56,232 bases of DNA from an uncultured Prevotellaceae bacterium (lineage in GTDB: Bacteria; Bacteroidota; Bacteroidia; Bacteroidales; Bacteroidaceae), in NCBI GenBank assembly GCA_900318685.1, contig ONLL01000022.1:1-56232 (forward strand). Reading direction: 5' to 3'. The position numbers and the translations under genes were made by a program. Shown piece by piece: positions 1 through 56,232 of the stretch. How positions within the stretch are numbered: position 1 is the first letter of the stretch; each line of letters opens with the position of its first letter. The notes below the pieces were generated by a model. The model made no database searches. It was not told where the DNA came from and worked only from the letters and a program-made list of their open reading frames with translations.

Positions 1-105
1 TGGTCGGTCGGATTACACGCTTGTATGACTAAAAACAGACAGACATGTCTCAAATGGCGGCAAAATTAGACCTTTGAAAATTATCTGCGGATTTTAGGTA
101 ACAGA

Positions 106-144
106 AAGACATGGAGACCAGCCAGGCTGGAGTCTCCATGTCTT
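106..144 (-). terminator. Hairpin terminator downstream of the 183-3563 gene
   Basis: Arms AAGACATGGAGAC (106-118) and GTCTCCATGTCTT (132-144) are perfect inverted repeats, with a nested CCAGCC/GGCTGG pair between them. Read on the minus strand the hairpin follows the stop codon of the large secreted protein and ends in TTTCTG. A TATATTTG-like -7 box (plus-strand 152-159) lies just upstream on the minus strand, so a very short hairpin RNA from its own promoter is also possible. Confidence 0.65.
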
Positions 145-182
145 GGCGGTGCAAATATACTTATTTTTTTTGAAACAACCGC

Positions 183-3100
183 CTATTTCGCATACTTTTT
201 CCCGTTTCTGATATAGATGCCGTGCGTAGGAAGGTTCTTCAGCCTGATGCCCATCATGTTGTGGACGGCTCCGTCATCAGGTGCGCTGGCCGTGGCATCG
301 CTGATACCGCTGAGATCGATGCTGACGCAGCGTAGGCGGAAGTTGTCGAGCTTGTAGCGGCCTGTGCAGTCCCACCAGTTGTCCTCGTAGCTGCGGTTCA
401 TGGCAGACTTGTTATTGTCGGTGCGCACGCCTAGTTCCAGCACCTCGCCTTTGCCGATGGTCACTTCAACGGCCAGTGTCGACATGTTGCCCATATCGCC
501 TGAGGCTCCCGTCTCGTTGGTGTTTACCTCCTCGTATCCTGCGAAGGTTCTCGATTTCTCCTCTGGATGCAGACGGTCGAGTTCAGCGGCAATGTAGTAT
601 TCTTCTTTGCCGTAGTATTGGGCGTTGTCGTTCACCAACAGGCGTTGTCCGGTGAGGCGTGAGCAGCCTCCGTCGTAAGTTACGTTCATGTCGACAGTCA
701 CCTTATATGTACCCGCAGGCAGTCCGCTGACGCGCTGATAGAGATAGGCATCGGGAACGGGTGCCGAGAGCAGACAGTAGGAGTGGGCACCGTCGGTTGT
801 GAAGGCATTGTCCTCGATGGCAGTCCAGCTGTTGATGCCGGCATCGGTCAGTTCCTGGGCACTGTGGCATTCCTTACCTTCTACGCGCATCGTCCATCCA
901 TAGGGCACGGTGTGTGCCGCATTGCCTACCGACTCGTCATTGCCGTAGGTGTTCTCGAAGCTGGGGTTGGCCAGCAGGCTTGTGATGTCGTCGCCAGCCT
1001 TGATGCCGCTGCTGATCTTCGCCTCGCTCATCAGTGCTTCCAGCTGCTCAATGACAGAGCCTACGGCAGCTGTTGCGAGGGTAGGATAGTCCGACTGATA
1101 GTCGGCCCAGGTTGTGTTGTAGAGTGTCCTCAGCTGCTGTCCGGCCTCGGTAGCGGCAGCCTGTGGGTCAGTGAGCGTCTCTTGGGCACGGATGAGTACT
1201 GCAGCCAGACGTGAATACTCCTTGATGCTCACGGCAGCCTGTTCGAGCAGTGCCAGAATGGTGGTGGCGGCATCGTTCACGTCGTCGAACTTGGCATTGC
1301 TGTCAGCCAGCAGGGCATTGCCGGTGGCCTTCGCCTCCTCCAGGGCTTTGCGGATGCTGCCTTCCATCTTCTGCCGCAACTGCTCATCGGCCTGTGAGAT
1401 GGCATTTCTCAGGTTGTTGTAGGCCTCCTCCAAGTTGGCTCCAACGTAGTAGAGGCGCAGGTTGCGAAAGCAGTTCCAGAAACCATTCGAGGAGCAGTCG
1501 AATTCTACTTTGAGCGTGTGATTGGTCACCGTGGCTTCAACCACATTATTATATAGCCCTAGTTCAAAGAACTTCAAGGCCACACTGGCATCGTTGGGAA
1601 CGTAATAGCCATTGGCCTGATAGCCTTCCTGAATGTCGGTTTTTCCGCAGGCAAATACATTGTGGATGGTAACCTCGCTGTCGTTGAGCCGGACCTTCGA
1701 GTTCACTTTATAGGTTGGGCTGCCGTCGCCGTCGTTCCAGTCGCTCTCAGATTGTGCCCAGTCCCACGAACACCACTGGAATCCCTGTACTTCAAGCCTA
1801 TAGTTGCCGTTGGGCACGTTCTCCACCACCTGCTCGGCCTTCCAGTCGCACCACCAGCGTTCCATGATCTGCTTGTCGGTATCGATGCTGAAGTCGTTGA
1901 GCGTGGCAGTCCATCCGCCTACACCATTGAAGTGTCCGTTTACCAGTAGGTCGGTGACGTCTGCACCAGCGGCAATGACCGAGTTTTTGGCTTTGTCGTT
2001 CAGGTCGGCCAGCACTTTCAATATTTCCTCAAGCTGTGCATTGTCGAAGGAATGGCTCTCGAGTTTTTCCTCCAGGTTGTTCTCGTCGATATAGTCGGCA
2101 AGTTCGAAAATGGCATCTGAATCGCCTTTGGTCATTGTGACCCAGCATTCGTGCAGCAAGGCGGTAGCCGCCACGTACAGCTCCCTGCTTTTCATGGCTG
2201 CCTCGTAGTCGGATAAGAAGACAGTGAAATGGGCTTCCTGTGCTTCGGAGTCGCTGCCGGCCAGCAGTTCGTTGGCCCGGATTATGTCGGTTTTGAGTTG
2301 TTCGATGTATCCGGTGTAGATGGCAGCCTCGTCAATAAGACTCTGGCTGTTGGCAACAAGCATGGTCAGACGTTCTGCGACAGGTTTGTCACCCAGATAG
2401 TCCAGCTTGAAGTCGAAGATGACGCACTGACCGACGTTGGTACCTTCGAACATGATGCCCACCTCAGCCTCTCCGCAGCGGGTCTCGAAGGTCACCTCAG
2501 CCAGTCCGCGCCACCAGCCGGTGTCGGGCAATGGCTCGCGGAAGAGCTTGTCGCCCACCTTGGCATAGATATAGGCACCCTTGATGGGGTCACCATCTTC
2601 GCCGGTATGTCGAATCCAGATACCATAGTTGCTGAATTTGTATTTGCCGTCAGGCAGCTTGGCCACCGACTGGTAGATTCTGTTGTCACCAAAAGCACCG
2701 CCGGCCCATGATCCGAGCACTTTGTTGTCGTCGTAGAAACCTTGCGGATCTGACTCTCCCATGCCGCAGAAGTTGGCTGGCACCATCGTCCAGCCCGGCA
2801 CGTCGTGGCCGTCGTTCACCCAGTTCTCGGTGAGGTCGGGGTTACGAAGGTATTTCCAGGTGACGTCGACGGGGTTCTCCTCCGACGCATTCTGCATGCG
2901 GATGTCGAAGAGCACGTCCTCCACGCTGGCTATGGCAGTATCGTAATCAGCCTGCCCGGCAGTGGGGGAGTTGTAGATGGCCAGCAGCGCGCTGACGTCG
3001 TAGCCGGCTTCCTGCAACTCTGTCATCACATGGTGCAGAGCCAGTTTGCTGTGGAAGGCGCCATAGGCAGCCTCGGCAATGATGTTCCAGTCGATGGCTC

Positions 3101-3563
3101 CATCGCCGGCCTTCAATACAGGCTTCAGTGTCCAGTTGTCGAATGCGAGACCCATCCACATGTCGGGATACTGCGTCCAGGTGAAGTCGGCATCGGTTTT
3201 CGACGGCCTGATACGATAGGAGCTGTCTGGCTGCCGTTCCATGTACCAGGAAGTGTTCAGGTCGCTGGCACCTCCGTAGCATCCCACATAATCGAGGTCT
3301 GCATAGAGGTAGCCCTTAGGCCCTTCCATCATCCATTCTTCGCCCAGCGTAGAAAAGACGAATGGCGTTCCGTTTTCTTCGAGCACGGCCTGTGCACCTG
3401 TGCCACTGACGAACTTCTCGGCGTAGGCATTGTAGAGGTAGTAACTCTGTCCACTGGAGGGTGTGCAGTCGGGAGGCGTTGGCTTCTCCCACTCTGCGGC
3501 GCAGACGTTCATCACAGTTGCCAAAAGCGCAGCAACCATACAGAGAAATCTTGTTTGTTTCAT
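183..3563 (-). CDS. Large secreted multi-domain protein with galactose-binding-like modules and C-terminal sorting tail
   Basis: This is a protein of 1126 aa with a clear signal peptide (about residues 1-22, ending NVCAA). I see no catalytic domain. The N-terminal ~150 residues form a Trp/Tyr-rich module. They are followed by three stretches that look like CBM/galactose-binding beta-sandwiches: about 235-390 (NPDLTENW...DFKLDYLG), 540-715 (NGHFNGVGGW...NLRLYYVG) and 865-1095 (NPSFENTYG...LDNFRLRC). Helical, FIVAR-like spacers (about 400-530 and 715-850) separate them. The C-terminus reads GIYIRNGKKYAK, the short tail that ends many Prevotella secreted proteins and resembles a type IX secretion sorting signal. 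It is divergent from the GH5 endoglucanase, with its own -7 box, so a role in binding or anchoring at plant polysaccharide is plausible but inferred. Start chosen for the signal peptide at the first Met. Confidence 0.8.
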   Translation of the reverse strand: MKQTRFLCMVAALLATVMNVCAAEWEKPTPPDCTPSSGQSYYLYNAYAEKFVSGTGAQAVLEENGTPFVFSTLGEEWMMEGPKGYLYADLDYVGCYGGASDLNTSWYMERQPDSSYRIRPSKTDADFTWTQYPDMWMGLAFDNWTLKPVLKAGDGAIDWNIIAEAAYGAFHSKLALHHVMTELQEAGYDVSALLAIYNSPTAGQADYDTAIASVEDVLFDIRMQNASEENPVDVTWKYLRNPDLTENWVNDGHDVPGWTMVPANFCGMGESDPQGFYDDNKVLGSWAGGAFGDNRIYQSVAKLPDGKYKFSNYGIWIRHTGEDGDPIKGAYIYAKVGDKLFREPLPDTGWWRGLAEVTFETRCGEAEVGIMFEGTNVGQCVIFDFKLDYLGDKPVAERLTMLVANSQSLIDEAAIYTGYIEQLKTDIIRANELLAGSDSEAQEAHFTVFLSDYEAAMKSRELYVAATALLHECWVTMTKGDSDAIFELADYIDENNLEEKLESHSFDNAQLEEILKVLADLNDKAKNSVIAAGADVTDLLVNGHFNGVGGWTATLNDFSIDTDKQIMERWWCDWKAEQVVENVPNGNYRLEVQGFQWCSWDWAQSESDWNDGDGSPTYKVNSKVRLNDSEVTIHNVFACGKTDIQEGYQANGYYVPNDASVALKFFELGLYNNVVEATVTNHTLKVEFDCSSNGFWNCFRNLRLYYVGANLEEAYNNLRNAISQADEQLRQKMEGSIRKALEEAKATGNALLADSNAKFDDVNDAATTILALLEQAAVSIKEYSRLAAVLIRAQETLTDPQAAATEAGQQLRTLYNTTWADYQSDYPTLATAAVGSVIEQLEALMSEAKISSGIKAGDDITSLLANPSFENTYGNDESVGNAAHTVPYGWTMRVEGKECHSAQELTDAGINSWTAIEDNAFTTDGAHSYCLLSAPVPDAYLYQRVSGLPAGTYKVTVDMNVTYDGGCSRLTGQRLLVNDNAQYYGKEEYYIAAELDRLHPEEKSRTFAGYEEVNTNETGASGDMGNMSTLAVEVTIGKGEVLELGVRTDNNKSAMNRSYEDNWWDCTGRYKLDNFRLRCVSIDLSGISDATASAPDDGAVHNMMGIRLKNLPTHGIYIRNGKKYAK

Positions 3564-3595
3564 GACATTATTGATTAATAGTGAATATTTGTCGG

Positions 3596-3603
3596 CAAAG
3601 TTA
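3596..3603 (-). promoter_or_regulatory. Bacteroidetes -7 box for the 183-3563 gene
   Basis: The plus strand reads CAAAGTTA, i.e. TAACTTTG on the minus strand, matching the TAnnTTTG consensus. It lies 33 nt upstream of the ATG. Confidence 0.65.
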
Positions 3604-3741
3604 CGGTTTTTCTCTTATTTGCAGGCGGCATGATGTTTCAGATAGGCGAAAAAATGTTTCGCCGTCAGGAAAAATGCCCATTAGGAAACATTTCTTCCCA
3701 TTTCTGAGCCATCGTTTCGCCTCTTTTCGGAATAATTGTGT

Positions 3742-3749
3742 TAACTTTG
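3742..3749 (+). promoter_or_regulatory. -7 box for the GH5-GH29 operon
   Basis: TAACTTTG followed by C matches the Bacteroidetes -7 consensus. It sits 21 nt before the ATG at 3771, so the leader is short. This placement supports the start at 3771 rather than the upstream in-frame ATG at 3738, which would precede the transcription start. Confidence 0.7.
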
Positions 3750-3770
3750 CAGCCAAATAGTAACTGCAAG

Positions 3771-5093
3771 ATGAAAAGACCGGTATTACTACTCATGCTC
3801 CTGGCTGCACTGCTGCCGCTGACAACCCCCGCCCAGCCTGCGGCGATGGACATAGCTGCCGACATGTATCCAGGATGGAACCTTGGCAACACGCTGGAGC
3901 CAGGTCCCTGCAGCTGGCTCAGTGATCCACTTGACTACGAGACGGCTTGGCAAGGCTCTAGGACCACACAGCAGATCATCGATTTCGTCAAGGCACAGGG
4001 TTTCCGCTCCGTGCGCATACCTTGTTCATGGTTTGTGCATTGCGATGCCAACTACAACATCGACACAAAATGGATGGACCGCGTGCAACAGGTGGTCGAC
4101 TACTGTATCAGTGACAGCCTTTATGTAGTGCTCAACGACCATTACGATAATGGATGGATAGAGCGTTCGTTCGCCGACCGTACGGAATCGTCGGTAAAGA
4201 AGAACTGCTTCATCCTCGGCATGCTCTGGAAACAGATTGCCACCCGCTTCCGTGACTACGACCACCACCTTCTTTTCGCCGGAATGAACGAACCAGATGC
4301 TGCTGGCGACAATAGTAAGGATAAAGAGGGCGACATTGCCACGCTGAAACGCTATGAGCAGGCCTTCGTCAATGCCGTGCGACAGACGGGCGGCAACAAT
4401 GCCAGACGCGTACTCGTGGTCCAGGCACCCTCAACGAGCATCGACCTGGCCACGACCTACGATGTGATGCCAGAGGACGAGGTCCCCGATGCCATGATGC
4501 TCGAGGTGCATTTCTACGCCCCCTACAACTTCACCATGATGACCAAGGACGAGTCGTGGGGTTATCAGGCCTATTACTGGGGCAGCGGCAACCACGTCAG
4601 CGGCTCGAAGCACAACATTACCTGGGGTGAGGAGTCGTACATGCAGAGCCAGATGCGACAGATGCGCACCAAGTACACGTCGAAGGGCATCCCCGTCATC
4701 ATGGGCGAGTTCGGAGCGTTGTGGCGTACTATGCCCCAGGGCGAGAGTCAGGAGAAACACGACGACAGCATATATTCCTGGTACTACACGCTATGCCGCT
4801 ATGCCATCTATAACGGCGTCGTGCCTTTCGTCTGGGACACTAATGCCTGTCAGCGACCCTCAATGGACGTGCTGAACCGCAAGACGCTGACCGTCTTCAA
4901 CCAGCTGGCCCTCGACGGCATTATCAATGGCTGCGCTTCAGTCAAATGGCCCTATGTCACCGCTGTGGAGCCTCTGTACTCATCTTGTCCTCAGTTCTCC
5001 AACTCTTTGGTCTACGACCTTCAAGGACGGCTGCTTAACAACATTCCCGACAAAGGGATTTACATTGTGAACGGTAGAAAAATCAAGAAATAA
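3771..5093 (+). CDS. Secreted GH5 family endoglucanase (cellulase)
   Basis: Glycoside hydrolase family 5, expected to cleave internal beta-1,4 bonds in cellulose or a related beta-glucan or mannan outside the cytoplasm. The protein is 440 aa from the Met at 3771. It has a signal peptide (about 1-21, ending TTPAQ) and the family landmark GWNLGNTLE (35-43). The acid/base Glu is in MNEP (E174) and the nucleophile Glu is in MGEFG (E313), with the substrate-site motif HFYAPYNF near 247. The C-terminus (VYDLQGR...GIYIVNGRKIKK) is a short sorting tail like those on three other secreted proteins here. It is followed with no gap by the GH29 fucosidase gene, so the two are co-transcribed. Family assignment is firm; the exact substrate cannot be read from sequence. 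Confidence 0.92.
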   Translation: MKRPVLLLMLLAALLPLTTPAQPAAMDIAADMYPGWNLGNTLEPGPCSWLSDPLDYETAWQGSRTTQQIIDFVKAQGFRSVRIPCSWFVHCDANYNIDTKWMDRVQQVVDYCISDSLYVVLNDHYDNGWIERSFADRTESSVKKNCFILGMLWKQIATRFRDYDHHLLFAGMNEPDAAGDNSKDKEGDIATLKRYEQAFVNAVRQTGGNNARRVLVVQAPSTSIDLATTYDVMPEDEVPDAMMLEVHFYAPYNFTMMTKDESWGYQAYYWGSGNHVSGSKHNITWGEESYMQSQMRQMRTKYTSKGIPVIMGEFGALWRTMPQGESQEKHDDSIYSWYYTLCRYAIYNGVVPFVWDTNACQRPSMDVLNRKTLTVFNQLALDGIINGCASVKWPYVTAVEPLYSSCPQFSNSLVYDLQGRLLNNIPDKGIYIVNGRKIKK

Positions 5094-6869
5094 ATGAACG
5101 CGAAAAGGAAATTACTTCTGGCAGTCGTCAGCATCGCTCTGATGATTACTGCCCATACGCAGGCACAGACCAGCACCCGAGTGGCTCCTTGCGGCCCCGT
5201 GCCCAACGAGAACCAGCTGCGCTGGCAGGAAATGGAGATGTATGCCTTCATCCACTACTCCATGAACACTTATACCGACGAGGAATGGGGCTTTGGCAAC
5301 GAGGACCTGAAACTCTTCAATCCCTCCGATCTCGACTGCAGGCAGTGGGCACGTGTCTGCAAACAGGCGGGTATGAAGGGCATCATCTTCACGGCCAAGC
5401 ACCACTGCGGTTTCTGTATGTGGCCGAGTGCCTATACGGAGTACTCCGTGAAGAACACGCCGTGGAAGGACGGCAAGGGCGATGTGGTGCGCGAGCTGGC
5501 CGACGCCTGCCGCGAAGAGGGCCTCGAGTTTGCCGTCTATCTCTCGCCCTGGGACAGAAACCATCCCGAGTATGGCAGGCCGGCTTACGTCACCTATTTC
5601 CGCAATCAGTTGCGCGAGCTGCTGACACAGTATGGCGAGATATTCGAGGTGTGGTTCGACGGAGCCAATGGTGGCGACGGATGGTATGGCGGCGCCAACG
5701 AGACGCGCAAGATCGACCGCACCACCTATTATGAATGGCCTGAGACCTACAAGATGATCCGCCAGCTGCAACCAAAGTGCCTCATCTGGAACGACGGCAG
5801 TGACCGGGGCGACCTGCGCTGGGTGGGCACTGAGGCCGGCAATGTGGGCGAGACCAACTGGAGCCTGCTCAACAAGGAGGGCGAGGTGACATGGCCCATG
5901 CTGCACTACGGGCTGGAGAACGGCGACTCATGGGTGCCTGGCGAGACCAACACGAGCATACGTCCGGGATGGTTCTATCACGACGCGGAGAACGAGCATG
6001 TCAAGAGCCTGTCGAAGCTGATGGAGACCTATTATAAATCGGTGGGCCGCAACTCCACGCTGCTGCTCAACTTCCCCGTTGCCCCCAACGGCCGCATCCA
6101 TCCCAACGACAGCCTCCGGGGCATCGCCTTCAAGAAGATGATCGACGAGGTCTTCCGCCATAATCTGGCCGAAACAGCAGCCATCACCACCGATAGTGTC
6201 TACGACGGTTCCGCCGTCGTCACCACCACCATCGACTTCAAGCGCCCGACATCCATCAACCGCTTCCTTGCCGAGGAGGACATCCGCTACGGCCAGCGCG
6301 TCAGGAAGTTCACGCTCGAAGCGCTGGTCAACGGACAGTGGCACCCCCTGCAGGACGAGCTCGCCGATGACGGGGACGGGCTGACCACCATCGGTCATCG
6401 CCGCATCATCTGCTTCCCCACGGTCGAGGCCACCAAGCTGCGTTTCATCGTCACCGATGCCAAGTGCGAGCCCATCATCAAGAAGCTCGGCGTCTACCTG
6501 GCTCCCGAACTCACTGCCGACATTCCCAACAGCGGTGAGAAGAAATCCTCAGGCCTGCACATCTTCTTCAGCAGTCCCCGCCAGATGATGATCGACTGGG
6601 ACCAGGATCAGACCATCACCTCGTTCCGCTACCTGCCGCCGCAAGAGTCGCACGACGGCACCATCACTCACTACACCCTCTGGGGCTCCACCGACTGGAA
6701 CCATTGGACCAAGCTGGCCTCCGGCGAGTTCTCGAACATCGTGAACAATCCCATCTGGCAGACCATCAAGCTCACCCCCACCAAGGTACGCATGCTCAAG
6801 CTAGACGCCGACCGCCTCGCCTCCGGCAATCGCATGGGCTACGGCGACATTGAAGTCATAACGGAATAG
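5094..6869 (+). CDS. Secreted GH29 alpha-L-fucosidase
   Basis: Glycoside hydrolase family 29, releasing alpha-linked L-fucose from glycans. The protein is 591 aa with a signal peptide (1 to about 24, ending HTQAQ). The family core follows: FIHYSMNTYTDEEWG, then TAKHHCGF (100-107), and the nucleophile in VWFDGANG (D189). It is compact (catalytic domain ~350 aa), like the alpha-1,3/1,4-specific subfamily. The remaining C-terminal ~230 aa look like an F5/8 type C or CBM32-type beta-sandwich. The ATG directly abuts the stop of the GH5 gene, so translation is probably coupled. It lacks the short sorting tail found on its partner, which suggests periplasmic or different localisation. Confidence 0.93.
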   Translation: MNAKRKLLLAVVSIALMITAHTQAQTSTRVAPCGPVPNENQLRWQEMEMYAFIHYSMNTYTDEEWGFGNEDLKLFNPSDLDCRQWARVCKQAGMKGIIFTAKHHCGFCMWPSAYTEYSVKNTPWKDGKGDVVRELADACREEGLEFAVYLSPWDRNHPEYGRPAYVTYFRNQLRELLTQYGEIFEVWFDGANGGDGWYGGANETRKIDRTTYYEWPETYKMIRQLQPKCLIWNDGSDRGDLRWVGTEAGNVGETNWSLLNKEGEVTWPMLHYGLENGDSWVPGETNTSIRPGWFYHDAENEHVKSLSKLMETYYKSVGRNSTLLLNFPVAPNGRIHPNDSLRGIAFKKMIDEVFRHNLAETAAITTDSVYDGSAVVTTTIDFKRPTSINRFLAEEDIRYGQRVRKFTLEALVNGQWHPLQDELADDGDGLTTIGHRRIICFPTVEATKLRFIVTDAKCEPIIKKLGVYLAPELTADIPNSGEKKSSGLHIFFSSPRQMMIDWDQDQTITSFRYLPPQESHDGTITHYTLWGSTDWNHWTKLASGEFSNIVNNPIWQTIKLTPTKVRMLKLDADRLASGNRMGYGDIEVITE

Positions 6870-6928
6870 AAACAGATAACGAACTGACGTAGGAAGGATT
6901 AAGCAAGATTATGGGGGATAACGGCGCA

Positions 6929-6955
6929 AAAAAGTGATTAATGGCATCACTTTTT
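6929..6955 (+). terminator. Terminator after the GH5-GH29 operon
   Basis: Stem AAAAAGTGAT (6929-6938) and ATCACTTTTT (6946-6955) with a 7-nt loop, lying 60 nt after the fucosidase stop. The A- and T-runs make it usable on both strands. Confidence 0.75.
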
Positions 6956-6989
6956 CCGTCGATTCAGTGCGGAGTTCAAATAACTTTTG

Positions 6990-6997
6990 TATCTTTG
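6990..6997 (+). promoter_or_regulatory. -7 box for the 75-aa gene
   Basis: TATCTTTG followed by CAC fits TAnnTTTG exactly and lies 29 nt upstream of the ATG at 7027. Confidence 0.7.
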
Positions 6998-7026
6998 CAC
7001 CGTAAAAGCAAATAAACGTTAGGATT

Positions 7027-7254
7027 ATGGAAACGAGAACCATCCACGTACAAGTCAGCGTACCACATTCGTACCGCATCGACCTGCTAGAGCAACAGCT
7101 TACGACTTATGCCGAACAGCTTATTGCTCAGGCCACGGCTTCGAAGAATAGAAAGCGTCGTCACCGTCACGAGGCCCTCTGCGGCATTTTCAATTCAGAC
7201 GCTTCTGAGGAGGAACTCGTCGAGGACTACCTGAAGGATAAGTACCAGCTATAG
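7027..7254 (+). CDS. Small orphan antitoxin-like protein (75 aa)
   Basis: A 75-aa protein with a basic centre (NRKRRHRHEALCG, about 51-63) and an acidic tail ending in DYLKDKYQL. The arrangement of an N-terminal beta strand (IHVQVSVP), a helix, the HEALCGIF segment and a C-terminal Y-L-K-D-K-Y reminds me of small Bacteroidales antitoxin-like proteins that normally accompany a toxin. No toxin gene is next to it: the fucosidase is upstream and repeats are downstream. It has its own promoter. It is the last gene before the accessory region. The gene is well supported by promoter and codon use; function is unknown and the antitoxin resemblance is from memory only. Confidence 0.6.
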   Translation: METRTIHVQVSVPHSYRIDLLEQQLTTYAEQLIAQATASKNRKRRHRHEALCGIFNSDASEEELVEDYLKDKYQL

Positions 7255-7306
7255 AAAGGAGAAAACGGTCATTCTCACGTCCTGTATTTGCACCCATAGA
7301 TATCTC

Positions 7307-7395
7307 AAGCCGTTCAAGAGCCCCTCTTAAGCCGTTCAAGAGCCCCTCTTAAGCCGTTCAAGAGCCCCTTCTGAGCCGTTCAAGAGGGGCTCTTG
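7307..7395. repeat. 22-bp tandem repeat, 3-4 copies, ending in an inverted copy
   Basis: Two identical 22-bp units (7307-7328, 7329-7350) with core GCCGTTCAAGAGCCCC are followed by a third with an altered end (7351-7372) and a fourth partial unit from 7373. In the fourth, GTTCAAG is followed by AGGGGCTCTTG, the reverse complement of CAAGAGCCCCT. The array can therefore fold into a strong hairpin between 7360 and 7395. It lies 50 bp after the 75-aa gene. Confidence 0.85.
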
Positions 7396-7412
7396 AACCG
7401 TTCAAATGCCCT

Positions 7413-7621
7413 TGTTACAGATTGGGCAGGGAAAAAATGTGTAGCACATCTGTAACAATATGTGTAACAAGTGAAAGATATTGCTGTTCAGTGAGTTACG
7501 TGCTTTTTGTATCTTCTGTTACACTTGTACACTTTAAAATGTAGAAATTGAAGGTCTATAAAAAAATAAAAGTAATGAGTAGCGGGAGTAGAAAAGATGT
7601 GTAACATGTGTATCTGTAACA
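7413..7621. repeat. Six iteron-like copies of [C/G]TGTAACA beside the primase-helicase gene
   Basis: Forward copies at 7450-7457, 7462-7469, 7599-7606 and 7614-7621; reverse copies at 7413-7420 and 7517-7524. The segment between is AT-rich, including a run of A/T around 7535-7575. No gene is seen in 7255-7687, so the repeats stand alone. Position immediately downstream of a Toprim/SF3 protein suggests a replication origin or binding-site cluster. That role is inference; the copies themselves are directly visible. Confidence 0.5.
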
Positions 7622-7630
7622 GCGCAGAAA

Positions 7631-7669
7631 AAGCCCGTTCCGGTCTTTTGGCAGGATCGAAACGGGCTT
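7631..7669 (-). terminator. Terminator of the primase-helicase gene
   Basis: Arms AAGCCCGTT (7631-7639) and AACGGGCTT (7661-7669). On the minus strand the hairpin follows the stop at 7688 by about 18 nt and is followed by TTTTTCTG. Confidence 0.75.
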
Positions 7670-7687
7670 AGAGAGGTGAAATGACGA

Positions 7688-10504
7688 TCAGAATGGCTTG
7701 TCGTCAGTCCATGACTCGGCAGCGTTTTCCTCGAATGGCAGACTGGGCTCAGCAGGTTCCGTCTTGGCAACTTCGGCAGCAGCTTTAGTTGACTGTACAT
7801 AGTAGTAGGCCTTCTGCTGATTGTTCTCGTCGCGCTTGATCCATCGTTCGCCGTCGGCCTGCTTGTTGGTGATGGCGGCAGGGTTCAGACAATAGATGTG
7901 TTCTGAGAACTGGCAGTAGTCGGTGAGGTGCTGCGTCATCTTCTTAGGTGACCAACCGAACTTCGTCTCCTGGTTGAAGTCGGCCAGTACCAGCTCAGCT
8001 TTCAGGTCGCAATCGAGATGGCCGCTGTCCTCGGCAAAGTAGTCGTCAGCCCACTGCTTGAAGTCCTTACCCACGGCAGCCATCTGTTCGCGACGCTCTA
8101 TGCGACCCATCGGTGGAAGAATGCGGCGGCAGCCAGGAGTGAGCGACAGGTAGAAGCGTACACACTGCAACATGAAAGCCAGGTCGAGCTGCCAGTCGTG
8201 CTCGCTGTACTCTGTGCCCATCAGGTTCTGCCCGAAGTCGTCGCGGATGGAGCGTGACTCTCGGTAGTCGTTCTGAGGGGTCTTCACGTGGTAGTAGTCA
8301 GAGAAGGGCTGCGGCCAGATGCGTCCCTCGGTTGAAGGGTCATGACGGGGCAAGGTGAAATTACTTGCCAGCACGAACTTCGGACTCAGCGAGAAGGGAA
8401 TGACATACGAGTGGCGGTTCTTCTCCTCCACGCGGAGGTCGTTGGTGATCTTGCCGTAGAAGTAGTTGTAGTCGAACTTGCGAGGGCACTCATCGACGAA
8501 CACCAGGTCGGTGTCGGGTGTCACGCCGTCGAAGATAAAGCGGTTGTCCTTCGTAGGTGTCGAGCCTGCATCGATAGTAAAGGTTTTTGCCATCTTGGCT
8601 ATAGCATTGACATAGAATGACTTACCGCTGCGTCCGTTGCACTCATCTACGCTCTCAGCCATTGTGCTGTCAAGGCAGATGGTGGCCCAGGCTTCGGATT
8701 CTGACTTGTGGCTGGTGAGCAGATAGCCCAGGTTTGCCAGACGGCTTGCAAGGCACAGATGTTGGTCGAAAAACTCTTCCGGGGTTAAGTCCAGTCCGCC
8801 TTCGTCAGTCTTACGCCAGTAGGTCCTGCAAGTGTTGACATTGAACAGGAGAAAGTTGCTCAGAGTCATGTTCTCAGTCAGGTTGACAACGTAGTGACCA
8901 TCCTCGTCGGTAGTGACGGTGAACATGTCGGGCATCGGGCGGTAGTCATGCTGTATGATGCTGTCGTGCCAGACATAGTGACCCTCGGATTCCGAATAAC
9001 GATGGACGGCCACTTTTTCGGCCGTCACCTCTACCCAACAATTGCGGAAGTAGAAACGCTGCGTTGTTGCGGTAGCACGGCTGAAGTCCAGATCGTCGCG
9101 TTCGCGCAGTGTGCTGGCGTTGTTGGTAGGCAGGTCGCGACTGCGCAGTACCTTGTCCTGCAGTGCCTTTGGTAGCCCCTGCTGTTCCATCCAACTTTTC
9201 AGAAAGTTGACAATTGTCTTTGCCGTGATGTGCTGCACGATGATGCCGTCGATACGGATGTAGACAGGCTCGTGGCGTGTCTCGTCCTTCAGTGTGTAGA
9301 AGCCGTTCAATTCCAAGAAGTAATTGAGCGAGGTGAGGCTCAGCGTGTACTCCTTCTGACCCTGCTTGTTCTCTTGCACAGACCAGAACTTCGCCTTGAT
9401 GGCACGGTTCACGAGCGTGTCCATCGCCTTTTTCGACGGGTTCAGACAACTGTAGTCACGCAAGTCCTTGCACTGTCGGCCACGGTTGTCGTGCAGGCCG
9501 CCCATGTCGTTCTGCGAAAGCCATGCCGTGTGGATGCCGAGGTGTGTGAGGGCAAGTCGCTGACCGGCCTTGATGCCCGTTGCGTCGATGTCGGGAATGT
9601 TCACCAGCCATTTGGTGTACTTCATCAGGAGGTTGTAGTCGTAGTCAGACAGTCCCTTCGTCTCACTGTCAAGCCACACAGCCAGATAGCCGTAACTCAA
9701 GGCCGTGACAGCATCGCTGCCGCCGCTGACGAGTAGCAAGACGGACAACTTCTCTTCACCTTGCTCCTGAAAGCGTTGGCGCACGGCTTGCAGGCCGTAG
9801 ATGTAGTTCTGCGGTTTTTTCCCGCTAATGAGGAAACGGTGAGCCTTGTCAGGGTTACGCGGTTCGTAGACCTTGTAGAAGACCTGCGGCTGACCCTGTT
9901 CATCGACATAGTCGCACTGCTGAGCAAAGATAGGGTACGTAGGCGTGGGCTTGCGTACGATGACCTTATCACCGTAGGTGATGGCCACCTCGCTGACACC
10001 TTTCCACCCGTAGGTTTCCAGATGCTCTGCCTTGATGTTAGCTCCCCAACAGCTAAGGTCTATACCTCCCAGACCCTCGAAGAGCGTGATGCGTGGCATC
10101 GCCCCGATCTCGTCGGGACGTGCAGCGCGTTGCTCAATGTCGGGTTTGTTGATGCTGCCGGTAAGCAACTCCTGTACCCCATAGCGCTCGGCCAGTTCCT
10201 CCAGTCCTAGACGGAACCTGTCCTGACCATAGCCTCGATCCCATAGGTAGAGGTCGATGGGCGAAAAAAGTCCACCGCCTTCACCCATGCCGAAGTCCTT
10301 CACGTGCCAATAAGGCCGTTTCTGGTCGGGCGGATAGAGGTGAGCTGACGGCGTGCGCTCGTCAGGTCGAAGGCGAAAAGCCTTCTTGTGGTTAATCACT
10401 GCATCATCGACTGCTGGCAGCAAATCGGTGATGATGTCGAGTCCCGAATGGGTTGCGTCGTAGACGCGTTGTAAGAGATCGTCTCTGTACATGTTACCAG
10501 ACAT
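7688..10504 (-). CDS. Toprim plus SF3-type primase-helicase of a mobile element
   Basis: A 938-aa protein combining priming and unwinding domains, as in P4-alpha and plasmid/phage replication proteins. The N-terminus (about 43-90: RLRPDERTPSAHL...WHVKDFG) resembles the DnaG CHC2 zinc-finger fold but has lost the zinc cysteines. A Toprim-like part follows, with SGGSDAV (260-266) and DID (305-307). The ATPase has Walker A GRSGKS (624-629), Walker B LVFVDE (667-672) and a sensor Asn in LASNF (712-716). It forms its own transcription unit: a terminator separates it from the upstream partner gene, and another terminator and iteron-like repeats lie downstream. Met5 at 10492 is an alternative start. 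No integrase or relaxase is visible, so whether it still serves a mobile element or has been adopted by the island is unknown. Confidence 0.75.
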   Translation of the reverse strand: MSGNMYRDDLLQRVYDATHSGLDIITDLLPAVDDAVINHKKAFRLRPDERTPSAHLYPPDQKRPYWHVKDFGMGEGGGLFSPIDLYLWDRGYGQDRFRLGLEELAERYGVQELLTGSINKPDIEQRAARPDEIGAMPRITLFEGLGGIDLSCWGANIKAEHLETYGWKGVSEVAITYGDKVIVRKPTPTYPIFAQQCDYVDEQGQPQVFYKVYEPRNPDKAHRFLISGKKPQNYIYGLQAVRQRFQEQGEEKLSVLLLVSGGSDAVTALSYGYLAVWLDSETKGLSDYDYNLLMKYTKWLVNIPDIDATGIKAGQRLALTHLGIHTAWLSQNDMGGLHDNRGRQCKDLRDYSCLNPSKKAMDTLVNRAIKAKFWSVQENKQGQKEYTLSLTSLNYFLELNGFYTLKDETRHEPVYIRIDGIIVQHITAKTIVNFLKSWMEQQGLPKALQDKVLRSRDLPTNNASTLRERDDLDFSRATATTQRFYFRNCWVEVTAEKVAVHRYSESEGHYVWHDSIIQHDYRPMPDMFTVTTDEDGHYVVNLTENMTLSNFLLFNVNTCRTYWRKTDEGGLDLTPEEFFDQHLCLASRLANLGYLLTSHKSESEAWATICLDSTMAESVDECNGRSGKSFYVNAIAKMAKTFTIDAGSTPTKDNRFIFDGVTPDTDLVFVDECPRKFDYNYFYGKITNDLRVEEKNRHSYVIPFSLSPKFVLASNFTLPRHDPSTEGRIWPQPFSDYYHVKTPQNDYRESRSIRDDFGQNLMGTEYSEHDWQLDLAFMLQCVRFYLSLTPGCRRILPPMGRIERREQMAAVGKDFKQWADDYFAEDSGHLDCDLKAELVLADFNQETKFGWSPKKMTQHLTDYCQFSEHIYCLNPAAITNKQADGERWIKRDENNQQKAYYYVQSTKAAAEVAKTEPAEPSLPFEENAAESWTDDKPF

Positions 10505-10509
10505 CCCGG

Positions 10510-10567
10510 GGGATATTATCCCGTTCCGTCTGGTTTCAAAAAACTATGTCAAAATTTACGAAACCAG
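10510..10567. promoter_or_regulatory. Palindromes upstream of the primase-helicase gene
   Basis: A perfect 13-bp palindrome GGGATATTATCCC (10510-10522) begins 6 bp from the start codon. An 8-bp inverted repeat CTGGTTTC (10530-10537) and GAAACCAG (10560-10567) lies behind it. Such symmetry in a promoter region suggests an operator, possibly autoregulatory. I could not identify a convincing -7 box. Confidence 0.45.
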
Positions 10568-10650
10568 TTTGTACTACCCACTTTAAAAACGGCCATTAGC
10601 CAAACAAAGCCTGTTTCACAAAGTCTTTTCGCTCAAATAAAAAAAGAAAA

Positions 10651-10684
10651 AAAGTTACTGAGTTGTAGATTACTCAGTAACTTT
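10651..10684 (-). terminator. Strong terminator ending the Argonaute/partner operon
   Basis: A 13-bp perfect stem, AAAGTTACTGAGT (10651-10663) with ACTCAGTAACTTT (10672-10684), and an 8-nt loop. On the minus strand it starts 20 nt past the stop at 10704 and runs into a long T-rich tract (10637-10650). It separates the operon from the primase-helicase gene. Confidence 0.9.
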
Positions 10685-10703
10685 AGATGGAGAATAGGTG
10701 ATG

Positions 10704-11708
10704 TTAGCAGAGCGTATTAACTATATCATTGATGACAGATTCATCACCTTTTCGCCATGATTCGCTGCTGATATTAGGCATAGCGTCACCTCTATATTTG
10801 AAACGACAAGAAACGACATACCAATGGGTGTAGTTTGGTTCAGCAGGATAGACTGCAAGTACATTCTTTTCCTTTAATTTAACTATGATAAATTTTAGTA
10901 TGTGTTTTTTGCCTATCCATTCTACCGTTGCTGCAGTAGGGCGACCACTAAATACAGCAAGCACATGTCTAAGGTCTGTATTTTCTGGTATCTGCCCATA
11001 CTTTATGAGTTTCGCATGGAACTCTGTCAAGCATCTGTTGCGTTCTTGCTCGTCGCTATTGATATAATTGAATGAACATGTTGTTATCTTGCAAGGTTTC
11101 TTCTCTCCTTTAGATTCTTGACTGATTGACTCTACATAGACTGTCGGGTCGTTAATCCATCCCACTATTGAAGCATAAAATGAGGCAACGTCCTGCAAGT
11201 CGGATAGGTCGCATACATACTGGTATCTCTGTTGCATCTCCATCCAACAATGAACAAGCGAAGCTATAACATAGTGGAGAATAACGAAACATTCCTTCTC
11301 TTGGCGTTTGTTATTGAAATCTGTGAGACTTTCAGTTGTTACGTTCAAGCTTTTACAGTGGTTTACGGCATCTGCTATGAGCGTGGTTACTGCTTCTCTC
11401 GTCAGTTTCAGTAGATAGGCGGTCGTATATTCGCTCTGGTCTGAATCGATAGTGCTGAAAGCCTGTCTCAAATGATCTGCCACAGCATAGTCAGTCAATC
11501 GGCAATAGTAGCGCACTCGATAGGTGAACAGAATATGGCGCTCATATTTGAGCTGATATTTCAAGTCAGTTGGCATGGGAATCTCCGGCATTGTCGAAAG
11601 CTTCTCGCGATAGCTGCAGTCAGGACATTTGTTGGAATCTGTCCAAGGCTGCAAATGCTTGTTCAGAATGGCGTCTATAACATCTAATTTAAAAGTAATG
11701 ATGCTCAT
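10704..11708 (-). CDS. Unknown 334-aa protein encoded in operon with Argonaute
   Basis: The start is placed at MSIITF (11708), 13 nt after the Argonaute stop; a longer reading from 11771 would overlap the Argonaute gene by 50 nt. Visible features are a lone CPDC pair near residue 28, a mostly helical middle rich in Cys, Tyr and His, and a C-terminal part (about 215-334) with FSGRP, WIGKKHILKFIIVKLKE and a Trp/Tyr-rich end. The C-terminal pattern vaguely recalls uncharacterised Bacteroidetes mobile-element proteins (RteC or DUF6043 type), but I cannot assign a family. No nuclease, TIR, SIR2 or membrane motif is apparent. Sharing a transcript and a terminator with the Argonaute argues for a functional partner, perhaps effector or loading factor; this is inference. 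Confidence 0.7.
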   Translation of the reverse strand: MSIITFKLDVIDAILNKHLQPWTDSNKCPDCSYREKLSTMPEIPMPTDLKYQLKYERHILFTYRVRYYCRLTDYAVADHLRQAFSTIDSDQSEYTTAYLLKLTREAVTTLIADAVNHCKSLNVTTESLTDFNNKRQEKECFVILHYVIASLVHCWMEMQQRYQYVCDLSDLQDVASFYASIVGWINDPTVYVESISQESKGEKKPCKITTCSFNYINSDEQERNRCLTEFHAKLIKYGQIPENTDLRHVLAVFSGRPTAATVEWIGKKHILKFIIVKLKEKNVLAVYPAEPNYTHWYVVSCRFKYRGDAMPNISSESWRKGDESVINDIVNTLC

Positions 11709-11721
11709 GGGGCAGAATATG

Positions 11722-13986
11722 TTAGAGGAACCATAAACATCCCTTCTCGGGATAGACCGTAGGATTATCAAAGTGAGGCATTATCTCTGCAATCATTTCG
11801 GGGTATTTTATTGTGACAGGCAACCCCTGCTGACGTACAGAACGCCAATAGATGCGACTGAATTGATATACTTGCCCTATAAGTAGTTCTACGGTGGCAG
11901 TGTCGATATCAGTACCGTTGCCTCCGAAACAACAGATAGTCAACTTTACGGGGAATGGGAACCCGTCTGTAACACGGAAACGGTCGTCGCCATAGCGGGT
12001 GTTGTTACATAGCAGATAGCGATAGCCTTCGCGCACTCTTCCCAGATTTGCCCATGTACCACTCATCGGCATAAGGCTTTGATGAGTACCATTTCGGTCG
12101 CTATAAGTACTCTGGCTATCAAAGAGCACCAAGTCTTCTGATTCGGTCTTGTTAATGCTCACCACATAGACGGGAATGTCAAGGTTTAGCGAGGCAAGCA
12201 TCTCCAGAATTTGAGTAGCCTCCTTCCTCATGCTCAACTTTTTGTAATAGTGTATGATGAGCCGTTCTGGTTTATTGTTGATAGAGGTGAAATGTATGAT
12301 GTTTAATCTGATTTTACCTACGAGTTCGCGGAACTGCGAAGTGCGGAAGTAGTCATAGTCGCAGAGTACACCTGTATTGTCAAACGAGAAGGCAGCGCCA
12401 ATAAATTGCTCTCCAGCAGTCTTAAAGGCACCGATACCGATGACCAGTTCCTTGCGTGTAGTCTCATCGAGTAGCCATGGTGATCCGCCTGTCTTGGCAC
12501 ATATAGCTATGCCCATATTTTGCAGGGTATAGATGAAGTTCTTGTAACGGCAGTCCTTTTCGCGATTGATGGCTGCTATCATGTTGCGTGCATCAATACA
12601 TTGTGTCATGATGCCACGTTTGAGGAACAACTCCTTTATCTTATAGTAGCATTCACTGGCAATTATACCGCTTGCATACTTATGGATGGGAGATAAATAA
12701 ATGCCCACATATCTAATGTTACTATCAAGACTGTTATACGCTTGTTGCATCATGGCGTTCTGTATTTCCGGCAAAGGGTTTTGCGAGTCCTTGAAGCATA
12801 TATGAAGGGATTGATGTGCATAGCCAACCGTCGTACCGATATATCTCTCTAGTCGCTTACGCTTCGCTTCGTCCTGATCTTGATAATTACCGTTTCGGAA
12901 GTAGCCTAGTAGTTTTGCAGCATAGTCTTTGTCATCTTCGTGATAAATAGCAATTAGACGAACCTCTATATACGGGCATTTACGCGCAGGCCCTGCATTG
13001 ATTCCATCCTGTGGACGATCATTCTTGAACTGGTTTCCAAAGCGTAGCATCCGCTTAGTAGCATCCATTTGACCTAATTGGCTGTCTGCCACAGGGGTAA
13101 AATTTTGAGACAAGTCAACAAAGATCTTTTTGATGTCAGGATCATTAGTCAAGTATTTTTCTTTGAAATATGTTATCTTCTCAAGATACTTTACGTATTT
13201 GCTGCTCCAGTCGCGCCCTCCCGTTGGACTGTCGATGCCTAGCACGTGTTTCATCTCGCGATTCAAGACGGGCAAGGTGTCGGAAGCAACATAGGGAATG
13301 TTCTTCTCGTGAAGTGTTTGCAGGCTTACTATATGGCGATCATAGGGTTTCCCATCAGAGTGTCGTTTGCGAATCATCACTTTGTTAACCATTGACGCCG
13401 TGAGATTCTTGGATTGATCTGTGAAGGGGTCTGTGACGTCACCATCAAGTTTATTGAGTGGCAGGCCCAAAATGCTGGCTGGGCGATCACTGGCAATGAG
13501 CAGATAGGGACTTCCGTTGGCCGCATTAAAACGTACTTTTAGCGTGAAGCGATCCAACGTCCACAACTTAACGTCCCTTCCCAGGTATTTTAGCATTTGC
13601 ACAGGTGCTGACTGATTGAACTCCCACACCTGCAGGTCACGGGTAATGCCCGACTGTGTGAACATCAGGTTCTCGTGCTTGGAGAGCAGTCTCTTCAGCC
13701 TTTGATTGTAATACCGCTTCACGTAGTCTTCGTTGTCTGGGTTGTTGAAATCCACTGCAACAGGTGTGAAATCCTTACATTGCTTTTCGTAGGTTGTATA
13801 TAGCTTTAGTTCCCCGCCAATACCCACAAATAATGATAAGGCTTTAACCTCTTCTGGAACGAGTGTTATTGACTTGAGCATATCAGTTTTCTTCTCCTCG
13901 TCATCTTTTGTCGAGAAGTAGCAAGTGACAGGCTCCGTAGGGTAACGGAAGGAAAGGCTATTAAGAAATAGCTGGGTGTTGTCCAT
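11722..13986 (-). CDS. Long prokaryotic Argonaute (PIWI protein), predicted nuclease-inactive
   Basis: A 754-aa nucleic-acid-guided defence protein. Recognisable parts in order are an N/PAZ-like region (about 1-310), the L2 linker with RFGN...DGINAGP (315-333), MID with a guide 5'-end binding YYKIKE (447-452) and TQCI, and PIWI from about 485. PIWI landmarks are NMGIAICAKTGGSPWLL (490-506), GIGAF (517-521), IIHYYKK (577-583), INKTES (611-616) and QVYQFSRIYWRS (705-716). The final segment is LPVTIKYPEM...LWFL. The first catalytic Asp position (normally GxD) is Gly519, and the HRDG-type Asp position is Tyr581, so target cleavage looks lost, as in effector-coupled pAgos. It is visibly more AT-rich than the flanking core genes. 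It is first gene of a two-gene unit, divergent from a restriction-modification operon. Family call is firm; inactivity is inferred from motif reading by eye. Confidence 0.88.
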   Translation of the reverse strand: MDNTQLFLNSLSFRYPTEPVTCYFSTKDDEEKKTDMLKSITLVPEEVKALSLFVGIGGELKLYTTYEKQCKDFTPVAVDFNNPDNEDYVKRYYNQRLKRLLSKHENLMFTQSGITRDLQVWEFNQSAPVQMLKYLGRDVKLWTLDRFTLKVRFNAANGSPYLLIASDRPASILGLPLNKLDGDVTDPFTDQSKNLTASMVNKVMIRKRHSDGKPYDRHIVSLQTLHEKNIPYVASDTLPVLNREMKHVLGIDSPTGGRDWSSKYVKYLEKITYFKEKYLTNDPDIKKIFVDLSQNFTPVADSQLGQMDATKRMLRFGNQFKNDRPQDGINAGPARKCPYIEVRLIAIYHEDDKDYAAKLLGYFRNGNYQDQDEAKRKRLERYIGTTVGYAHQSLHICFKDSQNPLPEIQNAMMQQAYNSLDSNIRYVGIYLSPIHKYASGIIASECYYKIKELFLKRGIMTQCIDARNMIAAINREKDCRYKNFIYTLQNMGIAICAKTGGSPWLLDETTRKELVIGIGAFKTAGEQFIGAAFSFDNTGVLCDYDYFRTSQFRELVGKIRLNIIHFTSINNKPERLIIHYYKKLSMRKEATQILEMLASLNLDIPVYVVSINKTESEDLVLFDSQSTYSDRNGTHQSLMPMSGTWANLGRVREGYRYLLCNNTRYGDDRFRVTDGFPFPVKLTICCFGGNGTDIDTATVELLIGQVYQFSRIYWRSVRQQGLPVTIKYPEMIAEIMPHFDNPTVYPEKGCLWFL

Positions 13987-14044
13987 AATAAAAAGTGAAT
14001 TAATTTATTTTCAGTACATCAAACACCATGCCAATATATAGAAT

Positions 14045-14070
14045 GTCAGCATTTTCACTTGGATGCTGAC
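14045..14070. promoter_or_regulatory. Inverted repeat between the Argonaute operon and the RM leader
   Basis: GTCAGCAT (14045-14052) and ATGCTGAC (14063-14070) are separated by 10 nt. It lies 58 bp upstream of the Argonaute start and 62 bp before the divergent -7 box, placing it as a shared operator candidate. No poly-T follows, which argues against a terminator. Confidence 0.5.
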
Positions 14071-14131
14071 AAAATTGCACAAGTTTTTTTATTTTTTATA
14101 CAAATCTCGCTTTATTATGAAGATTATTTTG

Positions 14132-14139
14132 TACCTTTG
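14132..14139 (+). promoter_or_regulatory. -7 box for the structured RNA and RM leader
   Basis: TACCTTTG followed by C matches TAnnTTTG. Transcription would be expected to begin about 7 nt later, near 14146, exactly at the 5' arm of the structured RNA described next. Confidence 0.7.
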
Positions 14140-14145
14140 CCCCTT

Positions 14146-14236
14146 GAACACTGGCTGATCGTCCTAATGGGACAGAATGCTGTCAAAGCTCTCTTTGTAT
14201 TCATGGCTTCAGCGGAAGCCCGCCGGTGTTTCTTTT
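14146..14236 (+). ncRNA. Candidate ~90-nt structured small RNA upstream of the RM operon
   Basis: Closing stem GAACACTGGC (14146-14155) pairs with GCCGGTGTTTC (14222-14232) with one bulge. Inside are three hairpins: GTCC/GGAC (14161-14164, 14170-14173), GAAT...CAAAG/CTTTG...ATTC (14175-14202) and GGCTTC/GAAGCC with an AGCG loop (14205-14220). The 3' end runs into TTTCTTTT (14229-14236). The promoter box ends 6 nt before the first paired base, so the RNA would start at its own closing stem. It could be a free small RNA or an attenuator for the downstream genes. An overlapping 61-codon reading frame (14059-14244) looks non-coding. I do not recognise an Rfam family. Confidence 0.55.
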
Positions 14237-14277
14237 GTGGGTAGATAGATAGTTGTATCTATATTCTATAGAGGTCT

Positions 14278-14468
14278 ACGCAAAAATTCCGACCAGAATA
14301 GTAACAAGGCCTCGTGGAATCGGGATACACCTTGCATAAAGGTGTGCCCGTTCCATATATGTCCTTGTTACGGGCCTCTTTGGTCGGATGCCTTGCGTGG
14401 AGCATATATTAGGGACGTGGTACACTCTTTATATCTGCATTTTATCGTTTCACGCTAAAATCCGACCA
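14278..14468 (+). promoter_or_regulatory. Structured 5' leader of the methyltransferase operon with three motif copies
   Basis: Copy 1 of an ~18-bp motif (ACGC...CCGACCA) is at 14278-14295, copy 2 is inverted at 14381-14398, and copy 3 is at 14452-14468, ending 1 nt before the ATG. Copies 1 and 2 close a long stem-loop that contains GTAACAAGG/CCTTGTTAC (14301-14309, 14363-14371) and an inner hairpin GGAA-CGGG-ACACCTT against AAGGTGT-CCCG-TTCC (14316-14354). Copy 2 could instead pair with copy 3 and cover the translation start. A switch between the two pairings, or binding of a regulator to the motif, would control the operon. Confidence 0.55.
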
Positions 14469-14469
14469 A

Positions 14470-15156
14470 ATGACAGTAACGAACGATGAACAAGAAAAGC
14501 AGGTAGTATCGAAGCAGCGTGTAGCTGACCATGGCGAGGTGTATACCGCCAAGCGGGAGGTGAATGCGATGCTTGATCTGGTGAAGGAAGAGACGGAGCG
14601 TATTGACTCCCGATTCCTGGAGCCAGCCTGTGGTAATGGGAATTTCCTCGTGGAAATCCTTAATAGGAAAATGGAGGCGGTATGGAAACAGTTTTCCAAA
14701 AACCGCTATGAATACGACCGAGCATCAGCACAGGCCGTCAGTTCGATGTATGGCGTAGAATTGTTGCCCGATAATGTTGAAATATGCCGGAACCGCTTGA
14801 TGGATCAATATCTCGAAACCTACCGTCAGCATCAATCTGCTGATGCATCTCCTGAGTTAGAACGATGCATCCGTTTCCTTTTGAAGAAGAACATTCTTTG
14901 TGGCGATGCCCTGACTATGTTGCAACAGGACGGGAGTTCCATCACCTTTTGCGAATGGACATTCATAGGATTGAATGGCAAAGTGAAGCGGCGTGACTTC
15001 GAACTGGCAGAACTGCTGAGAAATGTGGAGTACGACAAGCCAAAGGCTGGCGAGGAGGGCCTCCTATTTGCAGATACAGGTGAGCCAACATTTGTGCATC
15101 TGCCTAAACGGGAATATCCCTTGACTGACTACCTAAAACTGCCCGACTATGAGTAA
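14470..15156 (+). CDS. DNA adenine methyltransferase subunit, motif I protein (228 aa)
   Basis: The protein carries the SAM-binding motif I of gamma-type N6-adenine methyltransferases, FLEPACGNGNFL (49-60), preceded by the region HGEVYTAKREVNAMLDLV. It lacks an NPPY catalytic motif, so alone it probably cannot methylate. The next gene overlaps it by 8 nt and supplies NPPY but has an aberrant motif I. The ATG at 14470 directly follows copy 3 of the leader motif. It is expected to be part of a restriction-modification system with the two following genes. A truncated or phage-type methyltransferase is the alternative. Confidence 0.75.
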   Translation: MTVTNDEQEKQVVSKQRVADHGEVYTAKREVNAMLDLVKEETERIDSRFLEPACGNGNFLVEILNRKMEAVWKQFSKNRYEYDRASAQAVSSMYGVELLPDNVEICRNRLMDQYLETYRQHQSADASPELERCIRFLLKKNILCGDALTMLQQDGSSITFCEWTFIGLNGKVKRRDFELAELLRNVEYDKPKAGEEGLLFADTGEPTFVHLPKREYPLTDYLKLPDYE

Positions 15157-16657
15157 GTTGAACTATAATCCTGATGTGTTGTCGTGCTTGGCTAACCTGA
15201 GTAACGACGAAGTGTTTACCCCGCCACAATTGGCGAACCAGATGCTGGATATGTTGCCGCAAGAGCTGTTTCGGAGTCCCGACACGAAATTCCTCGACCC
15301 TTGCACGAAGAGCGGAGTCTTTCTCAGAGAGATTGCGAGAAGGTTGATAGTCGGTTTGGCTGATAAGATTCCTGATCTTCAGGAGCGTATCGACCACATC
15401 ATGCATGACCAGATCTATGGCATCGCCATTACTCGGTTGACTTCGTTGATGAGTCGCCGTAGCCTCTATTGCTCAAAGGATGCCAGTTGCAAATACAGCC
15501 TCTCGCATTTCGATGATGCAGATGGCAATATTCACTTTGACGAGATTCTGCATGCGTGGCAAGGAGGCAAGTGTATCTATTGCGGAGCCTCGCAAGAAGT
15601 CTACGACAGAGGCGAAGAACTCGAATCACATGCTTATGAATTTATTCATACAGATAACCCAAAAGATTTTTATAACAATATGACTTTCGATGTAATTATT
15701 GGCAACCCGCCGTATCAGTTAGGAGATGGAGGAAATAATGCAAGTGCTACTCCAATATACAACTTATTTGTAACGCAGGCACGCAAACTTAATCCATTAT
15801 TTCTTATAATGATTATTCCTTCAAGATGGTATTGTGGGGGTAGAGGTCTTGATGAATTTCGTAACATGATGCTCGAAGATAAAAACCTCCAATACATTTA
15901 TGATTACAAGAGAAGTGCTGATTGTTTTCCTGGAATAAGAAATGGAGGTGGAATATGTTACTTCTTAAGAAATAGTCATTACCATTCTGATTATGTTAAT
16001 ATCGCTAATCATGTGGAAGGTGAGGAGGCAAAATGGATACAAAGGAAAAAGATAGATTTTAACCTCAATTTCTTTATAAGAGACAATAAGGTTTATGAAA
16101 TTGTAAAGAAGGTGAAGAAAAAACAGGAATCATCATTGGCTAACATCGTTTATTCTCAAAAACCTTATGGCTTTAGAACCAATTTTACAGATTTTGATGA
16201 GAAAGGAAAAGTTAAGCTTTACACAAAGAAATCAAAAAGAGGTTATGAATATATATCAGAAGATCAAATTACCAAAAATATAGAAGACCTCGATAAATGG
16301 AAACTTGTTACATCTAGAAGTACATCTGTGCCAGAGGAAGATAACGGACAAGTATTAAGAATGTCTCAGACTTTTATTGTTGAGCCGCAAGCTGTAGTTA
16401 CTGAATCATATATTGTTATTTGTGTTTCGGAAAATAAGGTGATAGTTGAGAATTGTTATTCATATCTAAAAACAAAATTCTTTAGACTCCTTTGCCAGAT
16501 AACAATAGTATCACCTGATGTGTCGCAAAGAACATTTACCCTTGTCCCACTCCAAGACTTCAGCAAGCCTTGGACGGATGAAGAGCTCTATAAGAAATAT
16601 AATCTGACTGAAGAAGAAATCGCATTTATTGAGTCGATGATACGACCAATGGAATAA
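15149..16657 (+). CDS. Eco57I-like adenine-specific DNA methyltransferase (502 aa)
   Basis: Adenine methyltransferase with catalytic NPPY (186-189, in VIIGNPPYQ). Its motif I has the variant sequence DPCTKSG (50-56) in place of DPACGTG. A zinc-knuckle-like CIYCGA (142-147) followed by YDRGEELESHAYEFIH separates the two. Beyond NPPY lie the conserved IIPSRW and FPGIRNGGGICYFL stretches; the remainder (about 300-502) is probably target recognition. Base composition drops sharply from about 15640 to 16550 (strongly AT-rich), suggesting that the target-recognition part has a different origin. It overlaps the upstream gene by 8 nt and precedes the helicase-nuclease by 17 nt, a tight operon. Confidence 0.85.
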   Translation: MSKLNYNPDVLSCLANLSNDEVFTPPQLANQMLDMLPQELFRSPDTKFLDPCTKSGVFLREIARRLIVGLADKIPDLQERIDHIMHDQIYGIAITRLTSLMSRRSLYCSKDASCKYSLSHFDDADGNIHFDEILHAWQGGKCIYCGASQEVYDRGEELESHAYEFIHTDNPKDFYNNMTFDVIIGNPPYQLGDGGNNASATPIYNLFVTQARKLNPLFLIMIIPSRWYCGGRGLDEFRNMMLEDKNLQYIYDYKRSADCFPGIRNGGGICYFLRNSHYHSDYVNIANHVEGEEAKWIQRKKIDFNLNFFIRDNKVYEIVKKVKKKQESSLANIVYSQKPYGFRTNFTDFDEKGKVKLYTKKSKRGYEYISEDQITKNIEDLDKWKLVTSRSTSVPEEDNGQVLRMSQTFIVEPQAVVTESYIVICVSENKVIVENCYSYLKTKFFRLLCQITIVSPDVSQRTFTLVPLQDFSKPWTDEELYKKYNLTEEEIAFIESMIRPME

Positions 16658-16674
16658 TAAAACACTGAAAGTCT

Positions 16675-19191
16675 ATGGCTACCAATAATAACTATTTTCC
16701 TAAGAAATCGGACTCAGCTCCGATGATCTATGCTTACGAAGACAAGTATGATCCTAACTTGAAAGGTATCCTGAAAGTGGGCTATACCACGATTGGTGTG
16801 CAAGAGCGTGTGCGCCAGCAGTATAATATTGTGCGGCCAGGCGAACCACCATACCGTATCTTGGTAGAAGAATCAGCCATGCGACAGGATGGTACGACAT
16901 TTATGGATCATGATGTGCATCGCACCTTGGTAAAGATGGGATGCCAAAACATAGAAGGTGAATGGTATCGCTGTACGCCTCAACAGGTTAGGTCTGCCAT
17001 CGTGGCCGTCAGAGAAAGGGTAGATGTGGCATGGAATCGCGACAAAACCTTTGGCATGCGCCCAGAACAGAAGAAAGCGGTTGACAAGACGGCAGCATAC
17101 TTTGATAGTTACAAGTTGGAAAATGGACGTGTTCCTCACTTCCTTTGGAACTGTAAGATGCGCTTTGGCAAAACCTTTACTACCTATCAGCTGGCCAAGC
17201 GTATGGGATGGACGCGAGTGCTGGTTCTCACCTTCAAGCCTGCCGTGGCTCAAGCATGGGAAGAGGATCTGATGACGCACGTGGATTTCAAGGACTGGCA
17301 ATTTATTGCTCGTAATCCAGAGGCTACGATTGACTATCAGTTCGCGCATGCCGACCAGTCGAAGCCAATGGTGGTATTCGGCTCATTTCAGGACTTCCTT
17401 GGGAAGAATACGGCCAACGGCGGTATGAAACTGAAACACGAGTGGGCTCGGGAATTCAATTGGGACTGTATTGTGCTCGATGAATATCACTATGGCGCAT
17501 GGCGTGAGAATGCAAAAGAACTGATTGGTGTCAGCGAGGACTTAGGCAGCGAGATTGAGAATCCCGATTACTTCGACGAGGATCTAATTCCTATCACGTC
17601 GAATCATTATCTCTATCTATCGGGCACTCCTTTCCGTGCTATTGCCTCGGGAGAGTTTATCGAGGAACAGATCTACAACTGGACGTATTCTGATGAACAG
17701 CGTTCCAAAGAGGATTGGGGCGACAAACCTGATAATCCTTATGCATCGCTGCCCAAGATGGTGTTGCTGACCTATCAACTGCCTGCTGAAATATCGAGAG
17801 TGGCTGAGGAAGGAGAGTTTGATGAATTCGATTTGAACTCGTTCTTTGAGGCAGAGGGCAAGGGAGAGAATGCTGTATTCAAACATCATGACGAGGTACA
17901 GAAGTGGCTCGATATGCTGCGAGGACAATATTTGCCAACCTCTATTAACGACTTGAAGGCTGGCAATCGGAAACCGCCTTTGCCCTTCCTCAATGGCGAC
18001 CTCTATACTAACATGAACCATACTTTGTGGTTTTTGCCTAATGTGGCATCGTGTTTTGCCATGAGGAATTTGCTTACTGAACTTCAGAATACCTTCTATC
18101 ACGACTATCGGGTCATCGTATGTGCGGGCACTCGGGCTGGCATCGGACAGCAGGCATTGCCTCCTGTTGAGAAGGCTATGTCGCACCCCGACCCGCTACA
18201 TTGTAAGACCATCACGCTGACCTGCGGTAAACTGACAACTGGCGTTACCGTGCGTCCTTGGACGGGTATCTTCATGCTGCGCGACACTACGTCGCCAGAG
18301 ACTTACTTCCAGTCGGCCTTCCGCGTGCAGTCGCCTTGGACCATCACCAATAGCGACGGGTTGCATCCGAATCGGGTGGAGATATTGAAGCAGTTGTGCT
18401 ATGTGTTTGACTTCTCTCCTAACAGGGCGTTAAGAAAGGTGGCCGACTATTCTTGTCAGTTGAATGTTGAAGAGGGTAATCCGGAGAAGTGCGTGGATGA
18501 CTTCATCAAGTTCCTGCCTGTGCTTTGTTATGAAAATGGAGTCATGAAAGCACTTTCAGCAAGCGATGTACTCGACATGGCCATGAACAATACATCGGCC
18601 ACGCTATTGGCTCGCCGTTGGGAGAGTGCCTTGCTGGTGAATGTAGATAACTTTACCCTCCAGCGCCTTATGAACAACCCCGAGGCGATGGCTGCCCTCA
18701 TGAAGATAGAGGGATTCCGCTCGTTGAATCAGGATATCGAGACTATTATCAATAAGAGTGATGCCATCAAGAAAATCCGCAAGGAACACGAAGAAGGATT
18801 ATCGGCACGTGAGAAGAGAGAGCTAACAGAAGAGGAAAAGGAAATCAAGAGCAAGCGACGCCAAATACAAGAAAAGCTGATGAAGTTCGCTACGCGCATA
18901 CCTATATTTATGTATCTGACGGACTATCGTGAGTATTCTCTGAAAGACGTTATCCTGCAACTGGAACCAAAATTGTTCGAGCGTGTAACAGGATTAACCA
19001 AACAAGACTTTGCTCTTTTGGTCAGTCTGAATGTATTCAACGAGGCTCTGATGAACGATGCTGTTTATAAATTTAAGCGATATGAGGACTCCAGCCTTTC
19101 CTATACGGGCATCGATCGCCATGAAGGAGAGAAGTTGGTTGGTGGTTATAGTACTGTCATCTCAGTAGAAGAGTATCAGTATAAGGTCTAG
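16675..19191 (+). CDS. Restriction subunit: GIY-YIG-like nuclease fused to SF2 helicase (838 aa)
   Basis: Probable DNA-cleaving and translocating subunit of the RM system. The N-terminal ~110 aa (MIYAYE at 17-22, LKVGYT at 33-38, QERVRQQY at 43-50, GEWYRC at 95-100) match the T5orf172/Mug113 branch of GIY-YIG nucleases. The SF2 helicase follows, with Walker A KMRFGKT (161-167), DEYH box (269-272), YLSGTPFR (motif III region) and TYFQSAFRVQSPW (motif VI). A helical, lysine-rich stretch (about 695-740) precedes the C-terminal domain. The gene order methyltransferase, methyltransferase, helicase-nuclease is typical of ATP-dependent RM loci in Bacteroidetes. Alternative: a purely defensive translocase without cleavage if the GIY-YIG part is inactive. 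Confidence 0.82.
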   Translation: MATNNNYFPKKSDSAPMIYAYEDKYDPNLKGILKVGYTTIGVQERVRQQYNIVRPGEPPYRILVEESAMRQDGTTFMDHDVHRTLVKMGCQNIEGEWYRCTPQQVRSAIVAVRERVDVAWNRDKTFGMRPEQKKAVDKTAAYFDSYKLENGRVPHFLWNCKMRFGKTFTTYQLAKRMGWTRVLVLTFKPAVAQAWEEDLMTHVDFKDWQFIARNPEATIDYQFAHADQSKPMVVFGSFQDFLGKNTANGGMKLKHEWAREFNWDCIVLDEYHYGAWRENAKELIGVSEDLGSEIENPDYFDEDLIPITSNHYLYLSGTPFRAIASGEFIEEQIYNWTYSDEQRSKEDWGDKPDNPYASLPKMVLLTYQLPAEISRVAEEGEFDEFDLNSFFEAEGKGENAVFKHHDEVQKWLDMLRGQYLPTSINDLKAGNRKPPLPFLNGDLYTNMNHTLWFLPNVASCFAMRNLLTELQNTFYHDYRVIVCAGTRAGIGQQALPPVEKAMSHPDPLHCKTITLTCGKLTTGVTVRPWTGIFMLRDTTSPETYFQSAFRVQSPWTITNSDGLHPNRVEILKQLCYVFDFSPNRALRKVADYSCQLNVEEGNPEKCVDDFIKFLPVLCYENGVMKALSASDVLDMAMNNTSATLLARRWESALLVNVDNFTLQRLMNNPEAMAALMKIEGFRSLNQDIETIINKSDAIKKIRKEHEEGLSAREKRELTEEEKEIKSKRRQIQEKLMKFATRIPIFMYLTDYREYSLKDVILQLEPKLFERVTGLTKQDFALLVSLNVFNEALMNDAVYKFKRYEDSSLSYTGIDRHEGEKLVGGYSTVISVEEYQYKV

Positions 19192-19201
19192 AGATCCGGA
19201 A

Positions 19202-19225
19202 CACAGCAGGGCAGGTTCTGCTGTG
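19202..19225 (+). terminator. Hairpin after the RM operon
   Basis: CACAGCAG (19202-19209) and CTGCTGTG (19218-19225) pair with an 8-nt loop, 10 nt after the helicase stop. No T-run follows, so it may act as an mRNA end-stabiliser rather than an intrinsic terminator. Confidence 0.4.
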
Positions 19226-19292
19226 CGCTGTGCCCATCGCGTTGAAGGCATGATGTTTTATGTGATTTTCTTTGAAAAAAATTGCCAAAATA

Positions 19293-19324
19293 TTTGGTAG
19301 TTTCAGGAAATTTTTGTACCTTTG
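19293..19324 (+). promoter_or_regulatory. Promoter of the HU-related gene, both boxes visible
   Basis: A -33 box TTTG (19293-19296) and a -7 box TACCTTTG (19317-19324) are 20 bp apart, the best-formed Bacteroidetes promoter in the window. Confidence 0.75.
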
Positions 19325-19328
19325 TATC

Positions 19329-19382
19329 GTAAATCAAGCGTGATTTACTAGGGGAAGCGGCCACTCCGAACAGGCTGGCCGC
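19329..19382 (+). promoter_or_regulatory. Double-hairpin leader of the HU-related gene
   Basis: GTAAATCA/TGATTTAC (19329-19348, AGCG loop) is followed by GCGGCCA/TGGCCGC (19357-19382). Transcription from the promoter above would start at the base of the first hairpin, giving a structured 5' UTR of about 85 nt that could stabilise the message or regulate translation. Confidence 0.5.
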
Positions 19383-19418
19383 AGTGTGAGTCTAATACCA
19401 TAAAAAACACAACAAAGT

Positions 19419-20003
19419 ATGGCTACAAACTCAATTGTTCTGCCTATCGATATTCGTAAGAATCGACAGGCATTGTCAAAGGTCTTCGGACACTACTTTC
19501 CTGTGGTGCACAACTCCGGAGCCTTGTCGACCGTCGGTCTGGCCAAGCACATGGCTGACCACGGCAGTATTGTCACCGAGGAGGTGCTGCGCCTGGTGCT
19601 GGGGCAGCTCTCGCGCTGCATTCCTGAGCTGGTGGGGCAGGGCATCCCTGTGGTGCTCGACGGGCTGGGCACGTTCTATGCCACTGCCGAGTCGGTGCCC
19701 GGTGGTGCTGAGTCGGTGCAGCAGGCCTCGGAGATGGGCGCTGCCAACCTGGTGAAGGGCATCCACCTGCGCTTCAAGCCCACCGATGTTGACCTTCGTG
19801 CTCTGACCTCGCGTGCCTACAAGCGTGAGTGTTCGCTGCAGCTGGACAACGTCATCGAGCTGACTAACGTCACCGAGCAGGTGGACGGTCAGGAGAAGGT
19901 GACGCGTCGTCTGCAGAAGCTGACTCCCATCGCCGACTGGCTCTATCAGGACCAGCATGGTGATGATGGTGGTGACGGCGGCGACGATGAGCCACGTCCG
20001 TAA
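19419..20003 (+). CDS. HU-related (DNABII) DNA-binding protein, long Bacteroidetes type
   Basis: A 194-aa nucleoid-associated protein of the histone-like HU family as found in Bacteroidetes. The HU fold is visible as a helical N-terminus (about 15-80, including HMADHGSIVTEEVLRLVL) and the GIPVVLDGLGTFYA beta segment (75-88). This is followed by an extended arm region (GIHLRFKPTDVDLR) and a C-terminal extension that ends in a Gly/Asp-rich acidic tail (HGDDGGDGGDDEPRP). Likely bends DNA without strong sequence specificity. It has its own promoter and structured leader. It is not co-transcribed with the RM operon. Confidence 0.88.
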   Translation: MATNSIVLPIDIRKNRQALSKVFGHYFPVVHNSGALSTVGLAKHMADHGSIVTEEVLRLVLGQLSRCIPELVGQGIPVVLDGLGTFYATAESVPGGAESVQQASEMGAANLVKGIHLRFKPTDVDLRALTSRAYKRECSLQLDNVIELTNVTEQVDGQEKVTRRLQKLTPIADWLYQDQHGDDGGDGGDDEPRP

Positions 20004-20056
20004 AACCCACCCCCAGCCCCTCCCGTGTGGGAGAGGAATTCTGGGGCGGATATGGG
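20004..20056. repeat. REP-like C-rich palindrome
   Basis: Contains CACCCCCAGCCCCTCCC, a short hairpin loop and GGGAGAGG, with outer arms ACCCACCCCC and a degenerate GGGCGGATATGGGT. The same CCCCCAGCCCC core occurs at 52396-52512 and 53716-53750. Confidence 0.65.
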
Positions 20057-20062
20057 TACTTT

Positions 20063-20104
20063 AAAAAAAGGGTGAAGAGACATGCTGCTCTTCACTCTTT
20101 TTTT
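20063..20104. terminator. Bidirectional terminator between HU-related gene and trxB
   Basis: GTGAAGAG (20072-20079) and CTCTTCAC (20088-20095), flanked by seven A (20063-20069) and seven T (20098-20104). The genes on both sides converge on it. Confidence 0.9.
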
Positions 20105-20135
20105 GCGATGATATTGGTGATGTTTACCTTTATTG

Positions 20136-21068
20136 CTATGATTGCGCAAGGAGGTAGCGTTCGGCCTCGATGGCGGCCTGGCAGCCGGTGCCGGCAGCGG
20201 TGATGGCCTGACGATAGACGGGATCGGCACAGTCGCCGGCAACGAAGATGCCGGGGAGCTTGGTGCGCGGGGTGCCGTCGATCTTCTTCAGGTAGCCCAC
20301 CTCATCGACATCGAGCCAGGGACGGAAGATGTCGGTGTTGGGCTTGTGGCCGATGGCGAGGAAGAAACCGTCGATCTGGATGTCGACGAGCTGCTCGTCG
20401 GGCTCACCACGGCGGCGCACGAGATGGGCTCCCTCGACGCCTTCTTCACCGAAGAGACCGATGGTGTTGTGCTCGAAGAGGATCTCGATGTTCTCGCGCT
20501 CCATGACACGTTGCTGCATCACCTTGGAGGCACGGAGGAAGGGCTTGCGCACGATGAGATAGACCTTCTTGGCAAGTCCGCTGAGGTAGAGGGCATCCTC
20601 GCAGGCGGTGTCGCCGCCGCCCACGACGGCCACGGTCTTCTTGCGATAGAAGAACCCGTCGCAGGTGGCACAGGCTGAGACGCCCATGCCGTTGTACTTC
20701 TGCTCGTCGGGCAGTCCGAGGTACTTGGCCGATGCTCCTGTGGCGATGATGACGGTGTCGGCTTCAATCACCTGGCCGGCATCATCTTTTACGCGGTAGG
20801 GCGGGGCAGAGAAGTCGACCTCGACAATCTCTCCGTCGCGGATATCGGCACCGAAGCGCTCGGCCTGCTGACGGAGGTCGAGCATCATCTGATTGCCGTC
20901 GACGCCCTCAGGATAGCCGGGGAAGTTCTCCACCTCAGTGGTCTGGGTGAGCTGTCCGCCGGGCTGCAGGCCGCAGTACTCGATGGGTTGGAGGTTGGCA
21001 CGGCCGGCATAGATGGCAGCGGTATAGCCTGCAGGTCCGCTGCCGATGATCAGGCATTTTGTCTTCAT
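20136..21068 (-). CDS. trxB: Thioredoxin reductase
   Basis: FAD- and NADPH-dependent cytoplasmic enzyme that reduces thioredoxin. It has the N-terminal FAD-binding GSGPAG (9-14), redox-active CATC (C133, C136), the NADPH-binding VGGGDTA (149-155) and the C-terminal FAD motif GIFVAGDCAD. The 310-aa length matches the family. The gene converges on the HU-related gene over a shared terminator. The adjacent glutathione peroxidase upstream on the same strand suggests a small peroxide-defence group; in bacteria lacking glutathione such peroxidases use thioredoxin, which fits the pairing (inference). Confidence 0.96.
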   Translation of the reverse strand: MKTKCLIIGSGPAGYTAAIYAGRANLQPIEYCGLQPGGQLTQTTEVENFPGYPEGVDGNQMMLDLRQQAERFGADIRDGEIVEVDFSAPPYRVKDDAGQVIEADTVIIATGASAKYLGLPDEQKYNGMGVSACATCDGFFYRKKTVAVVGGGDTACEDALYLSGLAKKVYLIVRKPFLRASKVMQQRVMERENIEILFEHNTIGLFGEEGVEGAHLVRRRGEPDEQLVDIQIDGFFLAIGHKPNTDIFRPWLDVDEVGYLKKIDGTPRTKLPGIFVAGDCADPVYRQAITAAGTGCQAAIEAERYLLAQS

Positions 21069-21169
21069 GTTTTTTGAATGAAGACAACAAGGACAACTTA
21101 GGACAACATCTCCTTTTGGGTTGACAGATTGGAGCGAAAAGTTGTCCTAAGTTGTTTTGTTGTTGTCTT

Positions 21170-21721
21170 TTATTTTAATAGTTCTTCAATCTTTGCTGCC
21201 ACGTCCTCCATCTTGGCGGTGGGCTCGAAGCGTGCCACGACCATGCCTTTCTTGTTGACGAGGAACTTGGTGAAGTTCCACTTGATGTCGGGCTTCTCCT
21301 TGTACTCAGGATCTTCCTTCGAGAGCATGTCGTCGAGGATATGGGCGATGGGGTGCTCCATGTCCCATCCTGCGAATCCCTTCTGCTCCTGGAGGAACTT
21401 AAACAGGGGGTCGGCATCGGGTCCGTTGACCTTCACTTTCTTGAAGCGTGGGAACTCAGTGCCGAAGTTGAGCTTGCAGAACTCATGGATGCTCTCGTCG
21501 GTGCCGGGAGCCTGCTGACCGAACTGGTTGCAGGGGAAGTCAAGGATGACGAACTCCTGCGAGCGGTACTTCTCGTAGAGTTTCTCCAGCTCTTCATACT
21601 GCGGTGTGAAGCCGCACTTGGTTGCTGTGTTCACGATGAGCAGCACTTCGTTGGCGTACTCTTTCAGCGAAACGTCCTTTCCTTTTCTGTCCTTGACAGT
21701 GAAATCATAAACTGTTTTCAT
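21170..21721 (-). CDS. Glutathione peroxidase family, thioredoxin-type peroxidase
   Basis: A 183-aa peroxidase with the peroxidatic cysteine in NTATKCGFTPQ (C36, encoded by TGC, not selenocysteine). It also has Gln66 in LDFPCNQFGQQ and Trp148-Asn149 in KWNFTKFLV, i.e. the full catalytic tetrad. No signal peptide, so cytoplasmic. Cys64 in the FPCNQF motif is the usual second cysteine region. It is just upstream of trxB on the same strand, 101 nt away, supporting thioredoxin as electron donor. It is preceded by a 10-unit heptamer repeat. Confidence 0.93.
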   Translation of the reverse strand: MKTVYDFTVKDRKGKDVSLKEYANEVLLIVNTATKCGFTPQYEELEKLYEKYRSQEFVILDFPCNQFGQQAPGTDESIHEFCKLNFGTEFPRFKKVKVNGPDADPLFKFLQEQKGFAGWDMEHPIAHILDDMLSKEDPEYKEKPDIKWNFTKFLVNKKGMVVARFEPTAKMEDVAAKIEELLK

Positions 21722-21770
21722 TGTTTCTTTTTAGGGGTGATTAGTGATATTATGATTATTATTAATGTCT

Positions 21771-21840
21771 CTCATTTCTCATTTCTCATTTCTTATTTCT
21801 CATTTCTCATTTCTTATTTCTCATTTCTCATTCCTCATTT
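21771..21840. repeat. Heptanucleotide array, 10 units of CTCATTT
   Basis: Ten exact-length 7-bp units: seven CTCATTT, two CTTATTT and one CTCATTC. It begins 2 bp beyond the nuclease stop codon and lies in the upstream region of the peroxidase gene. Slippage could change spacing there. Confidence 0.9.
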
Positions 21841-21842
21841 CT

Positions 21843-22754
21843 CTACAGTCCCCACGCCCTACACACGTTCTCGATGGGCAGCGTTTCTACGCGGTTCTCG
21901 GTGTCGTCGGGCAGGTTGCAGAAGAAGTCGATGCCGGTGAGCTCCTCCAGCTTGCGGATGCTGACGGCATAGCTGGCGAGGGGCTGGGCGACGGGATAGT
22001 TGGTGAGGTGCTCCATCCAGAAGCCTACGGCCTTATAGCCTTGGGCGTTCTTCATGAGGAGCGCGACGAAGTAGTATTTGGGCACGCGCATCTCTCCTTT
22101 GACGAGGGTGGGCAGTATCTGGTCGTCCTCGATGGTGCCTCCCTTGACCACGTAGAGCGTCTCGGTGGTGGTGGCATTAGCCCATGAGCGCACCTGACCT
22201 TCGAGCCGGTACCAGGGGCTGTTGTCGCTGCCGTTGAAGTTGCGGTACTGCGGCTGCATGTTGGTGAGGAAGAAAGTCTGGTAGTTGGCTTCTGCCGAAT
22301 AGAGACGGTCGGCTGAGGGGCAGATGTGCCCGTGGTCGAAGCCGCTGTTCCAGAAGCAGTCCTGACTGAGATAGAGGTAGTTGGGCAGCATCGGGTCGCG
22401 GGGGTACTGGTTGTCGTCGGAGCGGTAGCGTGTGGTGTTCTGGCGGCATGTGGCCTGGTTCATCTGGTAGGCCGACCAGCGCTGAGCTTTCTTCTCCGTG
22501 TCCCACTCGACGCTGTAGTTGATACCGTAGCGGTCGTTGGTGGTGTGTATGAGCACGACGGATGTGCCGCCCTTTACCCTTGGGAACTCGAGCCGCGAGA
22601 GTGCGGGTTCCTTGATGGTGTCGTTGCGGTTGACGTTGAGCTGTGTTTCCTTCCTGGCGTTCCAGTCGTCGTCATCGTCGGTGTCGTGACAGGCGACGGT
22701 GAGCAGCAGGAGCATCACGGCACAGCCTCGGCAGAAAGCTTCTAGCAGTTTCAT
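21843..22754 (-). CDS. Secreted lipoprotein DNA/RNA non-specific endonuclease (NucA type)
   Basis: A beta-beta-alpha-Me nuclease of the NucA/Serratia family. The start is set at the Met at 22754 because it opens a lipoprotein signal peptide (MLLLLTVAC, lipid-attached Cys22). The catalytic motif is DHGHICPSADR (140-150), with the general-base His143, and the metal-ligand Asn lies in FFLTNMQPQ (N165). Length 303 aa. It is expected to degrade DNA and RNA at the cell surface or periplasm. The gene lies between rpmE2 and the peroxidase gene, with a terminator upstream, and close to the TonB/OB-fold operon, which may take up its products. Confidence 0.9.
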   Translation of the reverse strand: MKLLEAFCRGCAVMLLLLTVACHDTDDDDDWNARKETQLNVNRNDTIKEPALSRLEFPRVKGGTSVVLIHTTNDRYGINYSVEWDTEKKAQRWSAYQMNQATCRQNTTRYRSDDNQYPRDPMLPNYLYLSQDCFWNSGFDHGHICPSADRLYSAEANYQTFFLTNMQPQYRNFNGSDNSPWYRLEGQVRSWANATTTETLYVVKGGTIEDDQILPTLVKGEMRVPKYYFVALLMKNAQGYKAVGFWMEHLTNYPVAQPLASYAVSIRKLEELTGIDFFCNLPDDTENRVETLPIENVCRAWGL

Positions 22755-22771
22755 GTTTTGGTTAGCGGAAA

Positions 22772-22813
22772 AAGGTGCGCACAAGGTATATGCAACTACC
22801 TTGGACGCACCTT
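22772..22813 (-). terminator. Terminator of rpmE2
   Basis: AAGGTGCG (22772-22779) and CGCACCTT (22806-22813) close a long stem with an inner AAGGTA/TACCTT pairing. On the minus strand it follows the L31 stop by 29 nt and ends in TTTTTCC. Confidence 0.75.
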
Positions 22814-22841
22814 AATAAGTCATGTGGTGTGTGTAAATATC

Positions 22842-23096
22842 TTACTTCTTCGCAGCCTTACCGTAGCGGCTCATGAACTTATCAACACGTCCTGCCGTGT
22901 CGACGAGCTTGCTCTTACCGGTGTAGAACGGGTGAGAGGTACTGGAGATTTCGACTTTTACCACTGGGTAAGTTTCGCCTTCGAATTCTACGGTGTCGTT
23001 TGTCTTTGCGGTAGACTTCGTAAGGAACATATCGCCGTTGGACATGTCACGGAACACGACGGGGCGATAGTTTTCTGGATGAATTCCTTTTTTCAT
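22842..23096 (-). CDS. rpmE2: 50S ribosomal protein bL31, type B
   Basis: 84 aa, beginning [17 protein letters not shown] and containing [13 protein letters not shown], diagnostic of bL31. The zinc-binding cysteines of the type A form are absent (no Cys in the protein), so this is the zinc-independent variant. It has its own -7 box and terminator, a single-gene unit. Confidence 0.96.
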
Positions 23097-23134
23097 TGTT
23101 GCTTTTAAAATGGGTTAAATACTATTTTGGGCTG

Positions 23135-23142
23135 CAAAGGTA
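23135..23142 (-). promoter_or_regulatory. -7 box of rpmE2
   Basis: Plus-strand CAAAGGTA, i.e. TACCTTTG on the minus strand, 38 nt upstream of the start. Confidence 0.7.
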
Positions 23143-23216
23143 CGACTTTTTTTCGGAATGCGCAAGTTTTTCGCCTTTTTTTAGTTCTCAATCATCATTT
23201 TTGTTGATTCATCGAC

Positions 23217-25454
23217 CTATTTGATGATGGTGTTCGAGCCACTTACTAATGTGAAATCATCGATAAGAACATCTTTGCCAGGATTCTTCGAGTTCATGAT
23301 GAGAACGCAGTAAGTGCCGTCGGAAGGAATGTCAAAACTATGCGTCACTTCTACCCACGATGTATTGGTAAGGTCGTTGACATAGTCACCGTATTTGTAG
23401 CCTGAACTGTCGGCTGTGCCGTTGTTTACTGCAACAAAGCCGGGACGAACTGAGCCACCTTCTGCAGTTGCTGCCTTGACATAGAACTTCATTGTGTAGT
23501 TGCCGGCCTTCAGCTGCATCTCTTTATATGCTAGACGTTTGTTCTGAGATGCTCCTCCCACTTTTACGGAATAGCTGCCGCCGTGAGCATCAGTGCTCTT
23601 GCTCAGTGTTGCATTGCCTGCCGTCGAGGCTGTCTTCCAGTTGTCGGGCACGTCACCGGTCCATGATTCGAAGTCGCCGTTGGTGCCTTCCTTAGTTGTC
23701 TGGCCGCCACCGCCGGGTGTGTCGCCACCGGGGTTAGGATCGTCACCGCCTTCAATGCTGACGAAGTAGGCGTTCGTTACTTCAATCTTGCCTTGATAGT
23801 CACCGCGATTGCCAATGATGGTCAGTTTGCAACCTTCCTTGATGCCCTTGGCAGCTACCAGATCCTGGAACTTCTTCTTATCGCCGCCCTTCTTGTCCAA
23901 GAGACCGTAGACATAGACAGAGCCTGTCTCGTCCTCGAGGTCGAAGTTGCCGTACTGGTCGCCATCCTTCAGGTTCTTCACGGTGCCCGTAAGCTGGTAC
24001 CATATATCGTTGCTAACCTCTGCTGCGTTGAACTCGGCCACAGTGACAACCTTGGCGTCGCCACCAGGCTGCGGGCCGGGAGTGTCGCCACCGCCGCCTT
24101 CGGTCTTGCCGTTGAGGGAGTAGATGTAACTCTCGTTGGCAACGGTCTCAGGTGTGTTGCCCTTGTAGTTGGTCACCTTTCCGCAGATAATCACCTCATC
24201 ACCCTTCTTGGGCAGGTCTCCGCTGGTGTACTTCACATTGCCCAGATAGAGCGTGCGGAAGACGTAGAACTTGTCGCCGCTGTCAGTACCGTCGTCGGAG
24301 ATGTAGAACGTGCAGTTTCCGTACTGAGTGTTGAACTGGTTCTTGTCCTCGATGTCGATAATCTTACCCTTGATGTAAATGTCCTTGTCGGACTTGGCAT
24401 CAGCTGCCAATGCGCTGGCAAAGGCGTTTGCTGCAGTAGCATTGTAAGGATCTTCGAGTGTGCCTGTGCCCTTAGGCTGGCCACTGGGCTGAGGAGTGTC
24501 GCCTCCGCCGTCAGTCACACCGTTAAGAGAGTAGAGGTATGACTTGTTCTGAACAGTCTCCGGGGTGTTGCCTTTGTAATTGGTGACCTTGCCACAGATG
24601 ATGACTTCGTCGCCAACTTTAATTTGAGTCTTTCCGCTCGTGTACTTGGTGTTGCCGAGGTAGAGTGTACGGTAGCAGTAGAACTCGTTGCTGGTGTTGC
24701 CGTCGTCGGAGATGTAGAAGGTGGCGTTGCCAAAGTTGTCGGCAGCGTACGGATTGGTAATCTTCGATACTTTGCCTTTGATGTAGATGTCTTTGTCAGA
24801 CTCTACGTCGCTGCCAAGAGTGGCGATGTATTTAAGCACAGCCGAAACGTTGTACGGGTCGTCCTGAGTTCCCTTGCCGGTAGGATCAGCTGCTGGTGTT
24901 GGGGGGGTGGGCTCGCCACCTTTATTCACACCGTTGAGCGAATATACAAACCCTTCGTTAGCGGCCGTCTCAGGCGTGGAATTATACATGGTAATCTTGG
25001 CATAAACGATGACATCATCACCAGGTTTTAGCACATCGCCTGCGCCTTTCTCCCACTTCTTGTTGCCAAGGTAAAGCACACGATAACAGTAGAACTGATT
25101 AGTTCTTGTTCCATCGTCGGAGATGTAGAATGTGGCATTGCCGAATGTACCTTGGTCAAAATTCAGTTCAACACCATTCTTGTCAGTAGCGATGCTGACC
25201 ACCTTTCCCTTAATATAATAGCCTTGCTGGCTCACCTCGTTATTCTCCAGTTTGTTGGCGGCATTGGTGGCTGCAATGGCATTGAAGGGATTCTCTAACG
25301 TTCCGTCACCAGTTCCCCCCTCGAGTTCAGTCTCTTCACCTATAACGCTAGTACCCTTGCCTGGCAGGTCGTATGGCTCGGGTACGTCTTCGCAGGCTGT
25401 GTATGCAAGGGCCGTTAAAGCCACGAGCATAAATCTGTAGAAATGTTTCTTCAT
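23217..25454 (-). CDS. Surface lipoprotein with tandem OB-fold-like (DUF6359-type) repeats
   Basis: 745 aa, lipoprotein signal (ALTALAYTAC, Cys21). After a short linker come three homologous modules of about 120 aa (roughly 50-180, 190-325 and 330-455). Each has the pattern GTGTLEDPYN...IKGKV...GNATFYISDDG...YLGN...GDEVIICGKV...SYLYSLNG. A fourth, more divergent OB-like module follows (about 470-565, WYQLTGTVKNL...FDLEDETGSVYVYG). A C-terminal jelly-roll-like domain (595-745, NGDFESW...VLIDDFTLVSG) looks like a carbohydrate-binding or surface domain. Last gene of the TonB receptor operon, 7 nt after the DUF5689 gene. OB-like modules often bind nucleic acid, but ligand is not known here. Confidence 0.8.
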   Translation of the reverse strand: MKKHFYRFMLVALTALAYTACEDVPEPYDLPGKGTSVIGEETELEGGTGDGTLENPFNAIAATNAANKLENNEVSQQGYYIKGKVVSIATDKNGVELNFDQGTFGNATFYISDDGTRTNQFYCYRVLYLGNKKWEKGAGDVLKPGDDVIVYAKITMYNSTPETAANEGFVYSLNGVNKGGEPTPPTPAADPTGKGTQDDPYNVSAVLKYIATLGSDVESDKDIYIKGKVSKITNPYAADNFGNATFYISDDGNTSNEFYCYRTLYLGNTKYTSGKTQIKVGDEVIICGKVTNYKGNTPETVQNKSYLYSLNGVTDGGGDTPQPSGQPKGTGTLEDPYNATAANAFASALAADAKSDKDIYIKGKIIDIEDKNQFNTQYGNCTFYISDDGTDSGDKFYVFRTLYLGNVKYTSGDLPKKGDEVIICGKVTNYKGNTPETVANESYIYSLNGKTEGGGGDTPGPQPGGDAKVVTVAEFNAAEVSNDIWYQLTGTVKNLKDGDQYGNFDLEDETGSVYVYGLLDKKGGDKKKFQDLVAAKGIKEGCKLTIIGNRGDYQGKIEVTNAYFVSIEGGDDPNPGGDTPGGGGQTTKEGTNGDFESWTGDVPDNWKTASTAGNATLSKSTDAHGGSYSVKVGGASQNKRLAYKEMQLKAGNYTMKFYVKAATAEGGSVRPGFVAVNNGTADSSGYKYGDYVNDLTNTSWVEVTHSFDIPSDGTYCVLIMNSKNPGKDVLIDDFTLVSGSNTIIK

Positions 25455-25461
25455 ATTGCTA

Positions 25462-26388
25462 TTAGTTATTATTATTATCCTTTATTATTTCAATATCTGA
25501 TTCTTTACGAATCAAAATCTGCCATACATTATTATAACGTGTGGCAATGCCGGTGATGTTACAAGTCTTTGGGCGCTTATTTACATCATCGTAAGGTAGT
25601 TTCATAGCCGCAAAGCGGGCGTATGTACTAGTACGTATGACAAGAGTTTTGGAATCATATTCAAGTAGTTCCCTGTTAACGCAGCCGCCAGAGAATATAG
25701 GTGAACCGCTACTTAGCTCGCCCTTGACCGTTGCGTCAACAGCCGAATCTGGAGCGAAGGTGCCTAAACCTAGAGGATTCGGATGAACAAAATGCACGTT
25801 TTCCAGTCTCACTAATTTTGCATTATCTGTTTCAAGATCCTTAGTAGGAACGAAACCCTTAATGATTTCAATCTTAGTGGTATCGGGTGAACCGACGTAG
25901 GTGAAATGCTTTTGGAACAATTCTTTGTACATGCGTCCCAGTTCTACAGCATTGTGCTTGGAATTGTTGTAGTAAAAGCCGATCTGAGGCTGCTTGCGAT
26001 ACCCACCAATATAAAGATCTTTAAGAGCTATGATGATTTCCTGACCTAAAGGAAGAAATCCGTACATGCCACTCTGGTTGACAGATACGACGATGGCTGC
26101 AGTCTCGTCTTGCAGTGTGAACTGCTTATAAAGATTACCACCTATGTCGTTACCAGTGACGCGTCCCTTGATCTTGATGTCCTGGTCAATCTTTACGTAT
26201 TTGTCAACGTCTGCATTGATGACATCATGATACTTGTTCTTCAGTTCAGCAATTGTGATGATGCCGTCGCTGGTGATCGCATTGTTGCCGAAAGGAGATT
26301 GGCCGAGGTTGGGCTCATCCCAGTCACCCTGACATGCTACCATTGTGAATCCGACTACTAATAGCGCAAGGATTTTTATTGTTTTCAT
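25462..26388 (-). CDS. DUF5689-type surface lipoprotein
   Basis: 308 aa with lipoprotein signal (LLVVGFTMVAC, Cys19). The segment TIAELKNKY followed by IKGRVTGNDIGGNLYKQFTLQDETAAIVV (about 45-105) is the OB-like DUF5689 pattern related to the modules in the neighbouring lipoprotein. The second half carries a degenerate copy (LVRLENVHF...NVWQILIRKESDIEII). It lies 13 nt after the TonB receptor stop and 7 nt before the next lipoprotein, so all three are one transcript. Likely an outer-membrane partner of the receptor, occupying the place SusD would take in a glycan locus. Confidence 0.82.
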   Translation of the reverse strand: MKTIKILALLVVGFTMVACQGDWDEPNLGQSPFGNNAITSDGIITIAELKNKYHDVINADVDKYVKIDQDIKIKGRVTGNDIGGNLYKQFTLQDETAAIVVSVNQSGMYGFLPLGQEIIIALKDLYIGGYRKQPQIGFYYNNSKHNAVELGRMYKELFQKHFTYVGSPDTTKIEIIKGFVPTKDLETDNAKLVRLENVHFVHPNPLGLGTFAPDSAVDATVKGELSSGSPIFSGGCVNRELLEYDSKTLVIRTSTYARFAAMKLPYDDVNKRPKTCNITGIATRYNNVWQILIRKESDIEIIKDNNNN

Positions 26389-26401
26389 AATCGTCGTTTT
26401 T

Positions 26402-28948
26402 TTAAAAATAGTAATTGATCATGAGCATACCGTTAGCTCCATTAGCATAGAATTTGTAGGGGCTGCTTTGGAACTTATATGTGCGTAACGCTTTCTCTTC
26501 TTCATCTACGTCGGTACGACTCTGCTCGCGTCCGCCAGTGACGATGTCCAGGTTGTTGAGGATGTTGGTAAGCATCAGGTTGAAGCCGATGCGCTTGCCT
26601 TGCTTCAGTCTGAACTGACGGCCGATAGAGGCGTCGAGCATGAAGCCTCCGTGACCCTTGGCCTGGTCGGGCAGCACGCTGTAGTCCTTGGCTGTGCCTT
26701 CATTGTTCCACTTCAGTCGTCCCTCGTAGCGGGTGACGGGCGTGTAGTAGAGATAGATGCGGTCGTAGTAGTTGCCGATGAGGTCGATGTACCATCCGTT
26801 GGCATGATAGCTCAGGTCGAGGCTGAAGGCTGAGAGTGGTGTGCATCCCTCGCGCATGCCTTCGCTGTGGACGCGGTCGTTGTAGGTGCGTCCGTCCTCC
26901 GAGAGCATGTAGGCCACGTCGGCATTGTTGACGTACTTGGCATCGCTGATAGTGGCCAGTCCCTTGACGTTGAGCACTTCGCTGACTCTGACGTTCACAC
27001 CCAGCTCTACGCCGTAGTACTCTTTCTCGATGCCTGAGAGTGATACGTAGGTGAACGAACGGCGGTCGTCCATGTAGTACATGCTCTGCTCGGTGACATC
27101 ATTGAGGTGGCTGTAGAATCCGTTGATGTTGAGCTTGATGAGCGAGGTCTTCAGCTGGTAGCCAACCTCTGTGGAGAGCACCTTCTCGTTCTTCAGGTCG
27201 CGCACGAAGTCATTGTTCACCTGTGCGGCCTGGAAGGCGGTACGCGGAGCAGGAGTCTTCAGCTCATAGCCGGCTCCCAGCAGGATGGCGTGTCCCTTGC
27301 CCAGGTTGAAGTGTATGCCGGCCTTGGTTCCTCCGTCGAGGAACTTAGCCGTGCCGCTCTTGCCGTAGGAGTTCTCGGGGGCCAGTCCGTTGCGCATCTT
27401 ACCTTCGCGCTGCATGGTGGTCCCTGCCACGCGTCCGTTGACAAAGAGGTGAGCGCGGTTGAGGTCGGCGGTGTATCCAGCCCAGAGCTGAGCCTTGTTG
27501 ACGAAGATGTTGTAGTCATAGCCGAAGCGGTCGCCTTCCTTCACCACTTGGTTGGGATGGTTCATGTCGTACTGTGCCTCCTTGCCGTCCTCACCATAGT
27601 TCTTGATGACGTAGGTGTTGACATTATGGAAGGAGTTGGCGCCGAGCAGGTCGTCCATCGTCTGATAGTGCAGTCCCTTGTTGGTTGAGAGCTGCAGTCC
27701 GGCGTGTAGCTGTGAGGTGTTGGTGAGTTGCTTGTCGATGTAGCTGCTGAGCGACAGCGAGAGCTGGTCGTCGTGGTAGCGCTGCAGGTAGTACATGGCG
27801 TCTGACCCTTGCAGAGTAGCCATCTTGTTGGAGTAGTACATGCGGTCCCACTGCACCTGGCGGTTCTCCTTCGATGCCGACAGATAGTCGTAGGCAGCTT
27901 GCCAAGTTTCCTTATCTGCCATAAAGGATTCTTCATCTGTGTAGTAATAAGGTTCTCGCACATTGAAAAAGGCACTCGGCATGCCAGAGTAGTAGTCGGG
28001 AGCGGGATTGGTGGAGTTATTGTAGTTCAGTCGGCTGCTGCTGTACTTGGCATACTTGCCCAGCAGCGAGGTGACGAGCTTGGTCTCCGTGTCGATTTTC
28101 CAGTCCCATGTGAGCAGAGCGGCAGGAGCGAAGTCCTTCACGACGCGTGAGTTGCGCTTCTTGCCATCTTGATAGCCCCATGCGCTGTTGTACAGACGGT
28201 CGTTGGCAATCCAATACATCTCATCGGTGGCAGCAGCCTGCGTGCCTCGCTCGGTGGGGTTACCCCAGGTGACGAGCGACAACGAGTGCTGGTCGTTGAT
28301 GAGCTTCTCTGCTCCGAAGAAGTAGGATAGAGAATTGTAGGAGGTGCCTTCGACGAACCCTATGCCCTGTCCCCAGCGGTAGGTGAGGCTGGCAGTAAAG
28401 GCCCAGCCGTCCTCACGCACACCGGTGTTGTAGGTATACATCAGGCGTGTGTTGTAGTTGCGGTTGGCTCCTGCGATCGATGCGCGCTGTCCTGTGGCGA
28501 AGCTTGAGGGTCGGAAGTTGTAGTTGTTGGCACCGCCCATGCCAGCCATCGAGAATGTGTTGTCTTCGAAGGGCAGTGCTGCTTCCTGCGAGCGTGTCTG
28601 GTTGTTGAGTCCTCCCACGAATGAGTAGCGGAACTCTCCTCGCTCTACATCATTGACGGGGTTGCCGTTGATGTGGATGTCGTTGTACTTCGAGCCATAG
28701 GCGCGGTACTTGAACCTGGCCGGTGAGAAGCGGTAGCCCACTTCATTGGCGTAAACGTTGCGGTTGGATGAGATGACTGTGACGTTCTGTGTGACGTCGT
28801 CGTCCTCTCCCAACTGCGCTTCGGTGAAGGTGAAAGCCTGCTCGTTCTGCACATCGATGGCCAGTGAGTCGACCTCCTCCTGTGCTCTGAGCGCGCTTGG
28901 AGTCAGGCATAGTAGTGCCGTCACCGCAAGTATCAGCTTTTTGTTCAT
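26402..28948 (-). CDS. TonB-dependent outer membrane receptor
   Basis: The start is set at the Met at 28948, which opens a signal peptide (MNKKLILAVTALLCLTPSALRAQ); it lies close behind the -7 box. The protein is 848 aa. It shows a plug-like N-terminal region (about 40-150, NVTVISSNRNVYANEVGYRFSPARFKYR split by NGNPVNDVERG) and a long series of aromatic, alternating beta strands ending YKFYANGANGMLMINYYF, with the terminal aromatic residue of outer-membrane barrels. No SusD-like gene follows. Instead the operon encodes two OB-fold-like lipoproteins. Substrate unknown; a secreted nuclease encoded 3.6 kb away suggests nucleic acid fragments. Confidence 0.85.
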   Translation of the reverse strand: MNKKLILAVTALLCLTPSALRAQEEVDSLAIDVQNEQAFTFTEAQLGEDDDVTQNVTVISSNRNVYANEVGYRFSPARFKYRAYGSKYNDIHINGNPVNDVERGEFRYSFVGGLNNQTRSQEAALPFEDNTFSMAGMGGANNYNFRPSSFATGQRASIAGANRNYNTRLMYTYNTGVREDGWAFTASLTYRWGQGIGFVEGTSYNSLSYFFGAEKLINDQHSLSLVTWGNPTERGTQAAATDEMYWIANDRLYNSAWGYQDGKKRNSRVVKDFAPAALLTWDWKIDTETKLVTSLLGKYAKYSSSRLNYNNSTNPAPDYYSGMPSAFFNVREPYYYTDEESFMADKETWQAAYDYLSASKENRQVQWDRMYYSNKMATLQGSDAMYYLQRYHDDQLSLSLSSYIDKQLTNTSQLHAGLQLSTNKGLHYQTMDDLLGANSFHNVNTYVIKNYGEDGKEAQYDMNHPNQVVKEGDRFGYDYNIFVNKAQLWAGYTADLNRAHLFVNGRVAGTTMQREGKMRNGLAPENSYGKSGTAKFLDGGTKAGIHFNLGKGHAILLGAGYELKTPAPRTAFQAAQVNNDFVRDLKNEKVLSTEVGYQLKTSLIKLNINGFYSHLNDVTEQSMYYMDDRRSFTYVSLSGIEKEYYGVELGVNVRVSEVLNVKGLATISDAKYVNNADVAYMLSEDGRTYNDRVHSEGMREGCTPLSAFSLDLSYHANGWYIDLIGNYYDRIYLYYTPVTRYEGRLKWNNEGTAKDYSVLPDQAKGHGGFMLDASIGRQFRLKQGKRIGFNLMLTNILNNLDIVTGGREQSRTDVDEEEKALRTYKFQSSPYKFYANGANGMLMINYYF

Positions 28949-28987
28949 AGGTTGATGGTTAGTGTTACTGTTAATGAATTCTAGGTG

Positions 28988-28995
28988 CAAAGTTA
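28988..28995 (-). promoter_or_regulatory. -7 box of the TonB receptor operon
   Basis: Plus-strand CAAAGTTA gives TAACTTTG on the minus strand, 39 nt upstream of the chosen start. It also shows that an upstream in-frame ATG at 29017 lies before the promoter. Confidence 0.7.
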
Positions 28996-29088
28996 GGAAA
29001 AAAAAATGATACTGCAAAGCTTTCCCCGGACTTTTTTCCCGTCTATGCAGAAAAGAGGGCAGAGCGGCGGCAGTGAAGTTTCAGAAGT

Positions 29089-30507
29089 CTAGTCCCAGCA
29101 GTCCAGGTCATGCGCTATCTCTGGCATCATGTCCTTATGGAATTTCGGCTCTTTGATGCCACTGCGCTTCTGCCGCCGGTAGTCGTCGAGCAGCCAGAAA
29201 GCATGCTTCGACAGCACGACGATGGCGATGAGGTTGCAGGCCGTGATCAGCGCCATGCAGAGGTCGCCCAGGTTCCACACCACCTCGAGACTAGCCAATG
29301 CTCCGAACATGACCATCGCTCCTCCCGACAGCAGCCGGAAGACGGTGAGCACCCGCTGGCTGGATGTCATGAAGCGGATGTTGGCCTCGCCGTAGTAGTA
29401 GTTGCCGATGATGGATGAGAAGGCGAAGAGGAAGATGGCGATGGCGATGAAGGCAGGTCCGAAGGTTCCCACCTCCGATGATAGTGCTGCCTGCGTCAGG
29501 GCTATGCCGTTGAGCTCAGGCACGTTGTAGAGTCCGCTGATGAGGATGACGAAGGCCGTGCAGGAGCAGACGAGCAGGGTGTCGGTAAATACTCCAAGGG
29601 CCTGTATCAGCCCCTGTTTCACAGGGTGAGTCACTGTGGCCGTTGCTGCCACGTTGGGAGCGCTGCCCTCGCCGGCTTCGTTGCTGAACAGCCCTCGCTT
29701 CACGCCGTTCATGATGGTCGCTCCCAGCATGCCACCAGCCGACTGCTCCAGTCCGAAGGCGCTGTCGACGATGACCTTCAGCACATGGGGAATGTGCTGG
29801 ATGTTCATCACGACTATGACCAGTGCCAAGATGAAATAACCGATGGTCATCAGGGGCACGAGCACCGAGCTGACCTTGGCTATGCGGTGGATGCCTCCGA
29901 AGACGATGACGAGTGCCACAGCCGCGATTGCTATGCCCACCACGAGCGGATCCCATCCGAAGGCTTCGTGCATGGCTCCGCAGATGGTGTTGCTCTGGAT
30001 GGAGTTGTACGATAGCCCGAAGGTGATAGTGATCAGAATAGCAAAGAGATATGCCATCCATCGGCAGTGCATTCCCTTGAGAATGTAGTAGGCAGGCCCT
30101 CCGATGAACGAGTCCTTATGGCGCTGCTTGAAGAGCTGGCCCAGCGTCGACTCGATGAAAGCGGTGGCCGATCCGAGCAGGGCTATGATCCACATCCAGA
30201 ACACGGCTCCCGGGCCGCCGATGGCGATGGCTGTGGCTACGCCGGCCAGGTTGCCTGTGCCGACGCGTGTGGCCACGGAGACGGCAAAGGCCTGGAACGA
30301 CGAGATGTGCCTGTGGTTGTTGTTCTTGTCTTCCAGGCCTTGTGTGCCTGACGTCGCTGAGTCGGTCAGCAGTCTGAACATCTCACCCACCATGCGGAAC
30401 TGCACACCCTTGGTCTTCCAGGTGAACCATAGTCCGCACACGATCAATGTCCCTATGAGCAGGTAGGTCCAGAGGGCATCGTTGATATGGGTGATCAGTT
30501 CGTTCAT
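29089..30507 (-). CDS. Sodium:alanine/glycine symporter (AGCS family)
   Basis: 472 aa from Met at 30507; about 10-11 hydrophobic segments. Family landmarks are RVGTGNLAGVATAIAIGGPGAVFW (about 80-105), the GGPAYY segment, KRGLFSNEAGEGSAPN (near 270) and FAFSSIIGNYYYGEAN (near 355). Imports small neutral amino acids with sodium across the inner membrane. It follows the tryptophan synthase-like gene by 75 nt on the same strand, a probable two-gene operon. Confidence 0.92.
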   Translation of the reverse strand: MNELITHINDALWTYLLIGTLIVCGLWFTWKTKGVQFRMVGEMFRLLTDSATSGTQGLEDKNNNHRHISSFQAFAVSVATRVGTGNLAGVATAIAIGGPGAVFWMWIIALLGSATAFIESTLGQLFKQRHKDSFIGGPAYYILKGMHCRWMAYLFAILITITFGLSYNSIQSNTICGAMHEAFGWDPLVVGIAIAAVALVIVFGGIHRIAKVSSVLVPLMTIGYFILALVIVVMNIQHIPHVLKVIVDSAFGLEQSAGGMLGATIMNGVKRGLFSNEAGEGSAPNVAATATVTHPVKQGLIQALGVFTDTLLVCSCTAFVILISGLYNVPELNGIALTQAALSSEVGTFGPAFIAIAIFLFAFSSIIGNYYYGEANIRFMTSSQRVLTVFRLLSGGAMVMFGALASLEVVWNLGDLCMALITACNLIAIVVLSKHAFWLLDDYRRQKRSGIKEPKFHKDMMPEIAHDLDCWD

Positions 30508-30582
30508 GGGTTGGTTAAGCAGATGAGAGGCCACGACTGTTTGTATGTTTGTCGCGGCCTCTGTCTATTTGTTAACTACGAA

Positions 30583-31947
30583 TTACAGGATTTGCTCCAG
30601 TTGGCTGACGTTGTGCTCGATCATCTCGTCGCTGACCGAGTAGTTCACCAGGTCGCCGTTGATGTACTGGTCGTACGACGGCATGTCGATGAGTCCGTGA
30701 CCAGAGAGGTTGAACAGGATCACCTTCTCCTCGCCCGTCTCCTTGCATTTCTTGGCCTCGCGGATGGTGGCAGCAATGGCGTGGCAGCTCTCCGGAGCAG
30801 GGATAATACCCTCGGTGCGGGCAAAGAGCATACCGGCATCGAACGACTCCAGCTGTGGGATGTCAACACCATGCATCAGGCCGTCCTTGATGAGCTGCGA
30901 CACGATCATGCCGGCACCATGATAGCGCAGACCGCCGGCATGGATGTTCGACGGCTTGAACTGATGGCCCAGGGTGAACATGGGCAGCAGCGGCGTGTAG
31001 CCAGCCTCGTCGCCGAAGTCATACTGGAACTTTCCGCGTGTGAGCTTGGGGCAGCTCTCGGGCTCGGCAGCGATAAACTCCGTCGTCTTGCCGTCCTTCA
31101 GGTTGTGGCGCATGAACGGGAAGGCGATGCCTCCGAAGTTCGAACCGCCGCCGAAGCAGGCAATGACCATGTCGGGATATTCGCCGGCCAGCTGCATCTG
31201 CTTCTCAGCCTCCAGACCGATGATGCTCTGATGCAGGGCGACGTGGTTGAGCACTGAGCCCAGCGTGTACTTACAGTTGGGAGTGGTGGTGGCCAGCTCG
31301 ACAGCCTCTGAGATGGCAGTTCCCAGCGAACCCGAGTGCATCGGGTCCTTGGTGATGATGTCCTTACCGGCACGGGTCGACATCGAGGGCGAGCCAGTCA
31401 CGGCGGCTCCGAAGGTGCGCATAGCAATCGAGCGGTAGGGCTTCTGCTGCATGGTAATCTTCACTTGGTAGACGGCGCACTCCAGTCCGTAGAGCTTGGC
31501 AGCGTACGAGAGGGCCATACCCCACTGACCGGCACCCGTCTCCGTGGTCACGTTGGTTGTGCCTTCCTGCTTGGCATAGTAGCACTGGGGCAGGGCAGAG
31601 TTGATCTTGTGCGAGCCCAGCGGATTGGTCGACTCGTTCTTGAAATAGATGTGGGCAGGAGTGCCCAGGGCTTCCTCAAGGGCATAGGCACGTACCAGCG
31701 GTGTGGAACGATAGAACTTGTACTTATCGAGCACTTCCTCGGGAATGTCGATCCATGCATGCTCGGTGTCGAGCTCCTGCACGCAGCATTCGCGTGGGAA
31801 GATGTGTGCCAGGTCGTCGACGCCCAGAGGCTGCTTCGTCGCCGGGTGGATAGGGGGCAGTGGCTTGTTGGGCATGTCGGCCTGGATGTTGTACCACTGT
31901 GTCGGAATCTCGTTCTCCTGAAGGAGGAATTTCTTTTGTTTACTCAT
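30583..31947 (-). CDS. Tryptophan synthase beta chain-like protein, TrpB2 type
   Basis: PLP enzyme converting indole and serine to tryptophan. The start at 31947 (MSKQKKFLLQENEIPTQWYN) is the one typical of TrpB2. The PLP lysine is in NPLGSHKINSA (K114); the phosphate-binding loop FGGGSNFGG and the catalytic-site TETGAGQWG are present. TrpB2 enzymes do not pair tightly with TrpA, and no trp genes surround this one, consistent with an indole-salvage role. At 454 aa it has the N-terminal extension of this subfamily. Promoter TACCTTTG is 33 nt upstream. Co-transcription with the symporter is likely. Confidence 0.92.
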   Translation of the reverse strand: MSKQKKFLLQENEIPTQWYNIQADMPNKPLPPIHPATKQPLGVDDLAHIFPRECCVQELDTEHAWIDIPEEVLDKYKFYRSTPLVRAYALEEALGTPAHIYFKNESTNPLGSHKINSALPQCYYAKQEGTTNVTTETGAGQWGMALSYAAKLYGLECAVYQVKITMQQKPYRSIAMRTFGAAVTGSPSMSTRAGKDIITKDPMHSGSLGTAISEAVELATTTPNCKYTLGSVLNHVALHQSIIGLEAEKQMQLAGEYPDMVIACFGGGSNFGGIAFPFMRHNLKDGKTTEFIAAEPESCPKLTRGKFQYDFGDEAGYTPLLPMFTLGHQFKPSNIHAGGLRYHGAGMIVSQLIKDGLMHGVDIPQLESFDAGMLFARTEGIIPAPESCHAIAATIREAKKCKETGEEKVILFNLSGHGLIDMPSYDQYINGDLVNYSVSDEMIEHNVSQLEQIL

Positions 31948-31978
31948 GTTGTTTTTTTGCTGGTGAATGATTACCAAG

Positions 31979-32117
31979 TGCAAAGGTAGTGAAAAGTTAG
32001 GAGTTAGGAGTTAGGAGTGAGGAGTTAATACGTCCTGTTTAACATTATTTATCATTCGGGCGCATAAAATACTCTTCACTCCTAACTCCTAACTCCTGAC
32101 TTTTTTGTACCTTTGCA
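31979..32117. promoter_or_regulatory. Divergent promoter pair inside a large inverted repeat with heptamers
   Basis: TrpB2 -7 box (plus-strand CAAAGGTA, 31981-31988) and symporter -7 box (TACCTTTG, 32108-32115) are mirror images, both part of GTGCAAAGGTA/TACCTTTGCAC. Inside them lie a direct array of GGAGTTA units (31996-32028) and its inverted counterpart CTCCTAA repeats (32079-32098). The whole interval can fold into a cruciform and places both promoters in symmetric contexts. Confidence 0.7.
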
Positions 32118-32120
32118 CTT

Positions 32121-33530
32121 ATGATTGTTATCCTGACCATTCTTCTCTACTTTGTCAGCCTGCTCCTCATCAGCCGTTGGTCGTCTCGCAGGGCTACCAA
32201 CGAGGTGTTCTTCCGCGGCGAGCGTCGCTCACCCTGGCGGATGGTGGCTTTCGGCATGATAGGTGCCAGCATCTCGGGTGTCACGTTCGTATCCGTGCCG
32301 GGAATGGTGCTCACGAGCGGTATGTCCTACCTGCAGCTGTGCCTGGGCTTCATCCTCGGCTATCTGGCTGTGGCGTTCGTGCTGCTGCCGGTCTACTACC
32401 GGCTCAGCCTCACCTCCATCTATGCCTATCTGGGCAGTAGGCTGGGGGAGCGCTCCTATCGCACGGGTGCCGGCTTCTTTCTCTTGTCGAAGATGGTGGG
32501 CACGGCGGTAAAGTTCTATGTGGCCTGCATCATCGTACAGCAGTTTGTGATGGATGCCCTTAGCGTGCCCTTCGCCCTGACGGTGGTGGGCATGGTGCTG
32601 CTCATCTGGCTCTACACCCATCGGGGAGGTGTGCGCACGCTGGTCTTCACCGACTCGCTGCAGACGCTGTGCCTCTTCACCAGCTTGCTCATTATTATAT
32701 ATATGGTGATGCGGCAGTCGGGGCTATCCCTGTCTGAGGCTGTAGGTGCCATCGCCGGCGATGAGCGCAGCCGCATCTTCGTCCTCGACGACTGGGTGAG
32801 CCGTCAGAACTTCTGGAAACAGCTCCTCAGCGGTGCTTTCATCGTGGTGGTGATGACGGGTCTCGATCAGGACATGATGCAGAAAAACCTCACCTGCCGC
32901 ACCCTGCGCGAGGCTCAGAAGAACATGTGCAGCTATGGCGTCTGCTTCCTGCCTGTCAACATGCTCTTCCTGGCATTGGGCATTCTCCTGGCCCGGCATT
33001 TCGAAGCGATGGGCGTGGCACTACCGGGCAAAGGCGACGAACTGCTGCCTATGTTCGTTCAGACGTCAGGGTCGTCGCTCGTCCTTGTCCTCTTCACGCT
33101 GGGCATCGTAGCGGCATCCTTCTCGTCGGCCGACTCTGCTCTGACGGCACTCACTACCAGCTACTGCGTCGATATCCGCCGCCGACCTGCCGACGAAGGT
33201 CTGCGGCGTCGGGTACATATAGCCATGAGCGTACTCTTCGTGGCCTGCATCCTGCTGATCAGGGTGGTCAACTCCTCGTCGCTCATCGATGCCATCTACA
33301 CCATTGTGAGCTACACCTATGGCCCGCTGCTGGGACTCTTTGCCTTCGGACTCTTCACCCGTTGGCAGGTGCGCGACCGCCTGGTGCCCTATGTGTGCCT
33401 GGCAGCACCTCTGTCGTGCTATGCCCTCGATCTTCTCTGTCAGCATCTCTTTGCCTATCATTTCGGCTACGAGCTGCTGCTGTTCAACGGACTGCTCACC
33501 TTCGTGGGTCTTTGGGTGCTTCGGCGGTAG
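32121..33530 (+). CDS. Sodium:solute symporter (SSS family)
   Basis: 469 aa, about 12-13 hydrophobic segments, with SSS landmarks MVAFGMIGASISGVTFVSVPG (about 42-62), LSLTSIYAYLGSRLG (92-106) and the TM8 region GIVAASFSSADSALTALTTSY (330-350). Inner-membrane sodium-coupled uptake of an unidentified solute, perhaps a sugar, acid or nucleoside. The -7 box ends only 5 nt before the ATG, so the transcript should be leaderless or nearly so. The next in-frame Met (40) falls within the transporter fold, which supports the annotated start. Confidence 0.88.
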   Translation: MIVILTILLYFVSLLLISRWSSRRATNEVFFRGERRSPWRMVAFGMIGASISGVTFVSVPGMVLTSGMSYLQLCLGFILGYLAVAFVLLPVYYRLSLTSIYAYLGSRLGERSYRTGAGFFLLSKMVGTAVKFYVACIIVQQFVMDALSVPFALTVVGMVLLIWLYTHRGGVRTLVFTDSLQTLCLFTSLLIIIYMVMRQSGLSLSEAVGAIAGDERSRIFVLDDWVSRQNFWKQLLSGAFIVVVMTGLDQDMMQKNLTCRTLREAQKNMCSYGVCFLPVNMLFLALGILLARHFEAMGVALPGKGDELLPMFVQTSGSSLVLVLFTLGIVAASFSSADSALTALTTSYCVDIRRRPADEGLRRRVHIAMSVLFVACILLIRVVNSSSLIDAIYTIVSYTYGPLLGLFAFGLFTRWQVRDRLVPYVCLAAPLSCYALDLLCQHLFAYHFGYELLLFNGLLTFVGLWVLRR

Positions 33531-34215
33531 GCTCTTTGAGAGCATATTATTCAACAACTTATGGGAAATATACTTTACAAATAGGCTCGTGAGAAGGGGC
33601 TTTTTGCGCGCTGCTGACCATTTGGCCGCAAATGAGCGAGTGACGAGTGTGTTTGTAAGTATCTGATAATGAGTTGATTTGCTCTTTGAAGATCTCGAAA
33701 AAGGCTGAAAAAGAGGGCTTTTTTTGCCAAAAATGCTGTTTTTGAAGAGCTTTTTTTGAAGAAAAAATGCAATCCAGACGAGAAAAAGTGGCTGCTAGCT
33801 ACCGACTTTGGGCTCGCTAGTAGCCTACTTTGAGGTGCTTAGTTCGGCACTTTGGTGTTGCTCCCACGCTGGGAGCGTATCATTCCCAGCGTGGGAACGA
33901 TCACAAAGTCGGCTTCTAGCTACCCCAAACCTCGCATCGAGCGACTGCAAACTTACTTTCGCAGCTTTCCTTGCCCGTTTTCGCCTCAAACGCGCCTCTC
34001 GAAAGCTTATCTCCCTCGTCACTATCTCTAGATTGCAACTTCAGGAAAAACTGTTTTTCTGCCATTTCCCTTTACATCTGATGGTTATTTTGAAAGACAA
34101 TATCATGGCATGAAATAGCATCGTTTCTATGGCATTTCGCTCGATTCTGATAAATATCTCGCGCTTAAGGATGAAAATATGTTCATATTCTCTTCGCTAT
34201 CTCGAATTTTTTCAC
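33531..34215. other. 685-bp intergenic region without a gene, with nested inverted repeats
   Basis: No convincing coding sequence. The clearest structure is TCCCACGCTGGGA (33862-33874) and TCCCAGCGTGGGA (33884-33896), a 13-bp inverted repeat whose arms are each self-complementary. It is nested within CCGACTTTG (33800-33808) and CAAAGTCGG (33904-33912), flanked by repeated CTAGCTACC segments. GCTCTTTGAGAGC just after the symporter stop (33532-33544) may be a weak terminator. Between about 33670 and 33790 lie several runs of T or A. It may be a decayed mobile element. Confidence 0.6.
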
Positions 34216-34223
34216 TAACTTTG
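34216..34223 (+). promoter_or_regulatory. -7 box of the BspA-like gene
   Basis: TAACTTTG followed by CACC, 82 nt before the ATG at 34306. Confidence 0.7.
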
Positions 34224-34305
34224 CACCGACAAAGCCTTGAGGTACGTTCGTTCTCTTCAAGTGATTGTCATCCATCAAGATATACCTATTTAACAATATA
34301 ACAAC

Positions 34306-37248
34306 ATGAAACGACAAAACATCATTATCATCGTCCTCACTATGCTCTTTAGCATGGTTGACATTTCTGTCTCTGCCCATGTAATTGAGGCGCCAAACGG
34401 AGATGGCAAGACCATCTATTACGACTGGGCAAACGACAACCAAACGGAGTTGGCCGTCAGTTTTGAGGGTAGATTTTACGAAACCTATTCAGACAGGTAT
34501 TCGGGCGATGTGGTCATCCCTGAGCGGGTCAACTACAATGGGACCACCTACCCCGTGACGAGCATCGCTGACCATGCGATGTTCAACTGTCCCAATCTGA
34601 CAAGTGTGACTATTCCTAACAGCGTGACGAGTATTGGCGCATATGCGTTCTATGTTTGCTCTGGCTTGACGAGCATCGACATTCCTAACTCTGTGACGAG
34701 TATTGGTGAGTGTGCGCTCTATGGCACTGGAGCGACAAGCGTGACTATAGGCAACTCCTTGGCTAGCATCGGTAACGATGTGTTCAATAGTTGCTCAGGA
34801 ACGTTGACAATAAATAGTAATATCCCAGATGCCAGTTCGGCAGATAACTCTCCTTTTCGAGGCTCCACGTTTAGTGAAGTGATTTTTGGTGATGAAGTTA
34901 CTTCCATTGGCAGTTACGCATTTAACAACTACTCCAGCCTGACAAGTCTCATCATTGGGAATTCCGTGACGAGTATTGGCCGTTATGCGTTCAATCGTTG
35001 CTCTGGTCTGACGACCATTACCCTCCCCAACTCCTTGAAGAGCATCGGTGCCTATGCTTTCTCTGGTACTGGCATAACCTCCATTACCCTCCCTTGCACT
35101 ATGACGACTCTCGAAGACAGGGCATTCTCTGGCCTCGATCTGACGAGTGTGAATGTTCTCGTGACTGACTACGCTGCCTTTTGCTCCAACGTACTTCTGA
35201 CTCAGATTAAAAATAAAGTCAAACTCCCTGTTGTCTTGGTTGATTTGAATGGCAATGAAATCAAACAGTTTGTAGTTCCTGAAGGTGTGACAACCATTGG
35301 CCACAATGCTTTCTATAACTGCACTGGCCTCACGAGCTTAACCCTTGCCACCACAGTGACGGAAATCGGCATCTTGCCGTTCGGTGGCTGTACCAATCTG
35401 CGAGGTGTGAAGGTTGTAGTGAATGATCTCGCTGCTTTTTGCCACAACGTCATCGTAGGCTTAATGTCTAGAGTTGAGTTTCCTGTTCTCTTGGTTGATG
35501 GTAATGGCTGGGAAATTACTAGCCTCAATATCCCCAGCTCGGTGACAAGCATTGGTGAAAACGCATTTGCGAACTGCATTGACTTGGAGAGCGTGACTAT
35601 TGGCAATACTGTAACGAGCATCGACAACTGGGCGTTCTATGGTTGCACTGCTTTGAAGACTATCAACGTCCCTAGCTCCGTGTCGAGCATTGGCTCCGGT
35701 GCGTTCATGTCAACAGCATGGCTTGACAATCATCCCGATGGCATGGTATATGCTGGTAAAGTGGCACTCATGTACAAAGGAATGATGCCCGATGACACCT
35801 GTATTACTCTTCCGGAGGGAACGACGGGAATTGCTGACGGCGCTTTCAGTGGCTGCTTCTGCCTGACGAGCATCACCTTCCCCAACTCGGTGAAGTCTAT
35901 TGGTGATTGGGCCTTCGAGAACTGCACCAGTCTAACGAGCATCGAGATTCCTAGCTCAGTGACTAGTATCGGCGATGGTGCATTCCAAAGCTGTAGTAGT
36001 CTGTCGAGCATCACTATCCCCAGTTTCGTAACGAGTATTGGTGAATATACATTCTATGATTGCAGCCATGTTCGTACCCTCTTCATCGGCAGTGGTGTCA
36101 GCTCCATCGGCAATGGAGCCTTTTCAAGGCTTCCTGATTTGGCTGATGTCTACTGCTATGCCGAAATTGTGCCAGCGGCTGACAGCCATGCATTTGATAA
36201 CTCAAATTATGGTGCTACACTGCATGTGCCCACAGCATCTGAACAGGCATATAGCAGGACGGAGCCTTGGACTTACTTCGCGAATATCGAGGGTGGCGTT
36301 GAGACGAAGAAATGCGCCACGCCCACCATTGCCTTTGTCAACGACAAGCTTTCCTTCACTTGCGAGACTGAGGGTGTGCAGTTTGTGTATTCTATGTCGA
36401 GCGATGATATTAGGACAAACGATGAAAACGACAATGCTCTTGCCAACAGATTCCGTGTCAGCGTATACGCTACAAAGGAAGGCTACACGAACTCCGAAGT
36501 GGCTTCGCTCGATATCACCTACAGCGGTAGGAGGGGTGATGTCAACGGCGATGGCCTGATCACCATTTCTGATGCCGTCGGCATTGTCGACATTATCTTG
36601 GGAGGAAATGGACCTGAGCCGGAAACACATGAATACGTTGACCTCCAACTGCCCTCTGGTACACTGTGGGCTACCTGCAACATCGGAGCCGACAGCCCTG
36701 AGGAATACGGCGATTACTTCGCATGGGGAGAGACTGTTCCCTATGATGAAAACGGAAAGACCAGTTTCGACTGGAGCACCTATCAATGGTGCAGCGGTTC
36801 GCCCACTACGCTGTCGAAATACAATCCAAGTGATAGCTTTGGCGTTGTCGATAATCTGACTGAGTTGGAAATAGCCGATGATGCCGCCTCTGCTAACTGG
36901 GGGGCTGCCTGGAGTATGCCGACCAAGGAGCAGTTTGATGAACTCATCAACAGCAGCAACTCCACTGTCGAATGGACGCAAGAGAATAATGTCTATGGCT
37001 GCAAGATAACGAGTAATAGGAACGGCAAAAGCATATTCTTGCCTGCTGCTGGTGACCGCAGCTATAGCATGCTTGGCTATGCGGGGTCAAAGGGCTATTT
37101 TTGGTCGAACACATTAGGCTCTGACTACCCTTATGATTCGTATTGTCTTAACTTCGACTCAAGTGGCAGTCGTACGGATAGCGGAAGCCGCTTCGAAGGT
37201 AGGAGCATTCGTCCTGTGCGGGCTTCAACTACAAGTACTAACCCCTAA
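34306..37248 (+). CDS. BspA-like leucine-rich repeat surface protein with dockerin-like repeat and Fib_succ_major domain
   Basis: 980 aa with signal peptide (about 1-24). Residues ~70-640 are BspA-type LRR units of ~23 aa (pattern SVTSIGEYAFYxCSGLTSITIPN), with irregular longer inserts. These mediate binding to host or other cell surfaces. A linker (655-735) leads to a single dockerin-like calcium repeat GDVNGDGLITISDAVGIVDIIL (about 745-766). Then follows a C-terminal module (about 777-975) with EYVDLQLPSGTLWATCNIGA and GYFWSNT...IRPVRA, matching the Fibrobacter succinogenes major paralogous domain. The repeat-rich DNA could recombine and change unit number. Its own promoter; 26 nt gap to the C69 peptidase gene suggests co-transcription. 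Confidence 0.9.
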   Translation: MKRQNIIIIVLTMLFSMVDISVSAHVIEAPNGDGKTIYYDWANDNQTELAVSFEGRFYETYSDRYSGDVVIPERVNYNGTTYPVTSIADHAMFNCPNLTSVTIPNSVTSIGAYAFYVCSGLTSIDIPNSVTSIGECALYGTGATSVTIGNSLASIGNDVFNSCSGTLTINSNIPDASSADNSPFRGSTFSEVIFGDEVTSIGSYAFNNYSSLTSLIIGNSVTSIGRYAFNRCSGLTTITLPNSLKSIGAYAFSGTGITSITLPCTMTTLEDRAFSGLDLTSVNVLVTDYAAFCSNVLLTQIKNKVKLPVVLVDLNGNEIKQFVVPEGVTTIGHNAFYNCTGLTSLTLATTVTEIGILPFGGCTNLRGVKVVVNDLAAFCHNVIVGLMSRVEFPVLLVDGNGWEITSLNIPSSVTSIGENAFANCIDLESVTIGNTVTSIDNWAFYGCTALKTINVPSSVSSIGSGAFMSTAWLDNHPDGMVYAGKVALMYKGMMPDDTCITLPEGTTGIADGAFSGCFCLTSITFPNSVKSIGDWAFENCTSLTSIEIPSSVTSIGDGAFQSCSSLSSITIPSFVTSIGEYTFYDCSHVRTLFIGSGVSSIGNGAFSRLPDLADVYCYAEIVPAADSHAFDNSNYGATLHVPTASEQAYSRTEPWTYFANIEGGVETKKCATPTIAFVNDKLSFTCETEGVQFVYSMSSDDIRTNDENDNALANRFRVSVYATKEGYTNSEVASLDITYSGRRGDVNGDGLITISDAVGIVDIILGGNGPEPETHEYVDLQLPSGTLWATCNIGADSPEEYGDYFAWGETVPYDENGKTSFDWSTYQWCSGSPTTLSKYNPSDSFGVVDNLTELEIADDAASANWGAAWSMPTKEQFDELINSSNSTVEWTQENNVYGCKITSNRNGKSIFLPAAGDRSYSMLGYAGSKGYFWSNTLGSDYPYDSYCLNFDSSGSRTDSGSRFEGRSIRPVRASTTSTNP

Positions 37249-37274
37249 GCCTAACAAATAAATGTTATTCACAT

Positions 37275-38972
37275 ATGAAACGACAACTCATTCTTTTGGC
37301 TATGGCCCTGATGGCTGCGGGCGCAATGGCGTGTACAAATTTCATCGTAGGCAAGAAGGCGTCGAAGGACGGCTCTGTCATCTGTTCCTATTCGGCCGAC
37401 AGCTACGGCATGTTCCAGGGACTCGTGCATTATCCTGCAGCCAAGCATGCGAAGGGCGAGATGCGCAAGGTGTATGACTGGGACACTAATAAGTACCTGG
37501 GCGAGATTCTGGAGGCCGAGGAGACCTACAACGTCATCGGCAACATCAACGAGTGGCAGGTGACCATCGGCGAGACTACCTTTGGAGGTCGCGAGGAGAT
37601 GGTCGACACGACGGGTGGCATTGACTATGGCTCGCTCATCTATATCGCCCTTCAACGTTCGAAGACTGCCCGTGAGGCCATCGACGTGATGACCACGCTG
37701 GTGGAGCAATACGGATACTGCTCGGAGGGTGAGACCTTCACTATCTGCGACCCCAACGAAGCCTGGATCATGGAGATGATGGGAACGGCCAGCGACCGCA
37801 ATGTGGAGAAGGGACGCACGGTCTGGGTGGCCCTGCGCATTCCTGACGATATGATCTGCGGACATGCCAATCAGAGCCGCATCACTCGTTTCGAAATGAA
37901 GGGAGCTAAGGCCAACGGTCAATGGTCAATGGTTAATAAGACGGGTGACGTGCGTTTCTCGAAGAATGTGGTGAGCTATGCCCGCAAGATGGGATGGTTC
38001 ACTGGCAAGGACGAGGACTTCAGCTATAATGCTGCATACGCTGCTCCCGACTTCTCGGGCCGTCGCATCTGTGATGCCCGCGTGTGGAGCTTCTTCAACC
38101 GCTATGCCGACGGGATGGATCGCTATATCCCCTGGGCCGAGGGACGTGATGCCAATGCCGAGCCGCTGCCGCTGTGGGTGAAGCCCAATCGCCTGGTTTC
38201 TGTGTCGGATGTTCGTGCTGCCATGCGCGATCATTTTGAGAACACACCCTTTGCCATCAATGGCGACAACCAGCAGGATGGTGACATCGGTGGCGGTATC
38301 TGGGAGATGCCCTATCGTCCCACACCGCTCTACTTCGAGGTCGACGGCAAGAAATACTTCAACGAGCGTCCTGTGTCTACGCAGCAGGCCGGCTTCGTCT
38401 ATGTGTCGCAGATGCGCTCGTGGCTGCCCCGTGAGGTGGGAGGCTGCTTCTGGTTTGCCAATGACGACGGCAACATGGCTCCCTTCACACCTGTCTATTG
38501 CTGCACCAACGAGTCGCCACGTCCTTATAACACACCAGGTGCCGACGATCTGCATTTCTCGATGGACAATGCTTTCTGGGTGCAGAATTGGGTGTCGAAC
38601 ATGGTCTATCCGCGCTACTCGATGCTGTTCCCCAGTCTCGAAGCTGTTCGTGACTCGCTCGACAATTCCTACTTCCGTCTGCAGAAAGAGGTGGAGGACA
38701 AGGCTGTGGCTCTCTCCGAGGCAGAGCGCGTGAAGTTCCTCACTTCCTACACCGCCGAGAAGGCCGACCAGATGCTGGCCCGCTGGCGCCAGCTGGCTAC
38801 GTATCTCATCGTGAAGTTCAACGATATGACCTCCAAGCCCGAGGACGAGAACGGCCAGTTCCTGCGTACTCCCAACGGCCTGGGAGCCACGGTCAAGCGT
38901 CCCGGCTACTCACAGCGCTATGCCAAGGAGCTCATCAAGCGGACTGGCAGCAGGTATGCTTCGCAGGAGTAG
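37275..38972 (+). CDS. C69 family dipeptidase (PepD-like), secreted
   Basis: 565 aa N-terminal-nucleophile hydrolase that cleaves dipeptides. The signal-like segment ends AAGAMA directly before Cys20 in CTNFIVGKKASKDGS, the family's catalytic cysteine, which becomes the N-terminus after processing. Other family marks are GNINEWQVTIGETTFGGR and GYCSEGETFTICDPNEAWIMEMMG (about 150-175). An unusual feature is a 21-bp insertion-like stretch at 37917-37937 of three heptamers (GGTCAAT, GGTCAAT, GGTTAAT), encoding residues around GQWSMVN. This heptamer type is otherwise intergenic. It lies 26 nt after the BspA-like gene. Confidence 0.9.
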   Translation: MKRQLILLAMALMAAGAMACTNFIVGKKASKDGSVICSYSADSYGMFQGLVHYPAAKHAKGEMRKVYDWDTNKYLGEILEAEETYNVIGNINEWQVTIGETTFGGREEMVDTTGGIDYGSLIYIALQRSKTAREAIDVMTTLVEQYGYCSEGETFTICDPNEAWIMEMMGTASDRNVEKGRTVWVALRIPDDMICGHANQSRITRFEMKGAKANGQWSMVNKTGDVRFSKNVVSYARKMGWFTGKDEDFSYNAAYAAPDFSGRRICDARVWSFFNRYADGMDRYIPWAEGRDANAEPLPLWVKPNRLVSVSDVRAAMRDHFENTPFAINGDNQQDGDIGGGIWEMPYRPTPLYFEVDGKKYFNERPVSTQQAGFVYVSQMRSWLPREVGGCFWFANDDGNMAPFTPVYCCTNESPRPYNTPGADDLHFSMDNAFWVQNWVSNMVYPRYSMLFPSLEAVRDSLDNSYFRLQKEVEDKAVALSEAERVKFLTSYTAEKADQMLARWRQLATYLIVKFNDMTSKPEDENGQFLRTPNGLGATVKRPGYSQRYAKELIKRTGSRYASQE

Positions 38973-39015
38973 TTGGCATGAGCCTTTAAGAAAACAGGTA
39001 ACTATAGAAACGTGA

Positions 39016-39050
39016 GGGAGCGACATCAATTGGTTTTGCTCCCTTCTTTG
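39016..39050 (+). terminator. Terminator after the C69 peptidase gene
   Basis: GGGAGC (39016-39021) and GCTCCC (39038-39043) followed by TTCTTTG. The rest of 39051-39248 holds only a minor hairpin (ATGGAGC at 39142 region with GCTCCAT) and no gene. Confidence 0.6.
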
Positions 39051-39248
39051 TTGCTGAATCAGTAGAATAGGTCTTTTTTTGCGCTTTTGCCCTGCTGACA
39101 GCGGTGCAACCCGTTGAGCAGCCAGATGATGGTGCGTGTCTATGGAGCTCGAGGCTTGCTCCATGCGCTATGAGATGGCTTCGGGCAGAAATATAGTGCG
39201 CAACTCTGAGGGCTGCGCACGTAAGGTCTATATGAAGTAGCTGAAGTT

Positions 39249-41804
39249 TTAACGCACGATGACCTTGCTGCCGTTCATGATATAGAAACCTTTGTGAATG
39301 GAATTGGACAAGAAGGAACTGGAGGACCCGACGTGTCGACCTGTGAGGTCGAACACGTCGGTGCTGTTTCTTGCGCTTAGAGACGAGTTTGTGGCATTCT
39401 TGTCACGCTCTCTAATGGCCCCGATCCCATCCTCAGCCTTTTTGTCGCCCAGGCGCAGCAGGCGCACACCGTGGCTGGGCACGCTGAGGCTGATGGTGCC
39501 CGTGGCGATGCCTAAGTCGGCCTGATGCCAGATGTCGTGTACTGGCACAGCCTCGTCGGCGGCATAGCCTAGGGTGGTGAGGTCGAAGACGTAGGGCTCC
39601 TCCTTGACCACGCTGATGATGAATTCCATCGTCGTGCCACTGGCGGAACGATTATCCGTGTCACAGCTGGAGTCGTAGCCGCAGAGGGCTCGGAAGGTCT
39701 TGAAGCTGTGGTCGGACGGCAGGTCATAGACGAGTGTGCACTGGGCGTTCATTCCGAGTCCCGTCTGGTAGGTCTTGCCCTCCACACGCAAAGGCCCGTT
39801 CTCTACGTTGCGGTTCACGTGTAGCGAACCCCATTCTGATGAGTAGGACGACGGTGTCAGGGTGGTCAGCGAGATTTCGTTGCCCTCGGCGTCGATGAGC
39901 ACAGGGTCGATAAGGTCGGCGCGATCGTAGGCGAAGCCATCGCCCCAGTTGCTGACTACAATCTGCAGTTGTGTTGCGCCCTCTATGTCGGCCTCCAGGG
40001 TCTTTGACTTTGTGCCGGTGCGTGAGATGAGTCCCGACCGTGCCACTGAGTTGTCCTGCTCGGCAGCCAGCGGGTTCTGGTCGAAGACGAAGAAACGGAG
40101 GCTGGTGGTAGCACCGGCCTGGTTGATTCCCGAGTCATCGGCTGCTGCTAAGGCGCGGAAGCGTACGACATCCAGCTCGTCGGGAATCTGGAAGAAGATG
40201 GCAGCATTGGCGTCAGTACTGAAGCCGCGGTCGTAAGTGCGGCCCATCACCTTCATCTTGCCGCCGTGGTCCACGTTGGCATTCTCGCGTATGCGGTTGA
40301 AGTAGGACTTGGTGTAGTCGCGTGTCTTGTAGGTGCCTGTCAGGGCAACCTCCGTGCCGTCGCGCAGGATGAGGGTGGGGTTGATCCAGTCGCCGTGGTC
40401 GTAGTTGAAGTTGTCGCCGCCGTCGTCCACTACCAGCACCAGCGTCTTGCTGCCCTCGGGCCAGGGGATGTCCACCTCCACGGCGTGGCCGTCGGTGGTG
40501 TAGGCGATGATTTCAGAGCGATAGAGTGCTTTCTGTCCTACGATCCATCGGGTGTTGTCGCGCTGGAAGAGTGCCAGGTAGCGGTTGCCAGTGGCAGGAT
40601 CCACCGAGGTCCAGACGGTATGTCCGTTCTCCTCTTCTGCCAGCACCTGATGGGCATCCTGCCCGTACTTGTGCATCTGGTGGTATTCCTCATTGGTCAT
40701 CAGCGAGAGGGTGAAGTCATCGTTCTTGGTCATCTCACCGCCGAAGAATAGAGGCGAGTGGCAGATGCCCCAGAGGGTCATCATCGTGAGCTGTTCGTTC
40801 TGCGTGAGCTGTGTCCAGTGGCCGGCGTCGGCATTCGCGTAGCCAGGGTCGGCCACAGTGGCAGCGATGTGCCCCAGGGGCAGCATGTCGCAGTCGGCAT
40901 AATTGCCCGGACGTGTGTACTGGCTCCAGAAGTGTGCTTCGGGAAATACCGCGTCCACGGCGCTCCAGTTGTCCCAGAGGTCATCCATCATGCGCCACAT
41001 ATTGGCGTTTTGCAGACAGGCTTCGGCGCAGTCGTACTGCGTCTTGCCTGGGCTTAGTGAGAGCACGATGGGACGTCCAGTCTGATCGATGGCACGGCGG
41101 ATCATCTGCACCTCGTCGGTGTAGAAGGGGCGTGAGAGGTCGTCAATCTTCAGGAAGTCCACTCCCCATTCTGCGTAGAGGTCCATGATGCTGTTGTAGT
41201 ACAGTTGACCATATTTATTATCGCGCACGCGCAAGTTGTCGCCCAGCCAACCGCAGGGCGAGGTGGTGCCGTTGTAGACTTGTGACCAGGGCGTCTGTTC
41301 GCTGCCCTTGAGTTTATAATTGCTGCCAACGACCACCTTGGGCACACCTCGCATGAGGTGGATCCCGAACTTCAGGCCCATCGCGTGCAGTTTGTCGGCC
41401 AGCGCCTTAAAACCTTGATTCTTGCCGTCGACCATGCAGGAGGGAAAGCGGGTGGGCGAGGGCAGGTAGCGGCCATACTCATCGAGGACATATTCTTGCG
41501 TGCCCTGTTGGTTGTACCATCCGCCGCCCAGCGAGGGGTGGTTGCAGTACCAGCGAATATCGATGACTACGTACTCCCATCCGTGGCGCACGAGGTCGTT
41601 GTCCACCAGATACTGGGCGTTCTGCATCACCTCCTTCTCGGTGACGGATGAGAAATAACAGTCCCATGAGTTCCATCCCATGGGAGGAGTCATGGCCCAC
41701 GTGCGGAACGTGGCGATGTCGTCTTGAGCTGAGGCTCCGCTCAAGCCACATAGTAGTGTCAGGGCTATGACACTCATTCTCCTGAATAATTGATTTATGC
41801 GCAT
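39249..41804 (-). CDS. Secreted GH27 alpha-galactosidase with NPCBM-type domains
   Basis: 851 aa; signal peptide 1-26 (ending GASAQ). The catalytic barrel opens with TPPMGWNSWDCY (39-50). The nucleophile is in VDFLKIDDL (D221) and the acid/base is in RMMDDLWD (near D275), as in GH27. After the barrel and its beta-domain (to about 440) come two novel-putative-carbohydrate-binding-module (NPCBM) regions, about 440-580 and 585-760. The tail VFDLTGRHVG...GFYIMNGSKVIVR is a sorting-type C-terminus. It is 6 nt downstream of the GH51 gene, one operon. Likely removes alpha-galactosyl (or beta-arabinopyranosyl, a known GH27 activity) side groups; the arabinofuranosidase neighbour favours a hemicellulose or arabinogalactan target. 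Confidence 0.88.
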   Translation of the reverse strand: MRINQLFRRMSVIALTLLCGLSGASAQDDIATFRTWAMTPPMGWNSWDCYFSSVTEKEVMQNAQYLVDNDLVRHGWEYVVIDIRWYCNHPSLGGGWYNQQGTQEYVLDEYGRYLPSPTRFPSCMVDGKNQGFKALADKLHAMGLKFGIHLMRGVPKVVVGSNYKLKGSEQTPWSQVYNGTTSPCGWLGDNLRVRDNKYGQLYYNSIMDLYAEWGVDFLKIDDLSRPFYTDEVQMIRRAIDQTGRPIVLSLSPGKTQYDCAEACLQNANMWRMMDDLWDNWSAVDAVFPEAHFWSQYTRPGNYADCDMLPLGHIAATVADPGYANADAGHWTQLTQNEQLTMMTLWGICHSPLFFGGEMTKNDDFTLSLMTNEEYHQMHKYGQDAHQVLAEEENGHTVWTSVDPATGNRYLALFQRDNTRWIVGQKALYRSEIIAYTTDGHAVEVDIPWPEGSKTLVLVVDDGGDNFNYDHGDWINPTLILRDGTEVALTGTYKTRDYTKSYFNRIRENANVDHGGKMKVMGRTYDRGFSTDANAAIFFQIPDELDVVRFRALAAADDSGINQAGATTSLRFFVFDQNPLAAEQDNSVARSGLISRTGTKSKTLEADIEGATQLQIVVSNWGDGFAYDRADLIDPVLIDAEGNEISLTTLTPSSYSSEWGSLHVNRNVENGPLRVEGKTYQTGLGMNAQCTLVYDLPSDHSFKTFRALCGYDSSCDTDNRSASGTTMEFIISVVKEEPYVFDLTTLGYAADEAVPVHDIWHQADLGIATGTISLSVPSHGVRLLRLGDKKAEDGIGAIRERDKNATNSSLSARNSTDVFDLTGRHVGSSSSFLSNSIHKGFYIMNGSKVIVR

Positions 41805-41810
41805 TGTTTC

Positions 41811-44800
41811 TTATTGATGTGAGATGTATTTCTTTCCATCTATGATATAGATTCCTGCGGGAAGTTTCTGGATGCTGACGCCAGGCAGGCGGCGCCCCGA
41901 GAGGTCATAGACCATGCGGCTGCTGGATGTGGCAGGTCGAAGTTCCTTGATTCCGGTGCTATTGCCCAAGTAGCGGAGCTGGAAGTGATCGTAGGCAACC
42001 CAGTCGGCATCCACCGTCTGCTGTTTGCGGATTCCGAGTCGCATGGATTGCTTTTCGGAGGGGAGGGCATAGATGACCGAATTGCGGTAGCGGTCATTGT
42101 TGTTGAAGGCCCTGGAAGCGGCAGCAAGGTTGTCGGGATAGCGGTAGGGACTGTAGCTGTAATCCTCGCAGCTGTAGAGGTTCTGTAGTGGGGTGGAGGC
42201 ATCGCCGAGATATAGCTGTGCGTTGTCGATGGAGGCATCTTGCTGCTGCCAGGCATCATGGGCGGGCTCGATGGCTCCGGCACGGTAGAAGGCGTTGGCG
42301 GAGAGCTGATAGTAGCCAGCGGGCATGTCGGTCAGCTCCTGCCAGATGTCGAAAGAATGGGAGAACTGCTCGGCCGTCTCGCTGTTGTAGCCCGCGTATG
42401 TGGCACTGATGTCTGCGCCCGTCCGTACGGCAGGGATGTCGGCCCCCTGCCAACCCACGTTGTAGCGGGTGAAGGAGCTGTTCTGGATGAGGAAAGTGAG
42501 GTCGGCGGGCTGGCCGGAGCGTGCCAATTGCAGTTGCTCCTCCTGATAGTCTGCCACGGCGTTGAGCAGTTGCTGGTAGCGCTGGCGGCGAATGGCAGTG
42601 GTGCCGTTGTTGACGGCCCGCGAGGCGTTGTTGTAGGCTTGGGTCAGTGCGCTGTTGTTGGCATCCTTGTAGTAATTTTTCACCTCCTTGACCAGGTTCT
42701 TGAGTTCCTGCAGGTCGGCTATTCCCTGAAACTGGGCGTCGTCGTGCATGGCAGTGGCACGGGCAGCGATCTCTTTCACCTGGAGGTCGGAGAGGGCGCA
42801 GTCGAAGATTTGGAAGTCGTCGAACAGGGCGTGCTCCATGATGGCATCTCCGGAGAACGGCGAGTGGGCTATTCGGGCGACTTTCAGCTTACCTACGAGC
42901 TCGGGCAGATTGACGTTAGTGGCCTGCGTGCGTCGCAGTTGCCCGTCTACGTAGAGGCGGACGGTGCCATCCTTCTGGGTGCAGGTGATGTTGTGCCATT
43001 CCCCGATCTGGAGGCAGGACCATGAGGAAATGTTGCTCAGGGCCGTTCCATCCTTCAACTCGCAGTACCAGTTGTTGTTGCTGCCTGAGTTAATGATGCC
43101 GAAGTACTGGGTCGTGCCGTTGCTCAGCTCCAATGCCCAGGAAAAGCTGTTGGTGTTGTTGCCAATACGCTGGAGCACATTCAGGCTGACGGTATAGTCC
43201 GTGGCACCAGCAAGGGCATCCTGCACAGCCTTGATGGGTAGGTTCATGTAGCTGTTCTCGCCCTGTTGCCCGGTGGATAGGACGTAGTTGCCGTCAGACT
43301 GCTGCTCAATGGCAGCCTTGCTGATGAGTGTGCCACGATAGAGGCCGGAGTCGTCGGTGGGAGTGCCATCGTCGAATGAGAAGCGCAGTCGGGGTTGGGG
43401 TAGGGGATCGGCCACGGGCACGCCAACGTCAGCCACCTTCAGACGCAGGACGTTGACCGAGTAAGCTGCGGCATCGTAGTTGATGGTGCCGTCGGCCTCG
43501 ACACTTACGGCCTTCGAGTGTGGAGTGATGGCGAAGGGGCTGGTCAGGGTGTTCTCGTCAGTACCATTGGGGGCCGAGAGCACCTCAGCCTCGCCAGAGA
43601 CCACGTGTCCGTTCTCGAAAGTGAGGCGCACGGTAGTGGCTTTGGGGTGTGGATTGACTAGCTTGACGTAGAAAGTATCCCCCTGCTTGTCGATATTGGC
43701 ACTGGTGTAGATGCTGCGGTCGGCGTATTCGCGCAGGTTCGTGTCGATGATTTGCACACCGTCCAGATAGCAACGCACGTGCTTTCCTTCCTTTTGCACG
43801 CGGATGGTGTACTCCTGCCCCGTCTTCAGCTGGCCAGTCTTGTCAGCGAGGGTGGACTTTACGCCATTCTTGCATTGCTCTACGGCATGCTTGGAGTTAC
43901 CCCATCCGCCCACGTTCAGCCAGCTGTAATTCTGCGCATCCTTGTAGTCGAAGATGATCAGAAAGCCTTCGGAACCGCCGTCCTTTGTGGCATGTACGGT
44001 CATGTCCACGTTGGTAGTAGTAAACCGTTTGTTGAGCACGCAGGTGACGTCGGTGGCCGAAGTGTTTGTCTGACGGAACGTGTCTCCGCTGAGAGTCCAG
44101 CTGCCGCCCCGTGTGGTCCACTCGCTAGGTATCAGGTTCTTGACCTCGAAGGTCGTGTCGCTGGCAGTAACGCTGAGATCCGTGAAGGTGGCGCTGGTGG
44201 CCCAGGTACCGAGGCCAATGCTGCCCTCTGCGGCGTTGAAGTCCGGGGTATTGTCCTGCTCGTTCCAGCGGATATTCTGGTGGCCTATGTTATTGCTGAA
44301 CATGCGTTGCACGTAGTAGGAGGGCGTGCCGTAGCTCATCGACGAGTTGAAGCGTATCATGTCCGGACGCCAGGCGCAATTCTCTTCGTGGGTGAAAATG
44401 GGCGCATAGCTCATCATGGTGACCGACTCGCTGTTGTTTTCGCATCCCTGCATGAACACGGCTTCGCCGATGGCGGCGTTCATGTTGCCCCACCAGCCGC
44501 AATCCTTCGTCACAGCATACTCGCCCACATAGATGTGCGTGGAGGACTTCGATTGGTTGTCGTAGCGATCGTATTGGCTGATGAAGAAGTCGGGGGTGTC
44601 ATAGTAGTGTTCATCCTTCAGCTCCACGGGTTCGGTGACGTTGTCGAAATAGTAGCTGTCGGCCACCAGGTGCAGCTCTGGCCAACGTGTCTTTATGGCG
44701 GTGTAAAACTGCATGTAGCGCTTCATATAGTCGTCGCGGTTGAGCATGAACTCCTGCTCGTTGCCTATCTCCATGTATTTCAGGTCGAAGGGCTCGGGAT

Positions 44801-45836
44801 GGCCGTTCTGTGCACGCATGCGGCCGTAGAAGGTCTCGGTGGCCGAGCCGTTGGCATACTCGATGGCGTCGAGTGCTTCCTGAATAAAGGGATCGATATC
44901 GTTCTCGTCCACCTTCCAGTCATGTCCCAGACCCATGTTGACCACGAAGAGGGCATGTGTCCCCAGGTCCTCAGCCAACTGCAGGCACTCGTGGTAGCCC
45001 AGTCCGTCGGTCACCTTGTAGCCCCAGTTGCGGTTCAGGTGGCCGGGGCGCTCCTCGATGGGACCCACGGACTTTTTCCACTCGAAGCGATTCGTGGCGC
45101 CATCGGCGTAGGCGCCCTCGATGTAGCAGCCGCCGGGGAAGCGCATGAAGCGCGGGTGAAGATCGGCCAGCATCTGCGCCAGATCCTCGCGGCAGCCGTT
45201 GGGGCGATTCTTGAACGTTGGCGGGAAGAGGCTGACCACATCCAGGTAGATGACACCTTTAGCCGATCCTTTCAGCACTAGTCGCCCCTGCGGTTCATTG
45301 CCCGTTGCCTGGATCGTGGTGGTCAGCTTCTGCCATTCTTGTGTGGCGCTGACGTCGATGGTCGTCTGTCCCATCTGTCGTCCGCTGGTGTTCTGCAGTA
45401 CGGCCGTGATAGTTCCCTCGTATGTGTCTTCGGCACGGAGCCAGAAAGAGAGCGTGTAGGTGCGGCCGCTGACGATGTTGATGCCCCAGTAGCCCTCGTT
45501 GCGCACACCGCCGCCAGCCGACCTGATGTTCAGGCGTAGTGCGCGTTTCTGCACCTCATTCAGCATGTTGTCACTGCTCAGGGTGATGGAGGCATTGCCG
45601 ATGGAGCTCCAGGCGAGAGGACTGTTCATGTCCTCCTCGAAAGAACGGTTGCGCACCAGCTCGGCGTACAGGCCGCCGTCGCCTGCGTGGTTGATTTCTT
45701 CATAAAAGATACCATAGTGATCCTCAGTTACCAGCTGTCCCCGGTTCTTGAAATCAAAGGAAATTATCACCTGAGCCTGTGCCGACAGGGCACACAGGGC
45801 GAAAGTCCATGCAGATAAACATCTTCTGAGTTTCAT
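41811..45836 (-). CDS. Secreted GH51 alpha-L-arabinofuranosidase with LamG-like domain
   Basis: 1341 aa, signal peptide 1 to about 21 (CALSAQA). The GH51 core begins HYGIFYEEINHAGDGGLYAELVRNRSFE and contains a carbohydrate-binding insertion (about 75-205). The acid/base Glu is in MEIGNEQEF (E360) and the nucleophile is in IYVGEYAV (E439). A middle beta domain (about 570-730) resembles family-66/LamG-like concanavalin folds. A second LamG-like domain spans about 845-1035 (FSFDDGTPTDDSG...ALFDDFQIF). Helices and a C-terminal galactose-binding-like domain precede the sorting tail VYDLSGRRLPG...GIYIIDGKKYISHQ. First gene of a two-gene hemicellulase operon with its own -7 box. Confidence 0.9.
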   Translation of the reverse strand: MKLRRCLSAWTFALCALSAQAQVIISFDFKNRGQLVTEDHYGIFYEEINHAGDGGLYAELVRNRSFEEDMNSPLAWSSIGNASITLSSDNMLNEVQKRALRLNIRSAGGGVRNEGYWGINIVSGRTYTLSFWLRAEDTYEGTITAVLQNTSGRQMGQTTIDVSATQEWQKLTTTIQATGNEPQGRLVLKGSAKGVIYLDVVSLFPPTFKNRPNGCREDLAQMLADLHPRFMRFPGGCYIEGAYADGATNRFEWKKSVGPIEERPGHLNRNWGYKVTDGLGYHECLQLAEDLGTHALFVVNMGLGHDWKVDENDIDPFIQEALDAIEYANGSATETFYGRMRAQNGHPEPFDLKYMEIGNEQEFMLNRDDYMKRYMQFYTAIKTRWPELHLVADSYYFDNVTEPVELKDEHYYDTPDFFISQYDRYDNQSKSSTHIYVGEYAVTKDCGWWGNMNAAIGEAVFMQGCENNSESVTMMSYAPIFTHEENCAWRPDMIRFNSSMSYGTPSYYVQRMFSNNIGHQNIRWNEQDNTPDFNAAEGSIGLGTWATSATFTDLSVTASDTTFEVKNLIPSEWTTRGGSWTLSGDTFRQTNTSATDVTCVLNKRFTTTNVDMTVHATKDGGSEGFLIIFDYKDAQNYSWLNVGGWGNSKHAVEQCKNGVKSTLADKTGQLKTGQEYTIRVQKEGKHVRCYLDGVQIIDTNLREYADRSIYTSANIDKQGDTFYVKLVNPHPKATTVRLTFENGHVVSGEAEVLSAPNGTDENTLTSPFAITPHSKAVSVEADGTINYDAAAYSVNVLRLKVADVGVPVADPLPQPRLRFSFDDGTPTDDSGLYRGTLISKAAIEQQSDGNYVLSTGQQGENSYMNLPIKAVQDALAGATDYTVSLNVLQRIGNNTNSFSWALELSNGTTQYFGIINSGSNNNWYCELKDGTALSNISSWSCLQIGEWHNITCTQKDGTVRLYVDGQLRRTQATNVNLPELVGKLKVARIAHSPFSGDAIMEHALFDDFQIFDCALSDLQVKEIAARATAMHDDAQFQGIADLQELKNLVKEVKNYYKDANNSALTQAYNNASRAVNNGTTAIRRQRYQQLLNAVADYQEEQLQLARSGQPADLTFLIQNSSFTRYNVGWQGADIPAVRTGADISATYAGYNSETAEQFSHSFDIWQELTDMPAGYYQLSANAFYRAGAIEPAHDAWQQQDASIDNAQLYLGDASTPLQNLYSCEDYSYSPYRYPDNLAAASRAFNNNDRYRNSVIYALPSEKQSMRLGIRKQQTVDADWVAYDHFQLRYLGNSTGIKELRPATSSSRMVYDLSGRRLPGVSIQKLPAGIYIIDGKKYISHQ

Positions 45837-45874
45837 AAGCTTTTTATTCGTTAGGTAGTATGTGAATTTCGTTG

Positions 45875-45882
45875 CAAAGGTA
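45875..45882 (-). promoter_or_regulatory. -7 box of the GH51-GH27 operon
   Basis: Plus-strand CAAAGGTA gives TACCTTTG on the minus strand, 38 nt upstream of the start codon. Confidence 0.7.
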
Positions 45883-45985
45883 CTAAAAATATTTCAGAAT
45901 GCAAGTGAATAAATCACGGAAAAATCTACCCAAATTACTGATTCTTCCTGACGTTTTTCTCAGGGCGCCCCTTTTCCTGTTGCTC

Positions 45986-46105
45986 TCCACGCCTTTGGTG
46001 CCCACCACCATCTATGTCCTCGGCGGTACGCAGTGCTCCCAGATATCAAATGGCGTGAGCATAGTCTCTACCGTTGGCAATGCGACCAAGGTATTCGTGA
46101 AATAA
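45986..46105 (+). pseudogene. Remnant of a secreted protein's C-terminal sorting tail
   Basis: The plus-strand frame ending at 46105 reads IYVLGGTQCSQISNGVSIV then NATKVFVK. This parallels the common Prevotella tail pattern of the form VYxLxGxxVxxPTKGVNIV...KKVLVK. No signal peptide or body of a gene remains upstream, which is occupied by the promoter of the GH51 operon. I read it as the last fragment of an eroded extracellular enzyme gene. Confidence 0.4.
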
Positions 46106-46164
46106 GGTTAGGATAGGATAGCTGACACCTAGTATCGCCGGTGGCTGACGGGCGGTTCGAAAGA

Positions 46165-46235
46165 GGCTGACTTCCGTCACTAAACTCCGTTGCTTCTGCA
46201 ACGAAAGCCCGTTACTTTAATAACGAAAGTCGGCC
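46165..46235. other. Tandem hairpins with a closing stem in the gpsA-GH51 interval
   Basis: CGTTGC/GCAACG (46188-46203) and CGTTA/TAACG (46210-46225) are each followed by AAAG. GGCTGACTTCCG (46165-46176) pairs imperfectly with CGAAAGTCGGCC (46224-46235) around both. Could be a repeat element or structured RNA; no promoter box was seen next to it. Confidence 0.4.
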
Positions 46236-46270
46236 ACTATCATAATAGCATGTAGGCAGATACCTTGTTC

Positions 46271-46319
46271 AGCCCCCAACCCCTCGCTCGAGCTTTGCTC
46301 GCCAAGAACTTAGGGGGCT
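46271..46319 (-). repeat. REP-like palindrome at the end of the serS-lysS-gpsA operon
   Basis: AGCCCCC (46271-46277) and GGGGGCT (46313-46319) bracket CCCCTCGCTCGAGC-type sequence. The C-rich outer motif relates it to the REP elements at 20004, 52396 and 53716. It is 6 bp beyond the gpsA stop and may double as terminator. Confidence 0.6.
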
Positions 46320-46324
46320 AATGT

Positions 46325-47326
46325 TCACCGGAATGAGTCGGTGAGGAGTTTGATTTCTATCTGCGGGGTGATGCGTTCGTAGAGAATGTTGTATACGGCA
46401 TCGAGGATGGGCATGTTGACGTGCCAGTGGCGGTTGATCTCCTTCATGCACTTCGTGCCGAAATAGCCCTCGGCTATCATCTCCATCTCCATCTGCGCCG
46501 ACTTCACGCTGTAGCCCTTGCCGATCATCGTGCCGAAGACTCGGTTGCGAGAGAAGTTGGAATAGCCCGTCACCAGCAGGTCGCCCAGGTATACGGAGTC
46601 GTAGACATTGCGCGTGGGGTCGGGATGAACCGTCTGGAGGAAGCGCGACATCTCCTGCACGGCATTCGACATGAGCACCGCCTGGAAGTTGTCGCCGAAC
46701 TTCAGTCCTCCACAGATGCCGGCAGCGATGGCATAGACATTCTTCAGGACAGACGAGAACTCGATGCCGATGACGTCGGTCGAGGTCTTCGTCTTGATGA
46801 AGGGACTGGCCAGCACATCGGCGAAGGCCTGAGCCTTCTCAAGCTCAGCGCAGCCCACGGTGAGGTAGCTCAGTCGCTCGAGTGCCACCTCCTCAGCATG
46901 CGACGGTCCGCCGAGACAAGCCAGACTGTCGTGGGGCACGTCGAACACCTGATGGAAATACTCCGAGCAAATGAGGTTCTCGTCGGGGACGATGCCCTTG
47001 ATAGCCGTGACGATGAACTTGTCCTTGAGGCGTGTCTTCAGCTTGCGCAGATGATTCTTGAGGTAGGGCGAAGGTACGACGAACACCAGCGTGTCGTAGT
47101 CGGCGACGATGCGGTTGAGGTCGTTGCTGAAGCTGATCTCCTGAATGTCGAAGTGTACGCTGGTGAGATAGCTGGGATTGTGGCCCATGCGGCGGAAGTC
47201 ATCAATCTGGTCCTCACGGCGCATATACCATCCTATGTGATGAGTGTGCCCCACCACGATCTTGGCTATGGCCGTTGCCCACGAGCCGCCGCCTATGATT
47301 GCTATCTTTCCGCAGTCGTATGGCAT
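46325..47326 (-). CDS. gpsA: NAD(P)-dependent glycerol-3-phosphate dehydrogenase
   Basis: 333 aa cytoplasmic enzyme making sn-glycerol-3-phosphate for phospholipids. The Rossmann motif is IAIIGGGSWATAIAK (8-22). The family signature with the catalytic Lys is in AIKGI and in SSVLKNVYAIAAGI (about 190-203, includes K195). LGGPSHAEEVA and DLLVTGYSNFSRN are also present. The protein ends EIKLLTDSFR. It starts 10 nt after lysS, third gene of the serS-lysS-gpsA run. Confidence 0.95.
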   Translation of the reverse strand: MPYDCGKIAIIGGGSWATAIAKIVVGHTHHIGWYMRREDQIDDFRRMGHNPSYLTSVHFDIQEISFSNDLNRIVADYDTLVFVVPSPYLKNHLRKLKTRLKDKFIVTAIKGIVPDENLICSEYFHQVFDVPHDSLACLGGPSHAEEVALERLSYLTVGCAELEKAQAFADVLASPFIKTKTSTDVIGIEFSSVLKNVYAIAAGICGGLKFGDNFQAVLMSNAVQEMSRFLQTVHPDPTRNVYDSVYLGDLLVTGYSNFSRNRVFGTMIGKGYSVKSAQMEMEMIAEGYFGTKCMKEINRHWHVNMPILDAVYNILYERITPQIEIKLLTDSFR

Positions 47327-47336
47327 ACTTATCTCT

Positions 47337-49133
47337 CTAGCTTAGAGCGTTCTGGCTGCACTCTATCCACTTGGCAATCTCGTCGACGCCAGGCTTCACG
47401 AGGGTGAGCTTGAATTTCTTCACGATGTCGCCAATCTTCTGCTGCAGGCCCTGAGGCTTCTCGTCCTTGATGTCCTGGATGAGGTAGAATCCAGCCTTGC
47501 GCAGCACGTAGACCCAGTCCTCGGCAACGCCAATCTGGGCCCACTCCTGAATGCTGCTCTGGGGAGCCTTCTTCTCGGGTTTCATCTGTGGGAACAGCAT
47601 CACCTCGCCGATGGCAAACTTTCCGGTGAGCAGCATCACCAGACGGTCGATGCCGATACCGATGCCGAAGGTTGGAGGCATACCATATTGCAGGGCACGC
47701 AGGAAGTCGTGGTCGATGATCATGGCCTCGTCGTCGCCCTTGTCGGCAAGCTTCATCTGTTCTATGAAACGCTCCTCCTGATCGATGGGGTCGTTGAGCT
47801 CAGAGTAGGCATTAGCCAGCTCCTTGCCGTTCACCATCAGCTCGAAACGCTCGGTGAGACCGGGCTTTGAGCGGTGCATCTTGGTCAGAGGCGACATCTC
47901 GACAGGATAGTCGGTGATGAAAGTAGGCTGGATGAAGGTGCCCTCGCAGAACTCGCCGAAGAGCTCGTCGATGAGCTTGCCCTTGCCCATCGTCTCGTCG
48001 ACCTCCATACCCTTCGACAGGCAGAACTGGCGGATCTCGTCCTCACTCTTGCCGTCGCAGTCGAAGCCGGTCTTCTCCTTGATGGCATCCAGGATAGGCA
48101 GACGGCGGAAGGGAGCGCGGAAGGAAATCACCTTGCCGTCGATCTCAACTTCGGGCTTGCCGTTGACAGCCGTACAAATCTGCTCCAACATATTCTCAGT
48201 GAAGGTCATACCCCACAGCAGGTCCTTATAGCTCACGTAGAGCTCCATGCAGGTGAACTCCGGGTTGTGGGTCTTGTCCATACCCTCGTTGCGGAAGTTC
48301 TTGCCCATCTCGTAGACACCCTCGAAGCCGCCTACGATGAGACGCTTCAGATAGAGCTCGGTAGCGATGCGCATGTACATGTCCTGGTTGAGGGCATTGA
48401 AATGGGTGATGAACGGACGGGCCGATGCTCCGCCGGCAATGTTCTGCAGGATAGGGGTGTCCACCTCAGTATAACCTGCATCGTCGAGGATGCGGCGCAT
48501 GGTGCGGATGATGGTGGCACGCTTGAGGAACGTCTCTTTGACGCCGGTATTCACCACCAGGTCGACGTAGCGCTGACGGTAGCGCAGCTCAGGATCATCG
48601 AAGGCATCGTAAACCTTGCCGTCGGCATCCGTCTTCACCACAGGCAGCGGCTTCAGACTCTTGCTCAGCACAGTCAGCTCCAGCACGTGGACGCTGATCT
48701 CGCCGGTCTTCGTACGGAACACATATCCCTTCACTCCTATGAAGTCGCCCAGGTCAAGGAGCTTCTTAAATACAATATTATAGAGGTCTTTGTTCTCATC
48801 GGGGCAGATAGCGTCGCGCTGTACGTACACCTGGATGCGGCCCTTGGAGTCCTGCAGTTTGGCAAAGGCAGCCTTTCCCATGATGCTCTTGCTCATGATT
48901 CGTCCGGCGATGCTCACCATGCGGCTGTTCTCAGGTGTGGCCGTCTCGCGCACGTCGTTGCCTTCATCGTCTTTGCCAATGACAGGCAGGTCTTCAAACT
49001 CGTTGATGATGTCGGCGCTCCATGCTGTCACGGGGTACTCGGCGGCAGGGTAGGGGTTGATGCCCATGCGGCGCAGCTCGTCGAGTGACTGGCGGCGCAG
49101 TATTTCTTGTTCTGAAAGTTCTAATATGTTCAT
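47337..49133 (-). CDS. lysS: Lysyl-tRNA synthetase, class II
   Basis: 598 aa. The N-terminal OB anticodon-binding domain (about 60-170, SIAGRIMSKSIMGKAAFAKLQDSKGRIQVYVQ) is followed by class II catalytic motifs: motif 2 FRNEGMDKTHNPEFTCMELY and motif 3 GIGIGIDRLVMLLTG. The C-terminal extension of about 80 aa after motif 3 (KKAPQSSIQEWAQIG...WIECSQNALS) is longer than in E. coli and is a Bacteroidetes feature as far as I recall. It is 62 nt after serS. Confidence 0.97.
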   Translation of the reverse strand: MNILELSEQEILRRQSLDELRRMGINPYPAAEYPVTAWSADIINEFEDLPVIGKDDEGNDVRETATPENSRMVSIAGRIMSKSIMGKAAFAKLQDSKGRIQVYVQRDAICPDENKDLYNIVFKKLLDLGDFIGVKGYVFRTKTGEISVHVLELTVLSKSLKPLPVVKTDADGKVYDAFDDPELRYRQRYVDLVVNTGVKETFLKRATIIRTMRRILDDAGYTEVDTPILQNIAGGASARPFITHFNALNQDMYMRIATELYLKRLIVGGFEGVYEMGKNFRNEGMDKTHNPEFTCMELYVSYKDLLWGMTFTENMLEQICTAVNGKPEVEIDGKVISFRAPFRRLPILDAIKEKTGFDCDGKSEDEIRQFCLSKGMEVDETMGKGKLIDELFGEFCEGTFIQPTFITDYPVEMSPLTKMHRSKPGLTERFELMVNGKELANAYSELNDPIDQEERFIEQMKLADKGDDEAMIIDHDFLRALQYGMPPTFGIGIGIDRLVMLLTGKFAIGEVMLFPQMKPEKKAPQSSIQEWAQIGVAEDWVYVLRKAGFYLIQDIKDEKPQGLQQKIGDIVKKFKLTLVKPGVDEIAKWIECSQNALS

Positions 49134-49195
49134 TTGGTGGGATTTGCAATTATCGAATTTGCGATTATTCGGGATTTCGATTTATCGATGAGTGT

Positions 49196-50515
49196 TTAGT
49201 CGATGATATCGAAACCGGTATACTTCTGCAGTGCCTTCGGGATGCGGATGCCCTCAGCCGTCTGATTGTTCTCCAGCAGGGCTGCCACGATGCGGGGCAG
49301 GGCCAGTGCCGAGCCGTTAAGGGTGTGGCAGAGCTCTGTCTTCTTGTTGTCGGCACGGCGATAGCGGCACTTCAGACGGTTGGCCTGATAGGTGTCGAAA
49401 TTGCTCACGCTCGATACCTCGAGCCAGCGTCCCTGAGCCTCGCTGTAGACCTCGAAGTCGTAGCAGATGGCGCTGGTGAACGACTGGTCGCCGCCGCAGA
49501 GCAAGAGGATGCGATAGGGCAGCTCGAGCTTCTTCAGCAGACCTTCCACGTGTTCCAGCATCTCCTTGTGGCTCTCCTTCGAGTGCTCAGGCTTGTCGAT
49601 GCGCACGATCTCGATCTTTGAGAATTCATGCAGGCGGTTCAGTCCGCGCACGTCCTTTCCGTAGGAGCCTGCCTCACGGCGGAAGCACTCGGTGTAAGCG
49701 CAGTTCTTGATGGGCAGCTTGTCTTCGTCGAGGATGACATCGCGGTAGATGTTGGTCACGGGCACCTCAGCGGTGGGGATGAGGTAGAAGTCGTCGACCT
49801 CACAGTGATACATCTGTCCCTCCTTGTCGGGTAGCTGGCCGGTGCCATAGCCAGATGCTGCGTTGACCACCGTGGGCGGCATGATTTCGGTATAGCCGCT
49901 GGCACGAGCCTCGTCGAGGAAGAAGTTGATGAGCGCACGCTGAAGCTGAGCACCCTTGCCGATGTAGACGGGGAAACCGGCACCGGTGATCTTCACACCG
50001 AGGTCGAAGTCGATGAGGTTGTATTTCTTGGCAAGTTCCCAGTGGGGCAGGGCGTTCTCGATGCCCAGGGTGGGATTGCAGGTCCAGTTGCCAACGGTAT
50101 CGTCGGCCGTGCATTCCTTCAGGTTCGATTTGACCACATGATTGTCCTCGGCGGCCTTTCCTTCGGGCACTTCGTCGTAGGGAATGTTGGGTATCTGGCA
50201 GAGCAGGCGGGTCATCTCCTCCTGCGCCTGGTTCATTTTCTCTTCCAACTGCTTAGAGCTTTCCTTGAGGGCGCTCACGGCCTGCTTGGCCTGCTCGGCC
50301 TCGTCGCGGCGGCCTTCCTTCATCAGTCGTCCAATTTGGCCCGACTGCTGTTTCTGCTCGTTCAGGTTTTTGTCCAGCTGCTGCTGGGCTTCACGACGCT
50401 GGCGGTCGACGGCCAGCACCTCGTTGATAGCTTCACGTGCACCGTTGAAGTGCTTCTTCTCCAAGCCGCGAACAACGCGCTCAGTATCCTCTGTGATGAG
50501 TCTTAATGTTAACAT
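49196..50515 (-). CDS. serS: Seryl-tRNA synthetase
   Basis: 439 aa. The N-terminal antiparallel coiled coil that contacts tRNA-Ser is obvious (about 25-105, many Gln/Lys/Glu, e.g. QQLDKNLNEQKQQSGQIG). The class II motifs follow, with TAEVPVTNIYRD, CFRREAGSYGKDVRGLNRLHEF (motif 2) and NGSALALPRIVAALLENNQ (motif 3). First gene of the run, with a -7 box 66 nt upstream of its start. Confidence 0.97.
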   Translation of the reverse strand: MLTLRLITEDTERVVRGLEKKHFNGAREAINEVLAVDRQRREAQQQLDKNLNEQKQQSGQIGRLMKEGRRDEAEQAKQAVSALKESSKQLEEKMNQAQEEMTRLLCQIPNIPYDEVPEGKAAEDNHVVKSNLKECTADDTVGNWTCNPTLGIENALPHWELAKKYNLIDFDLGVKITGAGFPVYIGKGAQLQRALINFFLDEARASGYTEIMPPTVVNAASGYGTGQLPDKEGQMYHCEVDDFYLIPTAEVPVTNIYRDVILDEDKLPIKNCAYTECFRREAGSYGKDVRGLNRLHEFSKIEIVRIDKPEHSKESHKEMLEHVEGLLKKLELPYRILLLCGGDQSFTSAICYDFEVYSEAQGRWLEVSSVSNFDTYQANRLKCRYRRADNKKTELCHTLNGSALALPRIVAALLENNQTAEGIRIPKALQKYTGFDIID

Positions 50516-50580
50516 CTTGTTTATTTACAATTTACGAATTTTCAATATACAATATTATCTGAAATTAAGCTAATTGAGTG

Positions 50581-50588
50581 CAAAGGTA
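50581..50588 (-). promoter_or_regulatory. -7 box of serS-lysS-gpsA
   Basis: Plus-strand CAAAGGTA gives TACCTTTG on the minus strand. The interval to serS is AT-rich with repeated TTTACAA/TTTACGAA-like words. Confidence 0.65.
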
Positions 50589-50621
50589 CTACTTTTCGCT
50601 GACATCTGCAAGCCTTTTCCG

Positions 50622-51047
50622 CTATTTTCTTCGTTTCAGGGTCAGTGTGCGGGGCAGTTTGTGCCATTTCCCGTCCACAGGCACTTTCAGCGTCGCTCCT
50701 GCCTGCTGCTGCAACGTGTAGGTAGAATCGTTGACCTGCGTCAGCGTGGCCGTCAGGTCGTCGCTGCCGTAGTCGTTGACCAGCTCGAGCGAGGCCTTAC
50801 TGCCCTGAACCGTCGCGTCGGTCACTATCCAGCAGAAGCTGTTGCCCTTCCTGGCCAGGAAGCCGGGCACCTTGCCATATACCTCCTGTCCGCTGATGAC
50901 GATGTCCTGATCGTGGAAGTTGATTTTCATATACACATTCTCGTCGGTATTGTAGAGATAGCCCCTGAAAGCGGTGCTGTCAGCCTGCTGTGCCTGGGTG
51001 ATGAGGGCGCAGAACAGGAATGCCGTTGTGACGAAAAGATTCTTCAT
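50622..51047 (-). CDS. Small secreted protein of unknown function (141 aa)
   Basis: The start is set at the Met at 51047, which opens a signal peptide (MKNLFVTTAFLFCALITQAQ). The longer reading from 51086 begins upstream of the -7 box. The mature part, about 120 aa, has alternating beta-strand character (FRGYLYNTDENVYMKINFHDQDIVISGQEVYGKV) and ends in a basic KWHKLPRTLTLKRRK. I do not recognise the family. Probably periplasmic; monocistronic and divergent from the nucleotidyltransferase gene. Confidence 0.75.
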   Translation of the reverse strand: MKNLFVTTAFLFCALITQAQQADSTAFRGYLYNTDENVYMKINFHDQDIVISGQEVYGKVPGFLARKGNSFCWIVTDATVQGSKASLELVNDYGSDDLTATLTQVNDSTYTLQQQAGATLKVPVDGKWHKLPRTLTLKRRK

Positions 51048-51075
51048 ATTGTGGATATTTATTCCATTGAGGGCA

Positions 51076-51083
51076 CAAAGGTA
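51076..51083 (-). promoter_or_regulatory. -7 box of the small secreted protein gene
   Basis: Plus-strand CAAAGGTA gives TACCTTTG on the minus strand, 28 nt before the chosen start. Confidence 0.65.
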
Positions 51084-51147
51084 CAAATAAATGTGTGAAA
51101 ACGGAAAGAATTTTGAGATTTTCTTTTTCTTTTAGCACTTTTCTTCG

Positions 51148-51155
51148 TACCTTTG
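51148..51155 (+). promoter_or_regulatory. -7 box directly before the nucleotidyltransferase-guaA genes
   Basis: TACCTTTG ends 4 nt before the ATG at 51160, implying a leaderless transcript. Confidence 0.65.
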
Positions 51156-51159
51156 CAGC

Positions 51160-51915
51160 ATGAAGCAAGCAATGATCCTAGCAGCGGGGCTGGGAACACG
51201 CCTCAAACCCCTTACCGACCGCATGCCTAAGGCACTGGTACCGGTAGGCGGCATTCCCTTGCTCGATATTGTCATCCGCAGGCTGATGGCCCAGGGCTGT
51301 CAGCGCTTTGTAGTGAACGTCCATCATTTTGCCCAGCAGATCATCGATTACGTCGCCACTCAGGATTATGCCCCTCTGGTGCTCTTCAGCGACGAGCGCG
51401 ACGGACTGCTCGAGACCGGTGGAGCGCTGAAGAAGGCCGCTCCGCTCTTCCTGCCCGACGAGCCCATTCTCATACACAATGTCGACATTCTCGACAATGT
51501 CGACTATCAATGGATGTCGCGCCAGCATCTCCCCGACGAGGATGCCGTGCTTCTGGTCAGCCGCAGGCAGACACAGCGCTATCTGCTCTTCGACAACGGC
51601 ATGCGGCTTATGGGTTGGAAGAACATTGCTACGGGCGAGGTGCGCAGTCCCTATGAGTATATCCGTCGTACGGGGCTCTCGCAGCACGGTGAGCCGCTCA
51701 ATATGTTTGCCTTCTCAGGCATTCATTCCTTCTCACCGCGGCTGTTCCCTTTGATGGATCGTTTTCCCGACCGTTTTCCCATCATTGACTTCTACCTTAG
51801 TATCTGCCATCGATCGCGCATCGTAGGCCTTCCGAAGGACGACCTCAGACTGCTCGACGTGGGCAAGCTCGACACGCTGTCGCAGGCAGAGGACTTCCAG
51901 CGAACAATCCGATAA
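51160..51915 (+). CDS. Sugar-1-phosphate nucleotidyltransferase (MurU/mannose-1-P guanylyltransferase-like)
   Basis: 251 aa cytoplasmic enzyme of the NTP-transferase superfamily. The nucleotide-binding signature MILAAGLGTRLKPLTDRMPKA (5-25) is complete, with the metal-binding Asp in HNVDILDNVDY (about 107-117) and LETGGALKKA for sugar-phosphate binding. The short length without a left-handed beta-helix fits MurU (uridylyl transfer to MurNAc-1-P in wall recycling) or HddC-like enzymes better than full GlmU. Substrate undetermined. It is 21 nt upstream of guaA and likely co-transcribed. Confidence 0.82.
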   Translation: MKQAMILAAGLGTRLKPLTDRMPKALVPVGGIPLLDIVIRRLMAQGCQRFVVNVHHFAQQIIDYVATQDYAPLVLFSDERDGLLETGGALKKAAPLFLPDEPILIHNVDILDNVDYQWMSRQHLPDEDAVLLVSRRQTQRYLLFDNGMRLMGWKNIATGEVRSPYEYIRRTGLSQHGEPLNMFAFSGIHSFSPRLFPLMDRFPDRFPIIDFYLSICHRSRIVGLPKDDLRLLDVGKLDTLSQAEDFQRTIR

Positions 51916-51936
51916 TCATCAAATATCCAAATAGAT

Positions 51937-53709
51937 ATGCAGAAAATCATCATACTAGACTTTGGCTCACAGACCACACAGCTCATCGGCCGTCGTGTGC
52001 GTGAACTCGACACCTTCTGCGAGATTCTTCCCTACAACAAGTTTCCCGTCGACGACCCGACGGTCATCGGCGTCATCCTCTCCGGATCGCCCTTTTCTGT
52101 GCACGATCCTGAGGCTTTCAAGGTCGACCTCGCGCAGTTTGTAGGACGCTTGCCTGTGCTGGGCATCTGCTATGGTGCTCAGTTCATCAGTCACGCGCTG
52201 GGGGGGAAGGTGGAGAAGGCCGACTCGCGTGAATACGGACGGGCCAACCTTCAGACCACTGATATCTCCAATCCGCTCTTCAAGGGCTTCGAGCAGCATT
52301 CACAGGTGTGGATGAGTCATGGCGACACCATCACCGCCATCCCCGAAGGCTATGAGTGCATCGCCTCGACCAAGGACGTGAAATATGCCGCCTTTAGCCT
52401 CACCCCCAGCCCCTCTCGCGGAGGAGAGGGGAGCGAATACTCTCACGGCGGAGAAACAAGTGCAGAACAAATTACTCCCCTCCCCCCCGCGGGAGGGGTC
52501 GGGGGTGGGGCTCCCATCTTCGCAGTGCAGTTTCACCCCGAGGTGTTCCACACCCTGCAGGGCAGTCAGTTGCTCAGAAACTTCGTGGTTGATATCTGCG
52601 GGTCACGTCAGGAGTGGAGTGCCGCCTCATTTGTCGATTCCACAGTCGCCGAGCTGAAGGAGACACTCGGAGAGGACCGGGTCATCCTGGGACTCTCAGG
52701 TGGTGTCGATTCCTCCGTAGCGGCCGTCCTCCTCAATAAGGCCATCGGCCATAGGCTCACGTGCATCTTCGTTGATCACGGCATGCTCCGAAAGAACGAG
52801 TTCAGTCAGGTGATGAACGACTATAAGGTGCTGGGATTGAATGTTATTGGAGTCGATGCGTCCAAGAAATTCTTTAGCGACCTGGCAGGCATCACGGATC
52901 CTGAGGAGAAACGCAAGATCATTGGCCGCGACTTCATCGAGGTCTTCAACGAAGAAGCCCGTAAAGCAAATGCTTGCGCCCCTTCGGTAGTAAGCGAGCA
53001 GACCTCGAGCGCTTCGCTCTCCACTCTTCATTCTCCATTTAAATGGCTTGCTCAGGGCACCATTTATCCTGACCGCATCGAGAGCCTGAACATCACAGGT
53101 AAGGTCATCAAGAGCCATCACAACGTGGGCGGACTGCCCAAGGAGATGAACCTGCAGCTGTGTGAGCCGCTGAAGTGGCTCTTCAAGGACGAGGTGCGCC
53201 GCGTGGGCCGTCAGTTGGGTATGCCCGAGCATCTCATCACCCGTCATCCCTTCCCCGGTCCCGGACTGGCCGTCCGCATCCTGGGTGACATCACTCCCGA
53301 GAAAGTGCGCATCCTCCAGGATGCTGACGATATATATATAAGAGGTTTGCGTGAGTACAAGGTGAAACTCTCCGGTGAGGAGGCTCGTCGCGTGCTGGCT
53401 GCAGGTGTGCCTGCTGCTATGCAGGATGGCGAGATAGAGGTGTCGCTCTACGACCAGATCTGGCAGGCAGGCGTCGTTCTCCTCTCCTCCGTACGTAGTG
53501 TGGGTGTGATGGGCGATGAGCGCACCTACGAGCATCCCGTAGCCTTGCGTGCCGTCACCAGCACCGATGCGATGACTGCCGACTGGGCTCATCTGCCTTA
53601 CGACTTCATGGCCCGCGTCTCCAATGAGATTATCAACAAGGTGCGTGGTGTCAACCGCGTCTGCTACGACATTTCCTCCAAACCACCTTCAACTATAGAG
53701 TGGGAATAA
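51937..53709 (+). CDS. guaA: GMP synthase (glutamine-hydrolysing) with repeat-derived insertions
   Basis: Converts XMP, ATP and glutamine to GMP. The amidotransferase part has the nucleophile in LGICYGAQ (C78) and the triad His in FAVQFHPEV. The ATP-pyrophosphatase P-loop is LSGGVDSS and the dimerisation domain ends [16 protein letters not shown]. All core motifs are intact, but the length is 590 aa against ~510-525 usual. Three extra stretches explain this: residues 154-192 (encoded by the 117-bp paired-REP element), about 25 residues before [11 protein letters not shown] (repeat-like DNA), and a segment between YIRGLREY and LYDQIWQAG that does not look repetitive. The first two inserts fall in surface-loop positions, so activity is probably retained. 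Confidence 0.95.
52396..52512. repeat. 117-bp paired-REP (REPIN-like) element inside guaA, in frame
   Basis: Terminal inverted repeats of about 20 bp: AGCCTCACCCCCAGCCCCTC (52396-52415) against the complement of GAGGGGTCGGGGGTGGGGCT (52493-52512), 17 of 20 matching. Each half is also a hairpin (CCCCTCT/AGAGGGG and CCCCTCCC/GGGAGGGG). It starts on a codon boundary (codon 154) and spans exactly 39 codons, with no stop codon. Confidence 0.85.
52966..53040. repeat. Second repeat-like insertion inside guaA
   Basis: Encodes about 25 residues absent from typical GuaA, between [11 protein letters not shown] and [11 protein letters not shown]. The DNA contains the hairpin GAGCG-CTT-CGCTC (53007-53019) followed by a 7-8 bp CTCCACT/CTTCATT/CTCCATT array, which is intergenic-repeat type sequence. 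Boundaries are approximate. Confidence 0.55.
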
Positions 53710-53715
53710 AAAGAG

Positions 53716-53750
53716 CCTCCCCCCAGCCCCCTCCCGATGAGGGGGAGACT
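53716..53750 (+). repeat. REP-like palindrome after guaA
   Basis: CCCCCCAGCCCCCTCCC, a short loop and GGGGGAG form a hairpin just beyond the guaA stop. Same core as the element inside guaA. It may also terminate transcription (ACTTTT follows). Confidence 0.65.
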
Positions 53751-53811
53751 TTTCGCTAATTCCGAAATCCTGTTATTCCGATATTCCTAAACTACTAAAG
53801 ACCATAAAACT

Positions 53812-55089
53812 ATGAACAGAAAGAGCATCAATAACTGGGCAATGCTGCTGGTAGCGGCGCTGCTGATGATGACTGTTGCCACAGCCTGCAAACAGAACAA
53901 AAATGCCAGTCAGGACGAGGTGACGCAAGAAGAACTGGAGGCGATGGCCGAGGTGACACAAGAAGAGATGGAGGCGTTGGCCGAGGTGCTGCCCAGGTAC
54001 AGCCTTTTCTTCAGTTTCCAGGAAGGGTTGGCTGCTGTCTGCGACAAGAAGACCGACCTCTGGGGCTTCATCGACAAGAGCGGCAACGAGGTCATACCTT
54101 GCAAGTTTGATTACGTCCGTTTCGGTTTCAGCGATGGTGTCGCTATCGTTGAAGTCGAAGACGGACAATTCATCATCGATCGTAAAGGAAAGAAGATAGC
54201 TCCGATAGGCTTAGGTTATCACAATGGATTCCACGAGGGACTGCTGGGCCTTATTTCGACGAGTGACGAGGACGGGGAGAAGCAAGGCTTCCTGGACAAG
54301 ACTGGCCGTATGGTCATCCCCGCTACTTTCGACGCTGTGATGACTGAATGCAGCACCCCGGCTTTCTTCAACGAAGGGCTTGCCCATCTGTATGACTATG
54401 AATCCGGCAAATCCATCGTCATCGACAAAAAGGGCAAGACGGTGTTCGAATGCGACGGCCGTATCCAGGATTTCCACGAAGGTCTGGCTGCTGCCTGGAG
54501 GAATACCTCTGATCGTGAGGAAGAGTACGAGTTCCGCTACGGATTTGTCGATAAGAATGGTGACGAAGCCGTCCCCTTTATCTTCAATCGCGTAGGTAAT
54601 TTCAGCGATGGGCTCTGTTGGGCAGAGACCGACGATAAGTGCGGATTCATCGACCATAACGGGGAGTTTGTCTTGACCGACGACTATCAGACCATTGTCC
54701 TCTATGAAGACTATGAATGCGAGGAATTTGAACTCTGTCCTTCCTTCAGCGAAGGGCTGGCCTGGGTGTGCAACAAGGATGGTAAGTTTGGCTATATCGA
54801 CAAGAAGGGCAAGGTCGTCATTCCCTTCCGCTATAAACCCGGCTACGATGAAGAAGCCGAGTTGTACGATGAGCAACCCTGCTTTGACTTCCACGGAGGC
54901 CTAGCCCGCATCTGGGACAATAAGACGCGCCTCTTTGGCTTCATCGACCGCAAGGGTAAGGAAGTGTTCCCCTGTCAGTTTGAAACGGCAGAGGACGTAA
55001 GCGAAGGCCTCGCCCTCATATCGCGTGACGGTGAGTACGGCTTCATCGACGCCAAAGGCAATTGCACACTCGACCTTGACGAATTGTGA
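53812..55089 (+). CDS. WG-repeat lipoprotein
   Basis: 425 aa; lipoprotein signal MLLVAALLMMTVATAC (Cys26). An acidic linker with a duplicated EVTQEELEAMAEVTQEEMEALAEV follows. The remainder is about nine WG/KWG-type repeats, recognisable as GFIDKSGNEVIP, GFLDKTGRMVIP, GFVDKNGDEAVP, GYIDKKGKVVIP and GFIDRKGKEVFP, alternating with FxEGLA segments. WG repeats form a beta-propeller-like or protein-interaction surface; function unknown. Single gene after the guaA REP element. Confidence 0.85.
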   Translation: MNRKSINNWAMLLVAALLMMTVATACKQNKNASQDEVTQEELEAMAEVTQEEMEALAEVLPRYSLFFSFQEGLAAVCDKKTDLWGFIDKSGNEVIPCKFDYVRFGFSDGVAIVEVEDGQFIIDRKGKKIAPIGLGYHNGFHEGLLGLISTSDEDGEKQGFLDKTGRMVIPATFDAVMTECSTPAFFNEGLAHLYDYESGKSIVIDKKGKTVFECDGRIQDFHEGLAAAWRNTSDREEEYEFRYGFVDKNGDEAVPFIFNRVGNFSDGLCWAETDDKCGFIDHNGEFVLTDDYQTIVLYEDYECEEFELCPSFSEGLAWVCNKDGKFGYIDKKGKVVIPFRYKPGYDEEAELYDEQPCFDFHGGLARIWDNKTRLFGFIDRKGKEVFPCQFETAEDVSEGLALISRDGEYGFIDAKGNCTLDLDEL

Positions 55090-55116
55090 ATGTCATCTTG
55101 GATAGCACTATAAGAA

Positions 55117-55157
55117 CAAAGGTGTTCCGAGATAATTAATCTCTCGGAACACCTTTG
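55117..55157. terminator. Strong hairpin between WG-repeat gene and the 55180-55608 gene
   Basis: A 16-bp perfect stem CAAAGGTGTTCCGAGA (55117-55132) and TCTCGGAACACCTTTG (55142-55157) with a 9-nt loop, between two convergent genes. Confidence 0.75.
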
Positions 55158-55179
55158 GCTAGGGGGAAGGCTCTCTCTC

Positions 55180-55608
55180 TCATTTCTCATTCTGACTCAT
55201 GCTCCACCCTTTGAGCATCGGCTCCACCTCCATCGGAAAATTCCCGTTCTCCATCATCGCCATCACCCAGGCGAGGTCCTGCCAGCGCTCGGGCTCCTCC
55301 CAGGGGGCAGGCAGACGGGCATCGGCATCGCGACGGGTGTAGCGGGCCACGTAGGCGATGTAGCGCTCCGTGTGGTTGCCGTCCGCCGCTGGCGCCCAGC
55401 GGGTGATGATCTTGCGGATGGTGTCCAGGTGATACTTACGGTAGTAGGTCCTGGTGAGCAGCACGAAGGCAGCGCGCCATCCATACTCCATCTTCTCGAA
55501 GGTGACAAACTTCTTATCCCTTTGCTCCTTCGCCATCCCCATCCACACGGTCTTGGTGCGGATGATGTTCAGGGGATTGTTGTTGCGGATTCCTCTTGGT
55601 ACTGTCAT
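55180..55608 (-). CDS. Phage structural protein P5-like / putative lysozyme-type protein
   Basis: 142 aa without signal peptide. The opening MTVPRGIRNNNPLNI, followed by KKFVTFEKMEYGWRAAFVLLTRTYYRKYHLDTIRKIITRWAPAAD and MAMMENGN, is a pattern I associate with Bacteroidetes prophage and mobile-element proteins described as structural protein P5-like, related to muralytic enzymes. No other phage gene is seen beside it apart from the next unknown gene, so it may be a prophage remnant or a domesticated gene. Confidence 0.7.
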   Translation of the reverse strand: MTVPRGIRNNNPLNIIRTKTVWMGMAKEQRDKKFVTFEKMEYGWRAAFVLLTRTYYRKYHLDTIRKIITRWAPAADGNHTERYIAYVARYTRRDADARLPAPWEEPERWQDLAWVMAMMENGNFPMEVEPMLKGWSMSQNEK

Positions 55609-55616
55609 ACTTTTTT

Positions 55617-55697
55617 AAATCTCAAATCTCAAATCTCAACTCTCAAATCTCAACTCTCAAATCAAAATGACTAAATGACTAATGACTATCATGACTA
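55617..55697. repeat. Two degenerate heptamer arrays (AAATCTC and ATGACTA)
   Basis: Six 7-bp units AAATCTC/AACTCTC at 55617-55658, then ATGACTA copies at 55667, 55675, 55682 and 55691. The arrays fill the interval between two minus-strand genes. Confidence 0.85.
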
Positions 55698-55700
55698 TGT

Positions 55701-56228
55701 CTATGCATCGTTGATGGCCAGTTTGCGATAGCGGCCGTCTTCAGATTTTACCACCAGTCCCTGTCTGCTCCAGTTCTTTAGCATCTGCTGCACGCTGTTG
55801 CGAGTCACACCGGCACCCTTCACGGCAACGCTGTGCTGCATGGCCTGCTCGTAGGTGAACTGCGGGTCCAGTCGTGCATAGATAGAGTCGTTCTTGCCGT
55901 GCTTCTGCCGTTCGCCATTCACGTAGCCCGCATAGTCACGGCTCATGAAAGCAGCCTCGATGCGGTCGCGGAAGAAGAAGAGGGCGTTCTCAAGCAGCGA
56001 GTCGGCTATCACGTCGTACACCTCGAGCATCTTCGGCGTCTGAGCCTTCACCAGCATCTCCCTCCACAGGCTGGGCTGCTGCTTCAGCTGCGTCTCGGCA
56101 CCGCTCAGGCCGTGCTTCTGGATCAGCGTCTCGCACACCTTGCAGAGCATCAGGCAACAGGTCATCCGCTGAGCCGTCACGCAGACGCGGAAGCGCTGGC
56201 GGGCACGCACCTTGTCGTCATTCATCAT
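55701..56228 (-). CDS. Unknown protein with C-terminal winged-helix-like region (may be 5'-incomplete)
   Basis: 175 aa to the first visible Met, which lies 4 bp from the window edge, so the true start could be outside. The N-terminal half is helical with several Cys (VTAQRMTCCLMLCKVCETLI). The C-terminal part (about 120-175: TYEQAMQHSVAVKGAGVTRNSVQQMLKNWSRQGLVVKSEDGRYRKL) reads as a winged helix-turn-helix. It resembles mobile-element regulatory or primase-associated proteins of Bacteroidetes. Function unknown. Same strand as the P5-like gene, separated by heptamer arrays. Confidence 0.65.
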   Translation of the reverse strand: MMNDDKVRARQRFRVCVTAQRMTCCLMLCKVCETLIQKHGLSGAETQLKQQPSLWREMLVKAQTPKMLEVYDVIADSLLENALFFFRDRIEAAFMSRDYAGYVNGERQKHGKNDSIYARLDPQFTYEQAMQHSVAVKGAGVTRNSVQQMLKNWSRQGLVVKSEDGRYRKLAINDA

Positions 56229-56232
56229 CGTC

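Follow-up and report, generated by a model that had tools for sequence, protein, structure and literature searches.

A long-B type Argonaute with a modular downstream partner, probably a defence unit, in uncultured Bacteroidales

Described long-B systems and the Argonaute of this locus

Characterised inactive prokaryotic Argonautes (pAgos) are described as loading 5'-phosphorylated RNA guides, recognising single-stranded DNA targets and thereby activating an associated effector (PMC10620215). In the BPAN, BPAS and BPAM systems presented in that source an inactive long-B Argonaute (Ago) and, behind it, the associated gene make up a short operon, and the partner is an og_15 nuclease, a SIR2 or a TM protein. 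According to Manakova et al. (2024, PMC10954474), the gene immediately downstream of long-B pAgos has one of two products: a Sir2-like protein, or a fusion of a conserved alpha-helical domain with a TM, TIR, HEPN or PD-(D/E)XK domain. The Af1317-type systems of that report consist of an inactive long-B Ago and an immediately downstream partner, whose N-terminal region is helical and whose C-terminal part differs between systems. The locus considered here resembles these systems in gene order, Ago class and partner layout, but sequence searches detected in its partner none of the three BPAN/BPAS/BPAM types and none of the four Af1317-type domains. Two further arrangements are less close. The split long-B pAgo with AfAgo-N (PMC10954474) is also a long-B Ago with an operon partner, but AfAgo-N lies upstream and supplies the missing N-L1-L2 domains, whereas the present Ago has 754 aa and its partner lies downstream. 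The og_54 (VirE-N) long-B subclade (PMC10620215) is alike in having replication-type genes of mobile elements nearby, as at our locus L001, where one gene of BT4734-like_N and one of DUF3987 type follow the partner; og_54, however, lies upstream of Ago, the passages on this subclade name no two-module partner, and the function of those Agos is left open there. A literature search by title and abstract (coverage short on subscription journals, supplements excluded) found no description of the present partner.

The window is the whole stretch of DNA that was analysed, 56,232 nucleotides long, and belongs to a genome of 3.96 Mb with a completeness of 87.5%; the bacterium is Prevotella-like, its named relatives being Prevotellaceae. 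The features of the pair are collected in Table 1.

Table 1. Positions of the Ago, its partner and the following hairpin in the window
Feature	Coordinates	Strand	Basis
Long-B type Argonaute, 754 aa	11722..13986	(-)	ORF and profile matches
Partner protein, 334 aa from ATG	10704..11708	(-)	ORF; ATG 13 nt past the Ago stop
Partner N-domain, residues 1-199, conserved, helical, presumed Ago-docking half	11112..11708	(-)	
Exchangeable C1-type C-domain of the partner (residues 200-334), presumed output half	10707..11111	(-)	
Terminator-like hairpin after the pair, 13 pairs + 8-nt loop + T-tract	10684-10651	(-)	

Almost the entire Ago (residues 4-754) is matched by the PADLOC pAgo model PDLC02385 (E 1.1e-180), and the Pfam Piwi domain scores 39 bits (cut-off 28.9). 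A profile built from 33 Bacteroidales Agos gave 187.5 bits for EcAgo, about 159 for RsAgo and AfAgo, and 53.9 for the long-A KmAgo. By profile score the Ago is nearest the inactive long-B proteins EcAgo, RsAgo and AfAgo, EcAgo of BPAN being the closest solved one; the probable long-B placement comes from these scores, the 37-row Ago tree being free of long-A and named rows.

The original prediction was of a nuclease-dead long Ago, with Gly519 at the first catalytic Asp site of PIWI and Tyr581 at the Asp of the HRDG-type motif. The first site reads GIGAF, its Gly519 is invariant in all nine clade members aligned, and HMMER places it opposite a Gly in both EcAgo and RsAgo; active pAgos lie outside the displayed alignments. 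Residues 575-588 (RLIIHYYKKLSMRK) contain neither Asp nor Glu, which agrees with the second assignment, although in alignments of this composition the exact column of Tyr581 is not fixed. No intact DEDX tetrad was seen in PIWI in these same alignments. As predicted, the active site for DNA cleavage appears to be gone from this Ago. Five residues of the MID guide pocket, Y447, K451, Q462, N490 and K498, are invariant in the nine aligned members, and by eye we tentatively assign them to the YKQTNK motif. This motif of MID is associated with the guide 5'-end (PMC6299218).

The part of the window from 7688 to 20003 looks like an island, with genes for carbohydrate enzymes (up to 6869) on one side and a gene resembling thioredoxin reductase (beginning at 20136) on the other; these labels were given by eye. 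Besides the pair it contains a 938-aa primase/helicase-like gene for which Pfam gave no match, genes of restriction and modification, and a HU-HIG protein, which scored 28.8 bits against a cut-off of 26.2. No tRNA turned up anywhere in the window. Upstream of Ago, in the intergenic region between divergent genes, a long, strongly folding hairpin is present both in the window (14240-14410; z -7.6 on the (+) and -6.6 on the (-) strand) and at L001 (7520-7740; -5.8 and -7.8). These two regions have no clear sequence in common, and the other nine Ago upstream regions examined lack such a hairpin (z -1.5 or weaker). It has no Rfam match and is single-copy in the genome; when 935 windows along one strand were scanned, three other sites of the analysed stretch scored stronger.

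The downstream partner and its two halves

The partner ORF has two possible starts, TTG at 11771 (355 aa) and ATG at 11708 (334 aa). It had been proposed that the two genes form a unit closed by a terminator with a 13-bp stem, and such a hairpin was indeed found; its stem is the longest among five terminator-like sites in the scan, where 2.7 are expected. Relatives of the Ago were registered in 6 of 399 genomes sampled from the family, 33 of 393 from the order and 10 of 398 from the genus. Ten distinct loci make up the close clade: the window, L001, L002, L003, L040-L043, L093 and L115. Presumed duplicates of L001, L002 and L003 (G997, G900 and G857, respectively) were counted once, and the count excludes an Ago fragment at a contig end (G907), a weak fragment (G937), a distant Ago without the partner (G055) and two other distant ones (G1045, G1155).

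At all ten loci a homologue of the partner lies directly downstream of Ago, with a gap of 11-22 nt if internal ATGs are used for the window, L001 and L093; at L115 the contig end cuts the partner off after 209 aa. Such recurrence, in 10 of 10 distinct loci, exceeds chance. The ten partner-bearing Agos form a single clade (support 100/100 in the 37-row tree). The expected co-occurrence of the two genes holds for the close homologues of the Ago in this clade, and more distant Bacteroidales Agos lack the partner. What lies downstream of those varies: inspection by eye suggested SIR2-like, TM-type and membrane-type ORFs, and Pfam identified a GmrSD nuclease and a helicase. None of these ORFs exceeded the inclusion threshold with the N-domain profile (best E 0.013); at L052, L054, L059, L060, L062 and L065 the examined range held no same-strand ORF of at least 100 aa. 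With the profile of the whole partner, 20 of the 399 family genomes gave matches, five of them near full length and all five in Ago carriers, while the other 15, none of which is among the Ago carriers found in the family, matched only from profile position 177 on. Judged by these sequence comparisons, the partner is dedicated to Ago in its clade; because 15 of the 20 matching genomes have the family of its C-half with no Ago found, the expression "new Ago effector" covers only part of it.

As a separate observation, a long-B-like Ago of another branch (L051, 6199-8316) overlaps by 13 nt with a GmrSD-type restriction gene (GmrSD_N + GmrSD_C), a possible further case of Ago-effector pairing.

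Comparison of the partners indicates that their N-half is constant and their C-half is exchanged between close relatives. The N-domain has 12 invariant positions in 10 rows (M1, Y33, F61, R66, Y68, K101, E105, E139, L151, C154, Q159 and S180). In the structure predicted for the partner alone, from 4-row alignments as were the other models, it is a helical bundle with 10-residue mean pLDDT of 67-92 from residue 11 to 180; the C-domain of the window protein was poorly modelled and the whole model has a pTM of 0.57. Between L040 and L043 identity is 72% for Ago and 68% for the N-domain but only 17% for the C-domain, and the C-domain of L043 shares 52% identity with the one in L084, an Ago-free protein. 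The partner of L093 matches the N-domain profile at positions 1-202 and then continues with an unrelated domain, C2. The partner also evolves faster than Ago, and this, together with a C-half common to Ago-free proteins, means that an element gene may make up part of it.

C2 is carried as well by the downstream partners of a distant Ago lineage (L063, L111 and L116). Their N-part is probably related to the N-domain, since the hhalign score of 33.6 was reached by none of 30 shuffled comparisons (maximum 22.3; probability 42%). At L061 a 288-aa protein (7182-8048) is encoded 13 nt downstream of another distant Ago; its start (MTLSVFRDFLFGPLRPL) resembles the starts of these three partners, and its C-terminus is an HTH_17 domain (34.6 bits, cut-off 27). 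An N-terminal motif D-x-L-x-G-x-L-R-P can be seen by eye in L001-L003, L061, L063, L111 and L116; it is weak in the window and was not seen in L040-L043.

The window partner itself has no match in Pfam, PADLOC or NCBIfam, and sequence searches detected no nuclease, SIR2, TIR, HEPN or PD-(D/E)XK signature in it, so that the original description of the protein as unrecognised, with no nuclease, SIR2 or membrane motif, stands, though a nuclease too remote for such searches is conceivable. It had also been suggested that the partner may represent a new effector or accessory class. Most likely, as far as its sequence allows one to judge, it follows the published long-B partner plan in a new version, whose presumed output module is absent from the published list. 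It is not a wholly new class, because a downstream partner with a helical and a variable domain has already been described for long-B pAgos (PMC10954474). A direct comparison of the window N-domain with the TM-type partners L071 and L072 remained at noise level (score 9.6; 29 of 30 shuffles as good).

The C1 module in its mobile-element setting

Proteins that otherwise differ from each other end in a C1 domain (L081-L090 and L094-L104), and one of them shows a weak, sub-threshold HIRAN match in its N-terminal part. Most of these proteins directly precede a module of three genes, X (~160 aa), H (~450 aa) and P, where P is a primase with a CHC2 zinc finger (PF01807, 50.5 bits) and X and H are unknown families. 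X was found at 8 of 11 Ago-free C1 loci and the complete X-H-P set at 7 of 11; of the three loci without X, two keep H alone and one lies on a contig of 3,965 bases. Some C1 proteins follow an unannotated partner gene, which suggests further two-gene units.

The same module accompanies part of the Ago loci. X is present at 7 of the 12 partner-bearing loci examined (L040-L043, L063, L093 and L116; L002 was left out), with the module on the opposite side of Ago at L093, and was not found at the window, L001, L003, L111 and L115. At the 27 Ago loci without this partner neither X nor P was found, and four gave a weaker H match. A search started from X produced 26 loci in 19 of 151 genomes and a C1 protein before X at 10 of the 26; these ten include two Ago partners, and several of the genomes are shared with the partner-profile search.

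Possible functions of the pair

With a probability of roughly 0.58 we consider the pair to be a two-gene long-B pAgo immune unit built from an RNA-guided sensor, a docking N-half and a plug-in output C-half. By analogy with the characterised inactive pAgos, the Ago would take 5'-phosphate small RNA guides and scan invader DNA, the helical N-domain of the partner would bind the Ago and sense target engagement, and the C-domain would execute the response; exchange of the C-domain would then change the output while the sensor stays constant. The pair is probably a defence unit. At hand-picked loci defence-type genes adjoin it: in the window they encode an Eco57I methylase and a T5orf172/ResIII protein, at L003 BREX BrxA, BrxB and BrxC, at L093 AbiD, at L001 an HKD+Snf2 helicase and at L002 a type I methylase, of which the first part is present. 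As to the output, slightly less than half of our expectation goes to a module of mobile-element type that binds DNA or has a regulatory role, and about two fifths to a new toxic effector, the rest being unassigned. An output of the DNA-binding rather than toxic kind is possible because the L061 partner ends in HTH_17; this domain and the primase-module setting favour it, whereas a toxic output is favoured by precedent.

One can assume, tentatively, that the Ago is an RNA-guided recruiter rather than a killer, C1, C2 and HTH_17 being DNA-binding or regulatory modules of mobile elements, and that it tethers, marks or represses DNA, for instance that of replicating invaders or of the element itself. 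The above-threshold HTH_17 end of the L061 partner points in this direction, as do the X gene and CHC2 primase next to most Ago-free C1 proteins and, on a viral contig, a C2 protein ahead of an HTH/excisionase-looking protein and replication-type genes (labels by eye). The only invariant positions of the 16 aligned C1 domains are F, W, L, F and L; no acidic residue, His or Cys is invariant, so that no catalytic-type residue is common to all of them. We nevertheless regard this possibility as rather unlikely, since known long-B partners, as far as they are presented in the sources cited above, are effectors, 8 of 30 shuffles matched the window N-domain as well as that of L061 did, and no kinship was seen between C1 and C2 (25 of 30 shuffles equally good). 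Moreover, the model of C1 from L003 (pTM 0.65, confident only in its core) gave no meaningful fold match and no winged-helix. Should it be true, the output of an Argonaute would be guided recruitment, not killing, with a partner module from the mobile-element toolkit binding or marking DNA, and the same combination of a single docking half with many plug-in halves would be open to unrelated N-terminal sensors at a fixed slot before the primase module.

Just as doubtful in our estimation is a new toxic effector, that is a novel C-terminal toxin freed by target binding of Ago and leading to abortive infection, as in BPAN, BPAS and BPAM. Here the characterised long-B systems offer a precedent in their published descriptions (PMC10620215, PMC10954474), the exchange of C-domains behind a constant half resembles effector swapping, and defence genes adjoin the chosen loci. 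Against it stand the failure to match any nuclease, NADase or HEPN, the aligned C1 domains devoid of invariant acidic, His or Cys residues and the DNA-binding C-terminus of one distant partner (L061).

It is improbable that the partner is mainly a mobile-element gene that happens to follow Ago and forms no joint machine with it. The C1 half does occur without Ago in most of the matching genomes and stands before X at 10 of 26 loci, only two of these proteins being Ago partners. Also, between L041 and L042 the N- and C-domains are 95% and 99% identical against 83% for Ago, and for this reason partner and Ago can recombine apart. However, all five full-length matches place the N-domain beside Ago, the pair persists at the window, L001 and L003, where X was not found, and the short spacing is kept at all ten loci. 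A membrane effector like BPAM or SiAga2 is the least credible of all, and a membrane protein is unlikely on predicted hydropathy: the hydrophobic stretch at residues 140-158 of the window partner (mean 1.56; 1.88 in L002) approaches the weaker of two TM-type controls (1.98), but not the other (2.62), the maximum in L040-L042 is 1.02, and in the model the stretch falls within a helix of the N-domain bundle that is predicted with confidence.

The immune unit with a plug-in output is probably the best description of the pair. Inactive long-B systems described so far act, in the accounts cited, through identified effector types, and the present Bacteroidales clade has a partner without their signatures. 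Its C1 module recurs at one mobile-element slot behind different N-terminal proteins. The naturally swapped output half makes directly testable what an inactive Argonaute switches on, as the partners of the window, L040, L043 and L093 types are natural chimaeras, in which the sensor is the same and the output is changed.
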